Origin: Veillonella seminalis
Lineage (GTDB): Bacteria > Bacillota > Negativicutes > Veillonellales > Veillonellaceae
NCBI RefSeq assembly: GCF_003992065.1
Contig: NZ_RQUZ01000012.1
Location: 1 to 64,000, forward strand
Reading direction: 5' to 3'
Length of the DNA: 64,000 nt
Under the pieces are notes generated by a model. It made no database searches, was not told the origin of the DNA, and saw only the letters and a list, made by a program, of their open reading frames with translations. Shown in pieces: positions 1 through 64,000 of the stretch. A program made the position numbers and the translations under genes. Within the stretch, counting starts at the first letter, position 1. Every line of letters begins with the position of its first letter.

Positions 1-449
1 TTGTAGTTGTATATATAAATAAATTATGACTAAATAGTGTGCTTTTTGAATTATAGGCTCTATAATCTAAGAGGTGTAAAGTATAAATTTAGGGAAAGAT
101 ATTTGAGATAAATGATAATGGACTGGTTAAATGTTGTTGTATATCTCATAAAAATATCTTGAAAGGGGATGGTAGTAATTGAATATTTATTTATGTACAA
201 ATAATAGGATTAACTGACATATATCAACACAGAACATGGGGAATATATGTTGATAATCAAATAAATGGTATTTTTTATATTTTGGGAGAACATTTTTAAC
301 AAATATTGGAGGGTTTAATGGGAAGTAATCATCCTAAAAGAGTAGGAAGTGATGTAATTTTAGAATAATTTTGGGAATAATTTTTTTGAAAAATATCGCA
401 TGGATCGGAAATTAGGGTCGTGTATAGGCCGGTAAAGGAGTCGCATAGT
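1..449. other. AT-rich upstream region of the first adhesin, no gene seen
   Basis: No reading frame with a ribosome binding site is visible before the adhesin start at 450. The stretch is very AT-rich and holds no convincing -35/-10 pair that I would place. The 3' end of any upstream gene must lie outside the window. Confidence 0.5.
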
Positions 450-2924
450 ATGAATAAGGTATTCAAGGTAGTATGGAGTAAAACAAAAGGTATGTATGTG
501 GTCGTATCTGAATTGGCTAAAAGTCATCAGAACGGTACATCAAAGAGGGTAAAAGGGATAGTTTTGTCCGGTTTAGTTGCTGCTTTTTTATTGGGCGCTT
601 TGGGAACAGCGGACGCGAGTTTGATTACCACTGATGAAAGTCAGATGGAGATGAGATATGACCAGACGGATCAAGCTTATAATTCAGTTGGTTGGGATTC
701 CGGTAATGGAGTTCAATATAAACTGTTAGTTCAAGGTGCTACCGATGGTGGCGTTGAAGTTAAAATGGGGAGTTACATGAGTGGTGGTGATAAAAAGGTT
801 ACAACTAAACCACAACCTGGGCCTGCCCAAATCGAAAATAAATATCAAGTTTTAAAAATCGGTTTGGACTCTGCTACGCTTAAAAAGATTAATGACTCTA
901 GTAAAAATTCTTCAACTGCTCTCGATGAATTGAAAAAAATGGCAAATCGCGATCTCAGTAATTTATCGGAAGCAGGGGAAAAGAAACTGAACGATCTTGT
1001 AAAAGGTATTAAGACCGGCTCGACGGATCTTACTGCAGGCAGTGACAATATTAAAATTGCGGAAAGTGAAAATGCTGATGGTAGCAAATCCTTTAGCGTT
1101 GATTTGAATAAAAATGTTGACCTTAGCGCAGATGGCTCTGTTACTGTAGGCGAAACCAAACTGGATAAGTCGGGTTTAGAAACCGGTGAAACCAAAGTTA
1201 AAGCTAATGGCATATTGGTTGGCACTACAGCTTTAACTGCCGGTGGCTTGGGCATTGGAAAAACAGTTGTTGCAGCTGACGGTTTGACTGTTGCCGGTGG
1301 CCCATCCGTAACTACAGCCGGTATTGATGCAGGCGGTAAAAAAATATCTAATGTTGGTGAAGGTGCTGTTGTTGAAGGTTCTACCGATGCTGTAACCGGT
1401 GGTCAGTTATTTGGCGTGCAAAAAGATCTTAATGATTCCATTAAAGGCGCTCAAGATACAGCTAATTCCGCTCTTCAAAGTGTAACCGTAACCGATACTA
1501 AAGGCCAAACTTTCGTTGTTAATAAAGACAATGCAGGCTTTGGTATTGTTGGTGCTAAAGACGGCATGGTTGAAAGCACAGTTAGTGGTCAGAATTTGGT
1601 AGTTGATTTAACCGATGCAACGAAAGAAAAAATCAACAACGCAGCCGGTAAAGATTTAGGCAACTTGGATGACAAAGGTAAAGAAGTCATCAAGGAAGTT
1701 GTTAAGGAATCCGTTAATGTAGACGGTGGTGATAACATCAGTGTTGTTGATGCAACGAATGATGATGGAGTTAAAACATTTACTGTTAACTTGGATAAAA
1801 ATATTAATCTTGGCACAGACGGTTCCGTTACTGCAGGCGATACCAAACTAGACAAGTCCGGTTTAGAAATTGTTGGTGGTCCATCCGTAACTAAAGATGG
1901 CATCGACGCAGGCGGTAAAGTTGTTGGCAACCTTGGTGAAGGTGCTGTAGCTGAAGGTTCCAAAGATGCTGTAACCGGTGGTCAATTATTTGGCGTGCAA
2001 AAAGATCTCAATGATTCCATTAAAGGTGCTCAAGATACAGCTAATTCCGCCCTTCAGACTGTAAGCGTTAAAGACGGCGCAGGTAACGTTCTTACCGTAA
2101 ATAAAGATAATGCAGGTTTCGGTATCATAGGTGCTACCGATGGTATGGTTGAAAGTAAAGTATCCGGTCAGGACTTGGTAGTAGACTTAACAGCTACTAC
2201 AAAAGAAAAAATCAACAACGCAGCGGGTAAAGACTTAGGCAACTTGGATGACAAAGGTAAAACTGTAATTAAAGAAGTTGTTCAAGAATCCGTTGATGTA
2301 ATAGGCGGCAATAATATTGAAGTAACTGATGCTGTAAATAATGAAAGTGTTAAAACATTCACTGTTAACATGAAGAACAATGTTGACTTAGGTGCTACTG
2401 GATCCTTTAAAGCCGGTGCCACTACAGTTGATGCTAGCGGTTTAACAGCCGGAGCAACTAAAGTTGGTGCTGATGGCGTAAGCGTTGGCGATGCAACGTT
2501 AACAGATGATGGTTTATCAGTTGTTGGTGGTCCATCCGTAACTAAAGACGGCATCAATGCAGGCGGTAAAGTTGTTGGTAATCTTGGTGGAGGTGCTGTA
2601 GGTGAAGGTTCCAAAGATGCTGTAACCGGTGGCCAATTATTTGGCGTGCAAAAAGATCTTAATGATTCCATTAAAGGCGCTCAAGATACAGCTAATTCCG
2701 CTCTTCAAAGTGTAACCGTAACCGATACTAAAGGCCAGACTCTCGTTGTTAATAAAGATAACGCAGGTTTCGGCATTAAAGGTGCTACCGATGGTATGGT
2801 TACCAGCGAAGTTTCCGGTCAGGATTTAGTAGTAGACTTAACAGCCGCTACGAAAGAAAAAATCAACAACGCAGCCGGTAAAGACTTAGGTAACTTGGAT
2901 GATAAAGGCAAAAACCGTTATTAA
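450..2924 (+). CDS. Trimeric autotransporter adhesin, N-terminal fragment (frameshifted)
   Basis: This is the N-terminal part of a giant surface adhesin of the YadA/Hag type. ATG 450 is preceded by an AAAGGAG site at 434-440, so an upstream GTG at 420 is not needed. Residues 1-26 (MNKVFKVVWSKTKG...) are an extended signal peptide region. A hydrophobic stretch and ADA-S cleavage site follow near residue 56. The rest is passenger: repeating modules of about 200 residues, each containing KEKINNAAGKDLGNLDDKGK, a KTFTVN strand and a neck-like DAVTGGQL segment. The frame ends at 2924 because A5 at 2909-2913 replaces the A4 found in the matching copy near 4970. One base fewer would join it to the next fragment. 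As it stands the product would be secreted but lack a membrane anchor. Whether the extra A is real, phase-variable or an assembly error cannot be decided here. Confidence 0.85.
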   Translation: MNKVFKVVWSKTKGMYVVVSELAKSHQNGTSKRVKGIVLSGLVAAFLLGALGTADASLITTDESQMEMRYDQTDQAYNSVGWDSGNGVQYKLLVQGATDGGVEVKMGSYMSGGDKKVTTKPQPGPAQIENKYQVLKIGLDSATLKKINDSSKNSSTALDELKKMANRDLSNLSEAGEKKLNDLVKGIKTGSTDLTAGSDNIKIAESENADGSKSFSVDLNKNVDLSADGSVTVGETKLDKSGLETGETKVKANGILVGTTALTAGGLGIGKTVVAADGLTVAGGPSVTTAGIDAGGKKISNVGEGAVVEGSTDAVTGGQLFGVQKDLNDSIKGAQDTANSALQSVTVTDTKGQTFVVNKDNAGFGIVGAKDGMVESTVSGQNLVVDLTDATKEKINNAAGKDLGNLDDKGKEVIKEVVKESVNVDGGDNISVVDATNDDGVKTFTVNLDKNINLGTDGSVTAGDTKLDKSGLEIVGGPSVTKDGIDAGGKVVGNLGEGAVAEGSKDAVTGGQLFGVQKDLNDSIKGAQDTANSALQTVSVKDGAGNVLTVNKDNAGFGIIGATDGMVESKVSGQDLVVDLTATTKEKINNAAGKDLGNLDDKGKTVIKEVVQESVDVIGGNNIEVTDAVNNESVKTFTVNMKNNVDLGATGSFKAGATTVDASGLTAGATKVGADGVSVGDATLTDDGLSVVGGPSVTKDGINAGGKVVGNLGGGAVGEGSKDAVTGGQLFGVQKDLNDSIKGAQDTANSALQSVTVTDTKGQTLVVNKDNAGFGIKGATDGMVTSEVSGQDLVVDLTAATKEKINNAAGKDLGNLDDKGKNRY

Positions 2925-3240
2925 AGAAGTTGTTCAAAACGCAGTTGATGTAAAAGGCGGTACTAATATTAATGTAGATGCAGCTAATGTTAATGATGTT
3001 AAGACATTTACTGTTAACTTAGATAAGAATTTAGATTTGGGCGGCGAAGGCTCCATCACTTTGGGCGATACCATCATCAAATCCGGTGACGTACAAGTTG
3101 GTGGTACAACCATTAATAACGGCGGCGTAACTTTGAACTCTAACGGCGAATTCAAAGTTGGTGACACTGTAATCAACGGCAGTACAATTAATGTTGGCGG
3201 TACAACCCTTAACCAAGGTGGTTTGACAATTAAAAACGGT
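2841..3240 (+). repeat. Internal direct repeat, copy 1
   Basis: About 400 bp, almost identical to 4900-5298. The offset is 2059 before the A5 run at 2909-2913 and 2058 after it, which shows the one-base insertion directly. The first clear difference after the run is GTT against TTT near 3192/5250. Confidence 0.9.
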
Positions 3241-6200
3241 CCTACTATTAACGTTGGCGGTATCAACATGGGCGGTACTAAGATTACCAACGTAGCTAAT
3301 GCCACTGAAGAAGGCGACGTAGTAACTTACAACCAGTTACAAGAAGTGAAAAACATTGCGACTGAAAGTTCCGAATTGGCTAACAGTGCACTTCAAACCG
3401 TAGCTGTTAAAGGTAACGACGGTCAGACAATCACTATCAGTAAAGGTCAGGCAAACCTTGGTATCGTAGGTGCTACCGATGGTATGGTTGAAAGCAAAGT
3501 ATCCGGTCAGGACTTGGTAGTAGACTTAACAGCTGCTACGAAAGAAAAAATTAACAATGCAGCCGGTAAAGATTTAGGTAACTTGGATGACAAAGGTAAA
3601 GAAGTTATCAAAGAAGTTGTTCAGAAATCCGTTGACGTAAAAGGTGGTACTAATATCGAAGTAGCCAGCGAAACTGGTGCAGATGATGTTAAGACTTTCA
3701 CTGTTAACATGAAGAACAATGTTGACTTAGGTGCTACCGGATCTATTAAAGCCGGTGCTACCACAGTTGATGCTAATGGCTTAACTGCCGGTACAACTAC
3801 AGTTTCCGCTGATGGCTTAGCAATTGTTGGTGGTCCATCCGTAACTAAAGACGGCATCAATGCGGGCGGCAAAGTGGTATCTAACCTTGGTGAAGGTTCC
3901 GTGACTGAAGGCTCCAAAGATGCTGTAACCGGTGGTCAGTTATTCGCAGTAAAAACTGATGTTGATGGCGTAAAAGGCCGTGTAGATACAATCAATAATA
4001 ACCTTGAAAAAGTTACTAATAATTTAGAAAAAGTGACTGAAACTGCAGGCAGTGCTCTTCAAACAGTAACTGTAGCAGATACTAATGGTAAAGAACTCAC
4101 TATCGATAAAGACCGTGCAGGCTTCGGCATTAAAGGTGCTACCGATGGCATGGTTACCAGTGAAGTATCCGGCCAAGACTTGGTAGTAGACTTAACAGCG
4201 GAAACTAAAGAAAAAATCAACAACGCAGCCGGTAAAGATTTAGGCAACTTAGATGACAAAGGTAAAGAAGTCATCAAAGAAGTTGTTCAGAAGTCCGTTG
4301 ACGTAAAAGGTGGTACAAACATCGAAGTAACCAGCGAAACCGGTGCTGATGATGTTAAGACATTCACCGTTAACATGAAGAACAATGTTGACTTAGGCGA
4401 TAAGGGATCGATTAAAGCCGGTGCCACTACAGTTGACGCTAACGGTTTAACCATTGCTGATGGCCCATCCGTAACTAAAGGCGGTATCAATGCTGGTGGT
4501 AAAGTAGTATCTAACCTTGGTGAAGGCTCCGTGGCTAAAGACTCCACTGATGCAGTAACCGGTGGTCAATTATACGGTGTGAAAACTGAATTAGATGACA
4601 AAGTAAACACTGTTACTAATGAAGTTAATACAATCAAGACTGATGTAGGCACATTGAAGACTGAAATGACAACAGTTAAAACTGATGTTGGCACAATCCG
4701 TACAGACGTAAATACCTTGACTGATCGTGTAACTACAGTTGAAAATACAGCCGGCAGTGCTCTTCAGACCGTAACTGTAAAAGACAGCGAAGGTAATAAA
4801 CTTACTGTTAATAAAGAAAATGCAGGCTTCGGTATCGTAGGTGTTACTGACGGTATGGTTGCAAGCAGGGTAGCCGGTCAGGACTTAGTTGTGGATTTAA
4901 CAGCCGCTACGAAAGAAAAAATCAACAACGCAGCCGGTAAAGACTTAGGTAACTTGGATGATAAAGGCAAAACCGTTATTAAAGAAGTTGTTCAAAACGC
5001 AGTTGATGTAAAAGGCGGTACTAATATTAATGTAGATGCAGCTAATGTTAATGATGTTAAGACATTTACTGTTAACTTAGATAAGAATTTAGATTTGGGC
5101 GGCGAAGGCTCCATCACTTTGGGCGATACCATCATCAAATCCGGTGACGTACAAGTTGGTGGTACAACCATTAATAACGGCGGCGTAACTTTGAACTCTA
5201 ACGGCGAATTCAAAGTTGGTGACACTGTAATCAACGGCAGTACAATTAATTTTGGCGGTACAACCCTTAACCAAGGTGGTTTGACAATTAAAAACGGCCC
5301 TTCCATCAATGTAGGCGGTATCAACATGGGCGGTACTAAGATTACCAACGTAGCTAATGCCACTGAAGAAGGCGATGTAGTAACTTACAATCAGTTACAA
5401 GAAGTGAAAAATATCGCAACTGAAGGTTCCAAATTGGCTGACAGTGCACTTCAAACTGTATCGGTTAAAGGCAACGACGGCCAAGTAATCACAATCAGCA
5501 AAGGTCAAGCAAGCCTCGGTATCGTAGGTGCAACTGACGGCATGGTTGAAAGCAAAGTTAATAGTAATGATTTGGTGGTTGATTTGACAGCGGCTACGAA
5601 AGAAAAGATTAACAATGCAGCCGGTAAAGACTTAGGCAACTTGGATGACAAAGGTAAAGAAGTCATCAAAGAAGTAAGCCAGCATGCTGTTGATGTAGTA
5701 GGCGGTAGCAATATCACAGTTGATACTGAAAAAGTTGATGATGTTAAGACATTCACCGTTAACTTGAATAAAGACTTGAACTTAGGCGGCGAAGGCTCCA
5801 TCACTTTAGGTGATACTGTAATTAAATCCGGTGACGTTAACATTGGTGGCACAACCATTAACCAAGGCGGTGTAACCTTAGTTCCTACCGGTGAATTCAA
5901 AGTTGGTGACACTGTTATCAACGGTGGTTCCATTAATGTAGCCGGCACAACAATCACCGAAGGTGGTATTATGGTTAACCCTCAGGGCAACATCGTTCTT
6001 GGTGATACTACAATCTCCAATGGTGGTTTCACAATTAAAAACGGTCCAACCATCAACGTTGGTGGTATCAATATGGGCGGTACTAAGATTACGAACGTAG
6101 CTAACGGTACTCAAAAAGGCGATGTAGTAACTTATAACCAGTTACAAGAAGTGAAAAATATTGCTACTGAAGGCTCTGAATTAGCTAACTCCGCATTACC

Positions 6201-7524
6201 AACTATTTCCATTAATGACGGTAACGGTGGTGTGATTACGGTTAATAAAGGTCAGGCAGGCTTTGGTGTTACCGGTAAATCCGGCGGCATGGTTGAAAGC
6301 AAAGTTGATGGTCAAAACTTGGTAGTAGACTTAACAGCCGCTACTAAAGAAAAGATTAACAACGCAGCTGATAAAGACTTATCTAACTTAAGCAATAAAG
6401 GTAAAGAAGTTATTAAAGAAACCAGCCAGAATGCAGTTAATGTAACGGGCGGTAACAACATTACGGTAAATCCTTCCGACGTTAACGGTGTTAAGACATT
6501 CGATGTTAACTTGAATAACCAAATCGACCTTGGTGCTACGGGCTCCGTAAAAGCAGGCAACACAACGGTAGATAACAATGGTGTAAGCGTAGGATCCAGC
6601 ACATTGACTGGCGACGGTTTAGCTGTAGGCAATACTAAAGTAAGCGACAGCGGTCTTGCTGTTGGCGATACTAAGGTAAGCGGTAGTGGCCTCACAGTTG
6701 GTGATGTAGCAGTAAACGGCAGCGGCTTATCCATTACCGGTGGCCCTTCTGTAACTAAAGACGGCATCGATGCAGGCAATAAAGTAATTTATAACATTGC
6801 TGATGGTGTAAAAGCTGGCGACGCTGTGAATAAAGGCCAGTTGGATAAAGTAGACACTAAAGTTAATGACTTGAGTGGTAGAGTTGATGGCCTTGATAAA
6901 GGCCGTAAAGACTTAGGTACTAAAGTTGACGGTTTAGGTCAAGACGTTAAAGACCTCGGCACTAAAGTGGGCAACTTGGATACTAAGGTAGGTAATTTAG
7001 ATACTAAAGTTGGCAACCTTGATACTAAGGTAGATAAATTGGATAAGACTGTTAAAGGTTTTGATGGTCGCATAACTGAAGTTGAAAAAACTGCCGGCAG
7101 TGCTTTACAGGGCATCACGGTAGGTACTGACACTAATAGTCATGATGAAGGCGTTAAACTTACTAAAAAACAGAATCGCCTCGATATTGTTGGAGCAACA
7201 GATCAAAAAGGTGATAAATCAATCGTTACATCTGTTTCGGGCAATAAAGTTAATATTGATTTAGCTGATGGCGTAAAAGACAAAATTAATAACGCAGCTA
7301 CCAAGAATATGGATAATTTGTCGGATACAGGTAAAGCGAATGTTAGAGGTTTGGTTAGTGCTGTTGGTGATAATGCAGTTGTAGTTGATACAGATGTAAA
7401 TGATGCCGGTGTAAAAACATTTACAGTTGGCTTGACTGAAGATGCACAGAAGATGTTAACCCGACATGTAGGATGGCGTCCAAAGATAATGCTAAGACAA
7501 GTAAAGATGAATCATCTAAGATGA
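2899..7524 (+). CDS. Trimeric autotransporter adhesin, central stalk fragment (frameshifted)
   Basis: This is the central passenger of the same giant adhesin, in a different frame from the parts before and after it. It has no signal peptide and no convincing ribosome binding site, so it is probably not an independent gene. The modules (KEKINNAAGKDLGNLDDKGK, GGTNIxV, KTFTVN, GPSVTKDGI, DAVTGGQL) continue from the upstream fragment. Blocks rich in GGTTINNGGVTL-type strands probably form beta-prism or YadA-like head repeats. Two stretches are clear heptad coiled coils: around 4590-4750 (TVKTDVGTIRTDV type) and 6955-7060 (GNLDTKV repeated exactly). The frame runs out at 7524, but homology moves to the +2 frame between about 7441 and 7473. 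A one-base loss there would offset the insertion at 2909-2913, so 450-8462 has a length divisible by three (2671 codons). Confidence 0.8.
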   Translation: MIKAKTVIKEVVQNAVDVKGGTNINVDAANVNDVKTFTVNLDKNLDLGGEGSITLGDTIIKSGDVQVGGTTINNGGVTLNSNGEFKVGDTVINGSTINVGGTTLNQGGLTIKNGPTINVGGINMGGTKITNVANATEEGDVVTYNQLQEVKNIATESSELANSALQTVAVKGNDGQTITISKGQANLGIVGATDGMVESKVSGQDLVVDLTAATKEKINNAAGKDLGNLDDKGKEVIKEVVQKSVDVKGGTNIEVASETGADDVKTFTVNMKNNVDLGATGSIKAGATTVDANGLTAGTTTVSADGLAIVGGPSVTKDGINAGGKVVSNLGEGSVTEGSKDAVTGGQLFAVKTDVDGVKGRVDTINNNLEKVTNNLEKVTETAGSALQTVTVADTNGKELTIDKDRAGFGIKGATDGMVTSEVSGQDLVVDLTAETKEKINNAAGKDLGNLDDKGKEVIKEVVQKSVDVKGGTNIEVTSETGADDVKTFTVNMKNNVDLGDKGSIKAGATTVDANGLTIADGPSVTKGGINAGGKVVSNLGEGSVAKDSTDAVTGGQLYGVKTELDDKVNTVTNEVNTIKTDVGTLKTEMTTVKTDVGTIRTDVNTLTDRVTTVENTAGSALQTVTVKDSEGNKLTVNKENAGFGIVGVTDGMVASRVAGQDLVVDLTAATKEKINNAAGKDLGNLDDKGKTVIKEVVQNAVDVKGGTNINVDAANVNDVKTFTVNLDKNLDLGGEGSITLGDTIIKSGDVQVGGTTINNGGVTLNSNGEFKVGDTVINGSTINFGGTTLNQGGLTIKNGPSINVGGINMGGTKITNVANATEEGDVVTYNQLQEVKNIATEGSKLADSALQTVSVKGNDGQVITISKGQASLGIVGATDGMVESKVNSNDLVVDLTAATKEKINNAAGKDLGNLDDKGKEVIKEVSQHAVDVVGGSNITVDTEKVDDVKTFTVNLNKDLNLGGEGSITLGDTVIKSGDVNIGGTTINQGGVTLVPTGEFKVGDTVINGGSINVAGTTITEGGIMVNPQGNIVLGDTTISNGGFTIKNGPTINVGGINMGGTKITNVANGTQKGDVVTYNQLQEVKNIATEGSELANSALPTISINDGNGGVITVNKGQAGFGVTGKSGGMVESKVDGQNLVVDLTAATKEKINNAADKDLSNLSNKGKEVIKETSQNAVNVTGGNNITVNPSDVNGVKTFDVNLNNQIDLGATGSVKAGNTTVDNNGVSVGSSTLTGDGLAVGNTKVSDSGLAVGDTKVSGSGLTVGDVAVNGSGLSITGGPSVTKDGIDAGNKVIYNIADGVKAGDAVNKGQLDKVDTKVNDLSGRVDGLDKGRKDLGTKVDGLGQDVKDLGTKVGNLDTKVGNLDTKVGNLDTKVDKLDKTVKGFDGRITEVEKTAGSALQGITVGTDTNSHDEGVKLTKKQNRLDIVGATDQKGDKSIVTSVSGNKVNIDLADGVKDKINNAATKNMDNLSDTGKANVRGLVSAVGDNAVVVDTDVNDAGVKTFTVGLTEDAQKMLTRHVGWRPKIMLRQVKMNHLR
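4900..5298 (+). repeat. Internal direct repeat, copy 2
   Basis: Second copy of the repeat at 2841-3240. It has A4 where copy 1 has A5, and it keeps the reading frame open. It therefore serves as the internal reference for the copy 1 frameshift. Confidence 0.9.
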
Positions 7525-8462
7525 TGGCAAGAAGCGCCGCTCGTTCGGCCGGTTATGATTGGCGAGATGCTATTGAGGGGGAAGAAAATCAGTATGATGA
7601 ATATTTGGATACCAGTGATGAATTCAAGATTACTGATAAAGGTGTCTTGGATTTAGCTGATGATGTTCATATTGCCTCTTCTTTGACAATTGGTGAAACA
7701 TCTATGACTACTGATGGGGTTTATGTAGGTGGTACAACTTCCTTAACTAATGATGCCTTAACAGTTCAGGATTCCGCTTTAACAAATGATACCCTCGTTC
7801 TTGGTGGCACAACTTTGGCAACACATAACAGCGAAACAGGCTTAATCACTTTGGATAATGTAGCTCAAGGTACAATCTCCGAAGATTTGCATCAAGCAAT
7901 TACCGGCGCTCAGTTGTATCCTATTAAAACACAGGTTGACAACAATACAGCTGCAATCGGTGTAATCGGTGAAGTAGTAAATGCTCAAGGTCAAGCAATC
8001 CAAGGCTTATCCTCTGAAATTCAAAGCGTACGTAACGAATCCGCTGAAGGCGATGCAATGACAGCTTCCTTAGCAGCATTGAATCCACTTCCATACGCTG
8101 AAGGCGAACGCGGACAGATTATGGCTGGTGTTGGTACTTATAAAGGCAAACAAGCTATGGCAGTAGGTTATGCGTATGCTCCGAACAGCGATCAGCAATA
8201 CACCGTAGGTCTCTCCTATGGTCAAGGCGGTAAAGCTATGGCTAATATGGGTGCTACATTCCGTATCGGTTCCGGTGAAACAACTAAACCTGGTAGCTCT
8301 GTAGCAGCAGTTCAAAGTAAGGTTCAAGCTTTAGAAGCTCAGAATAAAACACAACAAGCTAAATTCGATGAAGAATTGGCAACTAAACAGAGCCAGATTG
8401 ATGCTCAGAACGATCGCATCGCTAAACTCGAAGCTTTAGTTCAGCAGTTGGTTCAACGTTAA
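7473..8462 (+). CDS. Trimeric autotransporter adhesin, C-terminal fragment with YadA anchor (frameshifted)
   Basis: This is the C-terminal end of the giant adhesin, back in the frame of the 450 start. It carries a last stalk piece, a neck-like HQAITGAQLYPIK segment near residue 145, and a YadA-type anchor. The anchor starts around ALNPLPYAEGERGQIMAG and runs through alternating beta strands to ATFRIGSG. In most family members the protein ends at the last strand. Here about 60 further residues form a predicted coiled coil, ending NDRIAKLEALVQQLVQR. The anchor would assemble as a 12-strand trimeric barrel in the outer membrane. The first ATG at 7473 has no ribosome binding site, which supports it being a fragment rather than a gene. 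Confidence 0.82.
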   Translation: MASKDNAKTSKDESSKMMARSAARSAGYDWRDAIEGEENQYDEYLDTSDEFKITDKGVLDLADDVHIASSLTIGETSMTTDGVYVGGTTSLTNDALTVQDSALTNDTLVLGGTTLATHNSETGLITLDNVAQGTISEDLHQAITGAQLYPIKTQVDNNTAAIGVIGEVVNAQGQAIQGLSSEIQSVRNESAEGDAMTASLAALNPLPYAEGERGQIMAGVGTYKGKQAMAVGYAYAPNSDQQYTVGLSYGQGGKAMANMGATFRIGSGETTKPGSSVAAVQSKVQALEAQNKTQQAKFDEELATKQSQIDAQNDRIAKLEALVQQLVQR

Positions 8463-8553
8463 TTGGATTGTTTAGTAGTGAATTACAACGTATTGTCAAA
8501 TTACAGAAAATTTTGTTGGCGATGTAGTTACAATTGAATAAAGTGCAAGTAAA

Positions 8554-8602
8554 CAAAACGTGTGATATAGAGAGATAAGACTCTTTGTATCACACGGTTT
8601 TG
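8554..8602 (+). terminator. Hairpin terminator after the giant adhesin
   Basis: Arms CAAAAC-GTGTGATA and TATCACAC-G-GTTTTG pair around a loop of about 20 nt. There is only a short U-rich end, so the element may work on both strands. It lies 92 bp after the stop codon. Confidence 0.65.
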
Positions 8603-8909
8603 TGTATGAAGATAAAAAATGATTTATAGCAGAAATAATCAATTAAATGGTGTTTTTTACAAGTGTACATTATGAAAAAATATGAATGAGAAAAATGAAG
8701 AAAGTTCATGAAAAAATTAATTAATCGATTAGTAAACGATTCGTGTTATTTCATTTTTAGCATTAATAGAATTTATTATTTGATGAAAATAAAATAATAC
8801 TTTAAGAGTTTAGATTTTATCTGTGTTGTTGATTTGCAGTGATAAAAAAGGTTATGAAATGAAATTATTCAATATGTTAAAATCTAATAAACAAGAGGTT
8901 TTTGGCTGG

Positions 8910-8939
8910 TTGACATGATTGCTGAATGAATTATATAAT
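8910..8939 (+). promoter_or_regulatory. Sigma-70 type promoter for the second adhesin
   Basis: TTGACA at 8910-8915, an 18-nt spacer, then TATAAT at 8934-8939. Predicted initiation near 8946 gives a 5' leader of about 145 nt before the ATG at 9091. Confidence 0.7.
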
Positions 8940-9090
8940 ATGTTTATATAAAAAAGAAATCCAATTATTTAGATATAAACATATAATTTTAATGTGAAAA
9001 TCTTATTTTGAGTTTGTAAAATTAATGATGGAAAACGTCTTAATTTATATTTTAAATTTATAATAATAAAGTAGTTTGGAGGCGTACTGA

Positions 9091-10578
9091 ATGAATAAAG
9101 TTTTTAAAATTGTTTGGAGTAAAACAAAAGGATGCTATGTTGTCGCATCAGAATTTGCAAAATCTCATCAAAGTGGTGCAACTCGAGCATCCCGCAAAGT
9201 AATGGCAACCTTGTTGTTGAGCAGTATGGTATTAATGCAACACTCCGTATATGCCAGCTATATTACGGCTGATAAGGGGTTTATGGATGGGAAAAACTCC
9301 GTAGGGTTTGATACCGGTAATGTAAGTTCATATCGTTTATTATTACGTGGTATTAACGGGATTACCACTACGTTAACTACATATGATACTAATGCTGAAG
9401 ATGGTGTTGGTACCGGAAAGGCAATGACGGATTCAAAAAAACAAGTATTGACAATCGGGTTAAGTACTGAATCACAAGAAAAATTAGATCAAGCTGCATC
9501 ATCAGCGGCATCTTCTGCAAGCAGTGCTGAAAGCTCTGCATCTAGTGCAACAGCTGCTGATAGTAGTGCAACTAATGCATCATCGAGTGCAACAGCTGCC
9601 GATAGTAGTGCATCCAGTGCATCATCAAGTGCAATTGCCGCCGATAGTAGTGCAAGTAATGCTGAATCTAGTGCAACAGCAGCCGATAGTAGTGCATCCA
9701 GTGCGGCATCGAGTGCGACAGCGGCTGATAGCAGTGCTCAAATAGCAGTTGATGCAGCTTCTACGGCAACAAGTGCGGCTTCTACTGCTAATAGTATTTT
9801 AGATACATTAAATCAGGGCGGTATTGCCGGCGGTACAATTAATGGTGAAGGTGCTTTAGCAACCGGTAAAAATTCACAAGCTATTGGTGATTATACATCG
9901 GCATATGGTACAAATGCAGCAGCAACTGCAGATAATGCAACAGCTATTGGTGCTAACTCTCAAGCAACTGCTGAAAATTCGGTAGCTTTAGGTGCTAATT
10001 CGGTAGCATCCGAAGCGAATACCGTATCTATTGGTTCTGTTGGTAATGAACGTAGATTAACTAATGTAGCTGATGGTGTTAACGATACAGATGCAGTTAA
10101 TATGCGTCAATTAAATGCGGTGTCTAATAAAGTCGGCGAAGTTCAAAATGAAGTTAAAAATGTTGGTGCATTAAGTGCAGCCTTGAGTGGTTTGAAACCA
10201 ATTCAATATGATCCAGCTGAACCGACTCAGATTATGGCGGCCCTGGGAACTTATCGTGGTCATAATGCTATGGCATTGGGTGTTGCTCATTATGTAAATG
10301 ATTCGACTATGTTTAATGCGGGTCTTGCTTATGGTAACGACGATTCTAAAGTAATGGCTAATGCTGGTGTGACATGGAAGTTTGGTACTTCTTCACAAAA
10401 AGAAGCTGCAACAAATCAGCAGTTGGCTGGTAAGGAAGCACAACAGAGGATTAATCAATTGACATCGGCTAATCAGGCACAAGCTACTCAAATCCAAAAT
10501 CAGCAGGCTGAATTAAATGCTCAGAACGATCGCATTGCTAAATTGGAAGCTTTAGTACAACAGTTGGTTCAAAAATAA
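9091..10578 (+). CDS. Trimeric autotransporter adhesin with Ser/Ala heptad stalk
   Basis: This is an intact 495-residue YadA-family adhesin. The start has a strong TTTGGAGG site 8 bp upstream. Residues 1-28 repeat the extended signal peptide of the first adhesin (MNKVFKIVWSKTKG), with likely cleavage at VYA-S near residue 53. The passenger contains a long Ser/Ala tract of seven-residue units (SSATAAD, SSASSAS) from about residue 135 to 220. YadA head repeats follow (ATAIGANSQA, SVALGANSVA), then a neck, RRLTNVADGVNDTDAVNMRQ. The YadA anchor spans about residues 360-430 and ends VTWKFG. A coiled-coil tail then ends NDRIAKLEALVQQLVQK, nearly identical to the tail of the first adhesin. It should be exported by Sec and inserted by the Bam machinery. 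Confidence 0.92.
   Translation: MNKVFKIVWSKTKGCYVVASEFAKSHQSGATRASRKVMATLLLSSMVLMQHSVYASYITADKGFMDGKNSVGFDTGNVSSYRLLLRGINGITTTLTTYDTNAEDGVGTGKAMTDSKKQVLTIGLSTESQEKLDQAASSAASSASSAESSASSATAADSSATNASSSATAADSSASSASSSAIAADSSASNAESSATAADSSASSAASSATAADSSAQIAVDAASTATSAASTANSILDTLNQGGIAGGTINGEGALATGKNSQAIGDYTSAYGTNAAATADNATAIGANSQATAENSVALGANSVASEANTVSIGSVGNERRLTNVADGVNDTDAVNMRQLNAVSNKVGEVQNEVKNVGALSAALSGLKPIQYDPAEPTQIMAALGTYRGHNAMALGVAHYVNDSTMFNAGLAYGNDDSKVMANAGVTWKFGTSSQKEAATNQQLAGKEAQQRINQLTSANQAQATQIQNQQAELNAQNDRIAKLEALVQQLVQK
9490..9780 (+). repeat. Coding 21/42-bp repeat encoding Ser/Ala heptads
   Basis: About ten seven-residue units of the form SSAxxAx, often paired as SSATAAD-SSASSAS (42 bp). 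The third and sixth positions are Ala in most units, giving the 3-4 spacing of a coiled-coil core. Codons vary between units, so the repeat is old or under purifying selection rather than freshly expanded. Confidence 0.8.
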
Positions 10579-10711
10579 TCTCACTATATTATGTTAATAG
10601 TTTTTAATTATAGAGGATTTCCGGACTATAAAATCTCATAATGTGAAGAAAATTTTCTGCGAAGTCCTCTGTATAAGGACAACTGAATAGTGTTAAAAAA
10701 CTAAGTGAAAA

Positions 10712-10779
10712 GTCATGACAGTTGGTTTGAAAATATGCACGAAAAATGTGTATTTTCGAGCCATGTCATGGCTTTTTTT
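10712..10779 (+). terminator. Rho-independent terminator after the second adhesin
   Basis: A two-part hairpin. The inner stem GAAAATATGCAC/GTGTATTTTC sits in an outer stem GTCATGACAGTTGG/CCATGTCATGGC. It is followed by T7 at 10772-10778. Confidence 0.8.
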
Positions 10780-11205
10780 ATTTGTTTAACAATTCGGGTA
10801 AAAACGTGTATAAACATTATAAAGTTTTTTTCTAAATGACAAAAATTAATTGAGAAAAACTAAAAAAGATGGTATTGAAAATCGCTGATTATATATGCAC
10901 AGATTTAGATATGACGATAAATGGCTAACTGATAATGTTAATGTTGATTTCAAAAAGTTGATTAAAAATTCATGAATTAGCATGAAATTTATGCAATTAT
11001 GAAATGATTTGCCTATTGTTAAGATAGGATTAATATGTTATTCTGAAAATGCAGTGAAATGAAATAATTCGATTTATAAATTTAAAATTTATGATGAAGT
11101 TATGACTGAAAATTAGTCTATAATTCATAATATTTTTGATTATATGTTTTTATTTATTGGGAAATTAGTGTGAAGTTATTATTCGAGTGAGTAAGGAGAA
11201 AACAA
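10780..11205 (+). other. AT-rich spacer, no gene seen
   Basis: No supported reading frame or RNA gene. It probably carries the promoter of the third adhesin, but no -35/-10 pair stands out enough to place. AAGGAG at 11193-11198 is the ribosome binding site for ATG 11206. Confidence 0.4.
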
Positions 11206-13072
11206 ATGAAAAAAGATTAAGTGTAGGTAAACGTTTAGCGGTAATGGGAACAGTGCTCGCAGTATGGGGGCAAAATCCTTTGGTTTCTAAACTTTAGCTA
11301 TCGGTGGTGTTTCTGAAGCTCACGATTCCAATACAATTGCAGTAGGTCTTTCTGCTATTGCTCAAGGTCATTACTCTGTAGCTATGGGGCAACAGGCTCG
11401 TACTTTTTCCGATAATGCATTAGCAATTGGTCACTATGCAGAATCTTACGGGGAAGAATCAACAGCTATCGGTTATTTCTCGCGTGTTGGTGGATCTAAT
11501 AATATCGCCTTGGGTAATATAACTCGTTTGCAAGGTGTAGATAATTCTGTTGCACTAGGTTCAAATGCACGTTCTGTACTTAGCAATTCCGTAGCCATCG
11601 GTAATAACTCTGCGGCTCTTATTGATTCAACTTTTGATATGCCAGCAGAATATTCTAATGAACGGTTTAGCGCAGAGCAAGGAGTGGTATCTGTAGGTAA
11701 TATTTACTATACAGTAACAGATACTAAAACCGGAAAAATTCGAGAATACAAAGCTAATACTCGACGTATTATTAATGTAGCCGGTGGTCGCGCAGATACT
11801 GATGCAGTCAACGTAGCTTAGTTGAAAGCAGCTCTTAAAGATATCACTATTGAAGCGGCTGAGGGGATTACTGTAAATCGTGTTGATAATAAATTTACAA
11901 TTGGTTTAAATGTTGTGGGATCCGATACGCCAACTGACGTGGTAACTGTAACACCGCCTCCATATGATCCAAATTCTACAACGACAACACCATCTGCTGA
12001 TACAGAAACTACTCCTGGTGAAAGTGCTTCTGGAGATACAGGCACAACAACTCCAACAACGCCTGAAGAAGGTTATCCCAAATCCGGTGACCAGGTAATA
12101 ATTGGTGTTGAAACTAAACCAATTGGTATTGTTGATAATGAAGGTAATAAGACAGCTGTTACTCCTGGTAGCGAGTTCAGTGTAGTCGGTGCCGATAATA
12201 TCACAACGACTGCAAGCGTGGTAACGAATGAAACCAAAAATGAAGACGGAACTACAACTATCACTAAAACACCTAAGTTGGAAGTAGCTTTGAACAAAGA
12301 TTTGAAAGACTTGAACAGTGTAAGCACAGGGAATACAGTTCTTGCCGATGGTTTAACGGGTAAAGATAGTGCTGGTAAAGATGCGGTTGTAATTCAGAGT
12401 AACAATATTAATATGGGTGGCAATGTGATTCAAAACGTTGCTGAAGGCGTAAACACAACTGATGCGGTTAATGTAGGTCAGCTCAAAAACGAAACTCGCG
12501 TATCTGCTGATGGCGCTTTCATCAAAAAAGACAACACAGCAGCTCAGAAAATTACAGCTTTGGATAATCAGGTTCAAGCTAACAGCGAAAGCATTAGTTC
12601 CATCAATGATAGCATCACTAACCTCAACGGTGGTGTATCCAACTTGAGCAATCAAGTAAGCAAATTGGACAATCGTCTTGATCGTGTAGGTGCCGGTGCA
12701 GCCGCTTTAGCAGCTTTACACCCACAGGACTTCGATCCAAGTGCAAAATGGGACTTCGCAGCCGGTTATGGTAATTACAAAGGAGCTAATGCAGTAGCCT
12801 TGGGTGCGTTCTACCGTCCGACTAATGACTTGATGTTCTCCGTTGGTACCAGCATGGGGGGCGGTGAAAACATGTTCAACGCCGGCGTAAGCATTAAATT
12901 CGGTAGCAGCAATGAGTACTCCAATTACTCCAAGTCTGCATTAGCCGAAGTTGTTTCCAACCAGGATTCTACGATTGAAAACTTGAATAACCGTGTGGCT
13001 AAACAGGAACAGGAAAACCAAGAATTGCGTGCACAGATTCAAGAAATCTTGAACCAGTTGGCTAGCAAATAA
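11206..13072 (+). pseudogene. Degenerate trimeric autotransporter adhesin
   Basis: A third YadA-type adhesin with three lesions. ATG 11206 has an AAGGAG site, but A6 at 11209-11214 gives a stop at codon 5. With one more A the frame reads MKKRLSVGKRLAVMGTVLAV, a signal-peptide-like start without the extended region. That frame stops at 11295, and homology continues in the next frame (LAIGGVSEAHDSNTIAVG), so a second base is missing near 11288-11292. Head repeats then run to a neck, ADTDAVNVA, followed by TAG at 11819-11821 where family members have CAG (Gln). The rest (11822-13072) is open: stalk, second neck DAVNVGQL, YadA anchor from ALHPQDFDPSAKWDF to VSIKFG, and a coiled-coil tail. It is probably not expressed as an anchored adhesin unless these are sequencing errors. 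The amber codon is a substitution and so is less likely to be an error. Confidence 0.85.
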
Positions 13073-13150
13073 TAATTGAATAATAATCATTTACTATAGG
13101 TTTCGTTCTATAAACTTAGGTTTTAATTGGAGACCTTGTAGTAAGTGTAA

Positions 13151-13187
13151 AAAGAACTCCTAGTCCGTTTGGACTGGGAGTTCTTTT
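13151..13187. terminator. Bidirectional terminator between the third adhesin and lysR
   Basis: Stem AAAGAACTCCTAGTCC / GGACTGGGAGTTCTTT with a GTTT loop. It is U-rich on both strands and serves the convergent genes on either side. Confidence 0.85.
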
Positions 13188-13189
13188 AT

Positions 13190-14074
13190 TTATTCCGCAC
13201 TGAAGAAATTTTTCAATTCTTCAAGAAACCTTGTTGCCGTTGGTGAGAATAGTCGATGCGAGTGAGTCACTAGGTACCATTTATTCTCTAAGGTAGGCAC
13301 GATAGGGCGATAGGTAAGGGTAGGATGATGCGGTGGTAAAAGGCAGCTCAAGGTAACCGCGTAGCCTAAGCCTTGTTCGACCAAAAACAGCATATTGTTG
13401 ATTAAATTATAGGTGGCCATGATGTTCAAATTGGAACGGCTGGTGCCGAACAGTTCGTAGTCGGTAGGACTGGCAAAGCCTTGACGGGATAAAATTAACG
13501 GCAACTTTTTAAGTTCCTCTTTTTGGAGTTCGGTCTTTTGGGCCAACGAGTCGTCTTGACGCATAAGAAGTACGCTTTTATCGCTGCGGCCGATGTAATA
13601 GTAATCATAGCCTTCACGGAAATTAGGCTCTACCACGAGGCCTATATCTAATAAGCCCTTATCGAGCCTGTCCATAACAACGGTGTGATCGCCTGAATAT
13701 AAGTGTAGATGAATTTGTGGATATATTTGTTGCAAGTTTTTGAAACATTGAGTGATATCACTCATGTGGTGAGTTTCTCCGCAACCGAAGTAAATATTGC
13801 CGTTTAAAAGTTCTGCATCTTTTTTTAGAGCCCCTTCGGTAGCACTCACTAGATCTACGATTTCACGGGCCCGTTGTTGCAGATAACGTCCTTCTTCGGT
13901 GAGGGTTATTTTACGTTTACCGCGGATAAAGAGCGTTTTGCCCAATTGGTCTTCTAAATCCTTCATCTGTTTAGACAAGGTAGATTGCGTAATATGTAAT
14001 GTTTCGGCGGCTTTACTGATAGTTTCTTCCTGAGCGATAGTTAAGAAATAGACGAGCAAACGTGTTTCTATCAT
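13190..14074 (-). CDS. LysR-family transcriptional regulator
   Basis: A 294-residue LysR-type regulator of normal family length. Residues 1-60 form the winged helix-turn-helix (ISKAAETLHITQSTLSKQMK), followed by a linker helix and a periplasmic-binding-protein-like effector domain from about residue 90. It is transcribed away from the flavodoxin gene at 14334, with a shared 259-bp region. By the usual LysR arrangement it probably controls that flavodoxin and the cupin gene. The effector is unknown. It ends against the shared terminator at 13151-13187. Confidence 0.9.
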   Translation of the reverse strand: MIETRLLVYFLTIAQEETISKAAETLHITQSTLSKQMKDLEDQLGKTLFIRGKRKITLTEEGRYLQQRAREIVDLVSATEGALKKDAELLNGNIYFGCGETHHMSDITQCFKNLQQIYPQIHLHLYSGDHTVVMDRLDKGLLDIGLVVEPNFREGYDYYYIGRSDKSVLLMRQDDSLAQKTELQKEELKKLPLILSRQGFASPTDYELFGTSRSNLNIMATYNLINNMLFLVEQGLGYAVTLSCLLPPHHPTLTYRPIVPTLENKWYLVTHSHRLFSPTATRFLEELKNFFSAE

Positions 14075-14156
14075 GAGAGGCTCTTTTCGTGTTTTTTTTC
14101 AGAAAAAGAAAAGTATATCCTTATTTTACTATTCCTAAAAACGATGGTAAATAAGA

Positions 14157-14197
14157 ACTAATAACTGTTAGTCATAAAGTTAAGAATACGATACAAT
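14157..14197 (+). promoter_or_regulatory. Candidate LysR operator and promoter for the flavodoxin gene
   Basis: The inverted repeat ACTAA-N6-TTAGT at 14157-14172 fits the usual LysR T-N11-A box. It overlaps a weak -35 (TTAGTC, 14168-14173), with TACAAT at 14192-14197 18 nt further on. Seen by eye; binding is inferred. Confidence 0.4.
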
Positions 14198-14333
14198 GAA
14201 GACAGCTCAAGAAAGGGTTTGAGAAAAGAGGGTCAGAAAACAGTTCGCGAAAAATGTTTGAGAAAAGGATTAAAGAAGCGCGTGTGCCGAATGTAGCGTA
14301 TTAAGTAATAGTATATAAAGGAGATGTTTTACT

Positions 14334-14816
14334 ATGAGTAAATCATTGGTTGCTTATTTTAGTGTTACCGGTACGACTAAACTGGTAGCACAAAATTTAG
14401 CAGAGGCGATTGGTGCGGATCTATATGAAATTAAGCCGGAAGTTGCCTATAAGACAGCGGATTTGGATTGGACGAATAAACAAAGTCGTTCTTCGGTAGA
14501 AATGGCGGATATGTCATCTCGTCCGGCTATTCAAAAACCGTTGCCTGATATGAAATATTCTGTTTTATATGTAGGTTTTCCAATCTGGTGGTATCGTGTA
14601 CCGTCGATTATTAACACATTCTTAGAAAGTTTTGATTTAACCGATGTGGTGGTTATTCCGTTTGCTACGTCCGGCGGCAGTGCCATGGGTAAAACTAATG
14701 AAGCTTTGAGCCCATCTTGCGTTGGTGCCGTATTAAAAGAAGGGCATCGTTTTTCGGTGCATACATCAAATGATGAATTAAAACAGTGGTCTGAATCTTT
14801 TAATTTAGGTAATTAA
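14334..14816 (+). CDS. Flavodoxin-like protein
   Basis: A 160-residue flavodoxin-fold protein. The FMN phosphate loop is SVTGTTK near residues 10-16, and the aromatic FMN-stacking region is FPIWWYRVPS near residues 83-92. AAAGGAG lies 9 bp before the ATG. It belongs to the larger bacterial group with LVAYFSxTGTT starts, which act as FMN electron carriers or quinone/aromatic reductases. The partner is unknown. It lies 51 bp upstream of a secreted cupin gene and divergent from lysR, so the three probably form one regulated unit, perhaps a redox or stress response. Confidence 0.85.
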   Translation: MSKSLVAYFSVTGTTKLVAQNLAEAIGADLYEIKPEVAYKTADLDWTNKQSRSSVEMADMSSRPAIQKPLPDMKYSVLYVGFPIWWYRVPSIINTFLESFDLTDVVVIPFATSGGSAMGKTNEALSPSCVGAVLKEGHRFSVHTSNDELKQWSESFNLGN

Positions 14817-14867
14817 GCGAGAAAAATTGTCGAGAGAGGGGTAAAATATTAGAATCGTATAAAGTAT

Positions 14868-15434
14868 ATGAGTCGTATGAAGCAAATACGTAAGATGGCA
14901 GTTTTGGGACTGCTTTGTATGAGTTTACAAGTAGGAGGAATGAGCGTAATGGCAAATAATATACAAGAATTAACAAATAAAGAAGTACAGACAGTAGCAG
15001 TTGATAAACAGGCAGATGTGAAAGACTTAAATAGTATTTCTGCATTTCCGGTAGGCGAGTTTAATAAAGACTATGCGCAATATTTTAGCGGTAAAAGTTG
15101 GTTGGCTCCGTTAAATAACGAAGAAGTGGGCATTCATAATGTAACATTTGAACCAACCAGTCGTAATGATTGGCATGTTCATCATGGTGCCGGTCAGATT
15201 CTCGTGGTAGTCGGCGGTAAAGGTTGGTATCAAGAAGCCGGTAAACCGGCTCAAGCATTGGCAACCGGTGATGTGGTGTACATTGCGCCTGAAATCAAAC
15301 ACTGGCATGGAGCTACAGCAGACAGCTACTTCTCCCATTTAGCTATGACGGTGCATAAAGAAGGTGTATCGGTTACTTGGATGGAACCGGTTACTGATGC
15401 CGAATATAAAGACCTTAAATGGGAACATAAATAA
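14868..15434 (+). CDS. Exported cupin-domain protein
   Basis: A 188-residue single-domain cupin. The core is at about residues 90-155: NDWHVHHGAGQILVVVGGKG carries the first cupin motif with two His, and IAPEIKHWHGA the second. The N-terminus (MKQIRKMAVLGLLCMSLQVG) looks like a signal peptide with cleavage near VMA-NN. ATG 14868 has no clear Shine-Dalgarno sequence. A strong GGAGGA at 14934-14939 precedes in-frame ATGs at 14940 and 14949, which would skip the signal peptide. The protein could therefore be made in exported and cytoplasmic forms. Related stand-alone cupins are often linked to carboxymuconolactone-decarboxylase-like proteins; the substrate is unknown. The gene ends at a strong terminator. 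Confidence 0.85.
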   Translation: MSRMKQIRKMAVLGLLCMSLQVGGMSVMANNIQELTNKEVQTVAVDKQADVKDLNSISAFPVGEFNKDYAQYFSGKSWLAPLNNEEVGIHNVTFEPTSRNDWHVHHGAGQILVVVGGKGWYQEAGKPAQALATGDVVYIAPEIKHWHGATADSYFSHLAMTVHKEGVSVTWMEPVTDAEYKDLKWEHK

Positions 15435-15446
15435 ATTCCGGATGCT

Positions 15447-15481
15447 AAAAACCCCGTTCCGAAATCTCGGAACGGGGTTTT
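15447..15481. terminator. Bidirectional terminator between cupin and DASS transporter genes
   Basis: A perfect stem AAAACCCCGTTCCGA / TCGGAACGGGGTTTT with loop AATC. It is placed between convergent genes, and the T-rich flanks serve both strands. Confidence 0.9.
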
Positions 15482-15514
15482 GTTGTTTGTTATGGAATTA
15501 AATGAGCTTGTGGT

Positions 15515-17017
15515 TTATACGAACCCAATCCAATGCCAATAAGTGGCTGCGTAAACGAGTAACATGATGTAGCCGATGATAGTGATCGGAATACCTGTTT
15601 TCATGAACGTTTTTACTTCGAAGGTACCGGAACTGTAAGAAACCATGCCCTGAGGGGAGTTAACCGGTAAGATGAAACCGAAGCAGATGGAGAATTGAGC
15701 GATTACCGTAAGACCTATAGGGTTGATACCCGGCATATTAACAGCTGTTACGATAGAGATTACGATCGGAATCATGGCCGAAGATAACGCGGTGGCCGAA
15801 GCGAAACCTAAGTGGATCATAATCAAGAAGAGGGTAATCGTTGCTAAGAGAGCGAATATGGTCAATGTTTCGAGGGCGAACATGTGAATAAACGCATTGG
15901 CGAGCCAAGTAGCGGCTTTGGTTTTTAAAAGTGCGGTACCAAGGCTGATGCCGGCGCCGAACATAACGATGGAACCCCAGTCAATACGGCTTTGTGCGTA
16001 TTTCCAGTCGATAATACCGATACCCGGCATTAAGAACAAGGCGATAGCAACAACAGTAGTAGTCGTTGTATCGTATTTGTGCAAGTGACCGCCGGTAGCC
16101 CAGAAACCGAGCAAGATAACGGAAAGAACGAGTAATTTCTTTTCGTTAAAAGTCATAGGTCCCAAGTTTTGGAGATGTTGCTGTAATTCTTTTTGAGAAC
16201 CTTCTAAGTCATGTTCGTCCGGTTTTAAGAGCCACATGGATAAGAAGTAGTAAATTACAACCATCACCAAGGAGTAAGGGGCAGCAGCGAGTAACCAATC
16301 AATCCAAGATACTGAAGTGTTGAGTTGCGTGGAAATGAAGCCTACGGCAACCAAGTTTTGGGCAGCTGCTGTTTGTACCATGATATTCCAAAGTGTATCC
16401 GCCTGGGTGGCCCCGATAACGAGGAGGGCAGCCAGTTTACTTTGGCGATTAATGCCTAAGCTGTCTAAAATACCGAGAATAATCGGAATTAAGCAGGCTA
16501 AACGTGCAGTAGCGCTCGGTACGAAGAACGATAAGATAAAACCGGTGAAAATAACGCCGATATAAATACGGCTGGTTTTAGTACCGATACGTGATAATAC
16601 GTTTAACGCAATGCGGCGATCGAGCCCTGTTTTAGTCATGGCCACGGAAATAAACATGGCGGCCGCAACTAAGGCCCAAGCCGGTGTGGAATAACCGGAA
16701 ATGGCAATTTTTAATGCATTACTGGTGCCAAGAATCTTGGTCGGTGCATCGATATTAGGTGCTGTACCCAATAAAACGGCGGTGAGTGCAGTCAACATCG
16801 TAGCACTTACCGGATACGATACGGCACTGCTGATCCAGAGAACGATGGCGAAGAACAAGATGCCTATCATTCGGTGACCGGCCGTCGATAAATCACTTGG
16901 CGTCGGTAAACATAAAATACCGATCAATACTGCAAAACTAAGAATAAGTCCGATTAATTTGCTCTTTGGATAACCTGCAGTTGGCAGCGTTGCCGCGGGG
17001 GTTGTCTGTGTAGCCAT
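15515..17017 (-). CDS. DASS/SLC13-family anion:sodium symporter
   Basis: A 500-residue membrane protein with about 12-13 hydrophobic segments. It fits the divalent anion:Na+ symporter family, whose members take up dicarboxylates, tricarboxylates or sulfate. The family signature near the C-terminus is visible as FGFILPVNSPQGMVSYSSGTF-like sequence around residue 450. A GSIVMFGAGISLGTALLKT segment mid-protein is also typical. The start has AAGGAGATG upstream. The gene is single and convergent with the cupin gene. In a Negativicute a C4-dicarboxylate substrate (succinate, malate, fumarate) would fit lactate/dicarboxylate fermentation, but the substrate is inferred. Confidence 0.85.
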   Translation of the reverse strand: MATQTTPAATLPTAGYPKSKLIGLILSFAVLIGILCLPTPSDLSTAGHRMIGILFFAIVLWISSAVSYPVSATMLTALTAVLLGTAPNIDAPTKILGTSNALKIAISGYSTPAWALVAAAMFISVAMTKTGLDRRIALNVLSRIGTKTSRIYIGVIFTGFILSFFVPSATARLACLIPIILGILDSLGINRQSKLAALLVIGATQADTLWNIMVQTAAAQNLVAVGFISTQLNTSVSWIDWLLAAAPYSLVMVVIYYFLSMWLLKPDEHDLEGSQKELQQHLQNLGPMTFNEKKLLVLSVILLGFWATGGHLHKYDTTTTTVVAIALFLMPGIGIIDWKYAQSRIDWGSIVMFGAGISLGTALLKTKAATWLANAFIHMFALETLTIFALLATITLFLIMIHLGFASATALSSAMIPIVISIVTAVNMPGINPIGLTVIAQFSICFGFILPVNSPQGMVSYSSGTFEVKTFMKTGIPITIIGYIMLLVYAATYWHWIGFV

Positions 17018-17644
17018 GATTCATCATCTCCTTTTGGATAGAGTTTATTTTGATTAATAATAAACCCGGACAATAAATTTAATAAAGAAAAAACAATAAA
17101 AATAATAAAAAGGAAAATAAGGACGAATTACTCATAAAATAAGTGTCACAAAACAAATCGGACTGATGTTTTGCGATGAATTCCGAGTAATTAAAACTCT
17201 CTTTTTTCTTTTGTAAAACAACACGCTGTCTATTGATTAAACAGTATGTTATTACTTAAAAGAATTCGACAATACAATGTGAATTCCTTTATCGAATCGT
17301 TTGAATTTGAACGAAAATACACGAAATGTAAAAAACCTCCTATAAAAGGAGGTTTTTAATTATAGTATTTGGTTGATAAAAGGTAAGCTCTTATTATATG
17401 CTGACTCTGAATGGAAGGTTAAAAATTAATTATAAATAAATTGCATAATTAATATAATAAACGGGTATAATTGGTTGTTATCGCATATTAATTGTTTTTG
17501 ATTTTACGCGCATTTGTAACGAACAAAATGTGTAAGTATATGACCTTTGTGAACAGAAAATTCTGATTGTCCTTTGTTTGTCTGTATATTCCTTTACATA
17601 TTGCATACAACATATAACATCATGAATACACGATATGTCAAAAA
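17018..17644. other. AT-rich intergenic region with one hairpin
   Basis: No supported gene. The stem AAAAACCTCC/GGAGGTTTTT at 17331-17357 looks like a terminator and is U-rich on both strands. It lies about 290 bp after gntR and 310 bp before the transporter start. It may end a long gntR 3' UTR. Confidence 0.5.
17331..17357. terminator. Hairpin terminator downstream of gntR
   Basis: A 10-bp perfect stem with loop TATAAAA. T5 follows on either strand. It is the nearest terminator after the ispE-gntR unit. Confidence 0.65.
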
Positions 17645-18334
17645 TTATTGCTTATCGATGTTCATACCTTTTAAGAGGGCTTGTTCGGAATGTTCCATGT
17701 GGAGACGGGCAATTTCGCGAGCTTGGGCCGGATTGCGTTCAGCAATGGCTTCCACGAGCAAGCGATGCTCTTCCCAAGTTTTAACCAAACGTCCTGGCTG
17801 ATTCATGGACATGGTACGGAAACGTAAGGTTTGTTCGCGCAAATTATGGATAATTTCCACTAAACGTTCGTTGCGTGAAGCTTTATACAATACTTCATGG
17901 AAGTTAACATCCGCTTCGACCACTTTGTCCATATTTTTTTCTTCCATAAAGGTGCCGATTTCTACCAACATGCGTTCTAAAAATTCGATTTCATCCGGCG
18001 TGATGCGTTCAGCAGCTAATTGAGCAGCCAATTCTTCGAGTGCAGAACGAATCTCGAATACTTGGGTTACATCTTTCAACGAAATATCGGCCACATAAGT
18101 GCCGCGATGAGGAATCATAACAACAAAGCCTTCCAGTTCCAATTTGCGGATAGCTTCGCGCACCGGTGTGCGGCTAACGCCTAATTCTTCGGCTAATGGC
18201 ACTTCCATTAATCGTTCGCCCGGTTTGAAAACGCCGTCGCGAATAGCTTGGCGCAAGGTTTCACATACAACTTCACGAAGCGGTTTGTAAGAGTTTAATA
18301 CGATTGGTTGTAAACGTCCTAGATCTTTGTTCAT
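17645..18334 (-). CDS. GntR-family (FCD-type) transcriptional regulator
   Basis: A 229-residue regulator of the FadR-like group. The N-terminal winged helix-turn-helix (about residues 12-75) includes PLAEELGVSRTPVREAIRKL, the usual GntR recognition helix. The C-terminal all-helical FCD ligand domain (about residues 90-215) has the metal-site style residues D-x3-H (ADVNFHEVLY) and later His residues. Its ATG overlaps the ispE stop codon by one base (TAATG), so the two are translationally coupled. The effector and target genes are unknown. Physical coupling to ispE does not prove control of isoprenoid genes. Confidence 0.9.
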   Translation of the reverse strand: MNKDLGRLQPIVLNSYKPLREVVCETLRQAIRDGVFKPGERLMEVPLAEELGVSRTPVREAIRKLELEGFVVMIPHRGTYVADISLKDVTQVFEIRSALEELAAQLAAERITPDEIEFLERMLVEIGTFMEEKNMDKVVEADVNFHEVLYKASRNERLVEIIHNLREQTLRFRTMSMNQPGRLVKTWEEHRLLVEAIAERNPAQAREIARLHMEHSEQALLKGMNIDKQ

Positions 18335-19218
18335 TAGGCTAAAGCCTCCTTGCCGTGGGTTTTAGTAATTAAGGAAAGCCAATTGTGGCCGGCTGCTTTG
18401 ATTTCTTCTTGCAACGTCAATGCTTCTCGAGCTGCATCGAGGTAAACGACCATGGTTGGACCGCTACCGGTCATGATGGTGGTATAGCCGCGGTCGGTGA
18501 AAAACTTCTTGCAACTTTGAAGTTCCGGATGAAGCGGGAATATCAGTTCTTCAAAGGTATTGCCACTTACTTTCATAGCCTCTTTGATGTCGCCGGTGTG
18601 AATCGCTTTTTCAACTTCATCGATAGTGGTACTGTCGAATTGGGACTCATTGTTAAAACGGCTGTAAGCGGCTGTGGTGGATATAGATAATTCCGGCTTT
18701 ACTACGAGTAACCAATGCGGTTTACCGGTCGGTAAATAGCTTAATTCTTCGCCGCGTCCTTTGCCGCGAGCGGTGCCGCCTCTCATGAGAAACGGTACAT
18801 CGGAGCCTAAACCGTTGGCTAAAGTCATGAGCTCGTCATCGGTAAGACGTAAGTCCCAGAATTTATTGAGTCCGAGAAGCATTGCGGCTGCATCGGAACT
18901 GCCTCCGCCGAGACCGGCTGCGGGCGGTACACGTTTTAATAAGTGAATGGCGCCGCCGGTAGTGCAACCCGTATAGGTTTGCACGGCTCGTAAAGCTTTC
19001 ATAGCTAAGTTTGTTTCGTCATAGGCCATCATGTCGTTCATGTACTGCGGTAATTCCGGTGCGGAACCGGAGAAAACAACCGAATGATGTTTGGCAAAAT
19101 AAATGGAGTCTCCCAAGTAAATGGATTGAAAAATAGTATCGATATTGTGATACCCGTCATCGCGCTTATTGAGAATAGCTAAACCGATATTAATTTTGCT
19201 GAAGCTGAGTTGCTCCAT
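18334..19218 (-). CDS. ispE: 4-diphosphocytidyl-2-C-methyl-D-erythritol kinase
   Basis: This enzyme phosphorylates CDP-methylerythritol at the 2-OH in the MEP isoprenoid pathway (EC 2.7.1.148). The 294-residue length is normal for the GHMP kinase family. The N-terminus SFSKINIGLAILNKRDDGYH carries the catalytic Lys region. The ATP loop is PPAAGLGGGSSDAAA near residues 100-114. The third GHMP motif, IMTGSGPTMVV, is near residue 245. The start has AAGGAGG upstream. It is co-transcribed with the GntR gene. Undecaprenyl phosphate from this pathway feeds the envelope glycan genes elsewhere in the window. Confidence 0.96.
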   Translation of the reverse strand: MEQLSFSKINIGLAILNKRDDGYHNIDTIFQSIYLGDSIYFAKHHSVVFSGSAPELPQYMNDMMAYDETNLAMKALRAVQTYTGCTTGGAIHLLKRVPPAAGLGGGSSDAAAMLLGLNKFWDLRLTDDELMTLANGLGSDVPFLMRGGTARGKGRGEELSYLPTGKPHWLLVVKPELSISTTAAYSRFNNESQFDSTTIDEVEKAIHTGDIKEAMKVSGNTFEELIFPLHPELQSCKKFFTDRGYTTIMTGSGPTMVVYLDAAREALTLQEEIKAAGHNWLSLITKTHGKEALA

Positions 19219-19400
19219 GGATATCCTCCTTTATGTGATGAATGGATAGATTACTTGCTTTTATCGGCTAATTATCTAGTTGAAATTATAAGTTGGTTAG
19301 GTTAAGATGAACATAGATATATTATACCTTAATAGCTTCTATATTTAACTATAAATTATACGCTATTAACGGACAAATTTCAATTTTTCTAGGAGGAACT

Positions 19401-20354
19401 ATGCAGTTCAAGTGGGGTCAAACCGTAAACGCCTTAGTTATGACGACCATCGGTTCATTAATTTTTGCTATAGGTCTTGATGCTTTTATTGTACCACATA
19501 AGTTGGTATCGGGGAGTTTAAGCGGTATCGCGTTAATGCTTTTCTATGTAACGGGGATTCAGGTCGGTACCTTGAACCTCTTACTTAATATACCTATTTT
19601 GTGGGCTGCGTATCGCTGGTTGGGACGTTGGCATGTAATGATTACCATCTTCGGCACGGCGGTCATTTCCTTCCTGATTAATGCTTTTGAATTCATGGCC
19701 GATTATCAATTGACGCACGATCCGCTGATCGGTTCGTTATTGGGCGGTATTTTATGCGGCCTCGGGCTCGGTATCGTCTATCGTTCCGGCGGTAATACGG
19801 GTGGCCTTGATCCTATTGCCATGATTATTCGTAAATATTACGGTCTTCAGATGGGCAGTATTATTTTTGGCATTAACTTTATCATCTTAGTGGTAGCAGC
19901 TATAGTTATCAGTGTGGAAGCAGCGGCGATTACGCTTGTAAGTATTTATGTTCAAGCCATGGTTACTAATAAAGTGGTTGTCGGTTTTAATCAGCGTAAA
20001 GCTATTTTTATTATTTCCACTTGTCCGTATAAAATATGTGATGTAATTATTCATCAAATCGGTCGTGGTGCTACCATTTTAAATGGCGAAGGAGCTTATA
20101 CACATCAACATAAGCAAGTTATCTTGGTTGTAGTCGGTTTGATGCAGGTAGCAAAGTTGAAAGAAGCCGTGCAAAAAGAAGATCCGTCGGCATTCATGAT
20201 TTTGTCCGATGCTGCCGAAGTTATCGGTCAAGGCTTTACCATGCCGTTGGCAACGCCTAAAACGGTAAATGCGGCTATCGAGCGTTCTATTCAAAATGGA
20301 CCTATCAGTGATTCCATACCGGAACAGCCGAATAGCACCAATGCTGGTAAATAA
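19401..20354 (+). CDS. YitT-family membrane protein (DUF161/DUF2179), copy 1
   Basis: A 317-residue protein with about five to six N-terminal membrane segments (YitT domain, residues 8-210) and a small cytoplasmic C-terminal DUF2179 domain (about 220-275, GRGATILNGEGAYTHQHKQV). The start has TAGGAGGA upstream. The conserved motif YRSGGNTGGLDPIA lies near residue 128. It is closely similar to the next gene over the whole length and differs mainly in the C-terminal tail. The molecular function of this family is not established; it is widespread in Firmicutes. The DUF2179 fold resembles small ligand-binding domains, so a regulated transporter is plausible. Confidence 0.88.
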   Translation: MQFKWGQTVNALVMTTIGSLIFAIGLDAFIVPHKLVSGSLSGIALMLFYVTGIQVGTLNLLLNIPILWAAYRWLGRWHVMITIFGTAVISFLINAFEFMADYQLTHDPLIGSLLGGILCGLGLGIVYRSGGNTGGLDPIAMIIRKYYGLQMGSIIFGINFIILVVAAIVISVEAAAITLVSIYVQAMVTNKVVVGFNQRKAIFIISTCPYKICDVIIHQIGRGATILNGEGAYTHQHKQVILVVVGLMQVAKLKEAVQKEDPSAFMILSDAAEVIGQGFTMPLATPKTVNAAIERSIQNGPISDSIPEQPNSTNAGK

Positions 20355-20525
20355 TCAAGTTATACATATTTGTGGCAAAATATGTAAGGTTAAGATGTCT
20401 GAATGACAAAGGCATAAGACGAGAGAATTTGGGACGAAAAATACACTGTAAGTAGGGTATTTTTGAGAAAAATTGATGTGTGGTGAGGTATTTTTACATT
20501 CATATAGAAAAAATAGGGGGGCAAC

Positions 20526-21434
20526 ATGGAAAAAGATTGGCGTTCAACTATTAAAGTAATGATTCTTGTTACTGTCGGTACAATGTTGTTTGCATTTGGT
20601 ATTAATGCATTTATTGTACCTCATAAATTGGTAAGTGGCGGCATCAGTGGGATAGCGTTGATATTGTATTATTTAACGGGGATTCAAGTAGGTACTTTGA
20701 ACTTGATTTTGAATATTCCTGTCTTGTATGCGGCCTATCGCTGGCTCGGTCGTTGGCATCTGGGGATGACCATCTTCGGAACGGTTGTTTCGTCACTTTT
20801 AATCAATATGTTTAGCTTTATGCAGGATTTTCACTTAACGACTACGCCGTTGGTAGGTGCGATTCTGGGCGGGATTTTTTCCGGTCTCGGCATGGGGACG
20901 GTGTATCGTTCCGGCGGTAATACGGGTGGTCTCGATCCGATTGCTTTGATTATTCGGAAATATTACGGTCTCCAAATGGGCAGTGTTTCCTTGGGGATTA
21001 ACAGTGTGATTCTGTTTATTGCCAGTTTTATCATCAGTGTAGAAGCAGCGGCCATTACTCTGGTAAGTATTTATATCGGTGCAATGATTACGAACCGCGT
21101 AGTTGTCGGTTTTAGTCAGCGTAAAGCGGTGTTTATTATTTCCTATAAGCCATATAAAATCTGCGATTTGATTTTGTATAAATTCGGTCGCGGCGCCACC
21201 ATTTTGAATGGTGAAGGTGCTTATACACACCAGCATAAGCAGGTTATTTTGGTTGTAGTGAGTCTGATGCAGGTGGCTAAATTAAAAGAAGCGGTACAAA
21301 AAGAAGATCCTACAGCCTTTTTTATGGTCACGGATGTGGCTGAAGTTATCGGTCGAGGGTTTTCCATTAAATCGACGGCGGCTACTCAACAAGCGATTGA
21401 ACGTGTTCGCGCAAGAGTCGAAATGAATGATTAA
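20526..21434 (+). CDS. YitT-family membrane protein (DUF161/DUF2179), copy 2
   Basis: A 302-residue paralogue of the preceding gene, with the same domain order: a hydrophobic YitT domain containing YRSGGNTGGLDPIALIIRK, then DUF2179 with GRGATILNGEGAYTHQHKQV. A purine-rich GGGGGG site precedes the ATG. The copies are separated by 171 bp. They are similar at both DNA and protein level but clearly diverged, so the tandem duplication is not recent. The spacer contains a weak hairpin near 20437-20465 and no other gene. Function unknown. Confidence 0.88.
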   Translation: MEKDWRSTIKVMILVTVGTMLFAFGINAFIVPHKLVSGGISGIALILYYLTGIQVGTLNLILNIPVLYAAYRWLGRWHLGMTIFGTVVSSLLINMFSFMQDFHLTTTPLVGAILGGIFSGLGMGTVYRSGGNTGGLDPIALIIRKYYGLQMGSVSLGINSVILFIASFIISVEAAAITLVSIYIGAMITNRVVVGFSQRKAVFIISYKPYKICDLILYKFGRGATILNGEGAYTHQHKQVILVVVSLMQVAKLKEAVQKEDPTAFFMVTDVAEVIGRGFSIKSTAATQQAIERVRARVEMND

Positions 21435-21472
21435 AAACTTTAAAATGCAATGTTAGTTATAAGTTTTGAATG

Positions 21473-21585
21473 ATACTTTTAGCAGTTGAAAATACTTTTA
21501 GTAGTTAAAGATGCTTTTGGCAGTTAAAGGCGTTTTTGACAGTTGAGGTATTTTTGATAGTTAAAGCTATTTTGGGTAATTAAAG
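21473..21585 (+). repeat. Degenerate 19-bp tandem repeat upstream of pgm
   Basis: Six units start at about 21473, 21492, 21511, 21530, 21548 and 21567. The pattern is approximately ATACTTTTAGCAGTTAAAG with point differences. It lies in the 209-bp gap between the YitT gene and pgm. No open frame runs through it. Confidence 0.8.
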
Positions 21586-21643
21586 ATATTCCCCTAATAA
21601 AGGGTGTTATATACTATATTAAAAATAATTGGAGGCTGCACTT

Positions 21644-23326
21644 ATGGCACATGAATTAGCAGGTAAATTGGTTCGCCCGGAAGATTTGATTAACTTAGAG
21701 GCGGTGATTGAGGCCTATTATAATAAAAAGCCGGATTATGAAAAGAAGGAACAGCGCATTTCCTTCGGAACATCCGGTCATCGCGGCAAATCTTTAGCAG
21801 GCAGTTTTAACGAACTTCATGTGGCGGCTATTGCCCAGGCTATTTGTGACGGACGTAAAGAATTTGGGGCTACCTGTGTATGCTTTGTCGGCCATGATAC
21901 ACATGCCCTGTCGGAACCGGCGTTGGAAACCGTGCTTGAAGTATTGGCAGCGAACGGTGTTGTAGCAGCGGTAGATGGTGAAAACGGCTTCGTACCGACG
22001 CCTAGTATTTCTCGTGCCATTATTCGCTACAATGAAATTATTGATAAAGAAGAGAAAATCGCTTTTGTACCGGACTTTTTAAAAGCAAAAGTCGGCCATG
22101 GCAAAGCGGACGGCATTATTATTACGCCGTCTCATAATCCTCCGGATCAAGGCGGCATTAAATATAATCCGATTAACGGTGGGCCGGCTGATACGACGGT
22201 GACGAAATGGATTGAAAATAAAGCCAATGAATATTTGAAAAATAACGGCGAAGGTATTCGTCGTGTTGCCATTGACGAAATTGACTCCGGTTTACAGTGG
22301 GAATACGATTACAAAGGTCTGTATGTCAAAGAGTTGGCCTATGTGATTGACATGGATGCTATTCGCAAAGCTAAACCTAAAGTGCTTATCAATGCCTTGG
22401 GCGGCAGCGGTATGGAATACTGGGAAGCTATCAGTGAGGAGTACGGACTCGATTTAGATATTATTAACAATGAATACGATCCGACCTTCAGCTTTATGCC
22501 ATATGACCATGACGGCGTAGTTCGTATGGACTGCTCGTCGGAATATGCCATGGCTGATGTTATTGCTAATATCGGTAACTATGATTTGGCCGTTGGTAAT
22601 GATCCCGACTATGACCGTTACGGGATTGTGACGCAGGATGGTCTCATGGCTCCTAATCATTTCCTCGTGGCTGCCGGTGCTTACTTGTTCTTAAATCGCA
22701 GCTGGCAGGGCAAAGGCTTCGGTAAAACCGCAGTGGTTACTCGAATAGTTGATAAATTCTGTAATGACAACGGCATTAAAACGTATGAAGTGCCGGTAGG
22801 CTTTAAATATTTTTCATCCTTGTTGTTTGACGGTACCATAGGTATCGGCGGTGAAGAAAGTGCGGGCGCATCCTTCCTCAAAAAAGACGGCACCGTTTGG
22901 ACGACCGATAAAGACGGCATAATTATGGGCTTATTGGCTATGGAAATGTTTGCGGTTACGAATGGCTTAACGCCGGATGTACTGTACACATTCCTTACCA
23001 AACGTTACGGTGAGCCTGAATTCGCGCGTGTTGATACACCTTGCAGTAAAGCGGCCAAAGAACGCTTGAGCCAATTACAACCGAGTGATGTAACAACTAA
23101 AGAATTGGCCGGTGAAACCATTGAAGATGTACGCACCACGTCACTTTACGGTGATTATGCTATCGGCGGCTTGCGTATTACGACGGCTAACAGCTTCTTG
23201 GTAGCACGTCCGTCGGGTACCGAAGATTTATACAAAGTGTATGCAGAAACATTCCAAGGCAAAGAAGCGTTGGCAGAACTTTTGAAAGCCGGCCAAGCTT
23301 TGGTGGATGAAGTAACGTCCCGTTAG
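21644..23326 (+). CDS. pgm: Alpha-D-glucose phosphate-specific phosphoglucomutase
   Basis: Interconverts glucose 1-phosphate and glucose 6-phosphate, supplying activated glucose for envelope polysaccharide or glycogen. ATG 21644 is chosen because GGAGG at 21631-21635 lies 8 bp upstream; a TTG at 21629 would overlap that site. The 560-residue protein has the E. coli Pgm layout. FGTSGHRGKS is near residue 42. The phosphoserine loop TPSHNPPDQGGIKYNP is near residue 165. The Mg2+ loop appears as NDPDYDRYG (a variant typical of this branch), then GGEESAGASF and the C-terminal phosphate-binding RPSGTEDLYKVY. It appears monocistronic. Confidence 0.96.
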   Translation: MAHELAGKLVRPEDLINLEAVIEAYYNKKPDYEKKEQRISFGTSGHRGKSLAGSFNELHVAAIAQAICDGRKEFGATCVCFVGHDTHALSEPALETVLEVLAANGVVAAVDGENGFVPTPSISRAIIRYNEIIDKEEKIAFVPDFLKAKVGHGKADGIIITPSHNPPDQGGIKYNPINGGPADTTVTKWIENKANEYLKNNGEGIRRVAIDEIDSGLQWEYDYKGLYVKELAYVIDMDAIRKAKPKVLINALGGSGMEYWEAISEEYGLDLDIINNEYDPTFSFMPYDHDGVVRMDCSSEYAMADVIANIGNYDLAVGNDPDYDRYGIVTQDGLMAPNHFLVAAGAYLFLNRSWQGKGFGKTAVVTRIVDKFCNDNGIKTYEVPVGFKYFSSLLFDGTIGIGGEESAGASFLKKDGTVWTTDKDGIIMGLLAMEMFAVTNGLTPDVLYTFLTKRYGEPEFARVDTPCSKAAKERLSQLQPSDVTTKELAGETIEDVRTTSLYGDYAIGGLRITTANSFLVARPSGTEDLYKVYAETFQGKEALAELLKAGQALVDEVTSR

Positions 23327-23421
23327 CACTATATGGTATTGCACCGCGAATTGTGGTATAATATAACATCATTGAAATTAGAGAGTACTGATAATGTAGG
23401 TATAAGGGAAAGGTGAATCGC

Positions 23422-23691
23422 ATGAAAGTAGTTGTAACCGTAGTAGGGGTAGACCGAGTAGGTATTATTGCGCGTGTAGCTACCGTATTGGCTGAGAACT
23501 ATGTAAATATCGTATCGATTAATCAGACAATTTTGGACGGCATGTTCAATATGATCATGATGTGTGAAGCTAAAGATCAAACTGCTTTGCCAAAGGTTCA
23601 GGCAGCTTTGACGGCTGAAGGGGAAGCTTTGGGCGTTCAGATTCAGGCACAACATGCGGATATCTTTCTCAGCATGCATCGTATAGGGTAG
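23422..23691 (+). CDS. ACT-domain protein (UPF0237 family)
   Basis: An 89-residue single ACT domain: [21 protein letters not shown] at the start and a long second half ending in a helix. ATG 23422 is preferred over an upstream GTG because AAGGG/AAAGG lies just upstream. Stand-alone ACT proteins of this type bind small ligands, often amino acids. In many Firmicutes they sit directly before a DUF711/UPF0210 gene, as here (8-bp gap). The two are very probably co-translated partners. The ligand and function are not established. Confidence 0.9.
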
Positions 23692-23699
23692 GTGATGAT

Positions 23700-25058
23700 A
23701 TGTTAAGTATTGAAAATATCCTCGAAACCAACCAGATGATTCATGACAATAAGTTGGATGTTCGTACGATTACTATGGGCATCAGTTTGTTGGGGTGCAC
23801 GGCCGTTGACGGCAACACCCTTTGTGATCGTATTTATGATCATATTACGCAAGAAGCCGAAAATTTAGTAGCCACCGGTGAAGCGATTGAACGTGAATAC
23901 GGTGTGCCGATTATTAATAAACGCGTATCTGTTACACCGATTTCGCTCGTAGCGGCCGGCAGTGATTTGACGAATTATGTACCGGTAGCCAAAGCTTTGG
24001 ATAAAGCAGCCAAAGCAGTGGGCGTTAACTTTATCGGCGGGTTTTCCGCTTTGGTAAGTAAAGGTTATACAGATGGTGACCGTCGTTTAATCGCATCCAT
24101 TCCGGAAGCATTGGCGACGACTGATTTAGTGTGCAGTTCTGTAGGTATCGGTTCCACTAAAGCAGGCATCAACATGGATGCTGTAGCGGAAATGGGCCGT
24201 ATTGTTAAACAAACCGCCGAGCTTACAGCTGACCGTGATGCTTTCGGTTGTGCTAAGCTTGTTATTTTTTGTAATCCTGTCGAAGACAATCCGTTTATGG
24301 CAGGGGCGTTCCATGGTGTCACGGAAGGTAATACGATGATTAGCGTTGGTGTCAGCGGACCGGGAGTTGTTAAGCACGCTTTGGAAGCTGTGCGCGGACG
24401 TCCTTTTGACGAAGTGGCCGAAACGATTAAACGTACAGCCTTCAAGATTACACGCGTGGGTCAATTAGTGGCTCAGGAAGCGTCACGGCGTTTGGGTAAG
24501 CAGTTTGGGATTATCGATTTATCTTTGGCTCCTACGCCTGCCGTTGGTGATTCGGTTGCGCATGTCTTGGAAGAAATGGGTATTACCTCCTGTGGGGCTC
24601 ATGGTACTACGGCGGCTTTGGCATTGTTGAATGATGCTGTTAAAAAAGGTGGCCTTATGGCCTCGTCTCATGTAGGCGGTCTCAGCGGTGCCTTTATTCC
24701 GGTAAGTGAAGATAAGGGCATGATTGATGCTGTCTCGGTTGGCAGTTTAAGTTTAGAAAAATTAGAAGCCATGACTTGTGTTTGCTCTGTAGGTCTTGAT
24801 ATGATTGCAGTACCGGGCGATACATCGGCAGCGACCATTTCGGCAATTATTGCCGATGAAGCGGCTATTGGCATGATTAATAATAAAACGACGGCTGTTC
24901 GTTTGATTCCGGTTCCCGGCAAAACTGTCGGCGAAATGGTTGAATTCGGCGGCCTCTTGGGCTATTGCCCAATCATTGAAGTAAGTCCGTTTGGGGCGGA
25001 AGAGTTTATCCAGCGCGGTGGACGAATTCCGGCACCTGTACGCAGTCTTACGAACTAA
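23700..25058 (+). CDS. DUF711 / UPF0210 family protein
   Basis: A 452-residue cytoplasmic protein of the conserved DUF711 (PFL-like) family. Typical segments include [13 protein letters not shown] near residue 22 and [16 protein letters not shown] near residue 145. Other Gly-rich stretches are [13 protein letters not shown] and [22 protein letters not shown]. It starts 8 bp after the ACT-domain gene with a GGTGATGAT leader. Crystal structures in the family show a barrel related to glycyl-radical enzymes, but no reaction is known. It lacks the glycyl radical motif, so I make no functional claim beyond the family. Confidence 0.9.
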
Positions 25059-25082
25059 GGACGAGCACGAGGAGGTGCGGTA

Positions 25083-26132
25083 ATGACGGTGTACGTGTGG
25101 GCGTTCGTGGTGGCGTTGGTCATTACGTTTGCGATTACACCGCTGATTAAAAGGTTGGCGATTAATATTGGGGCTATGGATAAGCCGGATGCACGTAAGG
25201 TGCATCACGGCTCAATTCCCCGCTTAGGTGGCTTGGCCATCTTTATAGGCTATATTATATCGGTTCTTTATACCGTTAAAGATTTACAGGCTGTAATGGG
25301 GCTCTTGCTGGGTTCGGTTGTGCTTGTAGGTGTCGGTATATGGGACGATGTAAAACAAATCGGCCCAAAAACAAAATTAACAGGTCAAATTTTAGCGGCA
25401 GTTGTAGTCGTGGCCTTTGGTAACCAGGTTGAGTTTATTACCAATCCTTGGGGACATGTGTTCTACTTAGGCTTTTTGTCGATACCGCTTACTATCTTTT
25501 GGATTGTCGGTTTTACGAATATCGTAAACCTCATAGACGGTTTGGATGGTTTGGCAGCCGGCATTTCTTTGATTTCAAGCCTGACCATTTTTACCATTTT
25601 GTGGCAAATGGGGCAGGTTGACTTGGCGTGCGTTGCTTTGGCTTTGGCCGGTGCGGCGCTCGGCTTTTTGCGTTATAATTTTAACCCTGCCAAAATCTTT
25701 ATGGGGGATACGGGTAGTATGTTGTTGGGCTATACAATGGCCACAATTTCCGTTATGGGTGCTGTTAAAACGGCGGCCACTATTTCGTTGGTAGTACCGG
25801 TAATTGTATTAGGCCTGCCTATTTTAGATACTACCTTTGCCATCATTCGCCGTAAGATCAACGGCCGGCCGGTGTTTAAACCGGATAAAGGTCATATGCA
25901 TCATCGCCTGTTGGCACTCGGTTTGTCACAAAAACAAGCCGTGTTGTTGATGTATGCCGTTACGGCGTTGTTGGGCTATGTAGCTATTTTGTTGGCAAAA
26001 GTAAATATATTGGTCGGCATTTTTATAGTGTTGGCTATTTTGTGTGTTTGCGTGTTTATTGCAACTAAATTGGGAATGATTGCTAAAGATGAAGTCATTG
26101 CCGAGGAAAATAGAGCAGCAAATAGACATTAA
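25083..26132 (+). CDS. Undecaprenyl-phosphate GlcNAc-1-phosphate transferase (TagO/WecA family)
   Basis: A polytopic membrane transferase of 349 residues with about ten segments. It attaches a sugar-1-phosphate, normally GlcNAc, to undecaprenyl phosphate and so starts envelope polysaccharide synthesis. Signature loops are DKPDARKVHHGSIPRLGG near residue 36, DDVKQIGPKTKL near residue 90, NLIDGLDGLAAG near residue 150, FMGDTGSMLLGY near residue 205, and the cytoplasmic HMHHRLLALGLS near residue 262. A GAGGAGGTGCGG site precedes the ATG. The UDP-GlcNAc 2-epimerase gene follows within 84 bp, so the two probably feed the same glycan (LPS/O-antigen-like or other secondary polymer). Confidence 0.93.
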   Translation: MTVYVWAFVVALVITFAITPLIKRLAINIGAMDKPDARKVHHGSIPRLGGLAIFIGYIISVLYTVKDLQAVMGLLLGSVVLVGVGIWDDVKQIGPKTKLTGQILAAVVVVAFGNQVEFITNPWGHVFYLGFLSIPLTIFWIVGFTNIVNLIDGLDGLAAGISLISSLTIFTILWQMGQVDLACVALALAGAALGFLRYNFNPAKIFMGDTGSMLLGYTMATISVMGAVKTAATISLVVPVIVLGLPILDTTFAIIRRKINGRPVFKPDKGHMHHRLLALGLSQKQAVLLMYAVTALLGYVAILLAKVNILVGIFIVLAILCVCVFIATKLGMIAKDEVIAEENRAANRH

Positions 26133-26139
26133 TACAGGT

Positions 26140-26163
26140 GCGCTTGTACGATTGTACAAGCGC
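26140..26163 (+). other. Perfect 10-bp hairpin between the transferase and epimerase genes
   Basis: GCGCTTGTAC-GATT-GTACAAGCGC with no T-run after it. It may be an attenuator, a processing site or a weak terminator. Confidence 0.6.
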
Positions 26164-26215
26164 CTTCATAGCATACAGGGTATGTAGGCTGGCTAATTAT
26201 GGGAGGTATTATTAA

Positions 26216-27361
26216 ATGTTAAAAGTAATGACGATTTTTGGGACTCGCCCTGAAGCGATTAAGATGGCACCGGTAGTTAAGGCTTTAGAAGCGGCTCCGG
26301 ATATGGAAGCTATTGTAACGGTAACGGCACAACATCGCGAAATGCTTGACCAGGTATTGGATTTATTCGCGATTACGCCGGATTATGATTTGAATATCAT
26401 GAGCCAGGGCCAAACGCTGTATGACGTGACAACCAGAGCCTTGGAAGGGCTAAAGGATGTACTTAAAGAAGCTAAACCTGATGTAGTACTTGTTCATGGG
26501 GATACAACGACTACGTTTGCGGGGGCCTTAGCCGCTTTTTATCAAGAAATTCCGGTAGGTCATGTGGAAGCCGGTTTGCGTACAGGTAATATTTACTCTC
26601 CGTTTCCTGAAGAAATGAACCGTAAATTGACGGGTTCTTTGGCAACCTATCATTTTGCGCCGACTTCAAGTGCCGAAAAAAATCTGATGAAAGAAAATAT
26701 CGGATCCGCCCATTTATATGTAACCGGTAATACGGTTATCGATGCACTTCAAACTACGGTTAAGGACAACTATCAGTTTGAAGAAACATTGCTGAATAAT
26801 TTAGACTATAAAGGTCGTCGCATTGTGCTCGTAACAACTCATCGTCGTGAAAATTTAGGCGAACCGATGCGCCATGTGTATAAAGCAATTCGCCGCTTGG
26901 TAGAGGCTTTTGATGATATTGAAGTGGTATTCCCGGTGCATAAGAATCCGAAAGTTCGCAGTATCGTTAAAGAAGAGTTGGGCGATGTGGAACGTGTTCA
27001 TTTAATCGATCCGCTCGAGTATGAACCGTTTGCCAATTTGATGGCTCGTTCCTATTTGTTGATGACCGACTCCGGTGGGATTCAGGAAGAAGCCCCGGCT
27101 TTGGGCAAACCTGTATTGGTACTTCGTAACACAACAGAACGTCCGGAAGCGGTAACGGCCGGTACGGTACGTCTCGTAGGGACCGATGAAAATACGGTAT
27201 ATGATACGGCTTATCGTTTGTTGGCCGATAAAGAAGCCTTTGATGTTATGGCTAATTCTGTAAATCCGTACGGTGACGGCATTGCATCGAATCGTATTGT
27301 AGAAGCTTTACGCTATGAATTTTTACATAGCGGTAAAAAGCCGAGCCGTTTCGGTTATTAA
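26216..27361 (+). CDS. wecB: UDP-N-acetylglucosamine 2-epimerase (non-hydrolysing)
   Basis: Converts UDP-GlcNAc to UDP-ManNAc (EC 5.1.3.14). At 381 residues it has the normal length and the GT-B-like fold. The N-terminus MLKVMTIFGTRPEAIKMAPV is the hallmark. VHGDTTTTFAGALAAF (near residue 93), HVEAGLRTGN (near 117) and TDSGGIQEEAPALGKPVL (near 286) are conserved active-site stretches. GGGAGG precedes the ATG. It shares a likely transcript with the upstream transferase. ManNAc would serve a surface glycan. Confidence 0.95.
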   Translation: MLKVMTIFGTRPEAIKMAPVVKALEAAPDMEAIVTVTAQHREMLDQVLDLFAITPDYDLNIMSQGQTLYDVTTRALEGLKDVLKEAKPDVVLVHGDTTTTFAGALAAFYQEIPVGHVEAGLRTGNIYSPFPEEMNRKLTGSLATYHFAPTSSAEKNLMKENIGSAHLYVTGNTVIDALQTTVKDNYQFEETLLNNLDYKGRRIVLVTTHRRENLGEPMRHVYKAIRRLVEAFDDIEVVFPVHKNPKVRSIVKEELGDVERVHLIDPLEYEPFANLMARSYLLMTDSGGIQEEAPALGKPVLVLRNTTERPEAVTAGTVRLVGTDENTVYDTAYRLLADKEAFDVMANSVNPYGDGIASNRIVEALRYEFLHSGKKPSRFGY

Positions 27362-27784
27362 TTGATAGTATTTAGGTAGTAAATAGCTGATATTATGAAT
27401 ACCCTCAGTTATATATATCAGCTAATGTGTCTACCCGAATCGTGTACATTTTTTTACTAAGAACTTTGAAAAATGCCCTTTGTATTCGTAAAAAGTATAT
27501 ACAACATTCTTAAATATAATAAAAAGATTGATGTAAATTTATTATTAATTTTGAAAAATACTTTGAAAGTCAGCTTGTAAACCATATTCTCTAAAATTGA
27601 AATATATTAATTATTTTGATGATAAGAATATTGGATAAAAGTATACTTGTTATAGGTATATTGGCTAAACGTATGACAAAATGTTATAATTTAGTGAAAG
27701 TTGAATTTTGTTATAATAAAGAAGTTAGAGATTAGTAGTATTCATAGTTTCCCCGTTTTAACCATCACAAAGAAGGTGATTCCA
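27362..27784 (+). other. AT-rich intergenic region before the atp operon
   Basis: No gene is seen. It holds a hairpin at 27384-27424 (arms TAGCTGATAT/ATATCAGCTA, 21-nt loop, no T-run), which probably ends the wecB transcript. The remainder is AT-rich, and the likely atp promoter lies at its 3' side. Confidence 0.5.
27661..27690 (+). promoter_or_regulatory. Candidate promoter of the atp operon
   Basis: TTGGCT at 27661-27666, an 18-nt spacer and a perfect TATAAT at 27685-27690. Initiation near 27697 would leave a leader of about 88 nt before ATG 27785. Confidence 0.55.
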
Positions 27785-27991
27785 ATGAAGCGACTCGATC
27801 CAACCACAATAAAAGCACTGAATGTGGCCTTATCGGCAGGTTTCTCCCTGTTGGTCAGCATTCTGGGCTGTCTGGCGATAGGCCGTGGCTTAGACTATCT
27901 GTTTGGTATGTCACCATGGTTTACGCTAATAGGAGGGGTAGTAGGAGGTTTAGGCGGTCTGTACTCCTTGTATCTTCGGGTTGTGTCGTGA
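27785..27991 (+). CDS. AtpZ/AtpI-like small membrane protein
   Basis: A 68-residue protein with two hydrophobic helices (about 14-34 and 42-64). It fits the AtpZ (ATPase gene 1) family that often leads atp operons and may assist ion handling or assembly. ATG 27785 is chosen because AGAAGGTGAT lies just upstream; an earlier in-frame start would add 28 residues with no support. The Gly-rich second helix (IGGVVGGLGGLY) is typical. It ends 12 bp before the atpI-like gene. Confidence 0.8.
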   Translation: MKRLDPTTIKALNVALSAGFSLLVSILGCLAIGRGLDYLFGMSPWFTLIGGVVGGLGGLYSLYLRVVS

Positions 27992-28003
27992 GGGGGCTTA
28001 CTC

Positions 28004-28390
28004 GTGGAGGTACTCGTGGATTTTATAAAACGTATGAGTTGTTACCTTGTCGTGGTAACTGTAGCATCTACATTATTATTAGAAGTCTTTGATTACGAGA
28101 GATACATATTAGGCTGGGTTTGGGGATGTTCTGTTAATTTACTGTATTTATTGATTTTAGGTTTATGGGGTTATAAACTTCGCCATAAAAAACTACGTAC
28201 TATTGAAAAAGCAACTAAGCTGGGTACTTTGATTCGTATCACACTGGTGGCCATCGGTACATTATTGGCCGTTTATTTGTTTGAAAACTTTCCGTTTGTA
28301 CCATATATACTGGGATTGTTGCTATGGCGTCCGCTAACGATTTACGAACGCATCCGGTTTAACCAGGCAGACAGACCCGATGTGATTTAA
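28004..28390 (+). CDS. atpI: ATP synthase subunit I-like protein
   Basis: A 128-residue membrane protein with four hydrophobic segments, matching the ATP synthase I family that helps assemble the c-ring. GTG 28004 is supported by GAGGGGG at 27990-27995. An alternative GTG at 28016 has GGAGG at 28006-28010 but only a short spacing. The C-terminal RPLTIYERIRF-like segment is usual. It sits between atpZ and atpB, as in many Firmicutes. Confidence 0.8.
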   Translation: MEVLVDFIKRMSCYLVVVTVASTLLLEVFDYERYILGWVWGCSVNLLYLLILGLWGYKLRHKKLRTIEKATKLGTLIRITLVAIGTLLAVYLFENFPFVPYILGLLLWRPLTIYERIRFNQADRPDVI

Positions 28391-28455
28391 TGTGTATTAA
28401 ACTAAATTTCGATAGAGTAATGGGGTAGCAATTTAGGCGAAAGGAGGTGAACCTT

Positions 28456-29130
28456 ATGGAATTACATACCGGGACTCATGACGTCGTTCACATGTGGGGC
28501 ATGGCTTTTAATATGGATACTATCTATATGACTTGGGTAGTGTTTGCCATTATTATAGTTGTTGCCTTTTTTGCTACACGGCAAGTCAATATGGTTCCAT
28601 CAGGCGTACAAAATGTAGTCGAGTTTATTTTAGAAACAATTGGGGGTCAGCTAAAGGGTCCTTTAGGTAAACACTTTAGTAAGGTAAGTTCGCTACTATT
28701 TACTTTCTTTATTTTTATCTTAGTAAGTAATGAATTGGGGCTGATACCAAGTCCTCATATTTTGACATCGCCTACTAACGATTTGAACACGACATTGGGT
28801 CTGGCGCTGGCCAGCTCGGTGAGTATTTGGGTTATTGGGGCAAAGTTGAAAGGTCCCTCTTACTTCAAGCATTTCTTTCAACCGTTTGCCGTATTTGTTA
28901 TCTTCCACATCATGGAAGAAATCTCTAAGCCGGTGACGCTCAGTTTTCGTCTATTCGGCAACATTGTAGCAGGTGAAATTGTATTAGAGTTGTTAAACGG
29001 TTTGGCACCGTATTTGACACCAATTATTTGGCTCGTATTCAGCTTATTTGTAGGTGTTATTCAGGCCTTCGTTTTTACAATTCTCGTGACGTCATACTTG
29101 GGTATGGCAATCAGCGATGAGGAACATTAA
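28456..29130 (+). CDS. atpB: ATP synthase Fo subunit a
   Basis: A 224-residue membrane stator subunit forming the ion half-channels next to the c-ring. ATG 28456 follows a near-perfect AAAGGAGGTG at 28440-28448. The essential Arg lies in SFRLFGNIVAGEIVLELL near residue 166, and the last helix contains the Gln-bearing GVIQAFVFTILVTSYLGMA. The length fits the short Firmicute type. It is followed by atpE after 74 bp. Confidence 0.95.
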   Translation: MELHTGTHDVVHMWGMAFNMDTIYMTWVVFAIIIVVAFFATRQVNMVPSGVQNVVEFILETIGGQLKGPLGKHFSKVSSLLFTFFIFILVSNELGLIPSPHILTSPTNDLNTTLGLALASSVSIWVIGAKLKGPSYFKHFFQPFAVFVIFHIMEEISKPVTLSFRLFGNIVAGEIVLELLNGLAPYLTPIIWLVFSLFVGVIQAFVFTILVTSYLGMAISDEEH

Positions 29131-29204
29131 TCACCACGGTATTACCAACCATTATTTTGAGTATCTCAGGTTGTATTCGTAACATTTTCTAGGAGGATTT
29201 TATT

Positions 29205-29462
29205 ATGGAAAAAGCAATTTTGTTGTCAGTAAGTGTATTTAGTGCTTGTTTAGCAGCAGGTTTGGCAGCGATAGCAGCAGCTATTGGTGACGCGATGGCA
29301 GTTCGTAAAGCATTTGAAGGTATGACTCGTCAGCCTGAAATGGCCGGTAAAATTATGACTAATTTATTTATTTCCATCGGTTTGATCGAATCTATTCCTA
29401 TCATTGCTACCGTTATCGCCATCGTACTTGTATTTACTGATGTTATCGTTGGTAAATTATAA
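29205..29462 (+). CDS. atpE: ATP synthase Fo subunit c
   Basis: An 85-residue hairpin of two transmembrane helices that forms the rotor ring. The polar loop RQPE is at residues 42-45. The ion-binding carboxylate is Glu62 in GLIESIPIIA. Aligned on RQP with E. coli and Ilyobacter tartaricus, residue 29 is Asp (IGDAMAVRK). This is the position of E. coli Ile28 and of the Na+-ligand Gln32 in Ilyobacter, so two carboxylates may face the site. The usual glycine repeat of helix 1 is partly replaced by Ala (GLAAIAAAIG). TAGGAGG precedes the ATG. Ion specificity (H+ or Na+) cannot be settled from sequence alone. Confidence 0.95.
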   Translation: MEKAILLSVSVFSACLAAGLAAIAAAIGDAMAVRKAFEGMTRQPEMAGKIMTNLFISIGLIESIPIIATVIAIVLVFTDVIVGKL

Positions 29463-29535
29463 TTCGGTTCTTTATTAAATTGAACAGACATAAGAAGGCA
29501 AGTTATAATTCCAAGTTTAAGAGGGGGTTACGCCG

Positions 29536-30027
29536 TTGGTAGAAATAAACGGTACATTGCTGGTTCAATTTATAAATTTCTTTATTTTAGTTGCTATTTT
29601 AGCAAAATTTGCGTTTAAACCTTTAGTCGGTGTGATGGAAGCCCGTCGCAAGAAGATTGAAGGCGATTTGGCGAATGCACAGGCTACTTTGGATTCTGCG
29701 GAAGCTACCAAAAAAGAGTATGAAGCACAATTAGCCAATGCTCGTAAAGAAGCTCAAGCGATTGTTGAAAAGGCAGCCCAGTTGGCTGAACGGAATACGC
29801 AGGCTCAAATTAAGGAATTAAAAGAACAGCTAGTACGTGAAAAAGAAGAAGCTCGTAACGAAATTGCCCGTGAACAAGCTAAAGCAATGGAAAAAATGCG
29901 TGAAGATATGATTACACTTTCCATGGCTATTGCCGGCAAAATTGTTGCTAAGAATATGGATAGTCAGGTTAATGTGGACCTTGTTAAAGAAGCCATTGAA
30001 AAGCTTGACAGTAAAGCATTAGGGTGA
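29536..30027 (+). CDS. atpF: ATP synthase Fo subunit b
   Basis: A 163-residue peripheral-stalk subunit with one N-terminal membrane helix (about 8-28), then a long charged coiled coil. The start is TTG 29536: no ATG or GTG lies in frame at the right place, GAGGGGGTT at 29521-29528 is at the right distance, and the protein begins with the expected VEINGTLLVQFINFFILV. A TTG start in an otherwise ATG-led operon may reduce translation of b to suit its stoichiometry. Its stop is 5 bp before atpH. Confidence 0.92.
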   Translation: MVEINGTLLVQFINFFILVAILAKFAFKPLVGVMEARRKKIEGDLANAQATLDSAEATKKEYEAQLANARKEAQAIVEKAAQLAERNTQAQIKELKEQLVREKEEARNEIAREQAKAMEKMREDMITLSMAIAGKIVAKNMDSQVNVDLVKEAIEKLDSKALG

Positions 30028-30032
30028 TTGGT

Positions 30033-30599
30033 ATGAGCGTAGACATTGTAACAGATAAATACAGTACCGCTATCTTTGAATTGGCGCAGGAACAGCAAAT
30101 TCTGGAACAAATGGAAACGGATCTTTCCTATGTAAAAGAAGTTATGGATACGCAGCCTGAATTAGGCACCTTATTGTTGTACCCGGCCCTCGATGCAGAG
30201 GCAAAATGCAATGTTTTGGCCAAAATATTCGGTGAAGCCATTAATACGATGGCCCTTAACACCTTATTTGTTATGGTCAAACGCGGACGCATACGGTATA
30301 TTCAGTCTGCCATTGCGGAGTTTATTAACAAAGCACGGGAAGCACGTGGCATTTTCTCAGCCACTGTTACAGTGAGCGAAGCAATGCCGGACGAAATTTA
30401 TACGCAGTTGGCCGATAAATTAAAAGCGATTACGGGTAAGCAGTATATTTTTACAATCAAAGTGGATCCAAAAATTTTGGGTGGTTTTATCATCCAAATC
30501 GGAGATACGCGTATTGATGCAAGTTTAATGCGTCGTATGGAGGATTTAAAGAAATATTTGCTTAAGTCCGATACAACAGAGATTGGGGTGAATGGTTAA
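30033..30599 (+). CDS. atpH: ATP synthase F1 subunit delta
   Basis: A 188-residue delta/OSCP subunit joining the peripheral stalk to F1. The N-terminal helical domain covers about residues 1-105. The C-terminal part holds the conserved [23 protein letters not shown] 30033 is favoured over the GTG at 30024 because AGGGTGA spans the latter and serves as its ribosome binding site. It is followed directly by atpA with a 2-bp gap. Confidence 0.93.
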
Positions 30600-30601
30600 G
30601 T

Positions 30602-32140
30602 ATGAAAATGAAGCCTGAAGAAATTACTGCCATAATTAAACAGCAGATTCAGGACTATGATGTAGAACTTAACGTTGATGATGTGGGTACCGTACTTGAA
30701 GTAGGTGACGGTATTGCGCATATTTACGGTCTTGAAAAGGCCATGGCAGGTGAATTATTAGAATTACCTCATGGTGTTTATGGGATGGTACAGAACCTCG
30801 AATTAGATAACGTAGGGGCTGTATTATTAGGTAATGATTTCCTTATTAAAGAAGGGGACCAGGTACGCCGCACAGGTCGTATCATGCAGGTTCCTGTAGG
30901 TGAACAGCTTATCGGTCGTGTAGTAAATGCTTTGGGCCAGCCGATTGACGGCAAAGGCGCCATTACAGCAGAAACCTATCGACCTATCGAATATCCGGCA
31001 CCGGGCATTGCGGATCGTAAATCCGTATTCCAACCGTTGCAGACCGGTTTGAAAGCAATCGACGCCATGGTACCGATTGGTCGAGGCCAACGTGAACTTA
31101 TTATCGGTGACCGCGGTACCGGTAAATCGGCGATTGCCATCGATACGATCTTGAATCAAAAAGGTCAGGATGTAATTTGTATCTACGTAGCTATCGGTCA
31201 GAAAGAATCTACCGTTGCACGTGTTGTACAGAAATTACAGGAAGCCGGCGCTATGGACTACACTATCGTAGTATCGGCCGGTGCATCTGAAGGCGCTCCT
31301 ATGCAGTATATCGCTCCGTATGCGGGTGTTGCTATGGGCGAACATTTCATGTATCAAGGTAAACATGTACTTTGCGTATATGATGATTTGTCCAAACAGG
31401 CAGCGGCATATCGTGCCATGAGTTTGTTACTTCGTCGTCCGCCGGGACGTGAAGCATATCCTGGTGACGTATTCTATTTACATTCTCGTTTGTTAGAACG
31501 AGCTGCTAAATTATCTGATGAATTGGGTGGCGGTTCCATTACGGCTTTGCCGATTATTGAAACCCAGGCCGGCGACGTATCGGCTTACATCCCTACGAAC
31601 GTAATTTCCATTACGGACGGTCAGATTTTCCTTGGCACCGATATGTTCTACTCCGGGATTCGTCCGGCTGTTGACGTAGGTTTGTCCGTATCGCGTGTAG
31701 GCGGTAGTGCACAGATTAAAGCGATGAAACAAGTTGCCGGTAAATTACGTCTTGATTTGGCTCAATATCGTGAATTAGCAGCGTTTGCGCAGTTCGGTTC
31801 CGACCTCGATAAATCGACAAAAGCACAGCTTGATCGCGGTGAACGTTTAACAGAAATGTTAAAACAGCCTCAGTATTCACCACTCAAAGTTGAAGAACAA
31901 GTAGTTTGTTTGTATGCCGGTATCAACGGTTATTTTGCTTCTATCGAAGTAGCCGATGTACCTGAATTCCAAAATGAATTATTACGCTATGTTCACAGCA
32001 ACTACAGTGAAATTTTGACCAATATTCAAACATCCAGAATATTAGACAAAGATACGGAAGAACTTTTGAAAAAAGCGATTAATGAATGCATTGAATCTTT
32101 CGGTACTTCCCATCACTTGATTACTTCTGAGGAGGCGTAG
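30602..32140 (+). CDS. atpA: ATP synthase F1 subunit alpha
   Basis: A 512-residue non-catalytic nucleotide-binding subunit of F1. It has an N-terminal beta-barrel (residues 1-95), Walker [10 protein letters not shown] near residue 169, the Walker B region [11 protein letters not shown] near residue 260, and a C-terminal helical domain. The [20 protein letters not shown] stretch is a strong family signature. GGGGTGAATGG before the ATG overlaps the atpH end. It lies in the usual order H-A-G-D-C. Confidence 0.97.
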
Positions 32141-32143
32141 GCG

Positions 32144-33010
32144 ATGAGCAGTGCACAGGATTTACGTAAGCGCATTAAGAGTGTTACTAATACGCAGCAG
32201 ATTACCAAAGCCATGAAAATGGTAGCATCTGCTCGATTGCGCCGTGCACAGGCCAAAGCAAAATCTACGGAACCATATGCAAAAAAGTTAGGTCAAATCC
32301 TCACGAATGTATCCGCTACATTAGATGCTGAGGTGTTGGCGTCCTATCCGTTAACAATGGTACGCGATGTGTCGCGAACTTGTTACATCTTGATTGGCGC
32401 CGATAAAGGCTTAGCTGGTGCTTATACCAGTAACTTGATTAAATATTTTGCGCATGAAACACATGAAAAAGCATCTGATACGTATGAAACGATTACCGTA
32501 GGCCGCAAACCGACGGAATATCTGCAGTATCATCAGTATCCGGTGACACATTCTCATGTAGGGTTTTCCGATAAACCGGATTACAGTCATGCCAAACAAA
32601 TTGTACAAGAAGCATCTAAGCTGTTTTTAGATGGCGAAGTTGATGAAGTTATTTTGATTTATACTCATTTCGTAAACTCTTTGACGCAGAATGTGACCAG
32701 CGTAAAATTATTGCCGGTTATCACAGAACCGCATCATGAGGGCGAACTTAACGAATTGTATATTTACGAACCTTCAGAAAAAGCCATTTATGATCAATTG
32801 TTGCCTAAATATTTGGAAATTACTGTGTATAACGCTTTATTGCAAGCTTCCGCCAGTGAGCTTGGTGCTCGCATGACGGCTATGACTTCTGCAACAGATA
32901 ATGCAGGAGATTTAATCAGCACACTTAATTTGGAATACAATAAATTACGACAAGCCGGCATTACCAATGAAATTTCTGAAATTGTCGGTGGCGCTAATGC
33001 CTTGCAATAG
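32144..33010 (+). CDS. atpG: ATP synthase F1 subunit gamma
   Basis: The 288-residue central rotor shaft. The two terminal helices that form the coiled coil are clear: the N-terminal LRKRIKSVTNTQQITKAMKM and the C-terminal ARMTAMTSATDNAGDLIS followed by NEISEIVGGANAL. The central Rossmann-like domain includes LIGADKGLAGAYTSN. GAGGAGGCGTAGGCG precedes the ATG with a 3-bp gap from atpA. Confidence 0.96.
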   Translation: MSSAQDLRKRIKSVTNTQQITKAMKMVASARLRRAQAKAKSTEPYAKKLGQILTNVSATLDAEVLASYPLTMVRDVSRTCYILIGADKGLAGAYTSNLIKYFAHETHEKASDTYETITVGRKPTEYLQYHQYPVTHSHVGFSDKPDYSHAKQIVQEASKLFLDGEVDEVILIYTHFVNSLTQNVTSVKLLPVITEPHHEGELNELYIYEPSEKAIYDQLLPKYLEITVYNALLQASASELGARMTAMTSATDNAGDLISTLNLEYNKLRQAGITNEISEIVGGANALQ

Positions 33011-33041
33011 GTATAACTACAAAGGAGGAGAGACCTCTTAA

Positions 33042-34466
<1,425 letters not shown>

Positions 34467-34469
34467 TTC

Positions 34470-34883
34470 ATGAGTAGCGGCAAGACCATGCATCTGGATG
34501 TAATTACCCCTGACAAGACGGCCTTTTCGGGTGATGTCAATTTTGTTGTCGTGCGTACTGAAATGGGCGAACTCGGTATCTTACCACGCCACGCCGATTT
34601 AGTGGTTGCCTTGGAAATTGCACCGTTGCGTGTAGATTTACCGGACGGCACTCGTCATTTTATGGCCAACTTCGGCGGTTTTTTGGAAATCAAAGACAAT
34701 GTGATTACCGTTGTAACACCGAATTGCGAATTGCCTGAAGAAATTGACGTAGAACGTGCTAAACGGGCTAAGGCACGTGCGGAAGAACGTCTCGCATCTA
34801 AGAATGCAGAGATTGATTTTCATCGTGCTGAGTTGGCTTTACAACGATCGCTGTTACGTCTTGATGTAAAAAATAAAGCGTAA
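34470..34883 (+). CDS. atpC: ATP synthase F1 subunit epsilon
   Basis: A 137-residue regulatory and coupling subunit. An N-terminal ten-strand beta domain (residues 1-85, with MGELGILPRHADLV) is followed by two C-terminal helices (ERAKRAKARAEERLASK and on) that can fold up to inhibit rotation. It starts 3 bp after atpD. It is the last operon gene and is followed by a clear terminator. Confidence 0.95.
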   Translation: MSSGKTMHLDVITPDKTAFSGDVNFVVVRTEMGELGILPRHADLVVALEIAPLRVDLPDGTRHFMANFGGFLEIKDNVITVVTPNCELPEEIDVERAKRAKARAEERLASKNAEIDFHRAELALQRSLLRLDVKNKA

Positions 34884-34930
34884 GCGATTACAAATTACTA
34901 AAAATGCAAATATAATTGCAAGCACAATTT

Positions 34931-34957
34931 AGGGACTGCTACGGCAGTCCCTTTTTT
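34931..34957 (+). terminator. Rho-independent terminator of the atp operon
   Basis: Stem AGGGACTGC / GCAGTCCCT with loop TACG, followed by T6. It lies 48 bp after atpC. Confidence 0.92.
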
Positions 34958-35090
34958 GATGTTTGAAGAAATTTTTTTTGATGTATGGAGCAATCTTTTT
35001 TTGATGTATGGAGCAATCTTTTTTTGATGTATGGAGTAATCTATTTTTTTATGTTTGGAGCCATCTATTTTTGATAATTGGATCGTTTTT
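34958..35090 (+). repeat. 23-bp tandem repeat after the atp terminator
   Basis: About six units with starts near 34958, 34980, 35003, 35026, 35050 and 35073. The pattern is GATGTATGGAGCAATC plus T7, with later units more degenerate. No open frame runs through it. The period differs from the 19-bp repeat at 21473, but both lie right beside a housekeeping gene. Confidence 0.85.
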
Positions 35091-35373
35091 TATTTTAATA
35101 AAAAAATTGAATTATAATGCTATGTATTGAATCGTTTGCCAGAGAAATTTAATTCAGAATGCGTAATAGGAGTAGACTAGTTTATAGTTGTTGATTAATG
35201 TTTGCTATAGTTCCGGACTATAACAAGCTGTGCTTTTGAGATTATTCATAAGTATCGGGATTACAGTTAAATTGTAATTTTTTCGCCAAAATTATACTAT
35301 AAATCGAGTTAGCTTCATAATTTTCGAAATAACTCAAAGTGTCCACTGTCAAAAGAATGACGTAAAACTCTTG

Positions 35374-35402
35374 TTGACAGCTTTTTGAATGATTGGTATA
35401 GT
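35374..35402 (+). promoter_or_regulatory. Promoter of the metA-metY operon
   Basis: TTGACA at 35374-35379, a 17-nt spacer, TATAGT at 35397-35402. Initiation near 35409 puts the whole T-box in the leader. Confidence 0.75.
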
Positions 35403-35450
35403 AGTCACATCGATAACGACAGCAAGTCATCGATAGCCTACATTAACATA

Positions 35451-35787
35451 CAGAATCGACGATGAAGAGATAAGTAATCGCAGAGCGTTGGCACAGAGAG
35501 TCCCGTAAGGTGGAAGGGGATGCAAAAGAATGCGAGGAAAATGGTCTTGGAGTATCCGAGGTGGAATGCGTAAGCTTTAGTCTCGGCGGATGCAACCGTT
35601 ATAATGCCACGGTATAACCTTACGAATAGAGTCATATAGTTAAGATACTTTAAGAATAAGTACGACATAATTTTATTTTGTAAGACGTACCGGCTGAGGG
35701 CAGAGCCGTGAGGCTTTGCTAAATCAAGGTGGTAACATGTTATAGACGTCCTTGTTCACAGCGGTGAATAGAGGATGTTTTTTTTTA
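35451..35787 (+). ncRNA. T-box riboswitch, methionine-type
   Basis: A tRNA-sensing leader that allows read-through into metA when uncharged tRNA-Met is abundant. Stem I has the kink-turn bases (GATGA at 35461, GGAG near 35549) and an S-turn AGTA near 35473. The distal AGAGAG is at 35495-35500. Helix TCGCA/TGCGA closes a specifier loop whose 3' side reads GGAAAATGG, with ATG at 35541-35543 in the specifier position. The T-box sequence at 35721-35739 (AATCAAGGTGGTAACATG) offers TGGT to pair with an ACCA tRNA end. The terminator follows: ACGTCCTTGTTCAC against GTGAATAGAGGATGT, then T9 at 35778-35786. Specifier and downstream genes agree on methionine. Confidence 0.88.
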
Positions 35788-36148
35788 CCGATTTTTATGG
35801 CATAGTAATACTAATCAACTTGCTGATAGCAAACTGAAAGTAGTATATGTTAATGGCATTAACCACCGTAAACGAACAACAGAGTTGAGAGGCTGTTGCT
35901 CGGAGGGGCAGTGAGTTAATAAAATGATAGGCACTAAGCAATGAGTTTTACAATGTTTGAGAAAAAAGAGAGACTTTGGGGATTCGGTTTTGAAAGTTTT
36001 CTATAAAGAAAGGATTTGAGTATAGGAACTTAGAGATTCAGATTTGAGAAAGACGAGCAGTTTAGTAAGAGGGGTTAGAGTGTTAATCATTAAGATTTGA
36101 GAAAGATGAGAAAAGAGAGTACGGGCTTGGGGGAAGGAGTGATGCAAA
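35788..36148 (+). other. Long spacer between the T-box terminator and metA
   Basis: 361 bp with no supported gene. It is purine-rich and contains three copies of TTTGAGAAA (near 35956, 36041, 36094). AAGGAG at 36134-36139 is the metA ribosome binding site. A second promoter or RNA element could lie here, but none is clear. Confidence 0.4.
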
Positions 36149-37090
36149 ATGCCCATAACGGTAGTGAAAGACTTGCCGGCCATTGCTAAACTGGCAGAAG
36201 AAAATATCTTCGTCATGGACACGGTAAGAGCTGAAACACAAGATATTCGGCCGCTACAAATATTAATCGTTAATCTGATGCCGACGAAAGAAGTAACGGA
36301 AACACAGATTTTAAGAGCATTAAGCAATACGCCGTTGCAACTGGACATTACCTTACTACATATGGCGAGTCACAAGGCAGCACACACATCAGAACATCAC
36401 CTCAGTTCGTTTTATCGGACTTTCGATGAAATCAAAGACAAGTTTTATGACGGTATGATTATCACCGGCGCACCAATTGAATTGATGCCGTTTGAAGAAG
36501 TGAATTACTGGCAGGAACTGACCGAGATTATGGATTGGAGTGAAAATCATGTATACTCCACGCTCTACATCTGCTGGGGAGCGCAAGCCGGTTTGTATTA
36601 TCACTTCGGTATCGACAAAGAATTGTTGCCGACGAAGCTGTTCGGGGTTTTTGAAAACGAAGTCCTTAACAAAAGGCCAATGCTGCTTCGCGGTATGGAT
36701 GAGATTTTCTACATGCCCCATTCAAGGCACACGACCGTGTCGGTTGATGAGATAAAAGCAAATCCGAATTTGGAGATTTTAGCTGCTTCTGAAAAAGCCG
36801 GCGCAGCCATAGTTCGCAGCCTCGATAACAAACACATCTTTGTGTTCGGCCATTCCGAGTACGATCGAGATACCTTGCAGCGGGAATATGAACGGGATAA
36901 AAACTTGGGACTCGATATTGACGTTCCTGAAAATTACTATCCTGACGATGATCCGACGAAAGCACCTATCGTGCGTTGGCGGTCAACAGGGACGCTGATT
37001 TTTACCAATTGGCTGAACTATTACGTATACCAGGAAACACCGTATATTATTGAACAGATTCAAAAAATGAAACAACAACGAAATTGTTAG
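36149..37090 (+). CDS. metA: Homoserine O-acetyltransferase (MetA family)
   Basis: Activates homoserine for methionine synthesis. The 313-residue MetA fold shows the catalytic triad: Cys142 in YICWGAQAG, His235 and Glu237 in FGHSEYDRD. Residue 111 is Glu (TGAPIE). In structurally studied MetA enzymes Glu111 selects acetyl-CoA and Gly111 succinyl-CoA, so the product is most likely O-acetylhomoserine, although many databases label the family succinyltransferase. This agrees with metY downstream. AAGGAG lies 9 bp before the ATG. Expression is under the methionine T-box. Confidence 0.93.
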
Positions 37091-37203
37091 TTACAGACAT
37101 GGCGTAAAGAGAGAGATGCTAAGAGCTGTCAAATATAAAATAAAGAGAGATTAGGGATTGTCGGCGTGAGAAACCGACAGAGAGAAAAAGGAGAGATTTT
37201 ATT

Positions 37204-38475
37204 ATGAGCAAACAGTACAAATTCGAAACCATCCAATTACATGAAGGTCAAGTTATCGACGAAACAGGTGCCCGTGCGGTGCCGATTCACCAAACTACAA
37301 GCTATGTATTTAAAGATGCACAACAGGCAGCTGATCGCTTTGCCCTTCGCGATCCGGGTGCTATCTATTCCCGCCTAGGGACACCGACTAACGACGTTCT
37401 TGAAAAACGCGTAGCGGCTTTAGAAGGTGGTGCCGGTGCCTTATCCGTAGGTTCCGGTTCGGCAGCTATTACTTACGCGATTGAAAACGTAGCCGGTACC
37501 GGCGATAACATTATCGCAGCCTCCACTTTATACGGTGGTACCTATAATTTGTTCAGCTCCACTTTGCCTCGTTTTGGCATTACGACTAAATTCGTTGATC
37601 CTGATGATTTGAGTGCTTTTGAAAAAGCTATCGATGACCGCACTAAAGCGATTTATGTGGAAACCATCGGTAATCCGAACATCAACCTTGTGGATATTCA
37701 AGCTGTGGCGGATATTGCCCATAAACACGGCATCATCCTTATTGTAGATAATACTTTCGGTACCCCATACCTTATTCGCCCGATTGAGCATGGTGCCGAC
37801 GTGGTAGTGCATTCCGCCACTAAATTCTTAGGCGGTCACGGTACAACAATTGCCGGTGTTATCGTTGAAAGCGGTAAATTCGACTATAAAGCCAGCGGTC
37901 GTTACCCGGATTTTGTAGCCGGTGACGTTCATTATAACGGTCTTGTATATGCTGATTTACCGATTCCTTTCACTGTAAAAGTTCGTGCTCAGTTGCTCCG
38001 TGATACCGGTGCTGCTTTGACACCGCTCGCTGCATGGCTCATTTTACAAGGCATTGAAACCTTGTCCTTACGTGTAGAACGCCATGTTGAAAATACCCGT
38101 AAAATCATCGACTTCTTGGCTAACCATCCAAAAGTTGCTTGGGTTAACTATCCGGAATTGAAAGACAGTAAATACAAAGCCTTGGCTGATAAATACTATC
38201 CAAAAGGCGTTGGTTCTATCTTCACTTTCGGTATTAAAGGCGGCAAAGCTGAAGGCATTAAATTCGTAGATGCCCTTGAGATTTTCTCCAACTTGGCTAA
38301 CGTAGGCGATGCGAAATCCCTCGTAATTCATCCGTCCAGCACAACTCATGCACAGCTTAATGAAGCAGAGCAAAAAGCAGCCGGCGTAACTCCGGATATG
38401 ATTCGTATCTCCGTGGGGATTGAAAACGTGGAGGATTTGATCGATGATTTGGCACAAGCTTTGGAACACGTTTAA
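37204..38475 (+). CDS. metY: O-acetylhomoserine sulfhydrylase (aminocarboxypropyltransferase)
   Basis: A PLP enzyme making homocysteine directly from O-acetylhomoserine and sulfide. The 423-residue length fits the MetY branch of the Cys/Met metabolism family. The PLP Lys lies in [16 protein letters not shown] near residue 210. The N-terminal ETIQLHEGQ...[12 protein letters not shown] and the [20 protein letters not shown] segments are typical. AAAAAGGAGAG precedes the ATG. With metA it forms a T-box-controlled direct sulfhydrylation route that bypasses cystathionine. Confidence 0.94.
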
Positions 38476-38956
38476 GTCGGCGAATTTGAATAAACAAAAT
38501 AAACCAATTAAGCAAATTACAGCTTTCAATTTAATTAATCCGGCTAAAAATGAATATGCTTTTACGCTGTACTGGTGGTATTAAGCGTTCATTACTTTAA
38601 TTGCGAAATAACTTCACATTTTGATTTGCAATACAACTTCACTACTTCAACTTACAATACAACTTAAAAATTAAAAGACAAAGCCCTTGCGTGTGAAATT
38701 CTGCAAGGGCTTTGTTATGTTATGCTTTGCTTTGCTATGTTGGAGGTTAATTATTTCAGTAATATCTTGCTTCGATTTATAAAATTTGATAAACATCGCT
38801 GCTTTATAGGGAATTTTGACAATTTCTATCAAATAACTGAGTATTTAATAATAAATAACTTGACTTGAAGTTAGCTCAAAGGGGTACAATAATTACAGTA
38901 AATAAAGTGTCAAACGTATAATATAGAATAAACAAAAATTACAAGGAGATGATACA
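38476..38956 (+). other. Intergenic region between metY and the merR remnant
   Basis: No gene. Apart from the terminator at 38678-38715, it contains degenerate short repeats (GCAATACAACTT, ACAATACAACTT near 38625-38665) and AT-rich DNA with AAGGAG at 38943-38948 ahead of the merR remnant. Confidence 0.45.
38678..38715 (+). terminator. Hairpin terminator of the metA-metY operon
   Basis: A perfect 13-bp stem ACAAAGCCCTTGC / GCAAGGGCTTTGT with a 12-nt loop. The T-run after it is weak. Confidence 0.75.
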
Positions 38957-39203
38957 ATGACAATAAAAGAAGTAGCTGAAAATTTGATATTACCACCGAT
39001 ACACTTCGTTATTATGAACGAATCGGCTTGATTCCAAGTGTGCCACGTACCGCTTCGGGTATTCGTGATTTTGACGAAGTAACTATTAATTGGGTTGAAT
39101 TTGCCCTTTGCTTTAAAAAAGCAGGTGTACCTTTGGATGGCATCGTAGAATATGTAAAACTCGCTTTGTTATCATAGAGCAAATGGCGTTTCTGCAACAT
39201 TAG
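38957..39203 (+). pseudogene. Broken MerR-family regulator
   Basis: ATG 38957 has a good AAGGAG site and starts MTIKEVAEN, a MerR helix-turn-helix. One T appears to be missing at the AATTTGAT run near 38990. With it restored the frame reads DITTDTLRYYERIGLIPS and continues to VEYVKLALLS, a clear MerR N-terminal half. A second one-base loss near 39173 would be needed to reach IEQMAFLQH before a TAG at 39201. The normal C-terminal half is absent. MerR proteins of this type often control flavin reductases, aldo-keto reductases or alcohol dehydrogenases. The target gene is not evident here, though a truncated flavin reductase lies at 41502. Confidence 0.82.
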
Positions 39204-39250
39204 TTAAGAACTAGCCGCGAGAATATTTTATTTGCTGGGGAGAAGAGGTA

Positions 39251-39322
39251 TAAAAAAATATGTCCTCTCGCACCGCTGGGTTGCATGCAACAAGGCGATG
39301 TTCCGGGGACATATTTTTTATT
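39251..39322 (+). other. Nested hairpin element, type A, complete copy
   Basis: Outer arms TAAAAAAATATGTCC (39251-39265) and GGACATATTTTTTA (from 39307) pair almost perfectly and end in a T-run. Inside, CACCGCT can pair with GGCGATG (one mismatch) around the palindrome GTTGCATGCAAC. It terminates like a Rho-independent site but has an unusually elaborate loop. Its right half recurs at 41951-41984. Confidence 0.65.
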
Positions 39323-39386
39323 TGGGAATTATCATATCAATTTAAAACATAGTTCTGTTATATTGCAAGATAAGTAAAATGGTGTT

Positions 39387-39406
39387 TTTCTTTCTTTCTT
39401 TCTTTC
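39387..39406 (+). repeat. Tetranucleotide repeat (TTTC)5
   Basis: Five perfect TTTC units flanked by further T/C-rich sequence. Intergenic, between two hairpin elements. Confidence 0.85.
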
Positions 39407-39416
39407 TTTTCCTGCG

Positions 39417-39445
39417 GAAATTATAAAATATTGGGCGTAACCGGA
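39417..39445 (+). repeat. Left arm of inverted repeat around the first type B hairpin
   Basis: Pairs with the reverse complement of 39645-39673, with about 24 of 29 positions matching. Two blocks are exact: ATTATAAAATAT and GCGTAACCGGA. The right arm covers the last codons and stop of the HxlR gene. Confidence 0.75.
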
Positions 39446-39473
39446 GTATTGCTTAAGAATAGATAATGTATGT

Positions 39474-39550
39474 AAAGGGTCCCACGTCTTCTGAAGCATC
39501 CCTTTTGCTACGTGTAGCCAGGGTGCAAGGAAGGCGTGGGGACCCTTTAT
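39474..39550. ncRNA. Nested hairpin element, type B, copy 1 (candidate structured RNA)
   Basis: The outer stem AAAGGGTCCCACG (39474-39486) pairs with CGTGGGGACCCTTT (39535-39548; one bulged G). The middle layer is TCTT/AAGG. The inner stem is GCATCCCT/AGGGTGC with one bulged U. The apical hairpin is GCTAC-GT-GTAGC. The core from 39492 to 39534 is identical to the core of the copy at 42330-42403, while the outer arms differ in sequence but stay paired. T-rich ends on both strands suggest it can terminate transcription. No coding frame runs through it. Confidence 0.6.
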
Positions 39551-39644
39551 TGTTTTAATTAAGATATTTCGGATTACACCAAAGCTTTTTAAATACTTAA
39601 CTCATATAAAAGATATCCAATGCTTTTATATGGGGATTAGTGAT

Positions 39645-39673
39645 TTCCGGTTACGCTTGATATTTTATAATCT
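39645..39673 (-). repeat. Right arm of inverted repeat around the first type B hairpin
   Basis: Reverse complement of 39417-39445 with about five mismatches. It includes the HxlR stop codon at 39665-39667. A further hairpin (ATATAAAAG/CTTTTATAT) lies at about 39604-39631. Confidence 0.75.
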
Positions 39674-40036
39674 TAGTCCATCATCTTCCGGAGCCGTGAC
39701 TTCTACGGTTTCGCCTGCGGCGCGACGTGCTTCTATCAATTCGGCACCCCAGTCTGACATTTCGCCTAAAATGCGGCGCAGGCTTTGACCGCGTTCGCTT
39801 AGGCTGTATTCTACGCGCGGTGGTTCTTCGTTATATACAGTGCGGGTGATGATGCCCGCATCTTCTAATTCGCGAAGTTGGAGGGTGAGCACACGTTGCG
39901 AGATATTAGGCATCAATCGTTTTAATTCGCCGGTGCGCAAGGTGCCGTGACCTAAATGGCAGAGAATGGATACTTTCCATTTACCGGTAATAGCTTCTAA
40001 CGTAGCCTCAATGGCCAAATGATATAAATTTCGCAA
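39665..40036 (-). CDS. HxlR-family transcriptional regulator
   Basis: A winged-helix regulator of about 123 residues. The family core is EATLEAITGKWKVSILCHLG, then LKRLMPNISQRVLTLQLRELEDAGI (recognition helix) and the wing PPRVEYSLSERG. The longest frame begins at TTG 40054, but that codon sits on GGAGGTGA (40052-40045), which must be the ribosome binding site. I therefore place the start at TTG 40036. The Cys common just before the first core motif in redox-sensing HxlR proteins is Ala here (LAIEAT). It is divergent from the MFS pseudogene at 40297 and probably once controlled it. Confidence 0.85.
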   Translation of the reverse strand: MRNLYHLAIEATLEAITGKWKVSILCHLGHGTLRTGELKRLMPNISQRVLTLQLRELEDAGIITRTVYNEEPPRVEYSLSERGQSLRRILGEMSDWGAELIEARRAAGETVEVTAPEDDGLRL

Positions 40037-40296
40037 AAAATTTTTCACCTCCAAAATATTGAATATACCTAAATTGTAACATTTTTGTTCCTATAATACA
40101 AAAAAGTGCCGTCTTTTCAGTAATGATACTATGCTCTATAATTGCAATTGTTACAAGTTCTGAATACGAATTTGTATGAAAATAAATTAATTTGAGACTA
40201 CTGCATTGATGTTAAATCTCAAAGTAGTTTTCATGATTTAGTAATATTTTACTAAAAATTAGAGTATAAAAAGTGATGGGAGGATTTTGATATTAT

Positions 40297-41413
40297 ATGG
40301 ATAAAACAAAAATGGCGCTGATTGCGCTGGCAATGATGTTTTTCGGGACGGGCATAACGGAATTTATTCCGGTAGGGCTCTTGCCGATGTTTTCACAAGA
40401 ATTTGGCGTAAGCTTGTTTGAAGCGGGTTCGACTGTTTCACTTTATGCATTCGGTGTGGCCGTGGGTGGCGTGATTTTGACGTCCTTAACGGCACAAGTA
40501 AATTGTAAACGGCTATTGGTATTTGCTGTGGCTTTATTTTTAATCGGCCATGTATTTACCGTGATGGCTACAACCTTTATTTGGTTGTTGATTGGCCGAA
40601 TCATGGCAGCAGCCGCTCATGGCTTATTTTTTGCCATTGCTTCTTCCGTGGCAGTCAGCTTGGTGGCACCCAATAAAAGTGCCGGTGCGATTGCCTTTAT
40701 TTTTAGCGGTTTTACAATTGCTACAGCCTTTGCAGTGCCACTGGGAACCTACCTTAGCGAGTTTTTAAGTTGGCGCGTATCATTCTGGGGTGTAGTAGTT
40801 GTAGAGGCGTTTACTTTGTGGCTTAATTTGCGATATATTCCTAATAATGCAGGGCATATAACGAGTAAGCCGAGCTGGCATAATCAATGGAAATTGATTA
40901 CCACACCACAAATCATTTTGCCATTAGTGATTACAGTGTTAGGTTATGGCAGAACGTTTGCTACGTTTACCTATTTGTCGCCGATTTTGCAAAATATTAC
41001 AAAAATCAGTGCATCCGCGGTTAGCATTGTGCTCATCATGTATGGTGTAATGATTGCTATAGGTAATTACTTGGGTGGCCGTTTCGGAAACGGCCGCTAT
41101 TATTACGGTAGCAGGCATGGGCTTGTTAGCCTTTATGAGCGTGCCAATGTTACAGGCCAATATTATGTTGTTGGCAAAACGCTATGTGCCAAGTGCCGTT
41201 GATTTAGCGTCGTCTTTAAACATTGCCGGTTTTAGTGGCGGCATTATGCTGGGGGCTATTTTAGGCGGTGTAGTTATTGATTTTGTCGGCTTGGCTTATA
41301 CCCCGTTAGCAGCAGCCTTCATGGTAGGTCTCAGCGTAGTTTTGACTATGGTAGCCATAGCTTGGCAAAAAGCACCGGCAGACACTATCGAGTGCGAAGC
41401 TTTAGTTAACTAA
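40297..41413 (+). pseudogene. Broken MFS drug/sugar efflux transporter
   Basis: A 12-helix major facilitator of the AraJ/YdhP-like group, now in two frames. The first part (40297 to about 41095) starts MDKTKMALIALAMMFFGTGI after GGGAGG and covers helices 1 to about 9, ending NYLGGRFGNG. The rest is in another frame (AAIITVAGMGLLAFMSVPML to the stop at 41413). Intact relatives have roughly 20-25 more residues at this join, so the lesion looks like a deletion that removed most of one helix and shifted the frame. The join lies in a perfect 19-nt palindrome with an 8-bp stem (41077-41095, GGCCGTTT-CGG-AAACGGCC). Lies 260 bp from the HxlR gene. Confidence 0.8.
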
Positions 41414-41501
41414 TCGTTGAAAAATGGTTATAATTCATAAGTTTATGTTTCATTATGTTGATTTCTTTTTTTGTGAAAACATGTGGAAAGGATGGTATAT
41501 C

Positions 41502-41912
41502 ATGAAAGAAATTCAAGTAAAAGATTTACAGTTAAACCCTATGACACTTATTTCTGACGGCTGGATGTTGATTACGGCAGGCAATGAAAAGAACGGCTTT
41601 AACACAATGACTGCCAGTTGGGGGCATTTAGGCGCGATTTGGGGGACCAATAAGGGCTTGCCTACGGCTACCGTTTATATCCGTCCGCATCGCTATACTA
41701 AAGAATTCGTTGATCGTGAAGATGAATTTACCTTGTCCTTTTTCAACAATGACTACAAACGCCAGTTGGCTTATTTAGGCACACACTCCGGTCGTGATGA
41801 AGACAAAGTGGCAAAAATGGGTTTATCCCCTGGATTCGTAGATAACACAACCTATTTCAAAGAAGCCGATGCTCTGAGAACATCTTTTTTATTGGAGAAA
41901 CTATCATCTTAA
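41502..41912 (+). pseudogene. Truncated flavin reductase-like (flavoredoxin) protein
   Basis: FMN-binding split-barrel family protein; start ATG 41502 with AAAGGA upstream. Typical segments are NTMTASWGHLGAIWG, ATVYIRPHRYTKEFVD and YLGTHSGRDEDKVA. Relatives are about 185-190 residues; this one stops at 136. Family similarity ends at TYFKEADAL and is followed by about 11 unrelated residues. The C-terminal part that completes the dimer and flavin site is missing. A half copy of the type A hairpin lies 39 bp after the stop, so the deletion probably took both the gene end and the left half of that hairpin. Confidence 0.78.
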
Positions 41913-41950
41913 TTTAATAGATAGTTTTATAACATCACAGGAGAAGCAAA

Positions 41951-41984
41951 CAACAAGGCAATGTTCCAAGGTCATATTTTTTAT
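41951..41984 (+). repeat. Half copy of the type A hairpin element
   Basis: 30 of 34 bases match 39288-39321, from CAACAAGGC to the T-run. The left arm is absent, so no hairpin of the same kind can form. Confidence 0.75.
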
Positions 41985-42110
41985 CAGAGCGTTTATAAGA
42001 GCAAGTGAGCGGTTAGGATATTTCAATTTTAGTCATGTCCTACACACAGTATACTTTGAGTATTATTTTAATAACAGCGTAAAGTAGTTTTCTGTATGAT
42101 AAGCCCCACC

Positions 42111-42180
42111 GGAAAAAATATTTCCTCGGAGCAGTGCTTTAGCGTGAAACGATCGCACTGTGAGAGGAAATCTTTTTTCC
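42111..42180. other. Nested hairpin element, third type
   Basis: Outer arms GGAAAAAATATTTCCTC (42111-42127) and GAGGAAATCTTTTTTCC (42164-42180) pair over most of their length. Inside is CAGTGC/GCACTG around an A/G-rich loop. The layout resembles types A and B, but the core sequence differs. It is terminator-like on both strands. Confidence 0.6.
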
Positions 42181-42198
42181 CTTCTTTTTTTCTCTCTC

Positions 42199-42310
42199 CC
42201 TCCATTTTTGATTACTTAAAGGTTTTTTAGAGCTCTACATAAGAAAAGGGCCGATATTTTCTGAGATGCTGTATGGCAGTAAAATATTGGGTTTGCCCGA
42301 TTTGCACTAT
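42199..42310 (+). pseudogene. Remnant of a second pepD 3' end, inverted relative to pepD
   Basis: On the plus strand 42202-42231 reads ATTTTTGATTACTTAAAGGT and on, encoding IFDYLKVF before a stop. This matches the C-terminus of PepD (IFDYLKVLLKELK) encoded on the minus strand at 42480. The match continues past the stop through AAGGGCCGATAT and TTTGCCCGA. It is the left arm of an imperfect inverted repeat with 42418-42525. Either a convergent pepD paralogue was lost, or the 3' end was copied in inverted orientation. Confidence 0.72.
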
Positions 42311-42329
42311 GATGTACTAAAGTAATATA

Positions 42330-42403
42330 AAAAGCCCCCATGCCTTTTGAAGCATCCCTTTTGCTACGTGTAGCCAGGGTGCAAGGAAGGTATGGGGGCT
42401 TTT
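42330..42403. ncRNA. Nested hairpin element, type B, copy 2 (candidate structured RNA)
   Basis: The outer stem AAAAGCCCCCATGCC (42330-42344) pairs with GGTATGGGGGCTTTT (42389-42403), 15 bp with one G-U. The core from TGAAGCATCCC to GCAAGGAAGG is identical to copy 1 at 39492-39534. Compared with copy 1, several stem positions differ on both strands so that pairing is kept (C-G to T-A, T-G to C-G). It is U-rich on both strands and lies between the pepD remnant and pepD. Confidence 0.6.
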
Positions 42404-42417
42404 ATTAATTTACGCCA

Positions 42418-42525
42418 TAATAATTCGGGCAAGCCAAATATTTAAGCCTATCAGTTTAAAGAAAGATATCGGCCCTTTCCTATTTGAGCTCTTTCAATAA
42501 AACTTTTAAGTAATCAAAAATATGC
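42418..42525 (-). repeat. Right arm of inverted repeat around the second type B hairpin
   Basis: Imperfect reverse complement of 42199-42310. It covers the last 15 or so codons of pepD and its 3' flank. The best blocks are TTTTTGATTACTTAAA, GAGCTC, AAGGGCCGATAT and GCCCGA. Confidence 0.72.
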
Positions 42526-43916
42526 TCTACTGATGGCAAATGCAATCTTTCTTGAGGGGTATGGGCATGAGTGATCGTAGGCCCGAAGCTGATCATTTGG
42601 GTATTTGGCATAACGGCTTTCAAGAGACCGCATTCAAGACCTGCATGGATAGCGGTTACTTTTGGTTTCTGGCCGGTTACTTTTTCATAAATAGCGATAG
42701 CCTGTTCTTCTAAAGGACTGCCCGGTTCGTATTCCCAAGCCGGATAGGAGCCGGCGATTTTTGAAGGAAGGCCTAAGGTAGAAGCTAAGAGATGGATTTT
42801 CTTGGTTAAGAAGTCCATGGAGCTTTCGGAGAGGCTGCGAATGGAAATCAACAAATGAATGGTATGTTCTGTTTCTTCCACGATAGCGATGTTGTTACTT
42901 GTTTCAACAAGGCCTTCCAAGGAATGGTTCATGGCAAAAACGCCGTTTGGCGCGAGGTATAAGAAGGTGAGTAAAGATTCGGCTGTGTCACCACCGTAAA
43001 CGGTATCAGGTAATTCAGCGTCGCTTACGAGGATGTTAATATTTTCATCTTGAGGGGTGAATTCACCGCGATACGCTTTCATTTTAGCCTGAATCCAAGT
43101 AGTAATCGGTTTTACATCGGATTCTTTTACCAAAATGGTTGCGGAACCGACGCGTGGAATGGCGTTATGTTTAGTACCGCCGGTGAAGGAGGCCAATTGA
43201 TAATTGTATTGAGCGGCCAATTCATATAAAAGACGACCGAGAATTTGGTTGCCGTTGGCGCGTTCTTTATGAATTTCAATGCCGGAGTGACCGCCTAAGA
43301 AACCGTCCAAGGTTAATTTCAACGCATGGGTGAATTGGGAGTCACGATTATCGCGAAGCCGAGGAATTTCAACATCTACGCGGCAACCGCCGGCGCAACT
43401 GACTACGAATTCGCCTTCTACTTCAGTGTCGATATTGAGTAGATATTGACCGTGAGTCTGACCTTCTTTAATAGCCAAAGCACCGTCCATACCGGTTTCT
43501 TCGGATGTAGTGAAAAGACATTCCAACGGACCGTGTTCGATGCTGTCGGAATCGAGGACAGCCAGGGACATGGCAACGGCGATACCGTTATCGGCACCCA
43601 AGGTTGTTTCGTTGGCGTGGAGCCATTCGCCTTCTTCAATATGTTCAATCGGATCGGTCAAGAAATCGTGAGTTGAAGCGTCACTTTTTTCACAAACCAT
43701 ATCCATGTGACCTTGCAAAATAATGCTGGGGCGGTTTTCGAAACCCGGCGTAGCCGCTTTACGGATAAGTACGTTATTGGCTTCGTCCTGTTCTACTTCA
43801 AGATTACGCGCTTTGGCAAATTCAACAAGCCAGTCGCTGACAGCTTTTTCATTGCCGGAACCACGAGGAATTTGATTCATTGCTTTAAAAAATTCTAATA
43901 CTTTTTGTGCACTCAT
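42480..43916 (-). CDS. pepD: Aminoacyl-histidine dipeptidase (PepD, M20 family)
   Basis: A cytoplasmic dinuclear zinc dipeptidase of 478 residues that cleaves Xaa-His and other dipeptides. Zinc and catalytic motifs of the M20C group are present: ILQGHMDMV near residue 66, TTLGADNGIAVAM near residue 113, and TSEETGMDGA near residue 146 with the catalytic Glu. The lid domain lies at about 200-380, and the C-terminal SFGPTITHAHTPQERLHLPS supplies the last ligand. GGGGTG precedes the ATG. It appears to be transcribed alone towards the inverted-repeat region at its 3' end. Confidence 0.94.
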   Translation of the reverse strand: MSAQKVLEFFKAMNQIPRGSGNEKAVSDWLVEFAKARNLEVEQDEANNVLIRKAATPGFENRPSIILQGHMDMVCEKSDASTHDFLTDPIEHIEEGEWLHANETTLGADNGIAVAMSLAVLDSDSIEHGPLECLFTTSEETGMDGALAIKEGQTHGQYLLNIDTEVEGEFVVSCAGGCRVDVEIPRLRDNRDSQFTHALKLTLDGFLGGHSGIEIHKERANGNQILGRLLYELAAQYNYQLASFTGGTKHNAIPRVGSATILVKESDVKPITTWIQAKMKAYRGEFTPQDENINILVSDAELPDTVYGGDTAESLLTFLYLAPNGVFAMNHSLEGLVETSNNIAIVEETEHTIHLLISIRSLSESSMDFLTKKIHLLASTLGLPSKIAGSYPAWEYEPGSPLEEQAIAIYEKVTGQKPKVTAIHAGLECGLLKAVMPNTQMISFGPTITHAHTPQERLHLPSVEHIFDYLKVLLKELK

Positions 43917-44204
43917 AAATACACCCCATTTACTAAATCAGTGTTTACAACTGTATACAACTGTACACGAATAAAAAACTATAACTTTATAGTAACACAT
44001 TTATGTTGATTTGTGACAAAAATATTCTTAACTATATAGTATAGAAATTCAAAAATCATGATGAAATGTTATTAAAAAAGTTGCACACTACAAAAAGTAT
44101 TATATCGATTTTAATAGATAAAATTCCGCCTTTGCATAGCCAGTGAAAGGAATTCTTTGTTATAATAGATTTGTAAAAACCTTGAATTAAGAGGAGGGTA
44201 TGCT

Positions 44205-45188
44205 ATGGCATATACTAAAAAAATTGTTGTTATCGGCACCGGCGGCACCATTGCGGGGCAGAGCGGTTCGGCGGAAGATTTGACCGCTTATCAGGCCGGC
44301 GAGCTTGGTATTGATGAAGTGTTGGCTATTGTGCCGGGCGTAGAACATTACGGCCCTTTTGAGAGCAAACAATTATGTAATATCGATAGTTCGGATATGA
44401 CAATGGCTATATGGATAGATTTGGCACATACCGTACAGGCGGCGGTAGATCGTGATGATGTGGCCGCTGTGGTGATTACTCACGGTACTGATACAATGGA
44501 AGAAGGTTCGTATTTTTTACAGTTAACGGTTAAAACGGACAAGCCGATTGTCATGGTTGGTGCTATGCGTCCGGCTACGGCTATCAGTGCGGACGGCCCG
44601 CTTAATTTATTGCAGGCCGTGCAGATTGCCAGATCGCCTGAAGCTGTCGGCAAAGGCGTACTCGTTACACTGAACGGAACCATTAATTGTGCTCGTGAGG
44701 TAATGAAACGTCACACGACCGGCTCCGATGCATTCGGCAATGATTTTTTCGGTCATATAGGCTTTGTGCAAGACGGTGTGGCACGTTTTTATTATCAATC
44801 GCTTCGTAAACATACTTTAAATAGTGAGTTCGCGCCGCTTGCGGTTAAGGAACTGCCGACTGTAGCGTTAGTATATTTGTATGGCGGCATTGATTCCGGT
44901 GTATTGCACCATGTACTACAAACAAAGCCCCACGGCTTAGTGCTCGCAGGGCTTGGTCACGGTATATTACCGGAACGTATCCGGCAGTTGGTTGAAAACC
45001 TTGATATTCCGGTTGTACGCTCATCGCGCACCGGTAGCGGTATGGTATCTGTCATGCCAAACGACAGTCGTCACGGTTTTATCGCCGGTGATACATTGGC
45101 ACCTTCAAAGGCGCGTATTCTGTTGACTTTGGCATTGACTAAGACAACCGATCGAGCCGCTTTACAGGAATATTTTTACGAATATTAA
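44205..45188 (+). CDS. ansA: L-asparaginase (type I-like, cytoplasmic)
   Basis: Hydrolyses asparagine to aspartate and ammonia. The 327-residue protein has both active-site Thr motifs: GTGGTIAG at residues 11-18 and HGTDTMEE at 93-100. There is no signal peptide, so the enzyme is probably cytoplasmic. GAGGAGGG precedes the ATG. It is convergent with cbiZ, and the 70-bp gap contains short direct repeats. Aspartate could feed fumarate and succinate formation, which is plausible for this group but inferred. Confidence 0.92.
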   Translation: MAYTKKIVVIGTGGTIAGQSGSAEDLTAYQAGELGIDEVLAIVPGVEHYGPFESKQLCNIDSSDMTMAIWIDLAHTVQAAVDRDDVAAVVITHGTDTMEEGSYFLQLTVKTDKPIVMVGAMRPATAISADGPLNLLQAVQIARSPEAVGKGVLVTLNGTINCAREVMKRHTTGSDAFGNDFFGHIGFVQDGVARFYYQSLRKHTLNSEFAPLAVKELPTVALVYLYGGIDSGVLHHVLQTKPHGLVLAGLGHGILPERIRQLVENLDIPVVRSSRTGSGMVSVMPNDSRHGFIAGDTLAPSKARILLTLALTKTTDRAALQEYFYEY

Positions 45189-45218
45189 GCTTTAAATTTT
45201 TAGGCGTATGGGGGTGCA

Positions 45219-45268
45219 TCGTTCTACTGAATAGTAAGCTTCGTCGTTCTAGTGAATATTAAGCTTCG
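45219..45268 (+). repeat. Two tandem 25-bp units between ansA and cbiZ
   Basis: 45219-45243 and 45244-45268 match at 23 of 25 positions (TCGTTCTA-C/G-TGAATA). The second unit includes the last codons and stop of cbiZ. The 13-mer GAATATTAAGCTT within it also occurs at 45180-45192, across the ansA stop. Confidence 0.8.
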
Positions 45269-46047
45269 GCGTTAGTTTCTTCATAGGCTTTTAAAGCCTT
45301 GTCGTATTCTGCTTTGCGTTCGATATTTTCAAAAGCACGCTTCATGGCAAGACGTACGCATTTGGCTAAGGTATCGCCAAATAACGAGTAAGTACCCGAG
45401 TCGGTCAATACTTCGCCGTTGGTATCGATGGTGAGTACGACGCCGTCCGTAGCCGTGCCGGTAGCGTAGGCACCGCTGATGAGGCTTTTAATTTCCGCCT
45501 CGCGAAAAGCGGCACTTTTGGCTTCGGTAACGGTAATTAATGCCTTGGTTAGGGCCCCGTCGGTTAAGGCTTTATTGGTAAAAATTAAGAGGTTAATCGT
45601 GCCCGGTTGGCGAAATTTACCGTCCTTTTCTTCGTAGTAATAACCGTCGCCGGCACAATGAGCGGTTGCTTCAAAACCGGCGGTAGCAATGGTTTCGACG
45701 ATAACATCGCCGGCCGTTACTTTGGTATAAACATGGAACTCCATGGTGGCACTGGTAATGAGACCGGTACAGAAATTTAAAGGATAATCTTCCTGTTCAA
45801 ATTCGGCTTTTAAATAGCCGGCTGAGGAACCGCCCGGCAGTTCTTGTTCGGTTTCTACAAAAAACGGCAAGTTCTGATTACGGATAGCCATAATGTGGTG
45901 TAAACCGCCGTTTAACGGACCGGTGCTCAAGCTGTAACGCACGTCATCGAAGGCAACAACGATGGCTGTGTTATGAATATGGACTTGACCGCCGACGGCT
46001 AATTCCGACGGCGCTATATATGGATTATTAATAGTTGGTTTTGTCAT
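45259..46047 (-). CDS. cbiZ: Adenosylcobinamide amidohydrolase (CbiZ)
   Basis: Removes the aminopropanol side chain from adenosylcobinamide to give adenosylcobyric acid, which allows salvage of incomplete corrinoids. The 262-residue protein shows the CbiZ core: LNFCTGLITSATMEF near residue 90, VETIATAGFEATAHCAGD near 115, GTINLLIFTNKALTDGAL near 148, and TEAKSAAF with ATGTATDGVVL near 175-205. AGGAGT precedes the ATG. No other cobalamin genes are near. B12 salvage would support methylmalonyl-CoA mutase in a propionate-forming Negativicute. Identification is by recognised motifs, without a search. Confidence 0.85.
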   Translation of the reverse strand: MTKPTINNPYIAPSELAVGGQVHIHNTAIVVAFDDVRYSLSTGPLNGGLHHIMAIRNQNLPFFVETEQELPGGSSAGYLKAEFEQEDYPLNFCTGLITSATMEFHVYTKVTAGDVIVETIATAGFEATAHCAGDGYYYEEKDGKFRQPGTINLLIFTNKALTDGALTKALITVTEAKSAAFREAEIKSLISGAYATGTATDGVVLTIDTNGEVLTDSGTYSLFGDTLAKCVRLAMKRAFENIERKAEYDKALKAYEETNAEA

Positions 46048-46273
46048 AGTTGACTCCTGTTTAAGTTTATATCAGATGACACTTGTTTTTTCAGTACCTT
46101 AAACTTGCTTTTAGCACATAAAACTTGTTTGTCAGTACGTTAAATCAGCATTTAAATATATAGACACATAGTGTTATCATATATGGTTTTTAACAATTTG
46201 TCATCTGTTGTTTTTTTCATAAGAAAAGTAATAAAAAGGTAGTGTAATTTTTAAAAGAAAGAGAGGCGTTTAT

Positions 46274-47197
46274 ATGTTAGTAGCCAGTGTACAAGCCGCG
46301 GATCCGGTTTCGACCAGTGTTCAAAATGAAGTGGCGGACAGTATGAGTTATGTGGATAGAATTATTAATTTCTTTATTGAGCATGGACCGAGTCTGATTG
46401 TGGCACTCCTTATATACATTGTGGGGATGTATCTGGCCCGTTTTATTCGTGATGTGGCCATGCGCATGATGAAGCGTGCCAATTATGATCATACGGTTGT
46501 ATCTTTTGTGAGTCAGATTATCTATTACGGGTTGCTTGCCATTGTTCTCTTAACGGCGCTTAACTCGGCCGGGTTCCCGACAACGTCTTTATTGGCAGCC
46601 TTTGGTGCTTTAGGTTTAGCTATCGGTTTGGCTTTGCAGAGTAATCTGGCCAACTTTGCATCGGGTCTTTTGATCTTGATTTTTAAACCGTTCAGAGCCG
46701 GCGATTTGATTACAGTCGGTTCGGTAACGGGGACGGTTCGCAGCATTCAGTTTATGAATACGACTATTGTAACGAAGGAAATGCGCACCGTATTTATTCC
46801 AAACTCCATGCTTACATCACAGCAGGTGACGAACAGTACATATCAGGATACACGTGTAGTACCTTTCGTATTTGATATTGGTTATGATAATGACCATCAT
46901 AAGGCTATTAAGATTATTCGTGAAATTATTGAAAGCGATGAACGTATCGTCAACCGTGAGATGGTTGAAGTAGGTATCATGGAATTCGGCGATAACTCGG
47001 TGCGTATTGCGGCGTACCCGGTAGTAGAAAATGCCAACTATATGAAGGTATTCTATGATACTATGTCTTCGGTAAAAGATCATTTTGATGCAGAAAATAT
47101 TGATATTCCATATCCTCAGCGCGTTGTGCATATTCAGCGCAGCGGTTTAGATGAAAATGCTAAGCCTTTAGGTGATATGAGTCAATATGTAAAATAA
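46274..47197 (+). CDS. Small-conductance mechanosensitive channel (MscS family)
   Basis: A 307-residue MscS-type channel that releases solutes on hypo-osmotic shock. Three N-terminal membrane helices (about 35-140) end in the pore-lining TM3, with Gly/Ala packing AAFGALGLAIGLALQSNLANFASG. The cytoplasmic beta domain (FKPFRAGDLITVGSVTGTV) and a mixed C-terminal domain follow. The N-terminus before TM1 is longer than in E. coli MscS. GAAAGAGAGG precedes the ATG. The carboxypeptidase gene starts 13 bp after its stop, so they are probably co-transcribed. Confidence 0.92.
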   Translation: MLVASVQAADPVSTSVQNEVADSMSYVDRIINFFIEHGPSLIVALLIYIVGMYLARFIRDVAMRMMKRANYDHTVVSFVSQIIYYGLLAIVLLTALNSAGFPTTSLLAAFGALGLAIGLALQSNLANFASGLLILIFKPFRAGDLITVGSVTGTVRSIQFMNTTIVTKEMRTVFIPNSMLTSQQVTNSTYQDTRVVPFVFDIGYDNDHHKAIKIIREIIESDERIVNREMVEVGIMEFGDNSVRIAAYPVVENANYMKVFYDTMSSVKDHFDAENIDIPYPQRVVHIQRSGLDENAKPLGDMSQYVK

Positions 47198-47210
47198 GGA
47201 TTGTTGGATT

Positions 47211-48173
47211 ATGAACTATTGGCAAAAAATGTTAGGCGTTTTTGTAGTGACAGGTGGTTTGGTGGTCGTTGGGGCATTAGGGGCAACGCAGGTTGCGGCG
47301 GCCGATCAAGCGGCCGTCAGTCAGACAACCGATGCTAAAGTAAGTCAAACGACGACTCCGGAATTGGCAAGGCAGGCGACTGTGTTTTTAGATGAAACAT
47401 CTGCGGCGAAGTCGAGTGCGGTTGCCGTACCGAGTTTTGTGGCGGAAGCAGTCGTTCTGATGGATGCCGATACAGGTCGCGTGTTGGTATCGTGTAATGA
47501 AAATAAGCGAATGCATCCGGCCAGCACCACTAAAATGGTTACGCTGTTAACGGCCCTTAAATTGCAGGGGACAAGGCTTGATGAATTGGCCACAATCAGT
47601 CCGTATGCGGCCTCTATGGAAGAATCTAACTTAGGTGTTAAACCGACGGATCAGTTGCCTTTACAGGCGGTGGCAGAAGGTATGATGGTAGCCAGCGGTA
47701 ATGATGCGGCCGTAGTAGTGGCTGAAAATGTGAGCGGCAGTGTATATCGCTTTGCGCTGGAGATGAATCAAGTGGCAAAAGAAGCAGGGGCTACGGGCAG
47801 TCATTTTTTGAATCCGCATGGTCTTACGGAAGTCGGTCATTATTCGACAGCTCTGGACTTGGCTAAAATTGCGGCTTACGGCATGAATATTCCCATGTTC
47901 CGTGATTTTGTAGGCGATGATTTTTACAAGGTTCCTTATGAAAACCGCAAACCGGTTTGGGTTCGCACAACGAATCACTTTATTCGCAGTAAATATGAAG
48001 GGGCCAACGGTCTCAAAACAGGCTACACGGAAGCGGCCGGTGAGTGTTTGATTGCCACGGCAACCCGTGACGGGCACACGTTGATTGTGGTTCTCTTAAA
48101 TGACGATAATCGCTGGGTTGATGCGCCGGCTTTATTGGATTATGGGTTTGCCCGATTGGGTGTAACAAAATAG
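47211..48173 (+). CDS. D-alanyl-D-alanine carboxypeptidase (S11 family)
   Basis: A 320-residue periplasmic penicillin-binding protein that trims the terminal D-Ala of peptidoglycan pentapeptides. A signal peptide ends near residue 30 (QVAAADQ). The active-site motifs are Ser105-Thr-Thr-Lys108 in HPASTTKMVT, SGN at about 162-164 and KTGYTEA near residue 270. The C-terminus stops soon after the peptidase domain, and the DacA-type beta domain and amphipathic anchor are missing, so it may be soluble. It follows mscS closely. Confidence 0.92.
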   Translation: MNYWQKMLGVFVVTGGLVVVGALGATQVAAADQAAVSQTTDAKVSQTTTPELARQATVFLDETSAAKSSAVAVPSFVAEAVVLMDADTGRVLVSCNENKRMHPASTTKMVTLLTALKLQGTRLDELATISPYAASMEESNLGVKPTDQLPLQAVAEGMMVASGNDAAVVVAENVSGSVYRFALEMNQVAKEAGATGSHFLNPHGLTEVGHYSTALDLAKIAAYGMNIPMFRDFVGDDFYKVPYENRKPVWVRTTNHFIRSKYEGANGLKTGYTEAAGECLIATATRDGHTLIVVLLNDDNRWVDAPALLDYGFARLGVTK

Positions 48174-48263
48174 CATAATCGGGTATTATAAAGGTGTAAT
48201 AAGACGTTAAACCTTATAAAGCTGTTATAAGGTGTTATAAACAGGTATAGATAAAGGGGTATT

Positions 48264-48875
48264 ATGAAATCAGAATCAGGTAAAACCAGTGCGTTTTTTG
48301 CCTTTTTACGACGTTTGCGATTTATTCGTCGTTGGGGCTTGATGCGCAATATGGAACCGGAAAATAACCAGGAACACAGTCTTGATGTGGCATTTATCGT
48401 TCACAACTTGGCGTTATTACATAATTTAAACGGCGGTACGGTCGACGTTAATCGTTTGGCCGTAGCCGCCATGTATCATGATGTGAGTGAAATTTTTACC
48501 GGCGATATGCCGACTCCGATTAAATATTTTCATCCCACATTGCGTGAATTATATGGTCAAGTGGAACGATTGGCCCAAGAGAAGATGTTGCGTACGTTGC
48601 CGACGGAACTGCAAAAGGCCTATGAACCGTATTTGTTGGGCGAACTCGATGAAATAGAGTTAAAATTGCTCAAAGCGGCTGATACGATGGCGGCTTTTAT
48701 GAAATGTGCCATCGAGAGAAAAGCCGGCAATGAGGAATTCAATGAAGCTTACGACAGTATATTAACAAAGCTCCACGCCATGGAATTACCGGCAGTGGAG
48801 CAGTTTTTGACATTATATATGGAACCTATGAGTGCATCGCTTGATACGCTTAATTATTCATCGTTAGATGAATGA
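48264..48875 (+). CDS. YfbR-like HD-domain 5'-deoxynucleotidase
   Basis: A 203-residue HD-domain phosphohydrolase. The metal-binding residues are visible: NNQEHSLDVAFI (His), MYHDVSEIFTGDMPTPIK (His-Asp), and KAADTMAAFM (Asp) near residue 145. This pattern fits YfbR-type enzymes that dephosphorylate deoxyribonucleoside 5'-monophosphates. The purine-rich AAAGGGG lies before the ATG. Its 3' end overlaps queG by 22 bp, tail to tail. Confidence 0.85.
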   Translation: MKSESGKTSAFFAFLRRLRFIRRWGLMRNMEPENNQEHSLDVAFIVHNLALLHNLNGGTVDVNRLAVAAMYHDVSEIFTGDMPTPIKYFHPTLRELYGQVERLAQEKMLRTLPTELQKAYEPYLLGELDEIELKLLKAADTMAAFMKCAIERKAGNEEFNEAYDSILTKLHAMELPAVEQFLTLYMEPMSASLDTLNYSSLDE

Positions 48876-49831
48876 GTGGTAAGCGGTGCCACCGGTTTTG
48901 CGGCTGAATCGGCCGATGAAGTTATTGCATTTGAGTCTGTGCCGGTGGTGTTTGTTTCGGCTATATAGTTAGCGTTGCGAAGCAGCACAGCTTTACCGCG
49001 CCACGCAAAGGCACGGTGGCCGTATTCGGCTTTGAATGTTTTATTGGTGAGTTCCGGCAGTTGCACCGGATTGACATAGGGTTCAACGGTTTGAAACTCC
49101 GGAATCGGTGTGGTTGGCACATTACGATTGTGCGGGCACACTTCTTGACAAATATCACAGCCCCAAATGAGGGGAGATTTTTGGATAATCGCTACTTCAT
49201 CGGGGGGCAAGTCTCTTTTCTTCTGGGTGAGGTAGCTTTTGCATGTTTCAAAACCGAAGTCTTTATGGCCCAGTGATTGACCGGGACAAGATTTAATACA
49301 GCGATTGCAACTGAGACAGGTACCTTGCATAGGTTCGTCCGGCGTGAGTTCGCAAGAGGTTAAAAGAGTGCCGATTGAAGTGTAGCTGCCCCAAACCGGA
49401 TGGATGAGGGACCTGTTTTTGCCAAAAATACCGAGACCTGCAAGATAGGCTATATACCGGTCGGCCATGGGCGATGTATCGCAGTGGATTTCAAATTCCA
49501 CCGTTTGATCCAGTTCTTGCAGGGCCGCACCGAATCGTTTCAGATAGTCGGGGATGACCAGATGATAGTCGGGCCCCCAAGCGTAACGCGGTAAATTGAC
49601 CGGCTGATCCGTTTTTATATAGTATGGGAAGAGACAGACAATAGCACTCTTGGGCGTCTGTAATTGTGTATTGGCCGTGAGCCGTTCTTCCAAGGTGCCG
49701 TTAATAAACGGACAGGGCTTGTTCGTGTCGATATAGTTGGGCGCATCTTCCGGTAACGGCCATGGGGCGATACCTACGGCGGGAATATTTAATTTTTTTG
49801 CTATTTGAAAAATGTCGTTTCGTGTTATCAT
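48854..49831 (-). CDS. queG: Epoxyqueuosine reductase
   Basis: Cobalamin-dependent enzyme that reduces epoxyqueuosine to queuosine in tRNA. Two 4Fe-4S motifs are clear: CLSCNRCIKSCPG near residue 185 and CDICQEVCPHN near residue 232. The N-terminal half contains the DUF1730-type B12-binding part with DTSPMADRYIAYLAGLGIFGKNRSL. ATG 49831 is preferred; an upstream TTG at 49861 would add ten residues with no ribosome binding site, and 49831 also has a weak one. The last 35 residues are Ser/Thr/Ala-rich and outside the usual fold; part of them overlaps the convergent YfbR-like gene. Confidence 0.92.
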   Translation of the reverse strand: MITRNDIFQIAKKLNIPAVGIAPWPLPEDAPNYIDTNKPCPFINGTLEERLTANTQLQTPKSAIVCLFPYYIKTDQPVNLPRYAWGPDYHLVIPDYLKRFGAALQELDQTVEFEIHCDTSPMADRYIAYLAGLGIFGKNRSLIHPVWGSYTSIGTLLTSCELTPDEPMQGTCLSCNRCIKSCPGQSLGHKDFGFETCKSYLTQKKRDLPPDEVAIIQKSPLIWGCDICQEVCPHNRNVPTTPIPEFQTVEPYVNPVQLPELTNKTFKAEYGHRAFAWRGKAVLLRNANYIAETNTTGTDSNAITSSADSAAKPVAPLTTHSSNDE

Positions 49832-50015
49832 GATACAGTTATTATGACAAATTTTGTACAAAAAAGCGATGACTTTTTATATATTACGGACGGCGTTCGA
49901 TTATAATAAAAGTATATCAAGTCGCCATGTATGGTGCATTTAATTTGGCAGTGCATTTATTTTATATAGTGGATAACAGGTGTAGCGAATCTGCATGTAG
50001 AGGTAGGAGGACATC

Positions 50016-50804
50016 ATGTTGATGTATCGGCAGTTATTGCAACCGAAGACGGTTGACGAGGCATATGAGATGGCCTTGAAATTTAAGACAGCTCCGTTTT
50101 TAGCCGGCGGCTGTTGGATCGGTTTAGGGACGTGGCGTTGGCCTTCAGTGATTGATATGAGTCAGTTGGGCTTAGATTATATTCGTGACGAAGAGAGCTA
50201 TTATGCTATCGGAGCCATGGCAACCCAAGGCGATGTGGAACGGTTTGAGCCCTTCAAAACCTATGCTAAAGGACTTTTAATCAAAGCAGTACATCCTATT
50301 TTGGGTGTTCAGTTTCGTAATATGGCCACCATGGGCGGTTCTGTGGCGGCTCGCTTCGGGTTTTCCGATATTTTGCCGGCTCTATTGGCGTTAAAGGCCG
50401 ATGTAGTACTTCACAAAAACTGTGTTATGCCTTTAGCTGAATATATGAATTTTAAAGAACGGGATGTACTTGTAGAAATTCGTGTGCCTAAAGAGGTACG
50501 ACCGGTGGCAATTAGTACTTTGCGTAAATCGACGAGCGATTTTCCGTTTTTGACGGGTTCGCTTCGTAAGGATGAAACGGGCTATCATATGTATATCGGT
50601 TGTCGTCCGGCGGCTGCCCGTGAAGCGGTTAAGGCCGGTGAACTGTTGAGCACTAAAGGCGTAGCAGCCATTGATGAAGTGATGGCGACCGCTGCCGCTG
50701 AAATTGCGTTTCAGACAAATTCGCATGCGTCGACCGAGTATCGCGCAGCTATGACAAAAGTACTGGTAAAACGCTTGGTGCAGGAGGTAGAGCAGTGGAC
50801 GTAA
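50016..50804 (+). CDS. Molybdenum hydroxylase FAD subunit (xanthine dehydrogenase family)
   Basis: A 262-residue FAD-binding subunit of a three-subunit molybdenum hydroxylase. FLAGGCWIGL near residue 29 and the RNMATMGGSVAARFGFSDILP stretch near residue 100 form the FAD site. The C-terminal CO-dehydrogenase-flavoprotein-like domain follows. AGGAGGA precedes the ATG. The next gene starts inside its end (10-bp overlap), showing tight coupling. The substrate may be xanthine, another purine or a heterocycle. Confidence 0.9.
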   Translation: MLMYRQLLQPKTVDEAYEMALKFKTAPFLAGGCWIGLGTWRWPSVIDMSQLGLDYIRDEESYYAIGAMATQGDVERFEPFKTYAKGLLIKAVHPILGVQFRNMATMGGSVAARFGFSDILPALLALKADVVLHKNCVMPLAEYMNFKERDVLVEIRVPKEVRPVAISTLRKSTSDFPFLTGSLRKDETGYHMYIGCRPAAAREAVKAGELLSTKGVAAIDEVMATAAAEIAFQTNSHASTEYRAAMTKVLVKRLVQEVEQWT

Positions 50805-51250
50805 GTTTAACAGTAAATGGTAAAAAAATACAGGTGTCGGTTGAACCGGATGAAATGTTATTGACTACGTTACGCGGCCAAGGTTATTTCAGTACGCGAC
50901 GCGGCTGCGATACGCTTAATTGCGGCCTTTGTACCGTATGGCTCGACGGGAAGACTATTTTGTCCTGTTCGTATCTGACTTATCGGGCGGCCGGCCATGA
51001 AGTGACGACGCTCGAGGGCCTTGCCGATGAAGCAGCTCTTTTGGCGGATTGTTTGGCAGCCGAAGGCGCCGATCAATGCGGTTACTGTACCACGGGCATG
51101 ATGATGAGTGCTATGGCGTTACGCCGTCAAAATCCAAATCCGACCGATGAAGAAATTAAGGATTTTCTCGTAGGCAATTTGTGCCGTTGTACCGGTTATG
51201 AATCGCATTTGCGCGGCATTCGTCGTTACTTGCAGGAGGTAGAGGCATGA
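50795..51250 (+). CDS. Molybdenum hydroxylase 2Fe-2S subunit
   Basis: A 151-residue iron-sulfur subunit with two 2Fe-2S domains. The plant-type cluster uses Cys residues in GCDTLNCGLCTVW, and the C-terminal cluster uses QCGYCTTGMMMSA and NLCRCTGYESH. The start is GTG 50795 after AGGAGGTAG at 50782-50790. It overlaps the FAD gene by 10 bp and the molybdenum subunit by 4 bp. It passes electrons from the Mo site to FAD. Confidence 0.93.
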   Translation: MDVSLTVNGKKIQVSVEPDEMLLTTLRGQGYFSTRRGCDTLNCGLCTVWLDGKTILSCSYLTYRAAGHEVTTLEGLADEAALLADCLAAEGADQCGYCTTGMMMSAMALRRQNPNPTDEEIKDFLVGNLCRCTGYESHLRGIRRYLQEVEA

Positions 51251-53559
51251 GTGAAGAACAAAAAGTACGTCAACATGTGGGTAAGTCGTACAAGAAAATT
51301 GATGCCGCTACGATTTTGAGCGGCCGTGCCGCTTATACGGAAGATTTTATACCGCCTCATGCACTGGTAATTAAAGTATTGCGCAGCCCGCATCCGATGG
51401 CGAAGATTCTTGATATTAACGCTACGGTAGCGTTGAAATTACCGGGCGTTGAAGCGGTTTTTACCTATAAAGATGTGCCGAAGACACGCTTTACTTTAGC
51501 CGGTCAGACCTTTCCGGAACCATCCGCCTATGATTCTTTAATTTTAGATCAATATGTGCGGTATGTGGGGGATGCGGTGGCACTCATTGTAGCCAAAGAC
51601 GAAGCGACCGCTTTGCAAGCCATGAAGGTAATTCGCGTTACTTATGATGTGATGGAACCGGTTCTCGATATGCGCACTGCGTTAGATCATCCGACAGTGA
51701 TTCATCCGGAAGATGATTTGGATTACAATATGCCGGTCGGCGGCGATCCTAAACGCAATTTGGCTTGTTCGTACAGCCGCGTTGTAGGCGATGTTGAAGG
51801 GGAATTGGCAAAGTGCGATTATGTGGTGGAAGATACATATTTTGACCAGGCAACGATTCAAACAGCCATGGAAACATTCCGTACATTCTGCACCATTGAC
51901 CAATTCGGCCGCCTTGTATGTACCAGTTCGACCCAGATTCCGTTCCATGTACGTCGTCATATTGCTCGAGCCTTGGAAATCCCGGCCACTAAAGTGCGTG
52001 TTATTAAACCGCGTATCGGTGGCGGCTTCGGTTCTAAACAAACGGCGTGCACCGAATTGTTCGTAGCGTTTGTAACTTGGACTTTGAAAAAACCGGCTGT
52101 TTTAATTTATGACCGTCACGAAGCGAATAACTGCTCAACCAGTCGTCATGCGCGTGAGTGGAAAATTCGGTTGGGGGCTACTAAAGACGGTATCATTCAG
52201 GTTATCGACATGGTAGCCGTGTCGGATGCCGGTGCTTACGGTACCCATGCTTTTACGACGTTTACAGCCGGTGAACATAAGTCGGTACCGCTCTATAATA
52301 AAGGCAAGGCAGTTCGCTATGAATCGAACATCGTCTACACCAATCATATGGCAGGCGGTGCGTTCCGTGGTTATGGGGCCACGGAAGCCTTGTGGCCGCT
52401 TGAATGTGCGGTAACCAAATTGGCTAAAAAAATGGGCGTTGATGAAATCGAATTGCGCCTCAAAAACCTCATCAATGTTGGCGAGCGTTCGCAAGTATAC
52501 GAACCTGGCGAAGTGCTCGAATCGGGGCTTTTAAAAGAAGCAATTGCCAAAGCCAAGGCTATGGCCCGTTGGGATGAACGGCCGCACAGCTGGCAGATTG
52601 ATGAAACCCATCGCGGCGGTTTAGGTGTGGCATTGGCGTTCCAAGGATCCGGTGTTGCCAATATCGATACGGCCTCGGTTGAAATTAAATTGCAAGATGA
52701 CGGTAGTTATACTTTATATACCGGGTCCACCGATATGGGCACCGGCTCCAATACGATTCTCATGCAGATGGCTTGCGAAGTACTTGGCTGTCCGCTTGAT
52801 CACATGACTTGTTATGAAGCGGATACGGATGTAGTGCCGTTCGATCCGGGTTCTTATGCATCGAGTACTACTTATGTAACAGGAACAGCGGCTAAAATGG
52901 CGGCCGAAGATTTACGAGCTAAATTAATTAAGACGTTCGCCACTTATTTGGGAATAAGTGAAGCTGATATTGATTTTGACGGGGTAACTGCCAGAACTAA
53001 AGATGGTCAAAAAGCTATGACTACGCAGGAATTGGCACCTAAATTATTGGTAAGCTTCGGACCGGCGGCACAGCAACTTGTGGGGTTTGCCACTTGGGGC
53101 AGTCATACCTCACCGCCACCATTTATGATTGGTATTGCGGAAGTCAGTGTCGATACGGAGACGGGTCAGGTAACGCCGCTCGATTATTATGCGGTTGTGG
53201 ATTGCGGTACGGTGATCAATCCGAAATTAGCCAGAGTTCAAGCCGAAGGCGGTATTGTACAGGGCATCGGTATGGCTTTGACGGAAGAAATAAACTATTC
53301 GAGTACGGGTCGCTTAGAAACAAATAACTTAATGCGCTATAAAATCCCAACGCGCCTCGATATGGGACGTCTTCACGTAGATTTTGTAGAATCCCATGAA
53401 CCGACAGGGGCTTTCGGTGTGAAATCTATTGGCGAAGTAGTCATTAATACTTCCTGCCCGGCTATTCAAGGCGCCATCTTAAATGCATGCGGAGCAGAAT
53501 TAACTACATTACCTATGATTTCAGAAAAGGTATTTCAGGCCTTGATGGCGAAACAATAA
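51247..53559 (+). CDS. Molybdenum hydroxylase large (Mo-binding) subunit
   Basis: A 770-residue catalytic subunit binding molybdopterin. An N-terminal aldehyde-oxidase a/b hammerhead domain (about 20-130) precedes the Mo-binding domain. Conserved stretches are RIGGGFGSKQ near residue 258, AGGAFRGYGATEA near residue 370, and AFGVKSIGEVVINTSCP near residue 735, which contains the catalytic Glu. AGGAGGTAGAGG precedes the ATG. The following yqeC, mocA-like, yqeB and xdhC-like genes point to a selenium-dependent molybdenum hydroxylase carrying a labile selenium ligand. Substrate unknown; a purine is the best guess. Confidence 0.92.
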   Translation: MSEEQKVRQHVGKSYKKIDAATILSGRAAYTEDFIPPHALVIKVLRSPHPMAKILDINATVALKLPGVEAVFTYKDVPKTRFTLAGQTFPEPSAYDSLILDQYVRYVGDAVALIVAKDEATALQAMKVIRVTYDVMEPVLDMRTALDHPTVIHPEDDLDYNMPVGGDPKRNLACSYSRVVGDVEGELAKCDYVVEDTYFDQATIQTAMETFRTFCTIDQFGRLVCTSSTQIPFHVRRHIARALEIPATKVRVIKPRIGGGFGSKQTACTELFVAFVTWTLKKPAVLIYDRHEANNCSTSRHAREWKIRLGATKDGIIQVIDMVAVSDAGAYGTHAFTTFTAGEHKSVPLYNKGKAVRYESNIVYTNHMAGGAFRGYGATEALWPLECAVTKLAKKMGVDEIELRLKNLINVGERSQVYEPGEVLESGLLKEAIAKAKAMARWDERPHSWQIDETHRGGLGVALAFQGSGVANIDTASVEIKLQDDGSYTLYTGSTDMGTGSNTILMQMACEVLGCPLDHMTCYEADTDVVPFDPGSYASSTTYVTGTAAKMAAEDLRAKLIKTFATYLGISEADIDFDGVTARTKDGQKAMTTQELAPKLLVSFGPAAQQLVGFATWGSHTSPPPFMIGIAEVSVDTETGQVTPLDYYAVVDCGTVINPKLARVQAEGGIVQGIGMALTEEINYSSTGRLETNNLMRYKIPTRLDMGRLHVDFVESHEPTGAFGVKSIGEVVINTSCPAIQGAILNACGAELTTLPMISEKVFQALMAKQ

Positions 53560-53614
53560 AGGGTAGGTATTTAATTTCGAGCCAGAAGAGTGCTCGCACT
53601 GAGGAGGAACGGCC

Positions 53615-54373
53615 ATGATGATTCAAGCTAAACATTGGAATTCGTTGATTGAACCGGGTATAACAGCCATTGTAGGGGCTGGCGGTAAGACAACAGTACT
53701 CTCTAAATTGGTAGAATATGCAGGATTAATAGGAGCGCCGACTTTAGTTACGACTACTACCAAACTGTATGAATCTCAGGTAGCTTTATGGAATCCGTAT
53801 TATGGGACAGATTTTAATGATGCGGAAGAAGCCTGTCACAAAGCTATGCAGCGGGGGCGCTGTGCAGCTTGGTTCAGCAGTGTTGATGGCACTAAAGTAA
53901 CCTCTTTGAAGCCTCAGGCTATTGATGCGATGCACATGGTACATCCAAATTGGCAAATTTTGGTTGAAGCGGACGGTGCTAAAGAAAAATGGGTAAAGGC
54001 ACCAAAAACGACGGAACCGATTATCCCATCTCAAACGACTACCACAATTGGCGTAGTCAATTTGCAGATGCTCGGCACCGAACTCACAGAAGAACATGTT
54101 CATAATTTAGGCGCCGTTGCCAATATTATGGAGCGCGCCGAAGGTGCTGTGGTAACATCTTCGATGCTGGCTCGTTTGGTATTGCATCCGCAGGGCTTAT
54201 TCCAATACAGTCAAGGCAAACGGATTTTATTCTGTACTGGTTATGATACGGTGCAACATCGTATCATTGATGCCTTCCTTGATGCGTTATCGGACAGCAA
54301 ATTCTCCATGATTGTATTGGCTGACGGCTATAAAGCCAGCTGTGAAATTGCTCGCGTTATTCAGTGGCAGTAG
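53615..54373 (+). CDS. YqeC-type selenium-dependent hydroxylase accessory protein
   Basis: A 252-residue P-loop protein of the YqeC family. VGAGGKTTVLSKL near residue 20 is a Walker-like loop, VTTTTKLY follows near residue 47, and LVEADGAKEKWVKAP near residue 112 is the family hallmark. GAGGAGG precedes the ATG. The family occurs with molybdenum hydroxylases in selenium-using anaerobes and is thought to help make or insert the selenium cofactor. The reaction is not established. Confidence 0.88.
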   Translation: MMIQAKHWNSLIEPGITAIVGAGGKTTVLSKLVEYAGLIGAPTLVTTTTKLYESQVALWNPYYGTDFNDAEEACHKAMQRGRCAAWFSSVDGTKVTSLKPQAIDAMHMVHPNWQILVEADGAKEKWVKAPKTTEPIIPSQTTTTIGVVNLQMLGTELTEEHVHNLGAVANIMERAEGAVVTSSMLARLVLHPQGLFQYSQGKRILFCTGYDTVQHRIIDAFLDALSDSKFSMIVLADGYKASCEIARVIQWQ

Positions 54374-54471
54374 CAATCGTTCTCAGTCGCTTTACGTTAC
54401 GTTCGGTGAATTATGTAGGGGAAATCCGGTAAGAGCCAACGTAGTGAAGCGGACATTGACAGGAATTAGTA

Positions 54472-55083
54472 ATGGATATTGATGTAGTAATTTTGGCGGC
54501 CGGTCTCAGCCGCCGTATGGGGACTTCTAAAATATTGTTGCCTTGGCGCGGCCGTACACTTCTGGATGCGGCCTGTGAGGTATACGGCGATTTGGGAGGT
54601 AATAAAATTGTAGTTACGGGAGGCGAACAAGCAACCGAAGCGGCACAAATAGCTAATTCATGGGGATTTACGGCTGTTTATAATGAAGCACCGGAAAGAG
54701 GGCAAAGTAGTTCCTTGGCCAAGGGCATCGCTGCTTTAGCGAATTCCCCACGGCCGGTACTTTGTGCTGTGGCGGATCAACCCCTTATAACGCAAGAGGC
54801 TGTCCGTAAAATGCAAAAGGGCTATAGTGTGCTTAATCAAGATGATAAACTGATTTTGTGTCCGTTATACGGACACAATAAAGAACGGGGAAATCCGGTT
54901 ATTTTCGGACCCGTATGGAAAGACGCTTTACAACAGTTAGTGGGGGATGAAGGGGGCCGCCGACTTATGCGCGGCGAAGCAAAAGATTTTGTGCAATTTA
55001 TCGAAATTTCAGAACCTATCGGCGTTGATGTTGATACGCCGTTTGAATATGAACAGTTGTATAATAGGCGAGGAAAAATATGA
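54472..55083 (+). CDS. MocA-like molybdenum cofactor nucleotidyltransferase
   Basis: A 203-residue NTP transferase. The N-terminal VVILAAGLSRRMGTSKILLP is the nucleotide-binding signature, with ADQPLI near residue 102 and a C-terminal GVDVDTPFEYEQL. It most likely converts molybdopterin to the cytosine (or another) dinucleotide form for the hydroxylase. The ribosome binding site is weak. Its stop overlaps the next ATG by 4 bp (ATGA). Confidence 0.88.
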   Translation: MDIDVVILAAGLSRRMGTSKILLPWRGRTLLDAACEVYGDLGGNKIVVTGGEQATEAAQIANSWGFTAVYNEAPERGQSSSLAKGIAALANSPRPVLCAVADQPLITQEAVRKMQKGYSVLNQDDKLILCPLYGHNKERGNPVIFGPVWKDALQQLVGDEGGRRLMRGEAKDFVQFIEISEPIGVDVDTPFEYEQLYNRRGKI

Positions 55084-55886
55084 AACCATTAATACTTATG
55101 CGCAGTGGCGGCGATATTGCCTCCGGGTGTGTGTATCGTTTACGACGCGCAGGTTTTCGTGTTGTGATAAATGAATTACCGATTCCAACGATGATTCGTC
55201 GCAAGGTGTGTTACGGGGCGGCGGTACATCGCGGGGAAGTTTTATTGGAACGTTACGTGGCACGCCATGTGACATTGGCGGAAGCACAAGGCATATTGGA
55301 GCGCGGCGAAGATATAATACCGGTAGTGACAGAAGACTATCGAACTGTTTTAGAGGCAATAAAACCGGATGTGGTGGTGGACGCTATCTTGGCGAAGCGC
55401 AATGTCGGTACGCGCAATGATGATGCACCGCTCGTTATCGGTTGCGGCCCGGGTTTTACGGCCGGTGATGATGTGAACGTGGTAGTAGAAACCATGCGCG
55501 GTCATACATTAGGCCGTTGTATTTATGAAGGATCCGCCTTACCGAATACGGGGGTACCCGGTAATGTAGGCGGTTATACGTATGAGCGTGTAATGCATTC
55601 GCCGTGTGACGGTTTATTCACGGCTCGCCGTCATATCGGCGAAGAAGTGGAAGCCGGTGAAACTATCGGTTTTGTAGACGGTACACCGGTTGTGTCGCAG
55701 ATTGCCGGCATTTTGCGCGGTGTATTGGCCTCCGGTTTAATGGTAACTAAAGGTTTTAAATTGGCTGATGTGGATGCACGTTGTGAACGCTCCCATTGTT
55801 ATTCTATTTCCGACAAGGCATTAGCCGTTGCCGGCGGTGTCATGGAGGCCATTTTAGCTTTTATGCACGAAGAAGAGTTATTTTAA
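55080..55886 (+). CDS. YqeB-type selenium-dependent molybdenum hydroxylase accessory protein
   Basis: A 268-residue protein of the YqeB (EF2563) family, named for its constant link to selenium-dependent molybdenum hydroxylases. Visible features are the Rossmann-like start LILMRSGGDIASGCVYRL, AILAKRNVGTRNDDAPLVIG near residue 105, and a biotinyl-like segment SPCDGLFTARRHIGEEVEAG near residue 175. It overlaps the upstream gene and is followed by the xdhC-like pair. Its exact chemistry is unknown. Confidence 0.88.
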   Translation: MKPLILMRSGGDIASGCVYRLRRAGFRVVINELPIPTMIRRKVCYGAAVHRGEVLLERYVARHVTLAEAQGILERGEDIIPVVTEDYRTVLEAIKPDVVVDAILAKRNVGTRNDDAPLVIGCGPGFTAGDDVNVVVETMRGHTLGRCIYEGSALPNTGVPGNVGGYTYERVMHSPCDGLFTARRHIGEEVEAGETIGFVDGTPVVSQIAGILRGVLASGLMVTKGFKLADVDARCERSHCYSISDKALAVAGGVMEAILAFMHEEELF

Positions 55887-55900
55887 ATTTTGAGGTTTTT

Positions 55901-56617
55901 ATGAGCTTATATGATGTAATTGAACAGCGTTTGGCACAGGATGAAAAATCAATTATGGTAACCGTGCTGAGCGGTGAACGCCAAGGCGATAAAGTCTTGT
56001 ATAATGAAAAAGGCGATGTCGTATACGGCAACGCGGTTGACGGTATTTGCATTAATCCGGAACAGCGACCTGAAGTATTGAATTTAGGTGCCATGGAATG
56101 CTTTGTGCAACCGGTCGAAAAGGACCCTGAAGTATTGGTGTTGGGCGCCGGTCATGTGAGTCGTTGTATCGCCGATATGCTTCTCTTTATTGGCTGTCAT
56201 GTTACTGTTGCTGACGATCGGGCGGAATATTTGCGTCCCGATTTTTTCGATGAACGCGTGCGTCGTCAATGCATTGATTTCAATGATTTGGCTTCGCAAC
56301 TGCCGCTAAAAAATTATAAGGGCATTATCATCGTTACCAGAGCTCATGAATACGACAGTATTTGTCTTAATCAAGTGCGTCATTTGGTCGATTCTGCTTA
56401 CATGGGTGTTATGGGCAGTCATAAGCGTATTTTTCACGCTTTTGAAGTATTGAAAGAAGAAGGTTGGACACAGCAGGAATTAGATAAAATTTATGCACCT
56501 ATCGGTTTGTCTTTGGGTGCAGATACACCGGAAGAAATTGCTTTATCTATTGTGAGTGAATACTTGGCAGTAACTCGCGGGCGCAAGGGCGGTTTCTTGT
56601 CGGAAGGAAGTAAGTAA
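55901..56617 (+). CDS. XdhC-like accessory protein, Rossmann (C-terminal type) domain
   Basis: A 238-residue protein corresponding to the C-terminal NAD-binding half of XdhC. The Rossmann loop is LVLGAGHVSRCIADML near residue 75, and the conserved GVMGSHKRIFHA is near residue 170. ATG 55901 follows TTTTGAGG; the frame is open further upstream but inside yqeB. XdhC binds molybdenum cofactor and supports its sulfuration before insertion. The N-terminal half occurs as the next gene. Confidence 0.87.
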   Translation: MSLYDVIEQRLAQDEKSIMVTVLSGERQGDKVLYNEKGDVVYGNAVDGICINPEQRPEVLNLGAMECFVQPVEKDPEVLVLGAGHVSRCIADMLLFIGCHVTVADDRAEYLRPDFFDERVRRQCIDFNDLASQLPLKNYKGIIIVTRAHEYDSICLNQVRHLVDSAYMGVMGSHKRIFHAFEVLKEEGWTQQELDKIYAPIGLSLGADTPEEIALSIVSEYLAVTRGRKGGFLSEGSK

Positions 56618-56619
56618 GC

Positions 56620-56934
56620 ATGAAACGAGAATTTGTCCGCTATTTGCAGGGACATGAGAGAGATACATTGGCCATTGCCACCATTTTACAAACCCAAGGA
56701 TCTACGCCTCGTAAGGCGGGAACCACTATGGTAGTACATCCCGACGGTTCCATTTTCGGTACTATCGGCGGCGGTCGGGCAGAAAATGAAATTCGTTTGA
56801 GTGCGCTTGATGCACTGAAACATAAAGAGGCTCATCGTCGTATTACCGTTGACTTGAATGATGATGTAGCCGTTAAAGAAGGCATGGTTTGCGGCGGTAA
56901 TTTGGATGTCTGGATTGAGACTCAGAATGTGTAA
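56620..56934 (+). CDS. XdhC/CoxI N-terminal domain protein
   Basis: A 104-residue stand-alone version of the N-terminal XdhC/CoxI domain: AIATILQTQGSTPRKAGTTM, IFGTIGGGRAENEIR and KEGMVCGGNLDVWIE, including the conserved Cys near residue 92. It begins 2 bp after the Rossmann-domain gene. The two halves are therefore separate and in reverse order compared with a full-length XdhC. A terminator follows. Confidence 0.87.
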   Translation: MKREFVRYLQGHERDTLAIATILQTQGSTPRKAGTTMVVHPDGSIFGTIGGGRAENEIRLSALDALKHKEAHRRITVDLNDDVAVKEGMVCGGNLDVWIETQNV

Positions 56935-56989
56935 TTAGCTGTATTTCTTGGTTATCAAATTTACAGCACGCTTAAAATAAGGTAAAATA

Positions 56990-57023
56990 AAAGAGTACCT
57001 GTGCATCAGCGCAGAGTACTCTT
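56990..57023 (+). terminator. Hairpin terminator of the molybdenum hydroxylase operon
   Basis: Stem AAAGAGTAC-CTGTGC / GCGCAG-GTACTCTTT type with loop ATCA, followed by T-rich sequence. It separates the hydroxylase unit from cdaA. Confidence 0.75.
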
Positions 57024-57058
57024 TATTTATTTGTGAACCTCCTGAGGAGTGGTTATAT

Positions 57059-57877
57059 ATGATGGCACAATTACAGGGTTTAATTGAAACGTTCCGATTC
57101 GGCGATTTAGTCGATATTCTATCGGTAGCGGTTTTAATTTACTATTTATATAAACAAATTCGTGATACACGCGCCATGGCACTGTTAAAAGGCCTGATTG
57201 TATTGGGGCTTATTAATGTGGCCAGTCGTTTTTTTGATTTACATGTTATCAGCTGGTTGTTGCAACAAGGGATGACCGTCTTATTGGTTGCTTTGCCGGT
57301 AGTATTTCAGCCGGAGTTGCGACGTGCGTTGGAACGATTAGGGCGAGGACGACTGTTTTCAAAATCACAGGATGTAAGTGAAGTTGAAATCGATAATTTG
57401 GTCAATGAAGTGATGGCATCGGCGAAGGTAATGTCGCGTGATCGCATTGGTGCTTTGATTGTTTTTGAACGTGAAGTAGGGCTTGGTGAAATCATCGATA
57501 CGGGTATCGAAATCGACGGTAAAGTGTCACGAGAGCTCTTAAATAACATATTTATTCCGAATACACCGCTCCATGACGGGGCCGTCGTTATTCGCGGCAA
57601 TCGTATTATGGCAGCCGGTTGTTTATTACCGTTAACACAGGATCGCTCTTTGAGTACAGAACTCGGCACGCGTCACCGTGCGGCTATCGGTCTCAGTGAA
57701 CAGGCTGATGCGGTTGTTTTGGTAGTGAGTGAAGAAACCGGTAAGATTTCTTACACTTATGGCGGTCATATTTATCGTCATTTACCGGAAGAACAGTTGC
57801 GCGAATCGCTCAGAGCTTTCATGGAACGCCCTAAGAATGCGTTGTCCTTCTTGAAGAAATGGAGGGCTAAAAAATGA
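57059..57877 (+). CDS. cdaA: Diadenylate cyclase CdaA
   Basis: Makes the second messenger c-di-AMP from two ATP. The 272-residue protein has three N-terminal membrane helices (about 15-90) and a DAC domain. The catalytic motifs are DGA in PLHDGAVVIRGNRI near residue 178 and RHR in GTRHRAAIGLSE near residue 208. TGAGGAGTGG precedes ATG 57059 (a second ATG follows immediately). It overlaps the ybbR start by 4 bp, giving the widely conserved cdaA-ybbR-glmM cluster. Confidence 0.96.
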   Translation: MMAQLQGLIETFRFGDLVDILSVAVLIYYLYKQIRDTRAMALLKGLIVLGLINVASRFFDLHVISWLLQQGMTVLLVALPVVFQPELRRALERLGRGRLFSKSQDVSEVEIDNLVNEVMASAKVMSRDRIGALIVFEREVGLGEIIDTGIEIDGKVSRELLNNIFIPNTPLHDGAVVIRGNRIMAAGCLLPLTQDRSLSTELGTRHRAAIGLSEQADAVVLVVSEETGKISYTYGGHIYRHLPEEQLRESLRAFMERPKNALSFLKKWRAKK

Positions 57878-58830
57878 TGCGATGGATTAATAAAAATCAA
57901 GGCCATTGGATGGCTAAAATTTTGTCCCTCTTAGGTGCCATTTTATTATGGTTCTTTGTCATGAAGGAACAGAATCCGATTGTGGATATTAACTACACCG
58001 TACCGGTTCAAATGCAGAATTTGAATTCTCAATATGTGGTAGAGAATATTCCTTCAGAAGTGCATATTCATTTACGCGGACCGCGTAATTCGATTTTGGC
58101 AATTAATCAGAGTACCCTCAAAGCCTATATGGACATGGGGGATGTAGCACCGGGACAGCAGAATGTTCAGATTCAGTTTACACCGCCGTCGGGCGTAAGT
58201 CTTATCAGTATGACGCCGGATACGGTAAATGTAAATGTAGATGAATATACCTTGCGTGAAGTACCGGTAGAGGTACAGCAATTGGGCAAAGTGCTGGAAG
58301 ATGTAGCCATTAAGGCTATTAATACGGTACCGAAAGTAGTTACCGTAAGCGGTGCTAAGCAAGAAGTTGATTCGGTGGCACATGTAGTATTGCGCGTAAA
58401 AATGAATGACCGACGGGCTGATTTTACGGCCTCCGGCATGATGGTAGCCGTTAACGCAGCCGGCAAGACGGTTGATAAAGTAACCATTACACCGCGTCAG
58501 GGCCAGGCTCAAATTGATTTGGAACAAATTCGTTTTGAGAAAAATTTACCGGCCGTAGCAAATTTAACAGGAACTTTAGACAGTGAATACGCTGTTAAAA
58601 GTGTAACGGTTGAACCGCAGCAAGTCCTTGTGAGCGGTAAAGAAGGTGCGATTAAAGATCTTACCGAGGTTCGTACCATAGACATTCCGTTAAACGGGCA
58701 GGTCGCCAATATTGAAGGTGACTATGACTTGGTACCGAATGAAAACTATTCGATAACACCGGCGAGAGTTCACGTAATCGTGGAAATCGTCAAAAAATAT
58801 TTAGGAGACGCTAATGCTAAGAATAATTAA
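57874..58830 (+). CDS. YbbR-domain protein, CdaA regulator (CdaR-like)
   Basis: A 318-residue protein with one N-terminal membrane helix (ILSLLGAILLWFFVM, about 12-28) and a series of three or so extracytoplasmic YbbR beta domains. It binds CdaA at the membrane and alters its cyclase activity in the Firmicutes where this was studied. ATGA overlap with cdaA shows translational coupling. The C-terminal end overlaps the FAD-protein gene by 17 bp. Confidence 0.9.
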   Translation: MMRWINKNQGHWMAKILSLLGAILLWFFVMKEQNPIVDINYTVPVQMQNLNSQYVVENIPSEVHIHLRGPRNSILAINQSTLKAYMDMGDVAPGQQNVQIQFTPPSGVSLISMTPDTVNVNVDEYTLREVPVEVQQLGKVLEDVAIKAINTVPKVVTVSGAKQEVDSVAHVVLRVKMNDRRADFTASGMMVAVNAAGKTVDKVTITPRQGQAQIDLEQIRFEKNLPAVANLTGTLDSEYAVKSVTVEPQQVLVSGKEGAIKDLTEVRTIDIPLNGQVANIEGDYDLVPNENYSITPARVHVIVEIVKKYLGDANAKNN

Positions 58831-60439
58831 TTTTCGAGTGGACGTAAAAAATAAAAATCCGCTGGAAGCCTTACTTGTTCATAAATTTCCTGTCTTAAAA
58901 GATCAGATTCAAGAGATTCATGTAGTGAGACGAGCCGTTGATGCTCGTAAAAAACCGCATATTACGTTTGTGTACACTTTATTTGTGGCGGTCCATAATG
59001 AGGCGGCGGTAATGAAAAAACTCGGCCGCGACAAAAATGTGAGTACCATGGAACCTATCGAACCGGAACCGATTGTTCACGGTGAACAGCTTCTCACGGA
59101 GCGTCCGGTTGTAGTCGGCTTCGGTCCGGCCGGTATGTTGGCCGCGTTTTATTTGGCTCGTGAAGGGTATCGTCCCATCGTGCTCGAGCGCGGTCAAGAT
59201 GTGGACCAACGATCTCATGATGTAGAAACATTTTGGAAAACTGGTGAATTCAAAGCGGAATCGAATGTACAGTTCGGTGAAGGCGGTGCCGGGACATTTT
59301 CCGACGGTAAATTAACGACGCGCGTTACCCATCCGAGACTGCACGAGATTGCCAAATATTTTGTCCGTTTCGGGGCACCGCAGGAAATCCTCTACAAGCA
59401 TAAACCGCATGTGGGGACTGATGTGCTGCGCGGCATGGTAAAAGCCATGCGTCAGCAAATTATAGCTTGGGGCGGTGAAGTCCGTTTCGGGGCTAAGCTG
59501 ACGAAACTTCAATTGCAAGCAAACCAGATTGTGGGCGTTGAAGTAAATCATGAAGAAATGATTCCTACACGCCTCGTGTTGGCCGGTGTCGGTCATAGTG
59601 CACGAGATACGTATGAGATGCTGTATAAATTCGGTATTGCCATGGAAAGCAAACCGTTTGCCGTAGGTGTTCGCATTGAACATCCTCAGTCAATGATTGA
59701 TATTTCACAATATGGTATCGATCCTGCCGAATTGGGACTTGGGGCGGCGGAATATTCCGTTGTCTATCATGATAAAGAGACGGGCCGTACGGCGTACAGC
59801 TTCTGTATGTGTCCCGGCGGTGAAGTGGTGGCCTCTGCTTCGGAGGACGGCCATGTGGTTACGAACGGCATGAGTTTGTATGCTCGTGCCAGCGGCGTAG
59901 CCAATAGTGCCTTGGTAGTTACCGTAGGCCCTGACGATTTCGGCACCCATCCGCTCGGTGGGGTTGCGTTTCAACGCGAATGGGAAAAGAAAGCCTTTGA
60001 ATTGGGCGGCCGTGATTATAAGGCACCGCTTCAAACAGTGGGTGATTTCTTGGTCCGTCAAAAAGGTACCGTGCCGGAACAGGATGCAGCAGCACCGCAT
60101 TCCTATCGTCCCGGCGTAGTGGCGGCGGATCTTCATGAATGTTTGCCGACCTATGTAACGGATGTTATAGAACGGGCGTTGCCGTATTTCGGACGTCGTA
60201 TTAAAGGATTTGATGAACCACAGATTTGTATGACCGGTGTAGAAACGAGAACCTCCTCACCATTACGCATTTTGCGAGATGATGATCGGCAATCGCCGAC
60301 GGTCAAAGGACTATACCCTATGGGTGAAGGAGCCGGCTATGCAGGCGGTATCATGAGTGCCGCTTTGGATGGTGCGGAAACAGCCATTCGTGTGATGGTT
60401 GCGTATAAGCCGTTAATGGCGCAGGAAGGAGAAGCGTAA
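58814..60439 (+). CDS. FAD-dependent oxidoreductase (COG2509-type dehydrogenase)
   Basis: A 541-residue flavoprotein. After an N-terminal domain of about 95 residues, the FAD loop is PVVVGFGPAGMLAAFYLARE near residue 98. NVQFGEGGAGTFSDGKL near residue 155 is typical of this family, and the C-terminal GLYPMGEGAGYAGGIMSAA closes the FAD site. TTAGGAGA precedes the ATG, which lies inside ybbR. Genes of this family are often found between ybbR and glmM in Firmicutes. The substrate is unknown. Confidence 0.88.
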   Translation: MLRIINFRVDVKNKNPLEALLVHKFPVLKDQIQEIHVVRRAVDARKKPHITFVYTLFVAVHNEAAVMKKLGRDKNVSTMEPIEPEPIVHGEQLLTERPVVVGFGPAGMLAAFYLAREGYRPIVLERGQDVDQRSHDVETFWKTGEFKAESNVQFGEGGAGTFSDGKLTTRVTHPRLHEIAKYFVRFGAPQEILYKHKPHVGTDVLRGMVKAMRQQIIAWGGEVRFGAKLTKLQLQANQIVGVEVNHEEMIPTRLVLAGVGHSARDTYEMLYKFGIAMESKPFAVGVRIEHPQSMIDISQYGIDPAELGLGAAEYSVVYHDKETGRTAYSFCMCPGGEVVASASEDGHVVTNGMSLYARASGVANSALVVTVGPDDFGTHPLGGVAFQREWEKKAFELGGRDYKAPLQTVGDFLVRQKGTVPEQDAAAPHSYRPGVVAADLHECLPTYVTDVIERALPYFGRRIKGFDEPQICMTGVETRTSSPLRILRDDDRQSPTVKGLYPMGEGAGYAGGIMSAALDGAETAIRVMVAYKPLMAQEGEA

Positions 60440-61794
60440 TGTCTAGATTATTTGGCACCGATGGGGTGCGTGGGGTAGTAAATGCGTTTTTGACGCCTGA
60501 ATTGGCGTATCACTTGGGTCGCGCAGCGGCTTCGTATTTCGGTCGTCAGAAAAAACGACCTGTATTCCTCATTGGTCGCGATACTCGTATTTCCGGCGCT
60601 ATGCTTGAAAATGCGTTGGCTGCCGGCATTTGCTCGGTAGGCGGTGATGTAGTGGTTGCCGGTGTGGTACCGACTCCGGCCGTAGCGTACTTGGTACGTA
60701 AGCACGGTTGGGATGCAGGCGTTGTTATTTCCGCTTCGCATAATAAATTCCCGGATAACGGAATTAAATTCTTTGACGGTCAAGGATTTAAATTGCCGGA
60801 TGCGGTTGAAGATGAATTGGAAGATTTATGTCAGCAGAGCAGTGAAAATAATTTGGAACGCCCTACGGGTGCGGATATCGGCCGTATTCTTAACAGCCGT
60901 GAACTCGCTCATGAATATGCCGCTTTTGTGGAAAGTACCGTAGACGTATCCCTTGAAGGTTTGACGATTGTTTATGACGGGGCCAATGGTGCCGCTTCGG
61001 CCGTAGGTCCTGAAGTTTTTGAAAAATTAGGCGCTAAGGTGATTGCCATCAATGTCGATCCGGACGGTGTTAATATCAATGAAAATGCCGGTTCCACTCA
61101 CATGGAAGGTCTCCAAGCGGCCGTTGTTAAATACGGTGCGGATGTGGGGATTGCCAATGACGGTGACGCAGACCGGTGCCTTTTAGTTGATGAAAAAGGC
61201 GAAGCTCTCGACGGCGACCAAATCATGCTTCTTTGTGCTAAACAGCTCAAAGAACAAGACCGTTTGAAGCAAGATATGATTGTAGGTACGGTAATGAGTA
61301 ATATCGGTTTCCACAAAGCCGCCAAAGAATTAGGTATGAAAACATTCTCCACAGCTGTAGGTGACCGCTACGTACTCGAAAAAATGCGTGCCGAAGGTTA
61401 TTCCATCGGCGGCGAACAGTCGGGTCATGTAATTTTCCTTGACTACAACAGCACCGGTGACGGCTTATTGACAGCCGTACAGATGCTTGCCTTACTTAAA
61501 AAGTCCGGTCAGCCTTTATCGGAGCTTGCCAAAGTCATGGTGAAATACCCGCAATTACTCGTGAATGTTCACGTAGTAACGAAGACCGGCTGGGATGAAA
61601 ATCCGCTTATCAAAGCGGAAATTTCCGAAGCAGCTCGTGAACTCGGTGAAAACGGACGTATTTTGGTTCGTCCGTCCGGTACGGAAGCGTTGATTCGTGT
61701 TATGGCGGAAGGTCCGGATCATGAACAATTGGAACGTATTTGTCATACTGTAGCGGAAACCATCGGTCGTGAACAAGGTCTCGTAGAAGAATAA
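60439..61794 (+). CDS. glmM: Phosphoglucosamine mutase
   Basis: Converts glucosamine 6-phosphate to glucosamine 1-phosphate for UDP-GlcNAc synthesis. At 451 residues it has the normal length. The phosphoserine loop is VVISASHNKFPDNGIKFF near residue 98, the Mg2+ loop is NDGDADRCL near residue 240, and the C-terminal phosphate-binding segment is RPSGTEALIRVM. Its ATG overlaps the previous stop (TAATG). GlmM binds CdaA in several Firmicutes, which fits the operon. Confidence 0.96.
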   Translation: MSRLFGTDGVRGVVNAFLTPELAYHLGRAAASYFGRQKKRPVFLIGRDTRISGAMLENALAAGICSVGGDVVVAGVVPTPAVAYLVRKHGWDAGVVISASHNKFPDNGIKFFDGQGFKLPDAVEDELEDLCQQSSENNLERPTGADIGRILNSRELAHEYAAFVESTVDVSLEGLTIVYDGANGAASAVGPEVFEKLGAKVIAINVDPDGVNINENAGSTHMEGLQAAVVKYGADVGIANDGDADRCLLVDEKGEALDGDQIMLLCAKQLKEQDRLKQDMIVGTVMSNIGFHKAAKELGMKTFSTAVGDRYVLEKMRAEGYSIGGEQSGHVIFLDYNSTGDGLLTAVQMLALLKKSGQPLSELAKVMVKYPQLLVNVHVVTKTGWDENPLIKAEISEAARELGENGRILVRPSGTEALIRVMAEGPDHEQLERICHTVAETIGREQGLVEE

Positions 61795-61804
61795 GATAAA
61801 CTGT

Positions 61805-61875
61805 TAAAATCCATAGTATGATAGGCGGATTTAAGTATCAAGATCCCCGTCAGCTATGGATTTTACGCGTTTTTT
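61805..61875 (+). terminator. Terminator after glmM
   Basis: Arms TAAAATCCATAG (from 61805) and CTATGGATTTTA (to 61865) enclose a loop with minor internal pairing. TTTTTT follows at 61870-61875. Confidence 0.75.
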
Positions 61876-61882
61876 ACATATC

Positions 61883-61911
61883 TTTACAAGTATACCTATA
61901 TCAGTTATAAT
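61883..61911 (+). promoter_or_regulatory. Promoter of glmS
   Basis: TTTACA at 61883-61888, a 17-nt spacer, TATAAT at 61906-61911. Initiation near 61918 leaves about 175 nt before the ribozyme cleavage site. Confidence 0.75.
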
Positions 61912-62089
61912 AAATGGACACAGAGTGTTTATTGAGAGCTATATTCAGAAGTAGTGCTGAAGGCCTTTCAGAAGCATTTTGAGACACTTTCGGTGAATTC
62001 TGAACAGTAGTTTACAAGGTCCCGAGAGTATGCTCATAACTGTGAGACTGTCGCAACTTAAGTAAAGGAGGTTACCTAATTCGTAAAGG

Positions 62090-62260
62090 CGAATAGCGCA
62101 GGCACTGAACGGAGACAGCCGATTCAGTAGACGAGGTAGAGGAGTATCGAAACATCAGCGGATGCCTCTCGGCCGGCTTCAGTCGTTATATAAGTTACAA
62201 TGTCTATCGGTGACGATGAGAACAAAAGACTTATACGAAGCAATTGGAGTAGTCTGTTTT
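62090..62260 (+). ncRNA. glmS ribozyme
   Basis: A self-cleaving riboswitch that uses glucosamine 6-phosphate as cofactor and lowers GlmS synthesis when that sugar is plentiful. The conserved start AGCGC is at 62094-62098, so cleavage should fall between A62094 and G62095. The core motifs GACGAGG (62130-62136), ATCGAA (62146-62151) and GCGGATGCCTC (62158-62168) match known glmS ribozymes. The 3' domain extends towards the ribosome binding site at 62261-62268. It lies directly upstream of glmS, as expected. Confidence 0.92.
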
Positions 62261-62275
62261 CAGGAGGATACAACC

Positions 62276-64000
62276 ATGTGTGGTATTGTAGGATATATTG
62301 GATTTGAAGACGCGTCTGAGTTTATGTTGGACGGTCTTTCTAAACTCGAGTATCGCGGCTATGATTCAGCCGGGATCGCTGTTTTAGGTGCCAATAATGT
62401 AATTAAAGTGCAGAAAAAAGTTGGTCGTCTGGCTAACTTACAAGCAATTGTTAAAGAAGACCCCAATCCGGGTCATGTAGGTATCGGTCATACTCGTTGG
62501 GCTACTCACGGTCGTCCATCGGATATGAACGCTCACCCTCATACGGATGCAAAAGGTTTATTTGCAGTCGTTCACAACGGTATTGTGGAAAACTATTTAC
62601 CGATTAAAGAAGAATTAATCAAAAAAGGCTATGAATTTAAATCCGAAACGGATACAGAAGTAGTGGCCCATTTGTTGGCTGATTTGTATGACGGAGACTT
62701 TGAAGGTACCGTTCGCCGCGTGTTACAACGCATTGAAGGTTCTTACTCCTTAGTTATTCTTTGTGCTGATGATCCAAGCCGTATTATTTGTTCTAAAAAA
62801 GATAATCCGCTCGTTATCGGTCTCGGCAAAGGTGAAAACTTCATTGCTTCCGATATTCCGGCTATCATCAATCATACACGCGACACTTACATCTTGAACG
62901 ACGGCGAAGTAGCTGTTGTTACTAAAGACTCCGTACGCGTAAGTGATTTGGAAGGCAACTTAATTAACAAAAAAGTATATCATGTAACTTGGAATGCGGA
63001 AGCTGCCGAAAAAGGCGGTTTTGAACATTTCATGTTGAAAGAAATTTACGAACAACCAAAAGCTATTCGTGATACTTTGACCGGCCGTATCTCTAAAGAC
63101 AATAAAGAAGTTGTGTTTGAAGAATTAGGTTGGGAACCGGCTGATGTGGCGTCCGTTAACCGTATTTTGATTACGGCTTGCGGCACGGCGTATCATGCAG
63201 GCTTAGTAGCTAAATACTATATCGAACAATTGGCACGCATTCCGGTAGAAGTGGATATTGCGTCCGAATACCGTTATCGCGATCCGTTGACTGATAAAAA
63301 TACCTTGGCTATTGTTATCAGCCAATCCGGTGAAACCAGTGATACGTTGGCTGCTTTAAAAGAAGCTAAACGTCGCGGTGCCCGTTCCTTGGCAGTAACC
63401 AATGTGGTAGGTTCTTCTATCGCTCGTGAAGCCAATCAGGTAATCTACACTTGGGCCGGCCCTGAAATCGCCGTTGCATCTACTAAAGCTTATACAACTC
63501 AGCTCGTAGCCTTGTTGTTATTGGCTGTATACATCGGTAAATTGAACGGCAAATTGGATGCCGCTTTGGCTGAAAAAATCTTAACTGATTTACATGAATT
63601 GCCTAACTTGTGCAATGAAATTTTTGAAACGGTTGACGATATTAAAGCCTTTGCCCGTAACTACGGTTTCCGTGAAGATGCATTCTTCTTGGGGCGCTCC
63701 ATCGACTATGCGGTAGCTATGGAAGGTTCTTTGAAATTAAAAGAAATTTCTTACATCCATGCTGAAGCGTATGCCGGCGGTGAATTAAAACACGGCACCT
63801 TGGCTCTTATTGAAGAAGGTGTACCGGTTATTGCTTTGGCTACGCAGGAAGACGTACGCGAAAAAATGATGAGCAATATTAAGGAAGTTAAAGCTCGTGA
63901 TGCGATTGTTATCGGTCTCGGTCTTGCCGGTGATACGGAAATTTCCAAATATGTGGACCACACAATTTTTGTGCCACGCTCAGATAAATTTACAGCCCCT
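62276..64000 (+). CDS. glmS: Glutamine-fructose-6-phosphate aminotransferase (partial)
   Basis: Makes glucosamine 6-phosphate from fructose 6-phosphate and glutamine, the entry step of amino-sugar synthesis. ATG 62276 follows CAGGAGGA; after removal of Met, Cys2 (MCGIVGYIG) is the glutaminase nucleophile. The glutaminase domain covers about residues 1-240 (GIGHTRWATHG, VVHNGIVENY). Two SIS isomerase domains follow, with ITACGTAYHAG, SQSGETSDTLAA and STKAYTTQL. The frame is open to the window edge (575 codons seen); about 30 C-terminal residues are expected beyond it. Confidence 0.97.
   Translation, partial: MCGIVGYIGFEDASEFMLDGLSKLEYRGYDSAGIAVLGANNVIKVQKKVGRLANLQAIVKEDPNPGHVGIGHTRWATHGRPSDMNAHPHTDAKGLFAVVHNGIVENYLPIKEELIKKGYEFKSETDTEVVAHLLADLYDGDFEGTVRRVLQRIEGSYSLVILCADDPSRIICSKKDNPLVIGLGKGENFIASDIPAIINHTRDTYILNDGEVAVVTKDSVRVSDLEGNLINKKVYHVTWNAEAAEKGGFEHFMLKEIYEQPKAIRDTLTGRISKDNKEVVFEELGWEPADVASVNRILITACGTAYHAGLVAKYYIEQLARIPVEVDIASEYRYRDPLTDKNTLAIVISQSGETSDTLAALKEAKRRGARSLAVTNVVGSSIAREANQVIYTWAGPEIAVASTKAYTTQLVALLLLAVYIGKLNGKLDAALAEKILTDLHELPNLCNEIFETVDDIKAFARNYGFREDAFFLGRSIDYAVAMEGSLKLKEISYIHAEAYAGGELKHGTLALIEEGVPVIALATQEDVREKMMSNIKEVKARDAIVIGLGLAGDTEISKYVDHTIFVPRSDKFTAP

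Follow-up and report, generated by a model that had tools for sequence, protein, structure and literature searches.

REP/RAYT elements are short intergenic palindromes. Intrinsic bidirectional terminators are stems flanked by A-rich and T-rich stretches and lie at the 3′ ends of genes. Dispersed repeats with a common hairpin fold have been described as the SLS families (PMC2267715), and the repetitive hairpin elements of sponge mitochondria occur as several dispersed intergenic copies (PMC2800124). Template switching has been proposed as a mechanism for RNA stems, and the hairpins attributed to it show multi-base compensatory changes with the loop kept (Monttinen and Loytynoja 2022, PMC8794818).

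The hairpins considered here, from a window of 64,000 nt of Veillonella seminalis DNA, have a likeness to each of these in the features just named. However, they differ from intrinsic terminators in that the loop is large and encloses a conserved hairpin and, at many loci, in added palindromic shells outside the stem. They differ from the SLS families in having a conserved tip on arms that vary through two-sided changes, and in being nested in larger palindromes; in the accessible part of PMC2267715 no description of conserved-tip, variable-arm, nested copies was found. In the sponge elements, as far as the accessible text goes, it is the stems that are conserved and the loops that vary, the reverse of the situation here, and the present hairpins again differ in lying inside larger palindromes. 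The template-switch account, in the part available, concerns RNA genes, whereas the present palindromes are intergenic, reach hundreds of bp, take in the ends of genes and have extra shells. Among the matches listed, which lie mostly outside the subscription literature, neither this family nor nested terminator palindromes in Veillonella were reported.

Two hairpins of a small repeat family

The two copies in the window (Table 1) have a 43-nt core without a difference, and outer arms that are unlike between them with complementarity retained, as the initial annotation had read from the sequence. The nested fold that it drew is predicted for the + strand of both, but its GCTAC-GT-GTAGC tip is not: the prediction has 4 bp closing a loop of 4 nt instead of 5 bp around GT, and a bulged U within the inner stem. 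The + strand folds have −47.5 kcal/mol (z −7.20) for copy 1 and −45.4 kcal/mol (z −7.62) for copy 2, with none of 200 dinucleotide shuffles equally good for either, and the − strand folds are weaker (−39.7 kcal/mol, z −7.42, and −37.5, z −5.86, respectively). The loop of copy 2 is 40 nt long and that of the F9 hairpin nearby, which has another recurrent tip, 36 nt.

Table 1. Positions of the hairpins and of the palindrome arms around them in the window
Feature	Position	Strand	Remarks
Third F1-family member, diverged	39252..39319	−	R2 59.0 bits
Outer shell of copy 1, left arm	39420..39445	.	Pairs with 39646-39671; L015 local score 37, 100-shuffle maximum 28
Hairpin copy 1, family F1	39474..39551	+	Outer stem; conserved 43 nt at 39492-39534; 3′ flank rich in T
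Outer shell of copy 1, right arm	39646..39671	.	Overlaps 3′ end of HxlR-like ORF (39665-40054, −)
F9 hairpin, other recurrent tip	42111..42180	+	Tip GGAGCAGTGCTTTAGCGTGAAACGATCGCACTGTGA; counterparts in G002 and G006
Nested quasi-palindrome, copy 2 central	42204..42521	.	Score 112
Left outermost arm	42204..42235	.	Inverted copy of pepD-like ORF 3′ end (ORF 42480-43916, −)
Hairpin copy 2, family F1	42330..42406	+	R2 83.3 bits
Right outermost arm, the pepD-like ORF 3′ coding end	42486..42521	−	

Both hairpins belong to a small family of repeats, F1, present mainly in one Veillonella branch. The own genome (G000) has 10 matches to profile R2 at E ≤ 1 (150 of 340 candidates were scored), among which copy 1 ranks second at 76.4 bits. 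More copies in related genomes had been proposed as a check by the initial annotation, and profile searches found them in all seven genomes of the genus (at least one each), which probably represent a branch of Veillonella. Outside the genus profile R1 matched none of 23 genomes and R2 two of 53 (G008 clearly, G059 marginally); one sister-genus genome has two F1 matches. A wide distribution was considered and rejected. The exact pattern GAAGCGACYTTTN{8,26}AGGAGCAA, which misses diverged tips, gave 19 stretches in a genome-contig collection from which the own or very near genomes were possibly omitted; in two, both from Veillonella, the arms are complementary (scores 40 and 37), and the remaining 17 score at most 16 and are therefore taken as chance. 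With a looser text pattern for the tip there were 13 rows, and L150:19174 alone among them appears genuine. Mean pairwise identity is 0.67 in the tip versus 0.42 in the arms. An apparent change of tip orientation at the malic-enzyme locus was rejected, because the three loci compared were in unlike orientations.

No known RNA family was recognised by the initial annotation, and with the window and five loci searched no Rfam model matches the hairpins at its gathering score. The sole such match in the window is glmS (62084-62245). The five loci (the two copies plus three more) gave 10 matches at E ≤ 5, all under the gathering score, the best being MIR2646 (E 4.9e-8, 49 bits against a gathering score of 245). 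Most of these matches are of long hairpins to microRNA and small-RNA models, and they are taken for palindromes scoring against hairpin models. The suggestion that the hairpins belong to a small-RNA family finds no pointer to a discrete small RNA in the sequence-level evidence.

Nested palindromes and coordinated change of their arms

Larger inverted repeats that enclose both hairpins had not been noticed in the initial annotation. The looser palindrome around copy 1 (39420-39671) folds at −99.8 kcal/mol, the minimum in 60 shuffles being −65.0. That centred on copy 2 has arms of 143 and 135 bp with 114 identical positions around a 40-nt gap, and folds at −143.5 kcal/mol (minimum in 60 shuffles, −76.5). 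Its left outermost arm matches the end of the pepD-like ORF at 31 of 32 aligned bases with two gaps (alignment score 51, against a null maximum of 23). At 18 of 30 loci a shell beyond the hairpin itself scores above the maximum of 100 shuffles and at 12 it does not, L037 and L038 having been left out as opposite-strand duplicates. The nested palindromes span 146–600 bp, in regions picked for holding copies and with 600 the limit of the method. With runs of N, which give false palindromes, left out, palindromes of score at least 50 are few and occur outside the genus as well: five in 464 kb of G000 (the window's included), six in 400 kb of G006 and one in 195 kb of G001, and in further samples one in 197.5 kb of G009 and two in 400 kb of G011. 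In 129 kb made up of 17 stretches from other organisms there was none.

The two-sided base changes first seen between the two copies are present too in family alignments that include both, and the covariation signal is above both the shuffled and the slid controls. In A3 (30 rows) 94.4% of cells are paired and the covariation score is 0.710, versus 0.230 for the shuffled control and no more than 0.146 for the slid one; in A4 (37 rows) the values are 94.3%, 0.766, 0.231 and at most 0.162. Both alignments are of chosen loci with E-value cuts against overlaps and opposite-strand duplicates, by which weaker matches were lost too, and A2 (89 rows, with overlapping loci and opposite-strand duplicates in it) was kept out of all counts. 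All 16 pairs of the outer stem have two-sided changes, and in A4 the inner helices likewise covary. In the outer helix there are 21 G-U versus 7 A-C cells, but 12 of the 21 G-U cells belong to the two pairs nearest the tip, and thus there is no clear preference in the pairing for single-strand RNA over a DNA-level palindrome.

At one orthologous locus the tip is a different one. In G006 the orthologous pepD palindrome is capped by an F9 hairpin, which at 61 of 66 positions is identical to another F9 hairpin lying at a distance of 266 bp. Remnants of F1 there score barely above null against the G000 copy (31, null 28; and 30, null 29.5), and against G006's own F1 one is above (26 vs 24) and one below (21 vs 25.5). 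Elsewhere in G006 (L124:6404-6728) the arms are doubled, with outer–inner alignment scores of 78.5 on the left and 75.5 on the right (maximum of 200 null values, 42.5, from the left arm only), and the arrangement resembles a hairpin enclosed by its own copy. However, palindrome turnover is not universal, as the neighbouring L124:6162-6398 is conserved, with 198 of 233 positions (85%) identical to its G000 counterpart.

Probable termination, proposed arm copying and the alternatives

For 34 of 37 hairpins the nearest ORF is turned towards them with its 3′ end, and therefore the likeliest function of the F1 hairpins, judged from position and sequence, would be that of a bidirectional intrinsic terminator with a conserved structured tip. 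Where ORFs lie on both sides (n = 36), 18 are convergent, 18 codirectional and none divergent; two of the 37 hairpins are inside a predicted ORF (107 or 140 aa). The bidirectional terminator with a specific loop that the initial annotation had offered thus agrees with the position at gene 3′ ends, half between convergent ORFs, but its other reading, a structured RNA element, is not clearly favoured by the pairing. The T-tracts are modest (means 6.2 and 6.8 T per 12 nt). A pattern-based terminator scan lists none of these hairpins, its loop limit of 8 nt excluding them. Among scored terminator hairpins, loops of at least 20 nt occur in 32 of 152 rows in G000, 0 of 38 in G001, a sample from the same genus, and 6 of 64 in G009. 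This count includes 10 rows from L040/L043 (chosen as copy-holding) and 3 of the window's own, has some hairpins twice, once per strand, and is not an enrichment test.

In 14 pairs judged orthologous, which are not independent, there are 50 two-sided changes (27 transversions, 22 transitions, 1 other) versus 19 one-sided, with 153 unchanged, and the loop is retained. This excess of two-sided changes, many of them transversions, points to arm-to-arm template switching, and so does the left outermost arm around copy 2, as a copy of the pepD-like end; the coordinated change of palindrome halves between species suggests that DNA is rewritten by one arm being copied onto the other. The interpretation that we consider somewhat better supported than its denial is that F1 hairpins are clade-restricted, likely terminators, and the innermost shells of palindromes that evolve largely by arm copying. 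The hairpins, with their conserved structured tip, which may have a role of its own, would stop transcription both ways at gene 3′ ends and form the innermost shells of nested quasi-palindromes. Fold-back would prime template switching during replication, and copying from arm to arm would carry substitutions, duplicated stretches and fragments of adjacent gene ends over to the facing arm in mirror image; occasionally a whole hairpin may be copied into the tip of another, giving an extra shell.

The recurrence of one tip at unrelated loci is unexplained by template switching alone. A more tentative extension, for which we would claim perhaps a minority chance, is that the hairpin is self-propagating, with template switching primed at the tip carrying it, transposase-free, both to the opposite arm and to other hairpins, whose tips it would enter.

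Similar tips at several loci with different arms could also reflect a non-autonomous mobile element (MITE-like or REP-like), a trans-acting transposase with a preference for hairpin tips producing nested insertions. The F9 hairpin at the tip of the G006 pepD palindrome would fit, as would the flanking inverted repeats that the 30-locus shell test gave at some loci, those of the CTAAATAATT..CGAGC type being common to the copies in G000 C8, G002 C13 and G006 C2. However, no target-site duplication (from unsystematic inspection) or exact insertion boundary is established, the own genome has just its ten matches, and in a search with PF01797, the RAYT-type Y1 transposase family, one of the seven genus genomes (G002) matched and the own genome did not. 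This sets F1 apart from REP/RAYT, whose hairpins carry a GTAG/GGAG tetranucleotide at the foot and which was rejected for the own genome. A mobile element in general appears unlikely.

Rather less likely still is a sequence-specific RNA element, whose tip would bind a protein or ligand and modulate termination or mRNA 3′ stability, in the manner of terminator-like riboswitches. The better conservation of the tip than of the arms, and the covariation in the inner helices as well, would be in keeping with it, and in the accessible part of PMC8632094 conserved tips of terminator-shaped stems are exploited as aptamers. Nevertheless, the hairpins are located at gene 3′ ends, the nearest ORF is on the other strand from the tip as drawn in 28 of 37 cases (same strand in 9), and outside the two innermost pairs G-U versus A-C cells give no clear strand preference. 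A downstream ORF on the core strand is present at only 3 of 30 loci (genes without systematic annotation), and a same-orientation, recurring class of downstream gene, as for a terminator-type riboswitch, is not seen.

A DNA-level element (cruciform, single-strand recombination or uptake site) would account for pairing that is kept with unclear strand preference, and for variable arms with a more conserved tip, but is very improbable. DNA uptake sequences, in the accessible part of PMC2346458, number hundreds to thousands of copies per genome. The ten own-genome matches, with 150 of 340 candidates scored, are too few for that. Inverted chimaeras occur in some sequencing libraries, but assembly artefact or chance similarity is scarcely credible, being contradicted because orthologues are present, with diverged palindromes at the same locus in separate assemblies, and folds and covariation above shuffles.

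Implications for covariation and for the spread of repeats

Covariation is commonly taken as proof of selected RNA structure. Here complementary arms span hundreds of bp of intergenic DNA plus a gene end, and many of the changes in the outer stem are transversions on both sides, so that much of the covariation signal may be the work of a mutational process. If it is, template-switch mutagenesis could be studied comparatively at these loci as a natural test bed, and RNA discovery by covariation would call for caution. Recurrent tips, and the signs of hairpins lodged in hairpins, raise the question of a transposase-free spread of small bacterial repeats. Were the self-propagating reading true, Russian-doll palindromes would be built at gene ends, and terminators would be a niche in which hairpins are tolerated or useful.

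The hairpin family and its distribution

The two hairpins of the window do share an identical 43-nt core, as the initial annotation had it, and their arms, unlike between the two, are complementary within each. The + strand folds at −47.5 and −45.4 kcal/mol and none of 200 shuffles is as good. That they are not recognised as a familiar RNA family also stands: no Rfam family reaches its gathering score at the two hairpins in the window, nor does any at five loci examined separately.

In the model of this family (F1) the outer stem has 16 pairs and is followed inwards by a small, mostly purine internal loop; the inner stem often has GA opposite GA, and the tip region combines a U-rich side with a small hairpin. 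In two alignments, A4 (37 rows) and A3 (30 rows), whose rows are related to one another and whose fitting to the model works in its favour, 94.3% of 941 cells (96.9% in the outer helix) and 94.4% of cells are paired, and two-sided changes occur in 26/27 and 24/27 pairs respectively. The covariation first proposed from two copies extends to these sets. The score is 0.766 for A4 against 0.231 (sd 0.014) when shuffled and at most 0.162 when slid, and 0.710 for A3 against 0.230 when shuffled; on one measure, further pair types in A4, 25 of 500 shuffles reach the observed value. The tip is the better conserved part, with a mean pairwise identity of 0.67 against 0.42 over the first 11 arm columns.

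Further copies were found in relatives. A model from six copies (R1, from alignment A1, one letter of the sixth copy being wrong) has matches at E up to 1 in all seven genomes of the genus and in none of 23 others. A model from 30 copies (R2) has at least 10 matches in the own genome at E up to 1 and, at E up to 0.05, matches 9 of 60 genomes, including all seven of the genus (at least 1 to 9 each, at least 8 in the own genome); 84 of the 167–509 candidates per genome were scored in this search, so every count is a minimum and a genome without matches is not shown to lack the family. Two matches in a sister-genus genome, G008 (E 1.2e-7 and 1.4e-6), have the same architecture on inspection. One in G059 (E 0.011) is a plain hairpin and was taken for chance. 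Two exact-pattern matches in named genomes are in Veillonella ratti ATCC 17746 and Veillonella sp. KGMB01456, and we infer that the clade carrying the family is a Veillonella branch.

Nested palindromes around the hairpins

When the left flank of each copy is aligned to its reverse-complemented right flank, many F1 copies prove to be the centres of nested inverted repeats. The flank score beyond the hairpin is above the maximum of 100 shuffles in 18 of 30 loci and not above it in 12, the 30 including orthologues and so not being independent cases. The window together with 14 regions chosen for holding copies has 25 palindromes of score ≥50, spanning 146–600 bp (600 being the limit of the method), with a gap of 17–42 nt in 23 and of 396–397 nt in two; the F1 tip is absent from some.

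In samples not chosen for hits, the window excepted, palindromes of this score number 5 in 464 kb of the own genome, G000 (one being the window's), 6 in 400 kb of G006 and 1 in 195 kb of G001 (both same genus), 1 in 197.5 kb of G009, 2 in 400 kb of G011 (sister genus) and 0 in 129 kb (17 stretches) of other organisms. At score ≥40 the corresponding numbers are 12, 11, 4, 2, 6 and 2, with none in block-shuffled G000. Such palindromes are therefore rare, and present also in a sister genus with other tips. Recurrent tips besides F1 include F5 (GTCTTTTTTGCTTGCAAAACCAAG and variants) and F9, and nested palindromes with tips of their own may be wider than the F1 family.

Hairpins, palindromes and other features, in window coordinates or by locus (L)
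Feature	Coordinates	Observations
CTTT tandem repeat	39390-39410	short; adjoins the copy 1 outer shell; length may vary
Looser palindrome, copy 1	39420-39671	fold −99.8 kcal/mol, shuffle minimum −65.0
Hairpin, copy 1 (+)	39474-39551	
MFS-type transporter	40297-41413	reads as two ORFs, of 301 and 112 aa, that overlap in different frames; by eye against L006, middle part apparently missing
Flavin-reductase-like ORF	41424-41912	by eye, C-terminus differs from L005 and L006 counterparts
Nested palindrome, copy 2 at centre	42204-42521	arms of 143 and 135 bp matching at 114 positions; fold −143.5 kcal/mol, best of 60 shuffles −76.5
Hairpin, copy 2 (+)	42330-42406	
glmS ribozyme/riboswitch	62084-62245	Rfam, 87.4 bits
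Two family members in tandem, own genome (C4)	L165:5275-5455	113 bp start to start; arms similar
Palindromes with a common tip, G011	L150:12090-12334 and L150:19033-19343	tip CGACTTAGGTCACTATGGAG
Palindromes with same 33-nt tip, G006	L119:18106-18294 and 18924-19125	opposite orientations, ~0.6 kb apart
Inverted repeat between these two, G006	L119:18372-18908	

Changing arms and differing tips

Fourteen pairs were judged orthologous by neighbouring ORFs, shakily for a few (e.g. L044:6850 with L047:6572). Across their outer helices 153 base pairs are unchanged, 22 show two-sided transitions, 27 two-sided transversions, 1 another two-sided change and 19 one-sided changes, in a set where pairs share members and the differences within the malic-enzyme trio enter two times. 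A two-sided transversion cannot pass through a standard paired intermediate, so copying in mirror image explains it more simply than two mutations arising separately. Turnover is not fast everywhere: the G006 palindrome L124:6162-6398, which lies beside L124:6404-6728 (below), is identical to its G000 counterpart at 198 of 233 positions.

At the pepD locus the left outermost arm of the window palindrome is an inverted copy of the end of the pepD-like ORF (31/32 aligned bases, two gaps). Across three species the outermost shell is kept, the inner shells align poorly, and the tip is F1 in G000 and G002 and an F9 hairpin in G006. The latter is 61/66 identical to an F9 hairpin 266 bp away, and the sequence flanking it weakly resembles F1 hairpin halves, scoring 31 and 30 with the G000 copy (null maxima 28 and 29.5) and 26 and 21 with G006's own F1 copy (24 and 25.5).

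Also in G006, L124:6404-6728 has doubled arms, outer against inner scoring 78.5 on the left and 75.5 on the right (null maximum 42.5, for left arms only). At the equivalent position G000 carries, between flanks 89% and 76% identical, a palindrome with this type of tip; the palindrome's sequence matches at 149 of 172 aligned bases, little above shuffles (129–140 of 170–176). Tandem duplication of one arm, then mirroring, could give these doubled arms; nested insertion accounts directly both for them and for the G006 pepD tip.

Gene ends and a possible mechanism

With ORFs called mechanically, the nearest of at least 100 aa has its 3′ end facing the hairpin in 34/37 cases, and where ORFs lie on both sides (36 cases) they converge in 18, run in one direction in 18 and diverge in none. 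Two of the 37 hairpins are inside a predicted ORF (107 or 140 aa), and in 28 the tip as drawn lies on the other strand from the nearest ORF. Gene names (pepD, flavin reductase, HxlR, malic enzyme, uvrA, metY, MFS transporter) were read off translations and are presumptive. An F1 hairpin follows the flavin-reductase-like gene in G002 and G006, with no match there in the window by model search. The MFS-type transporter gene is, from its reading frames, probably broken in the window.

Earlier papers already describe repeated stem-loop families (PMC2267715), stems of terminator shape whose tips are conserved (PMC8632094) and template-switch hairpins (PMC8794818). A conserved tip combined with mirrored arms and nested shells was not found among the literature matches listed. 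Template switching has been proposed for RNA stems (PMC8794818), and constant tips within a locus fit it, since it can keep the loop. The most likely reading, on sequence comparison, is of a putative bidirectional terminator whose DNA palindrome would be rewritten by template switching during replication, and whose hairpin would occasionally be copied into the tip of another. For one tip to recur at unrelated loci, spread or a selected function is required.
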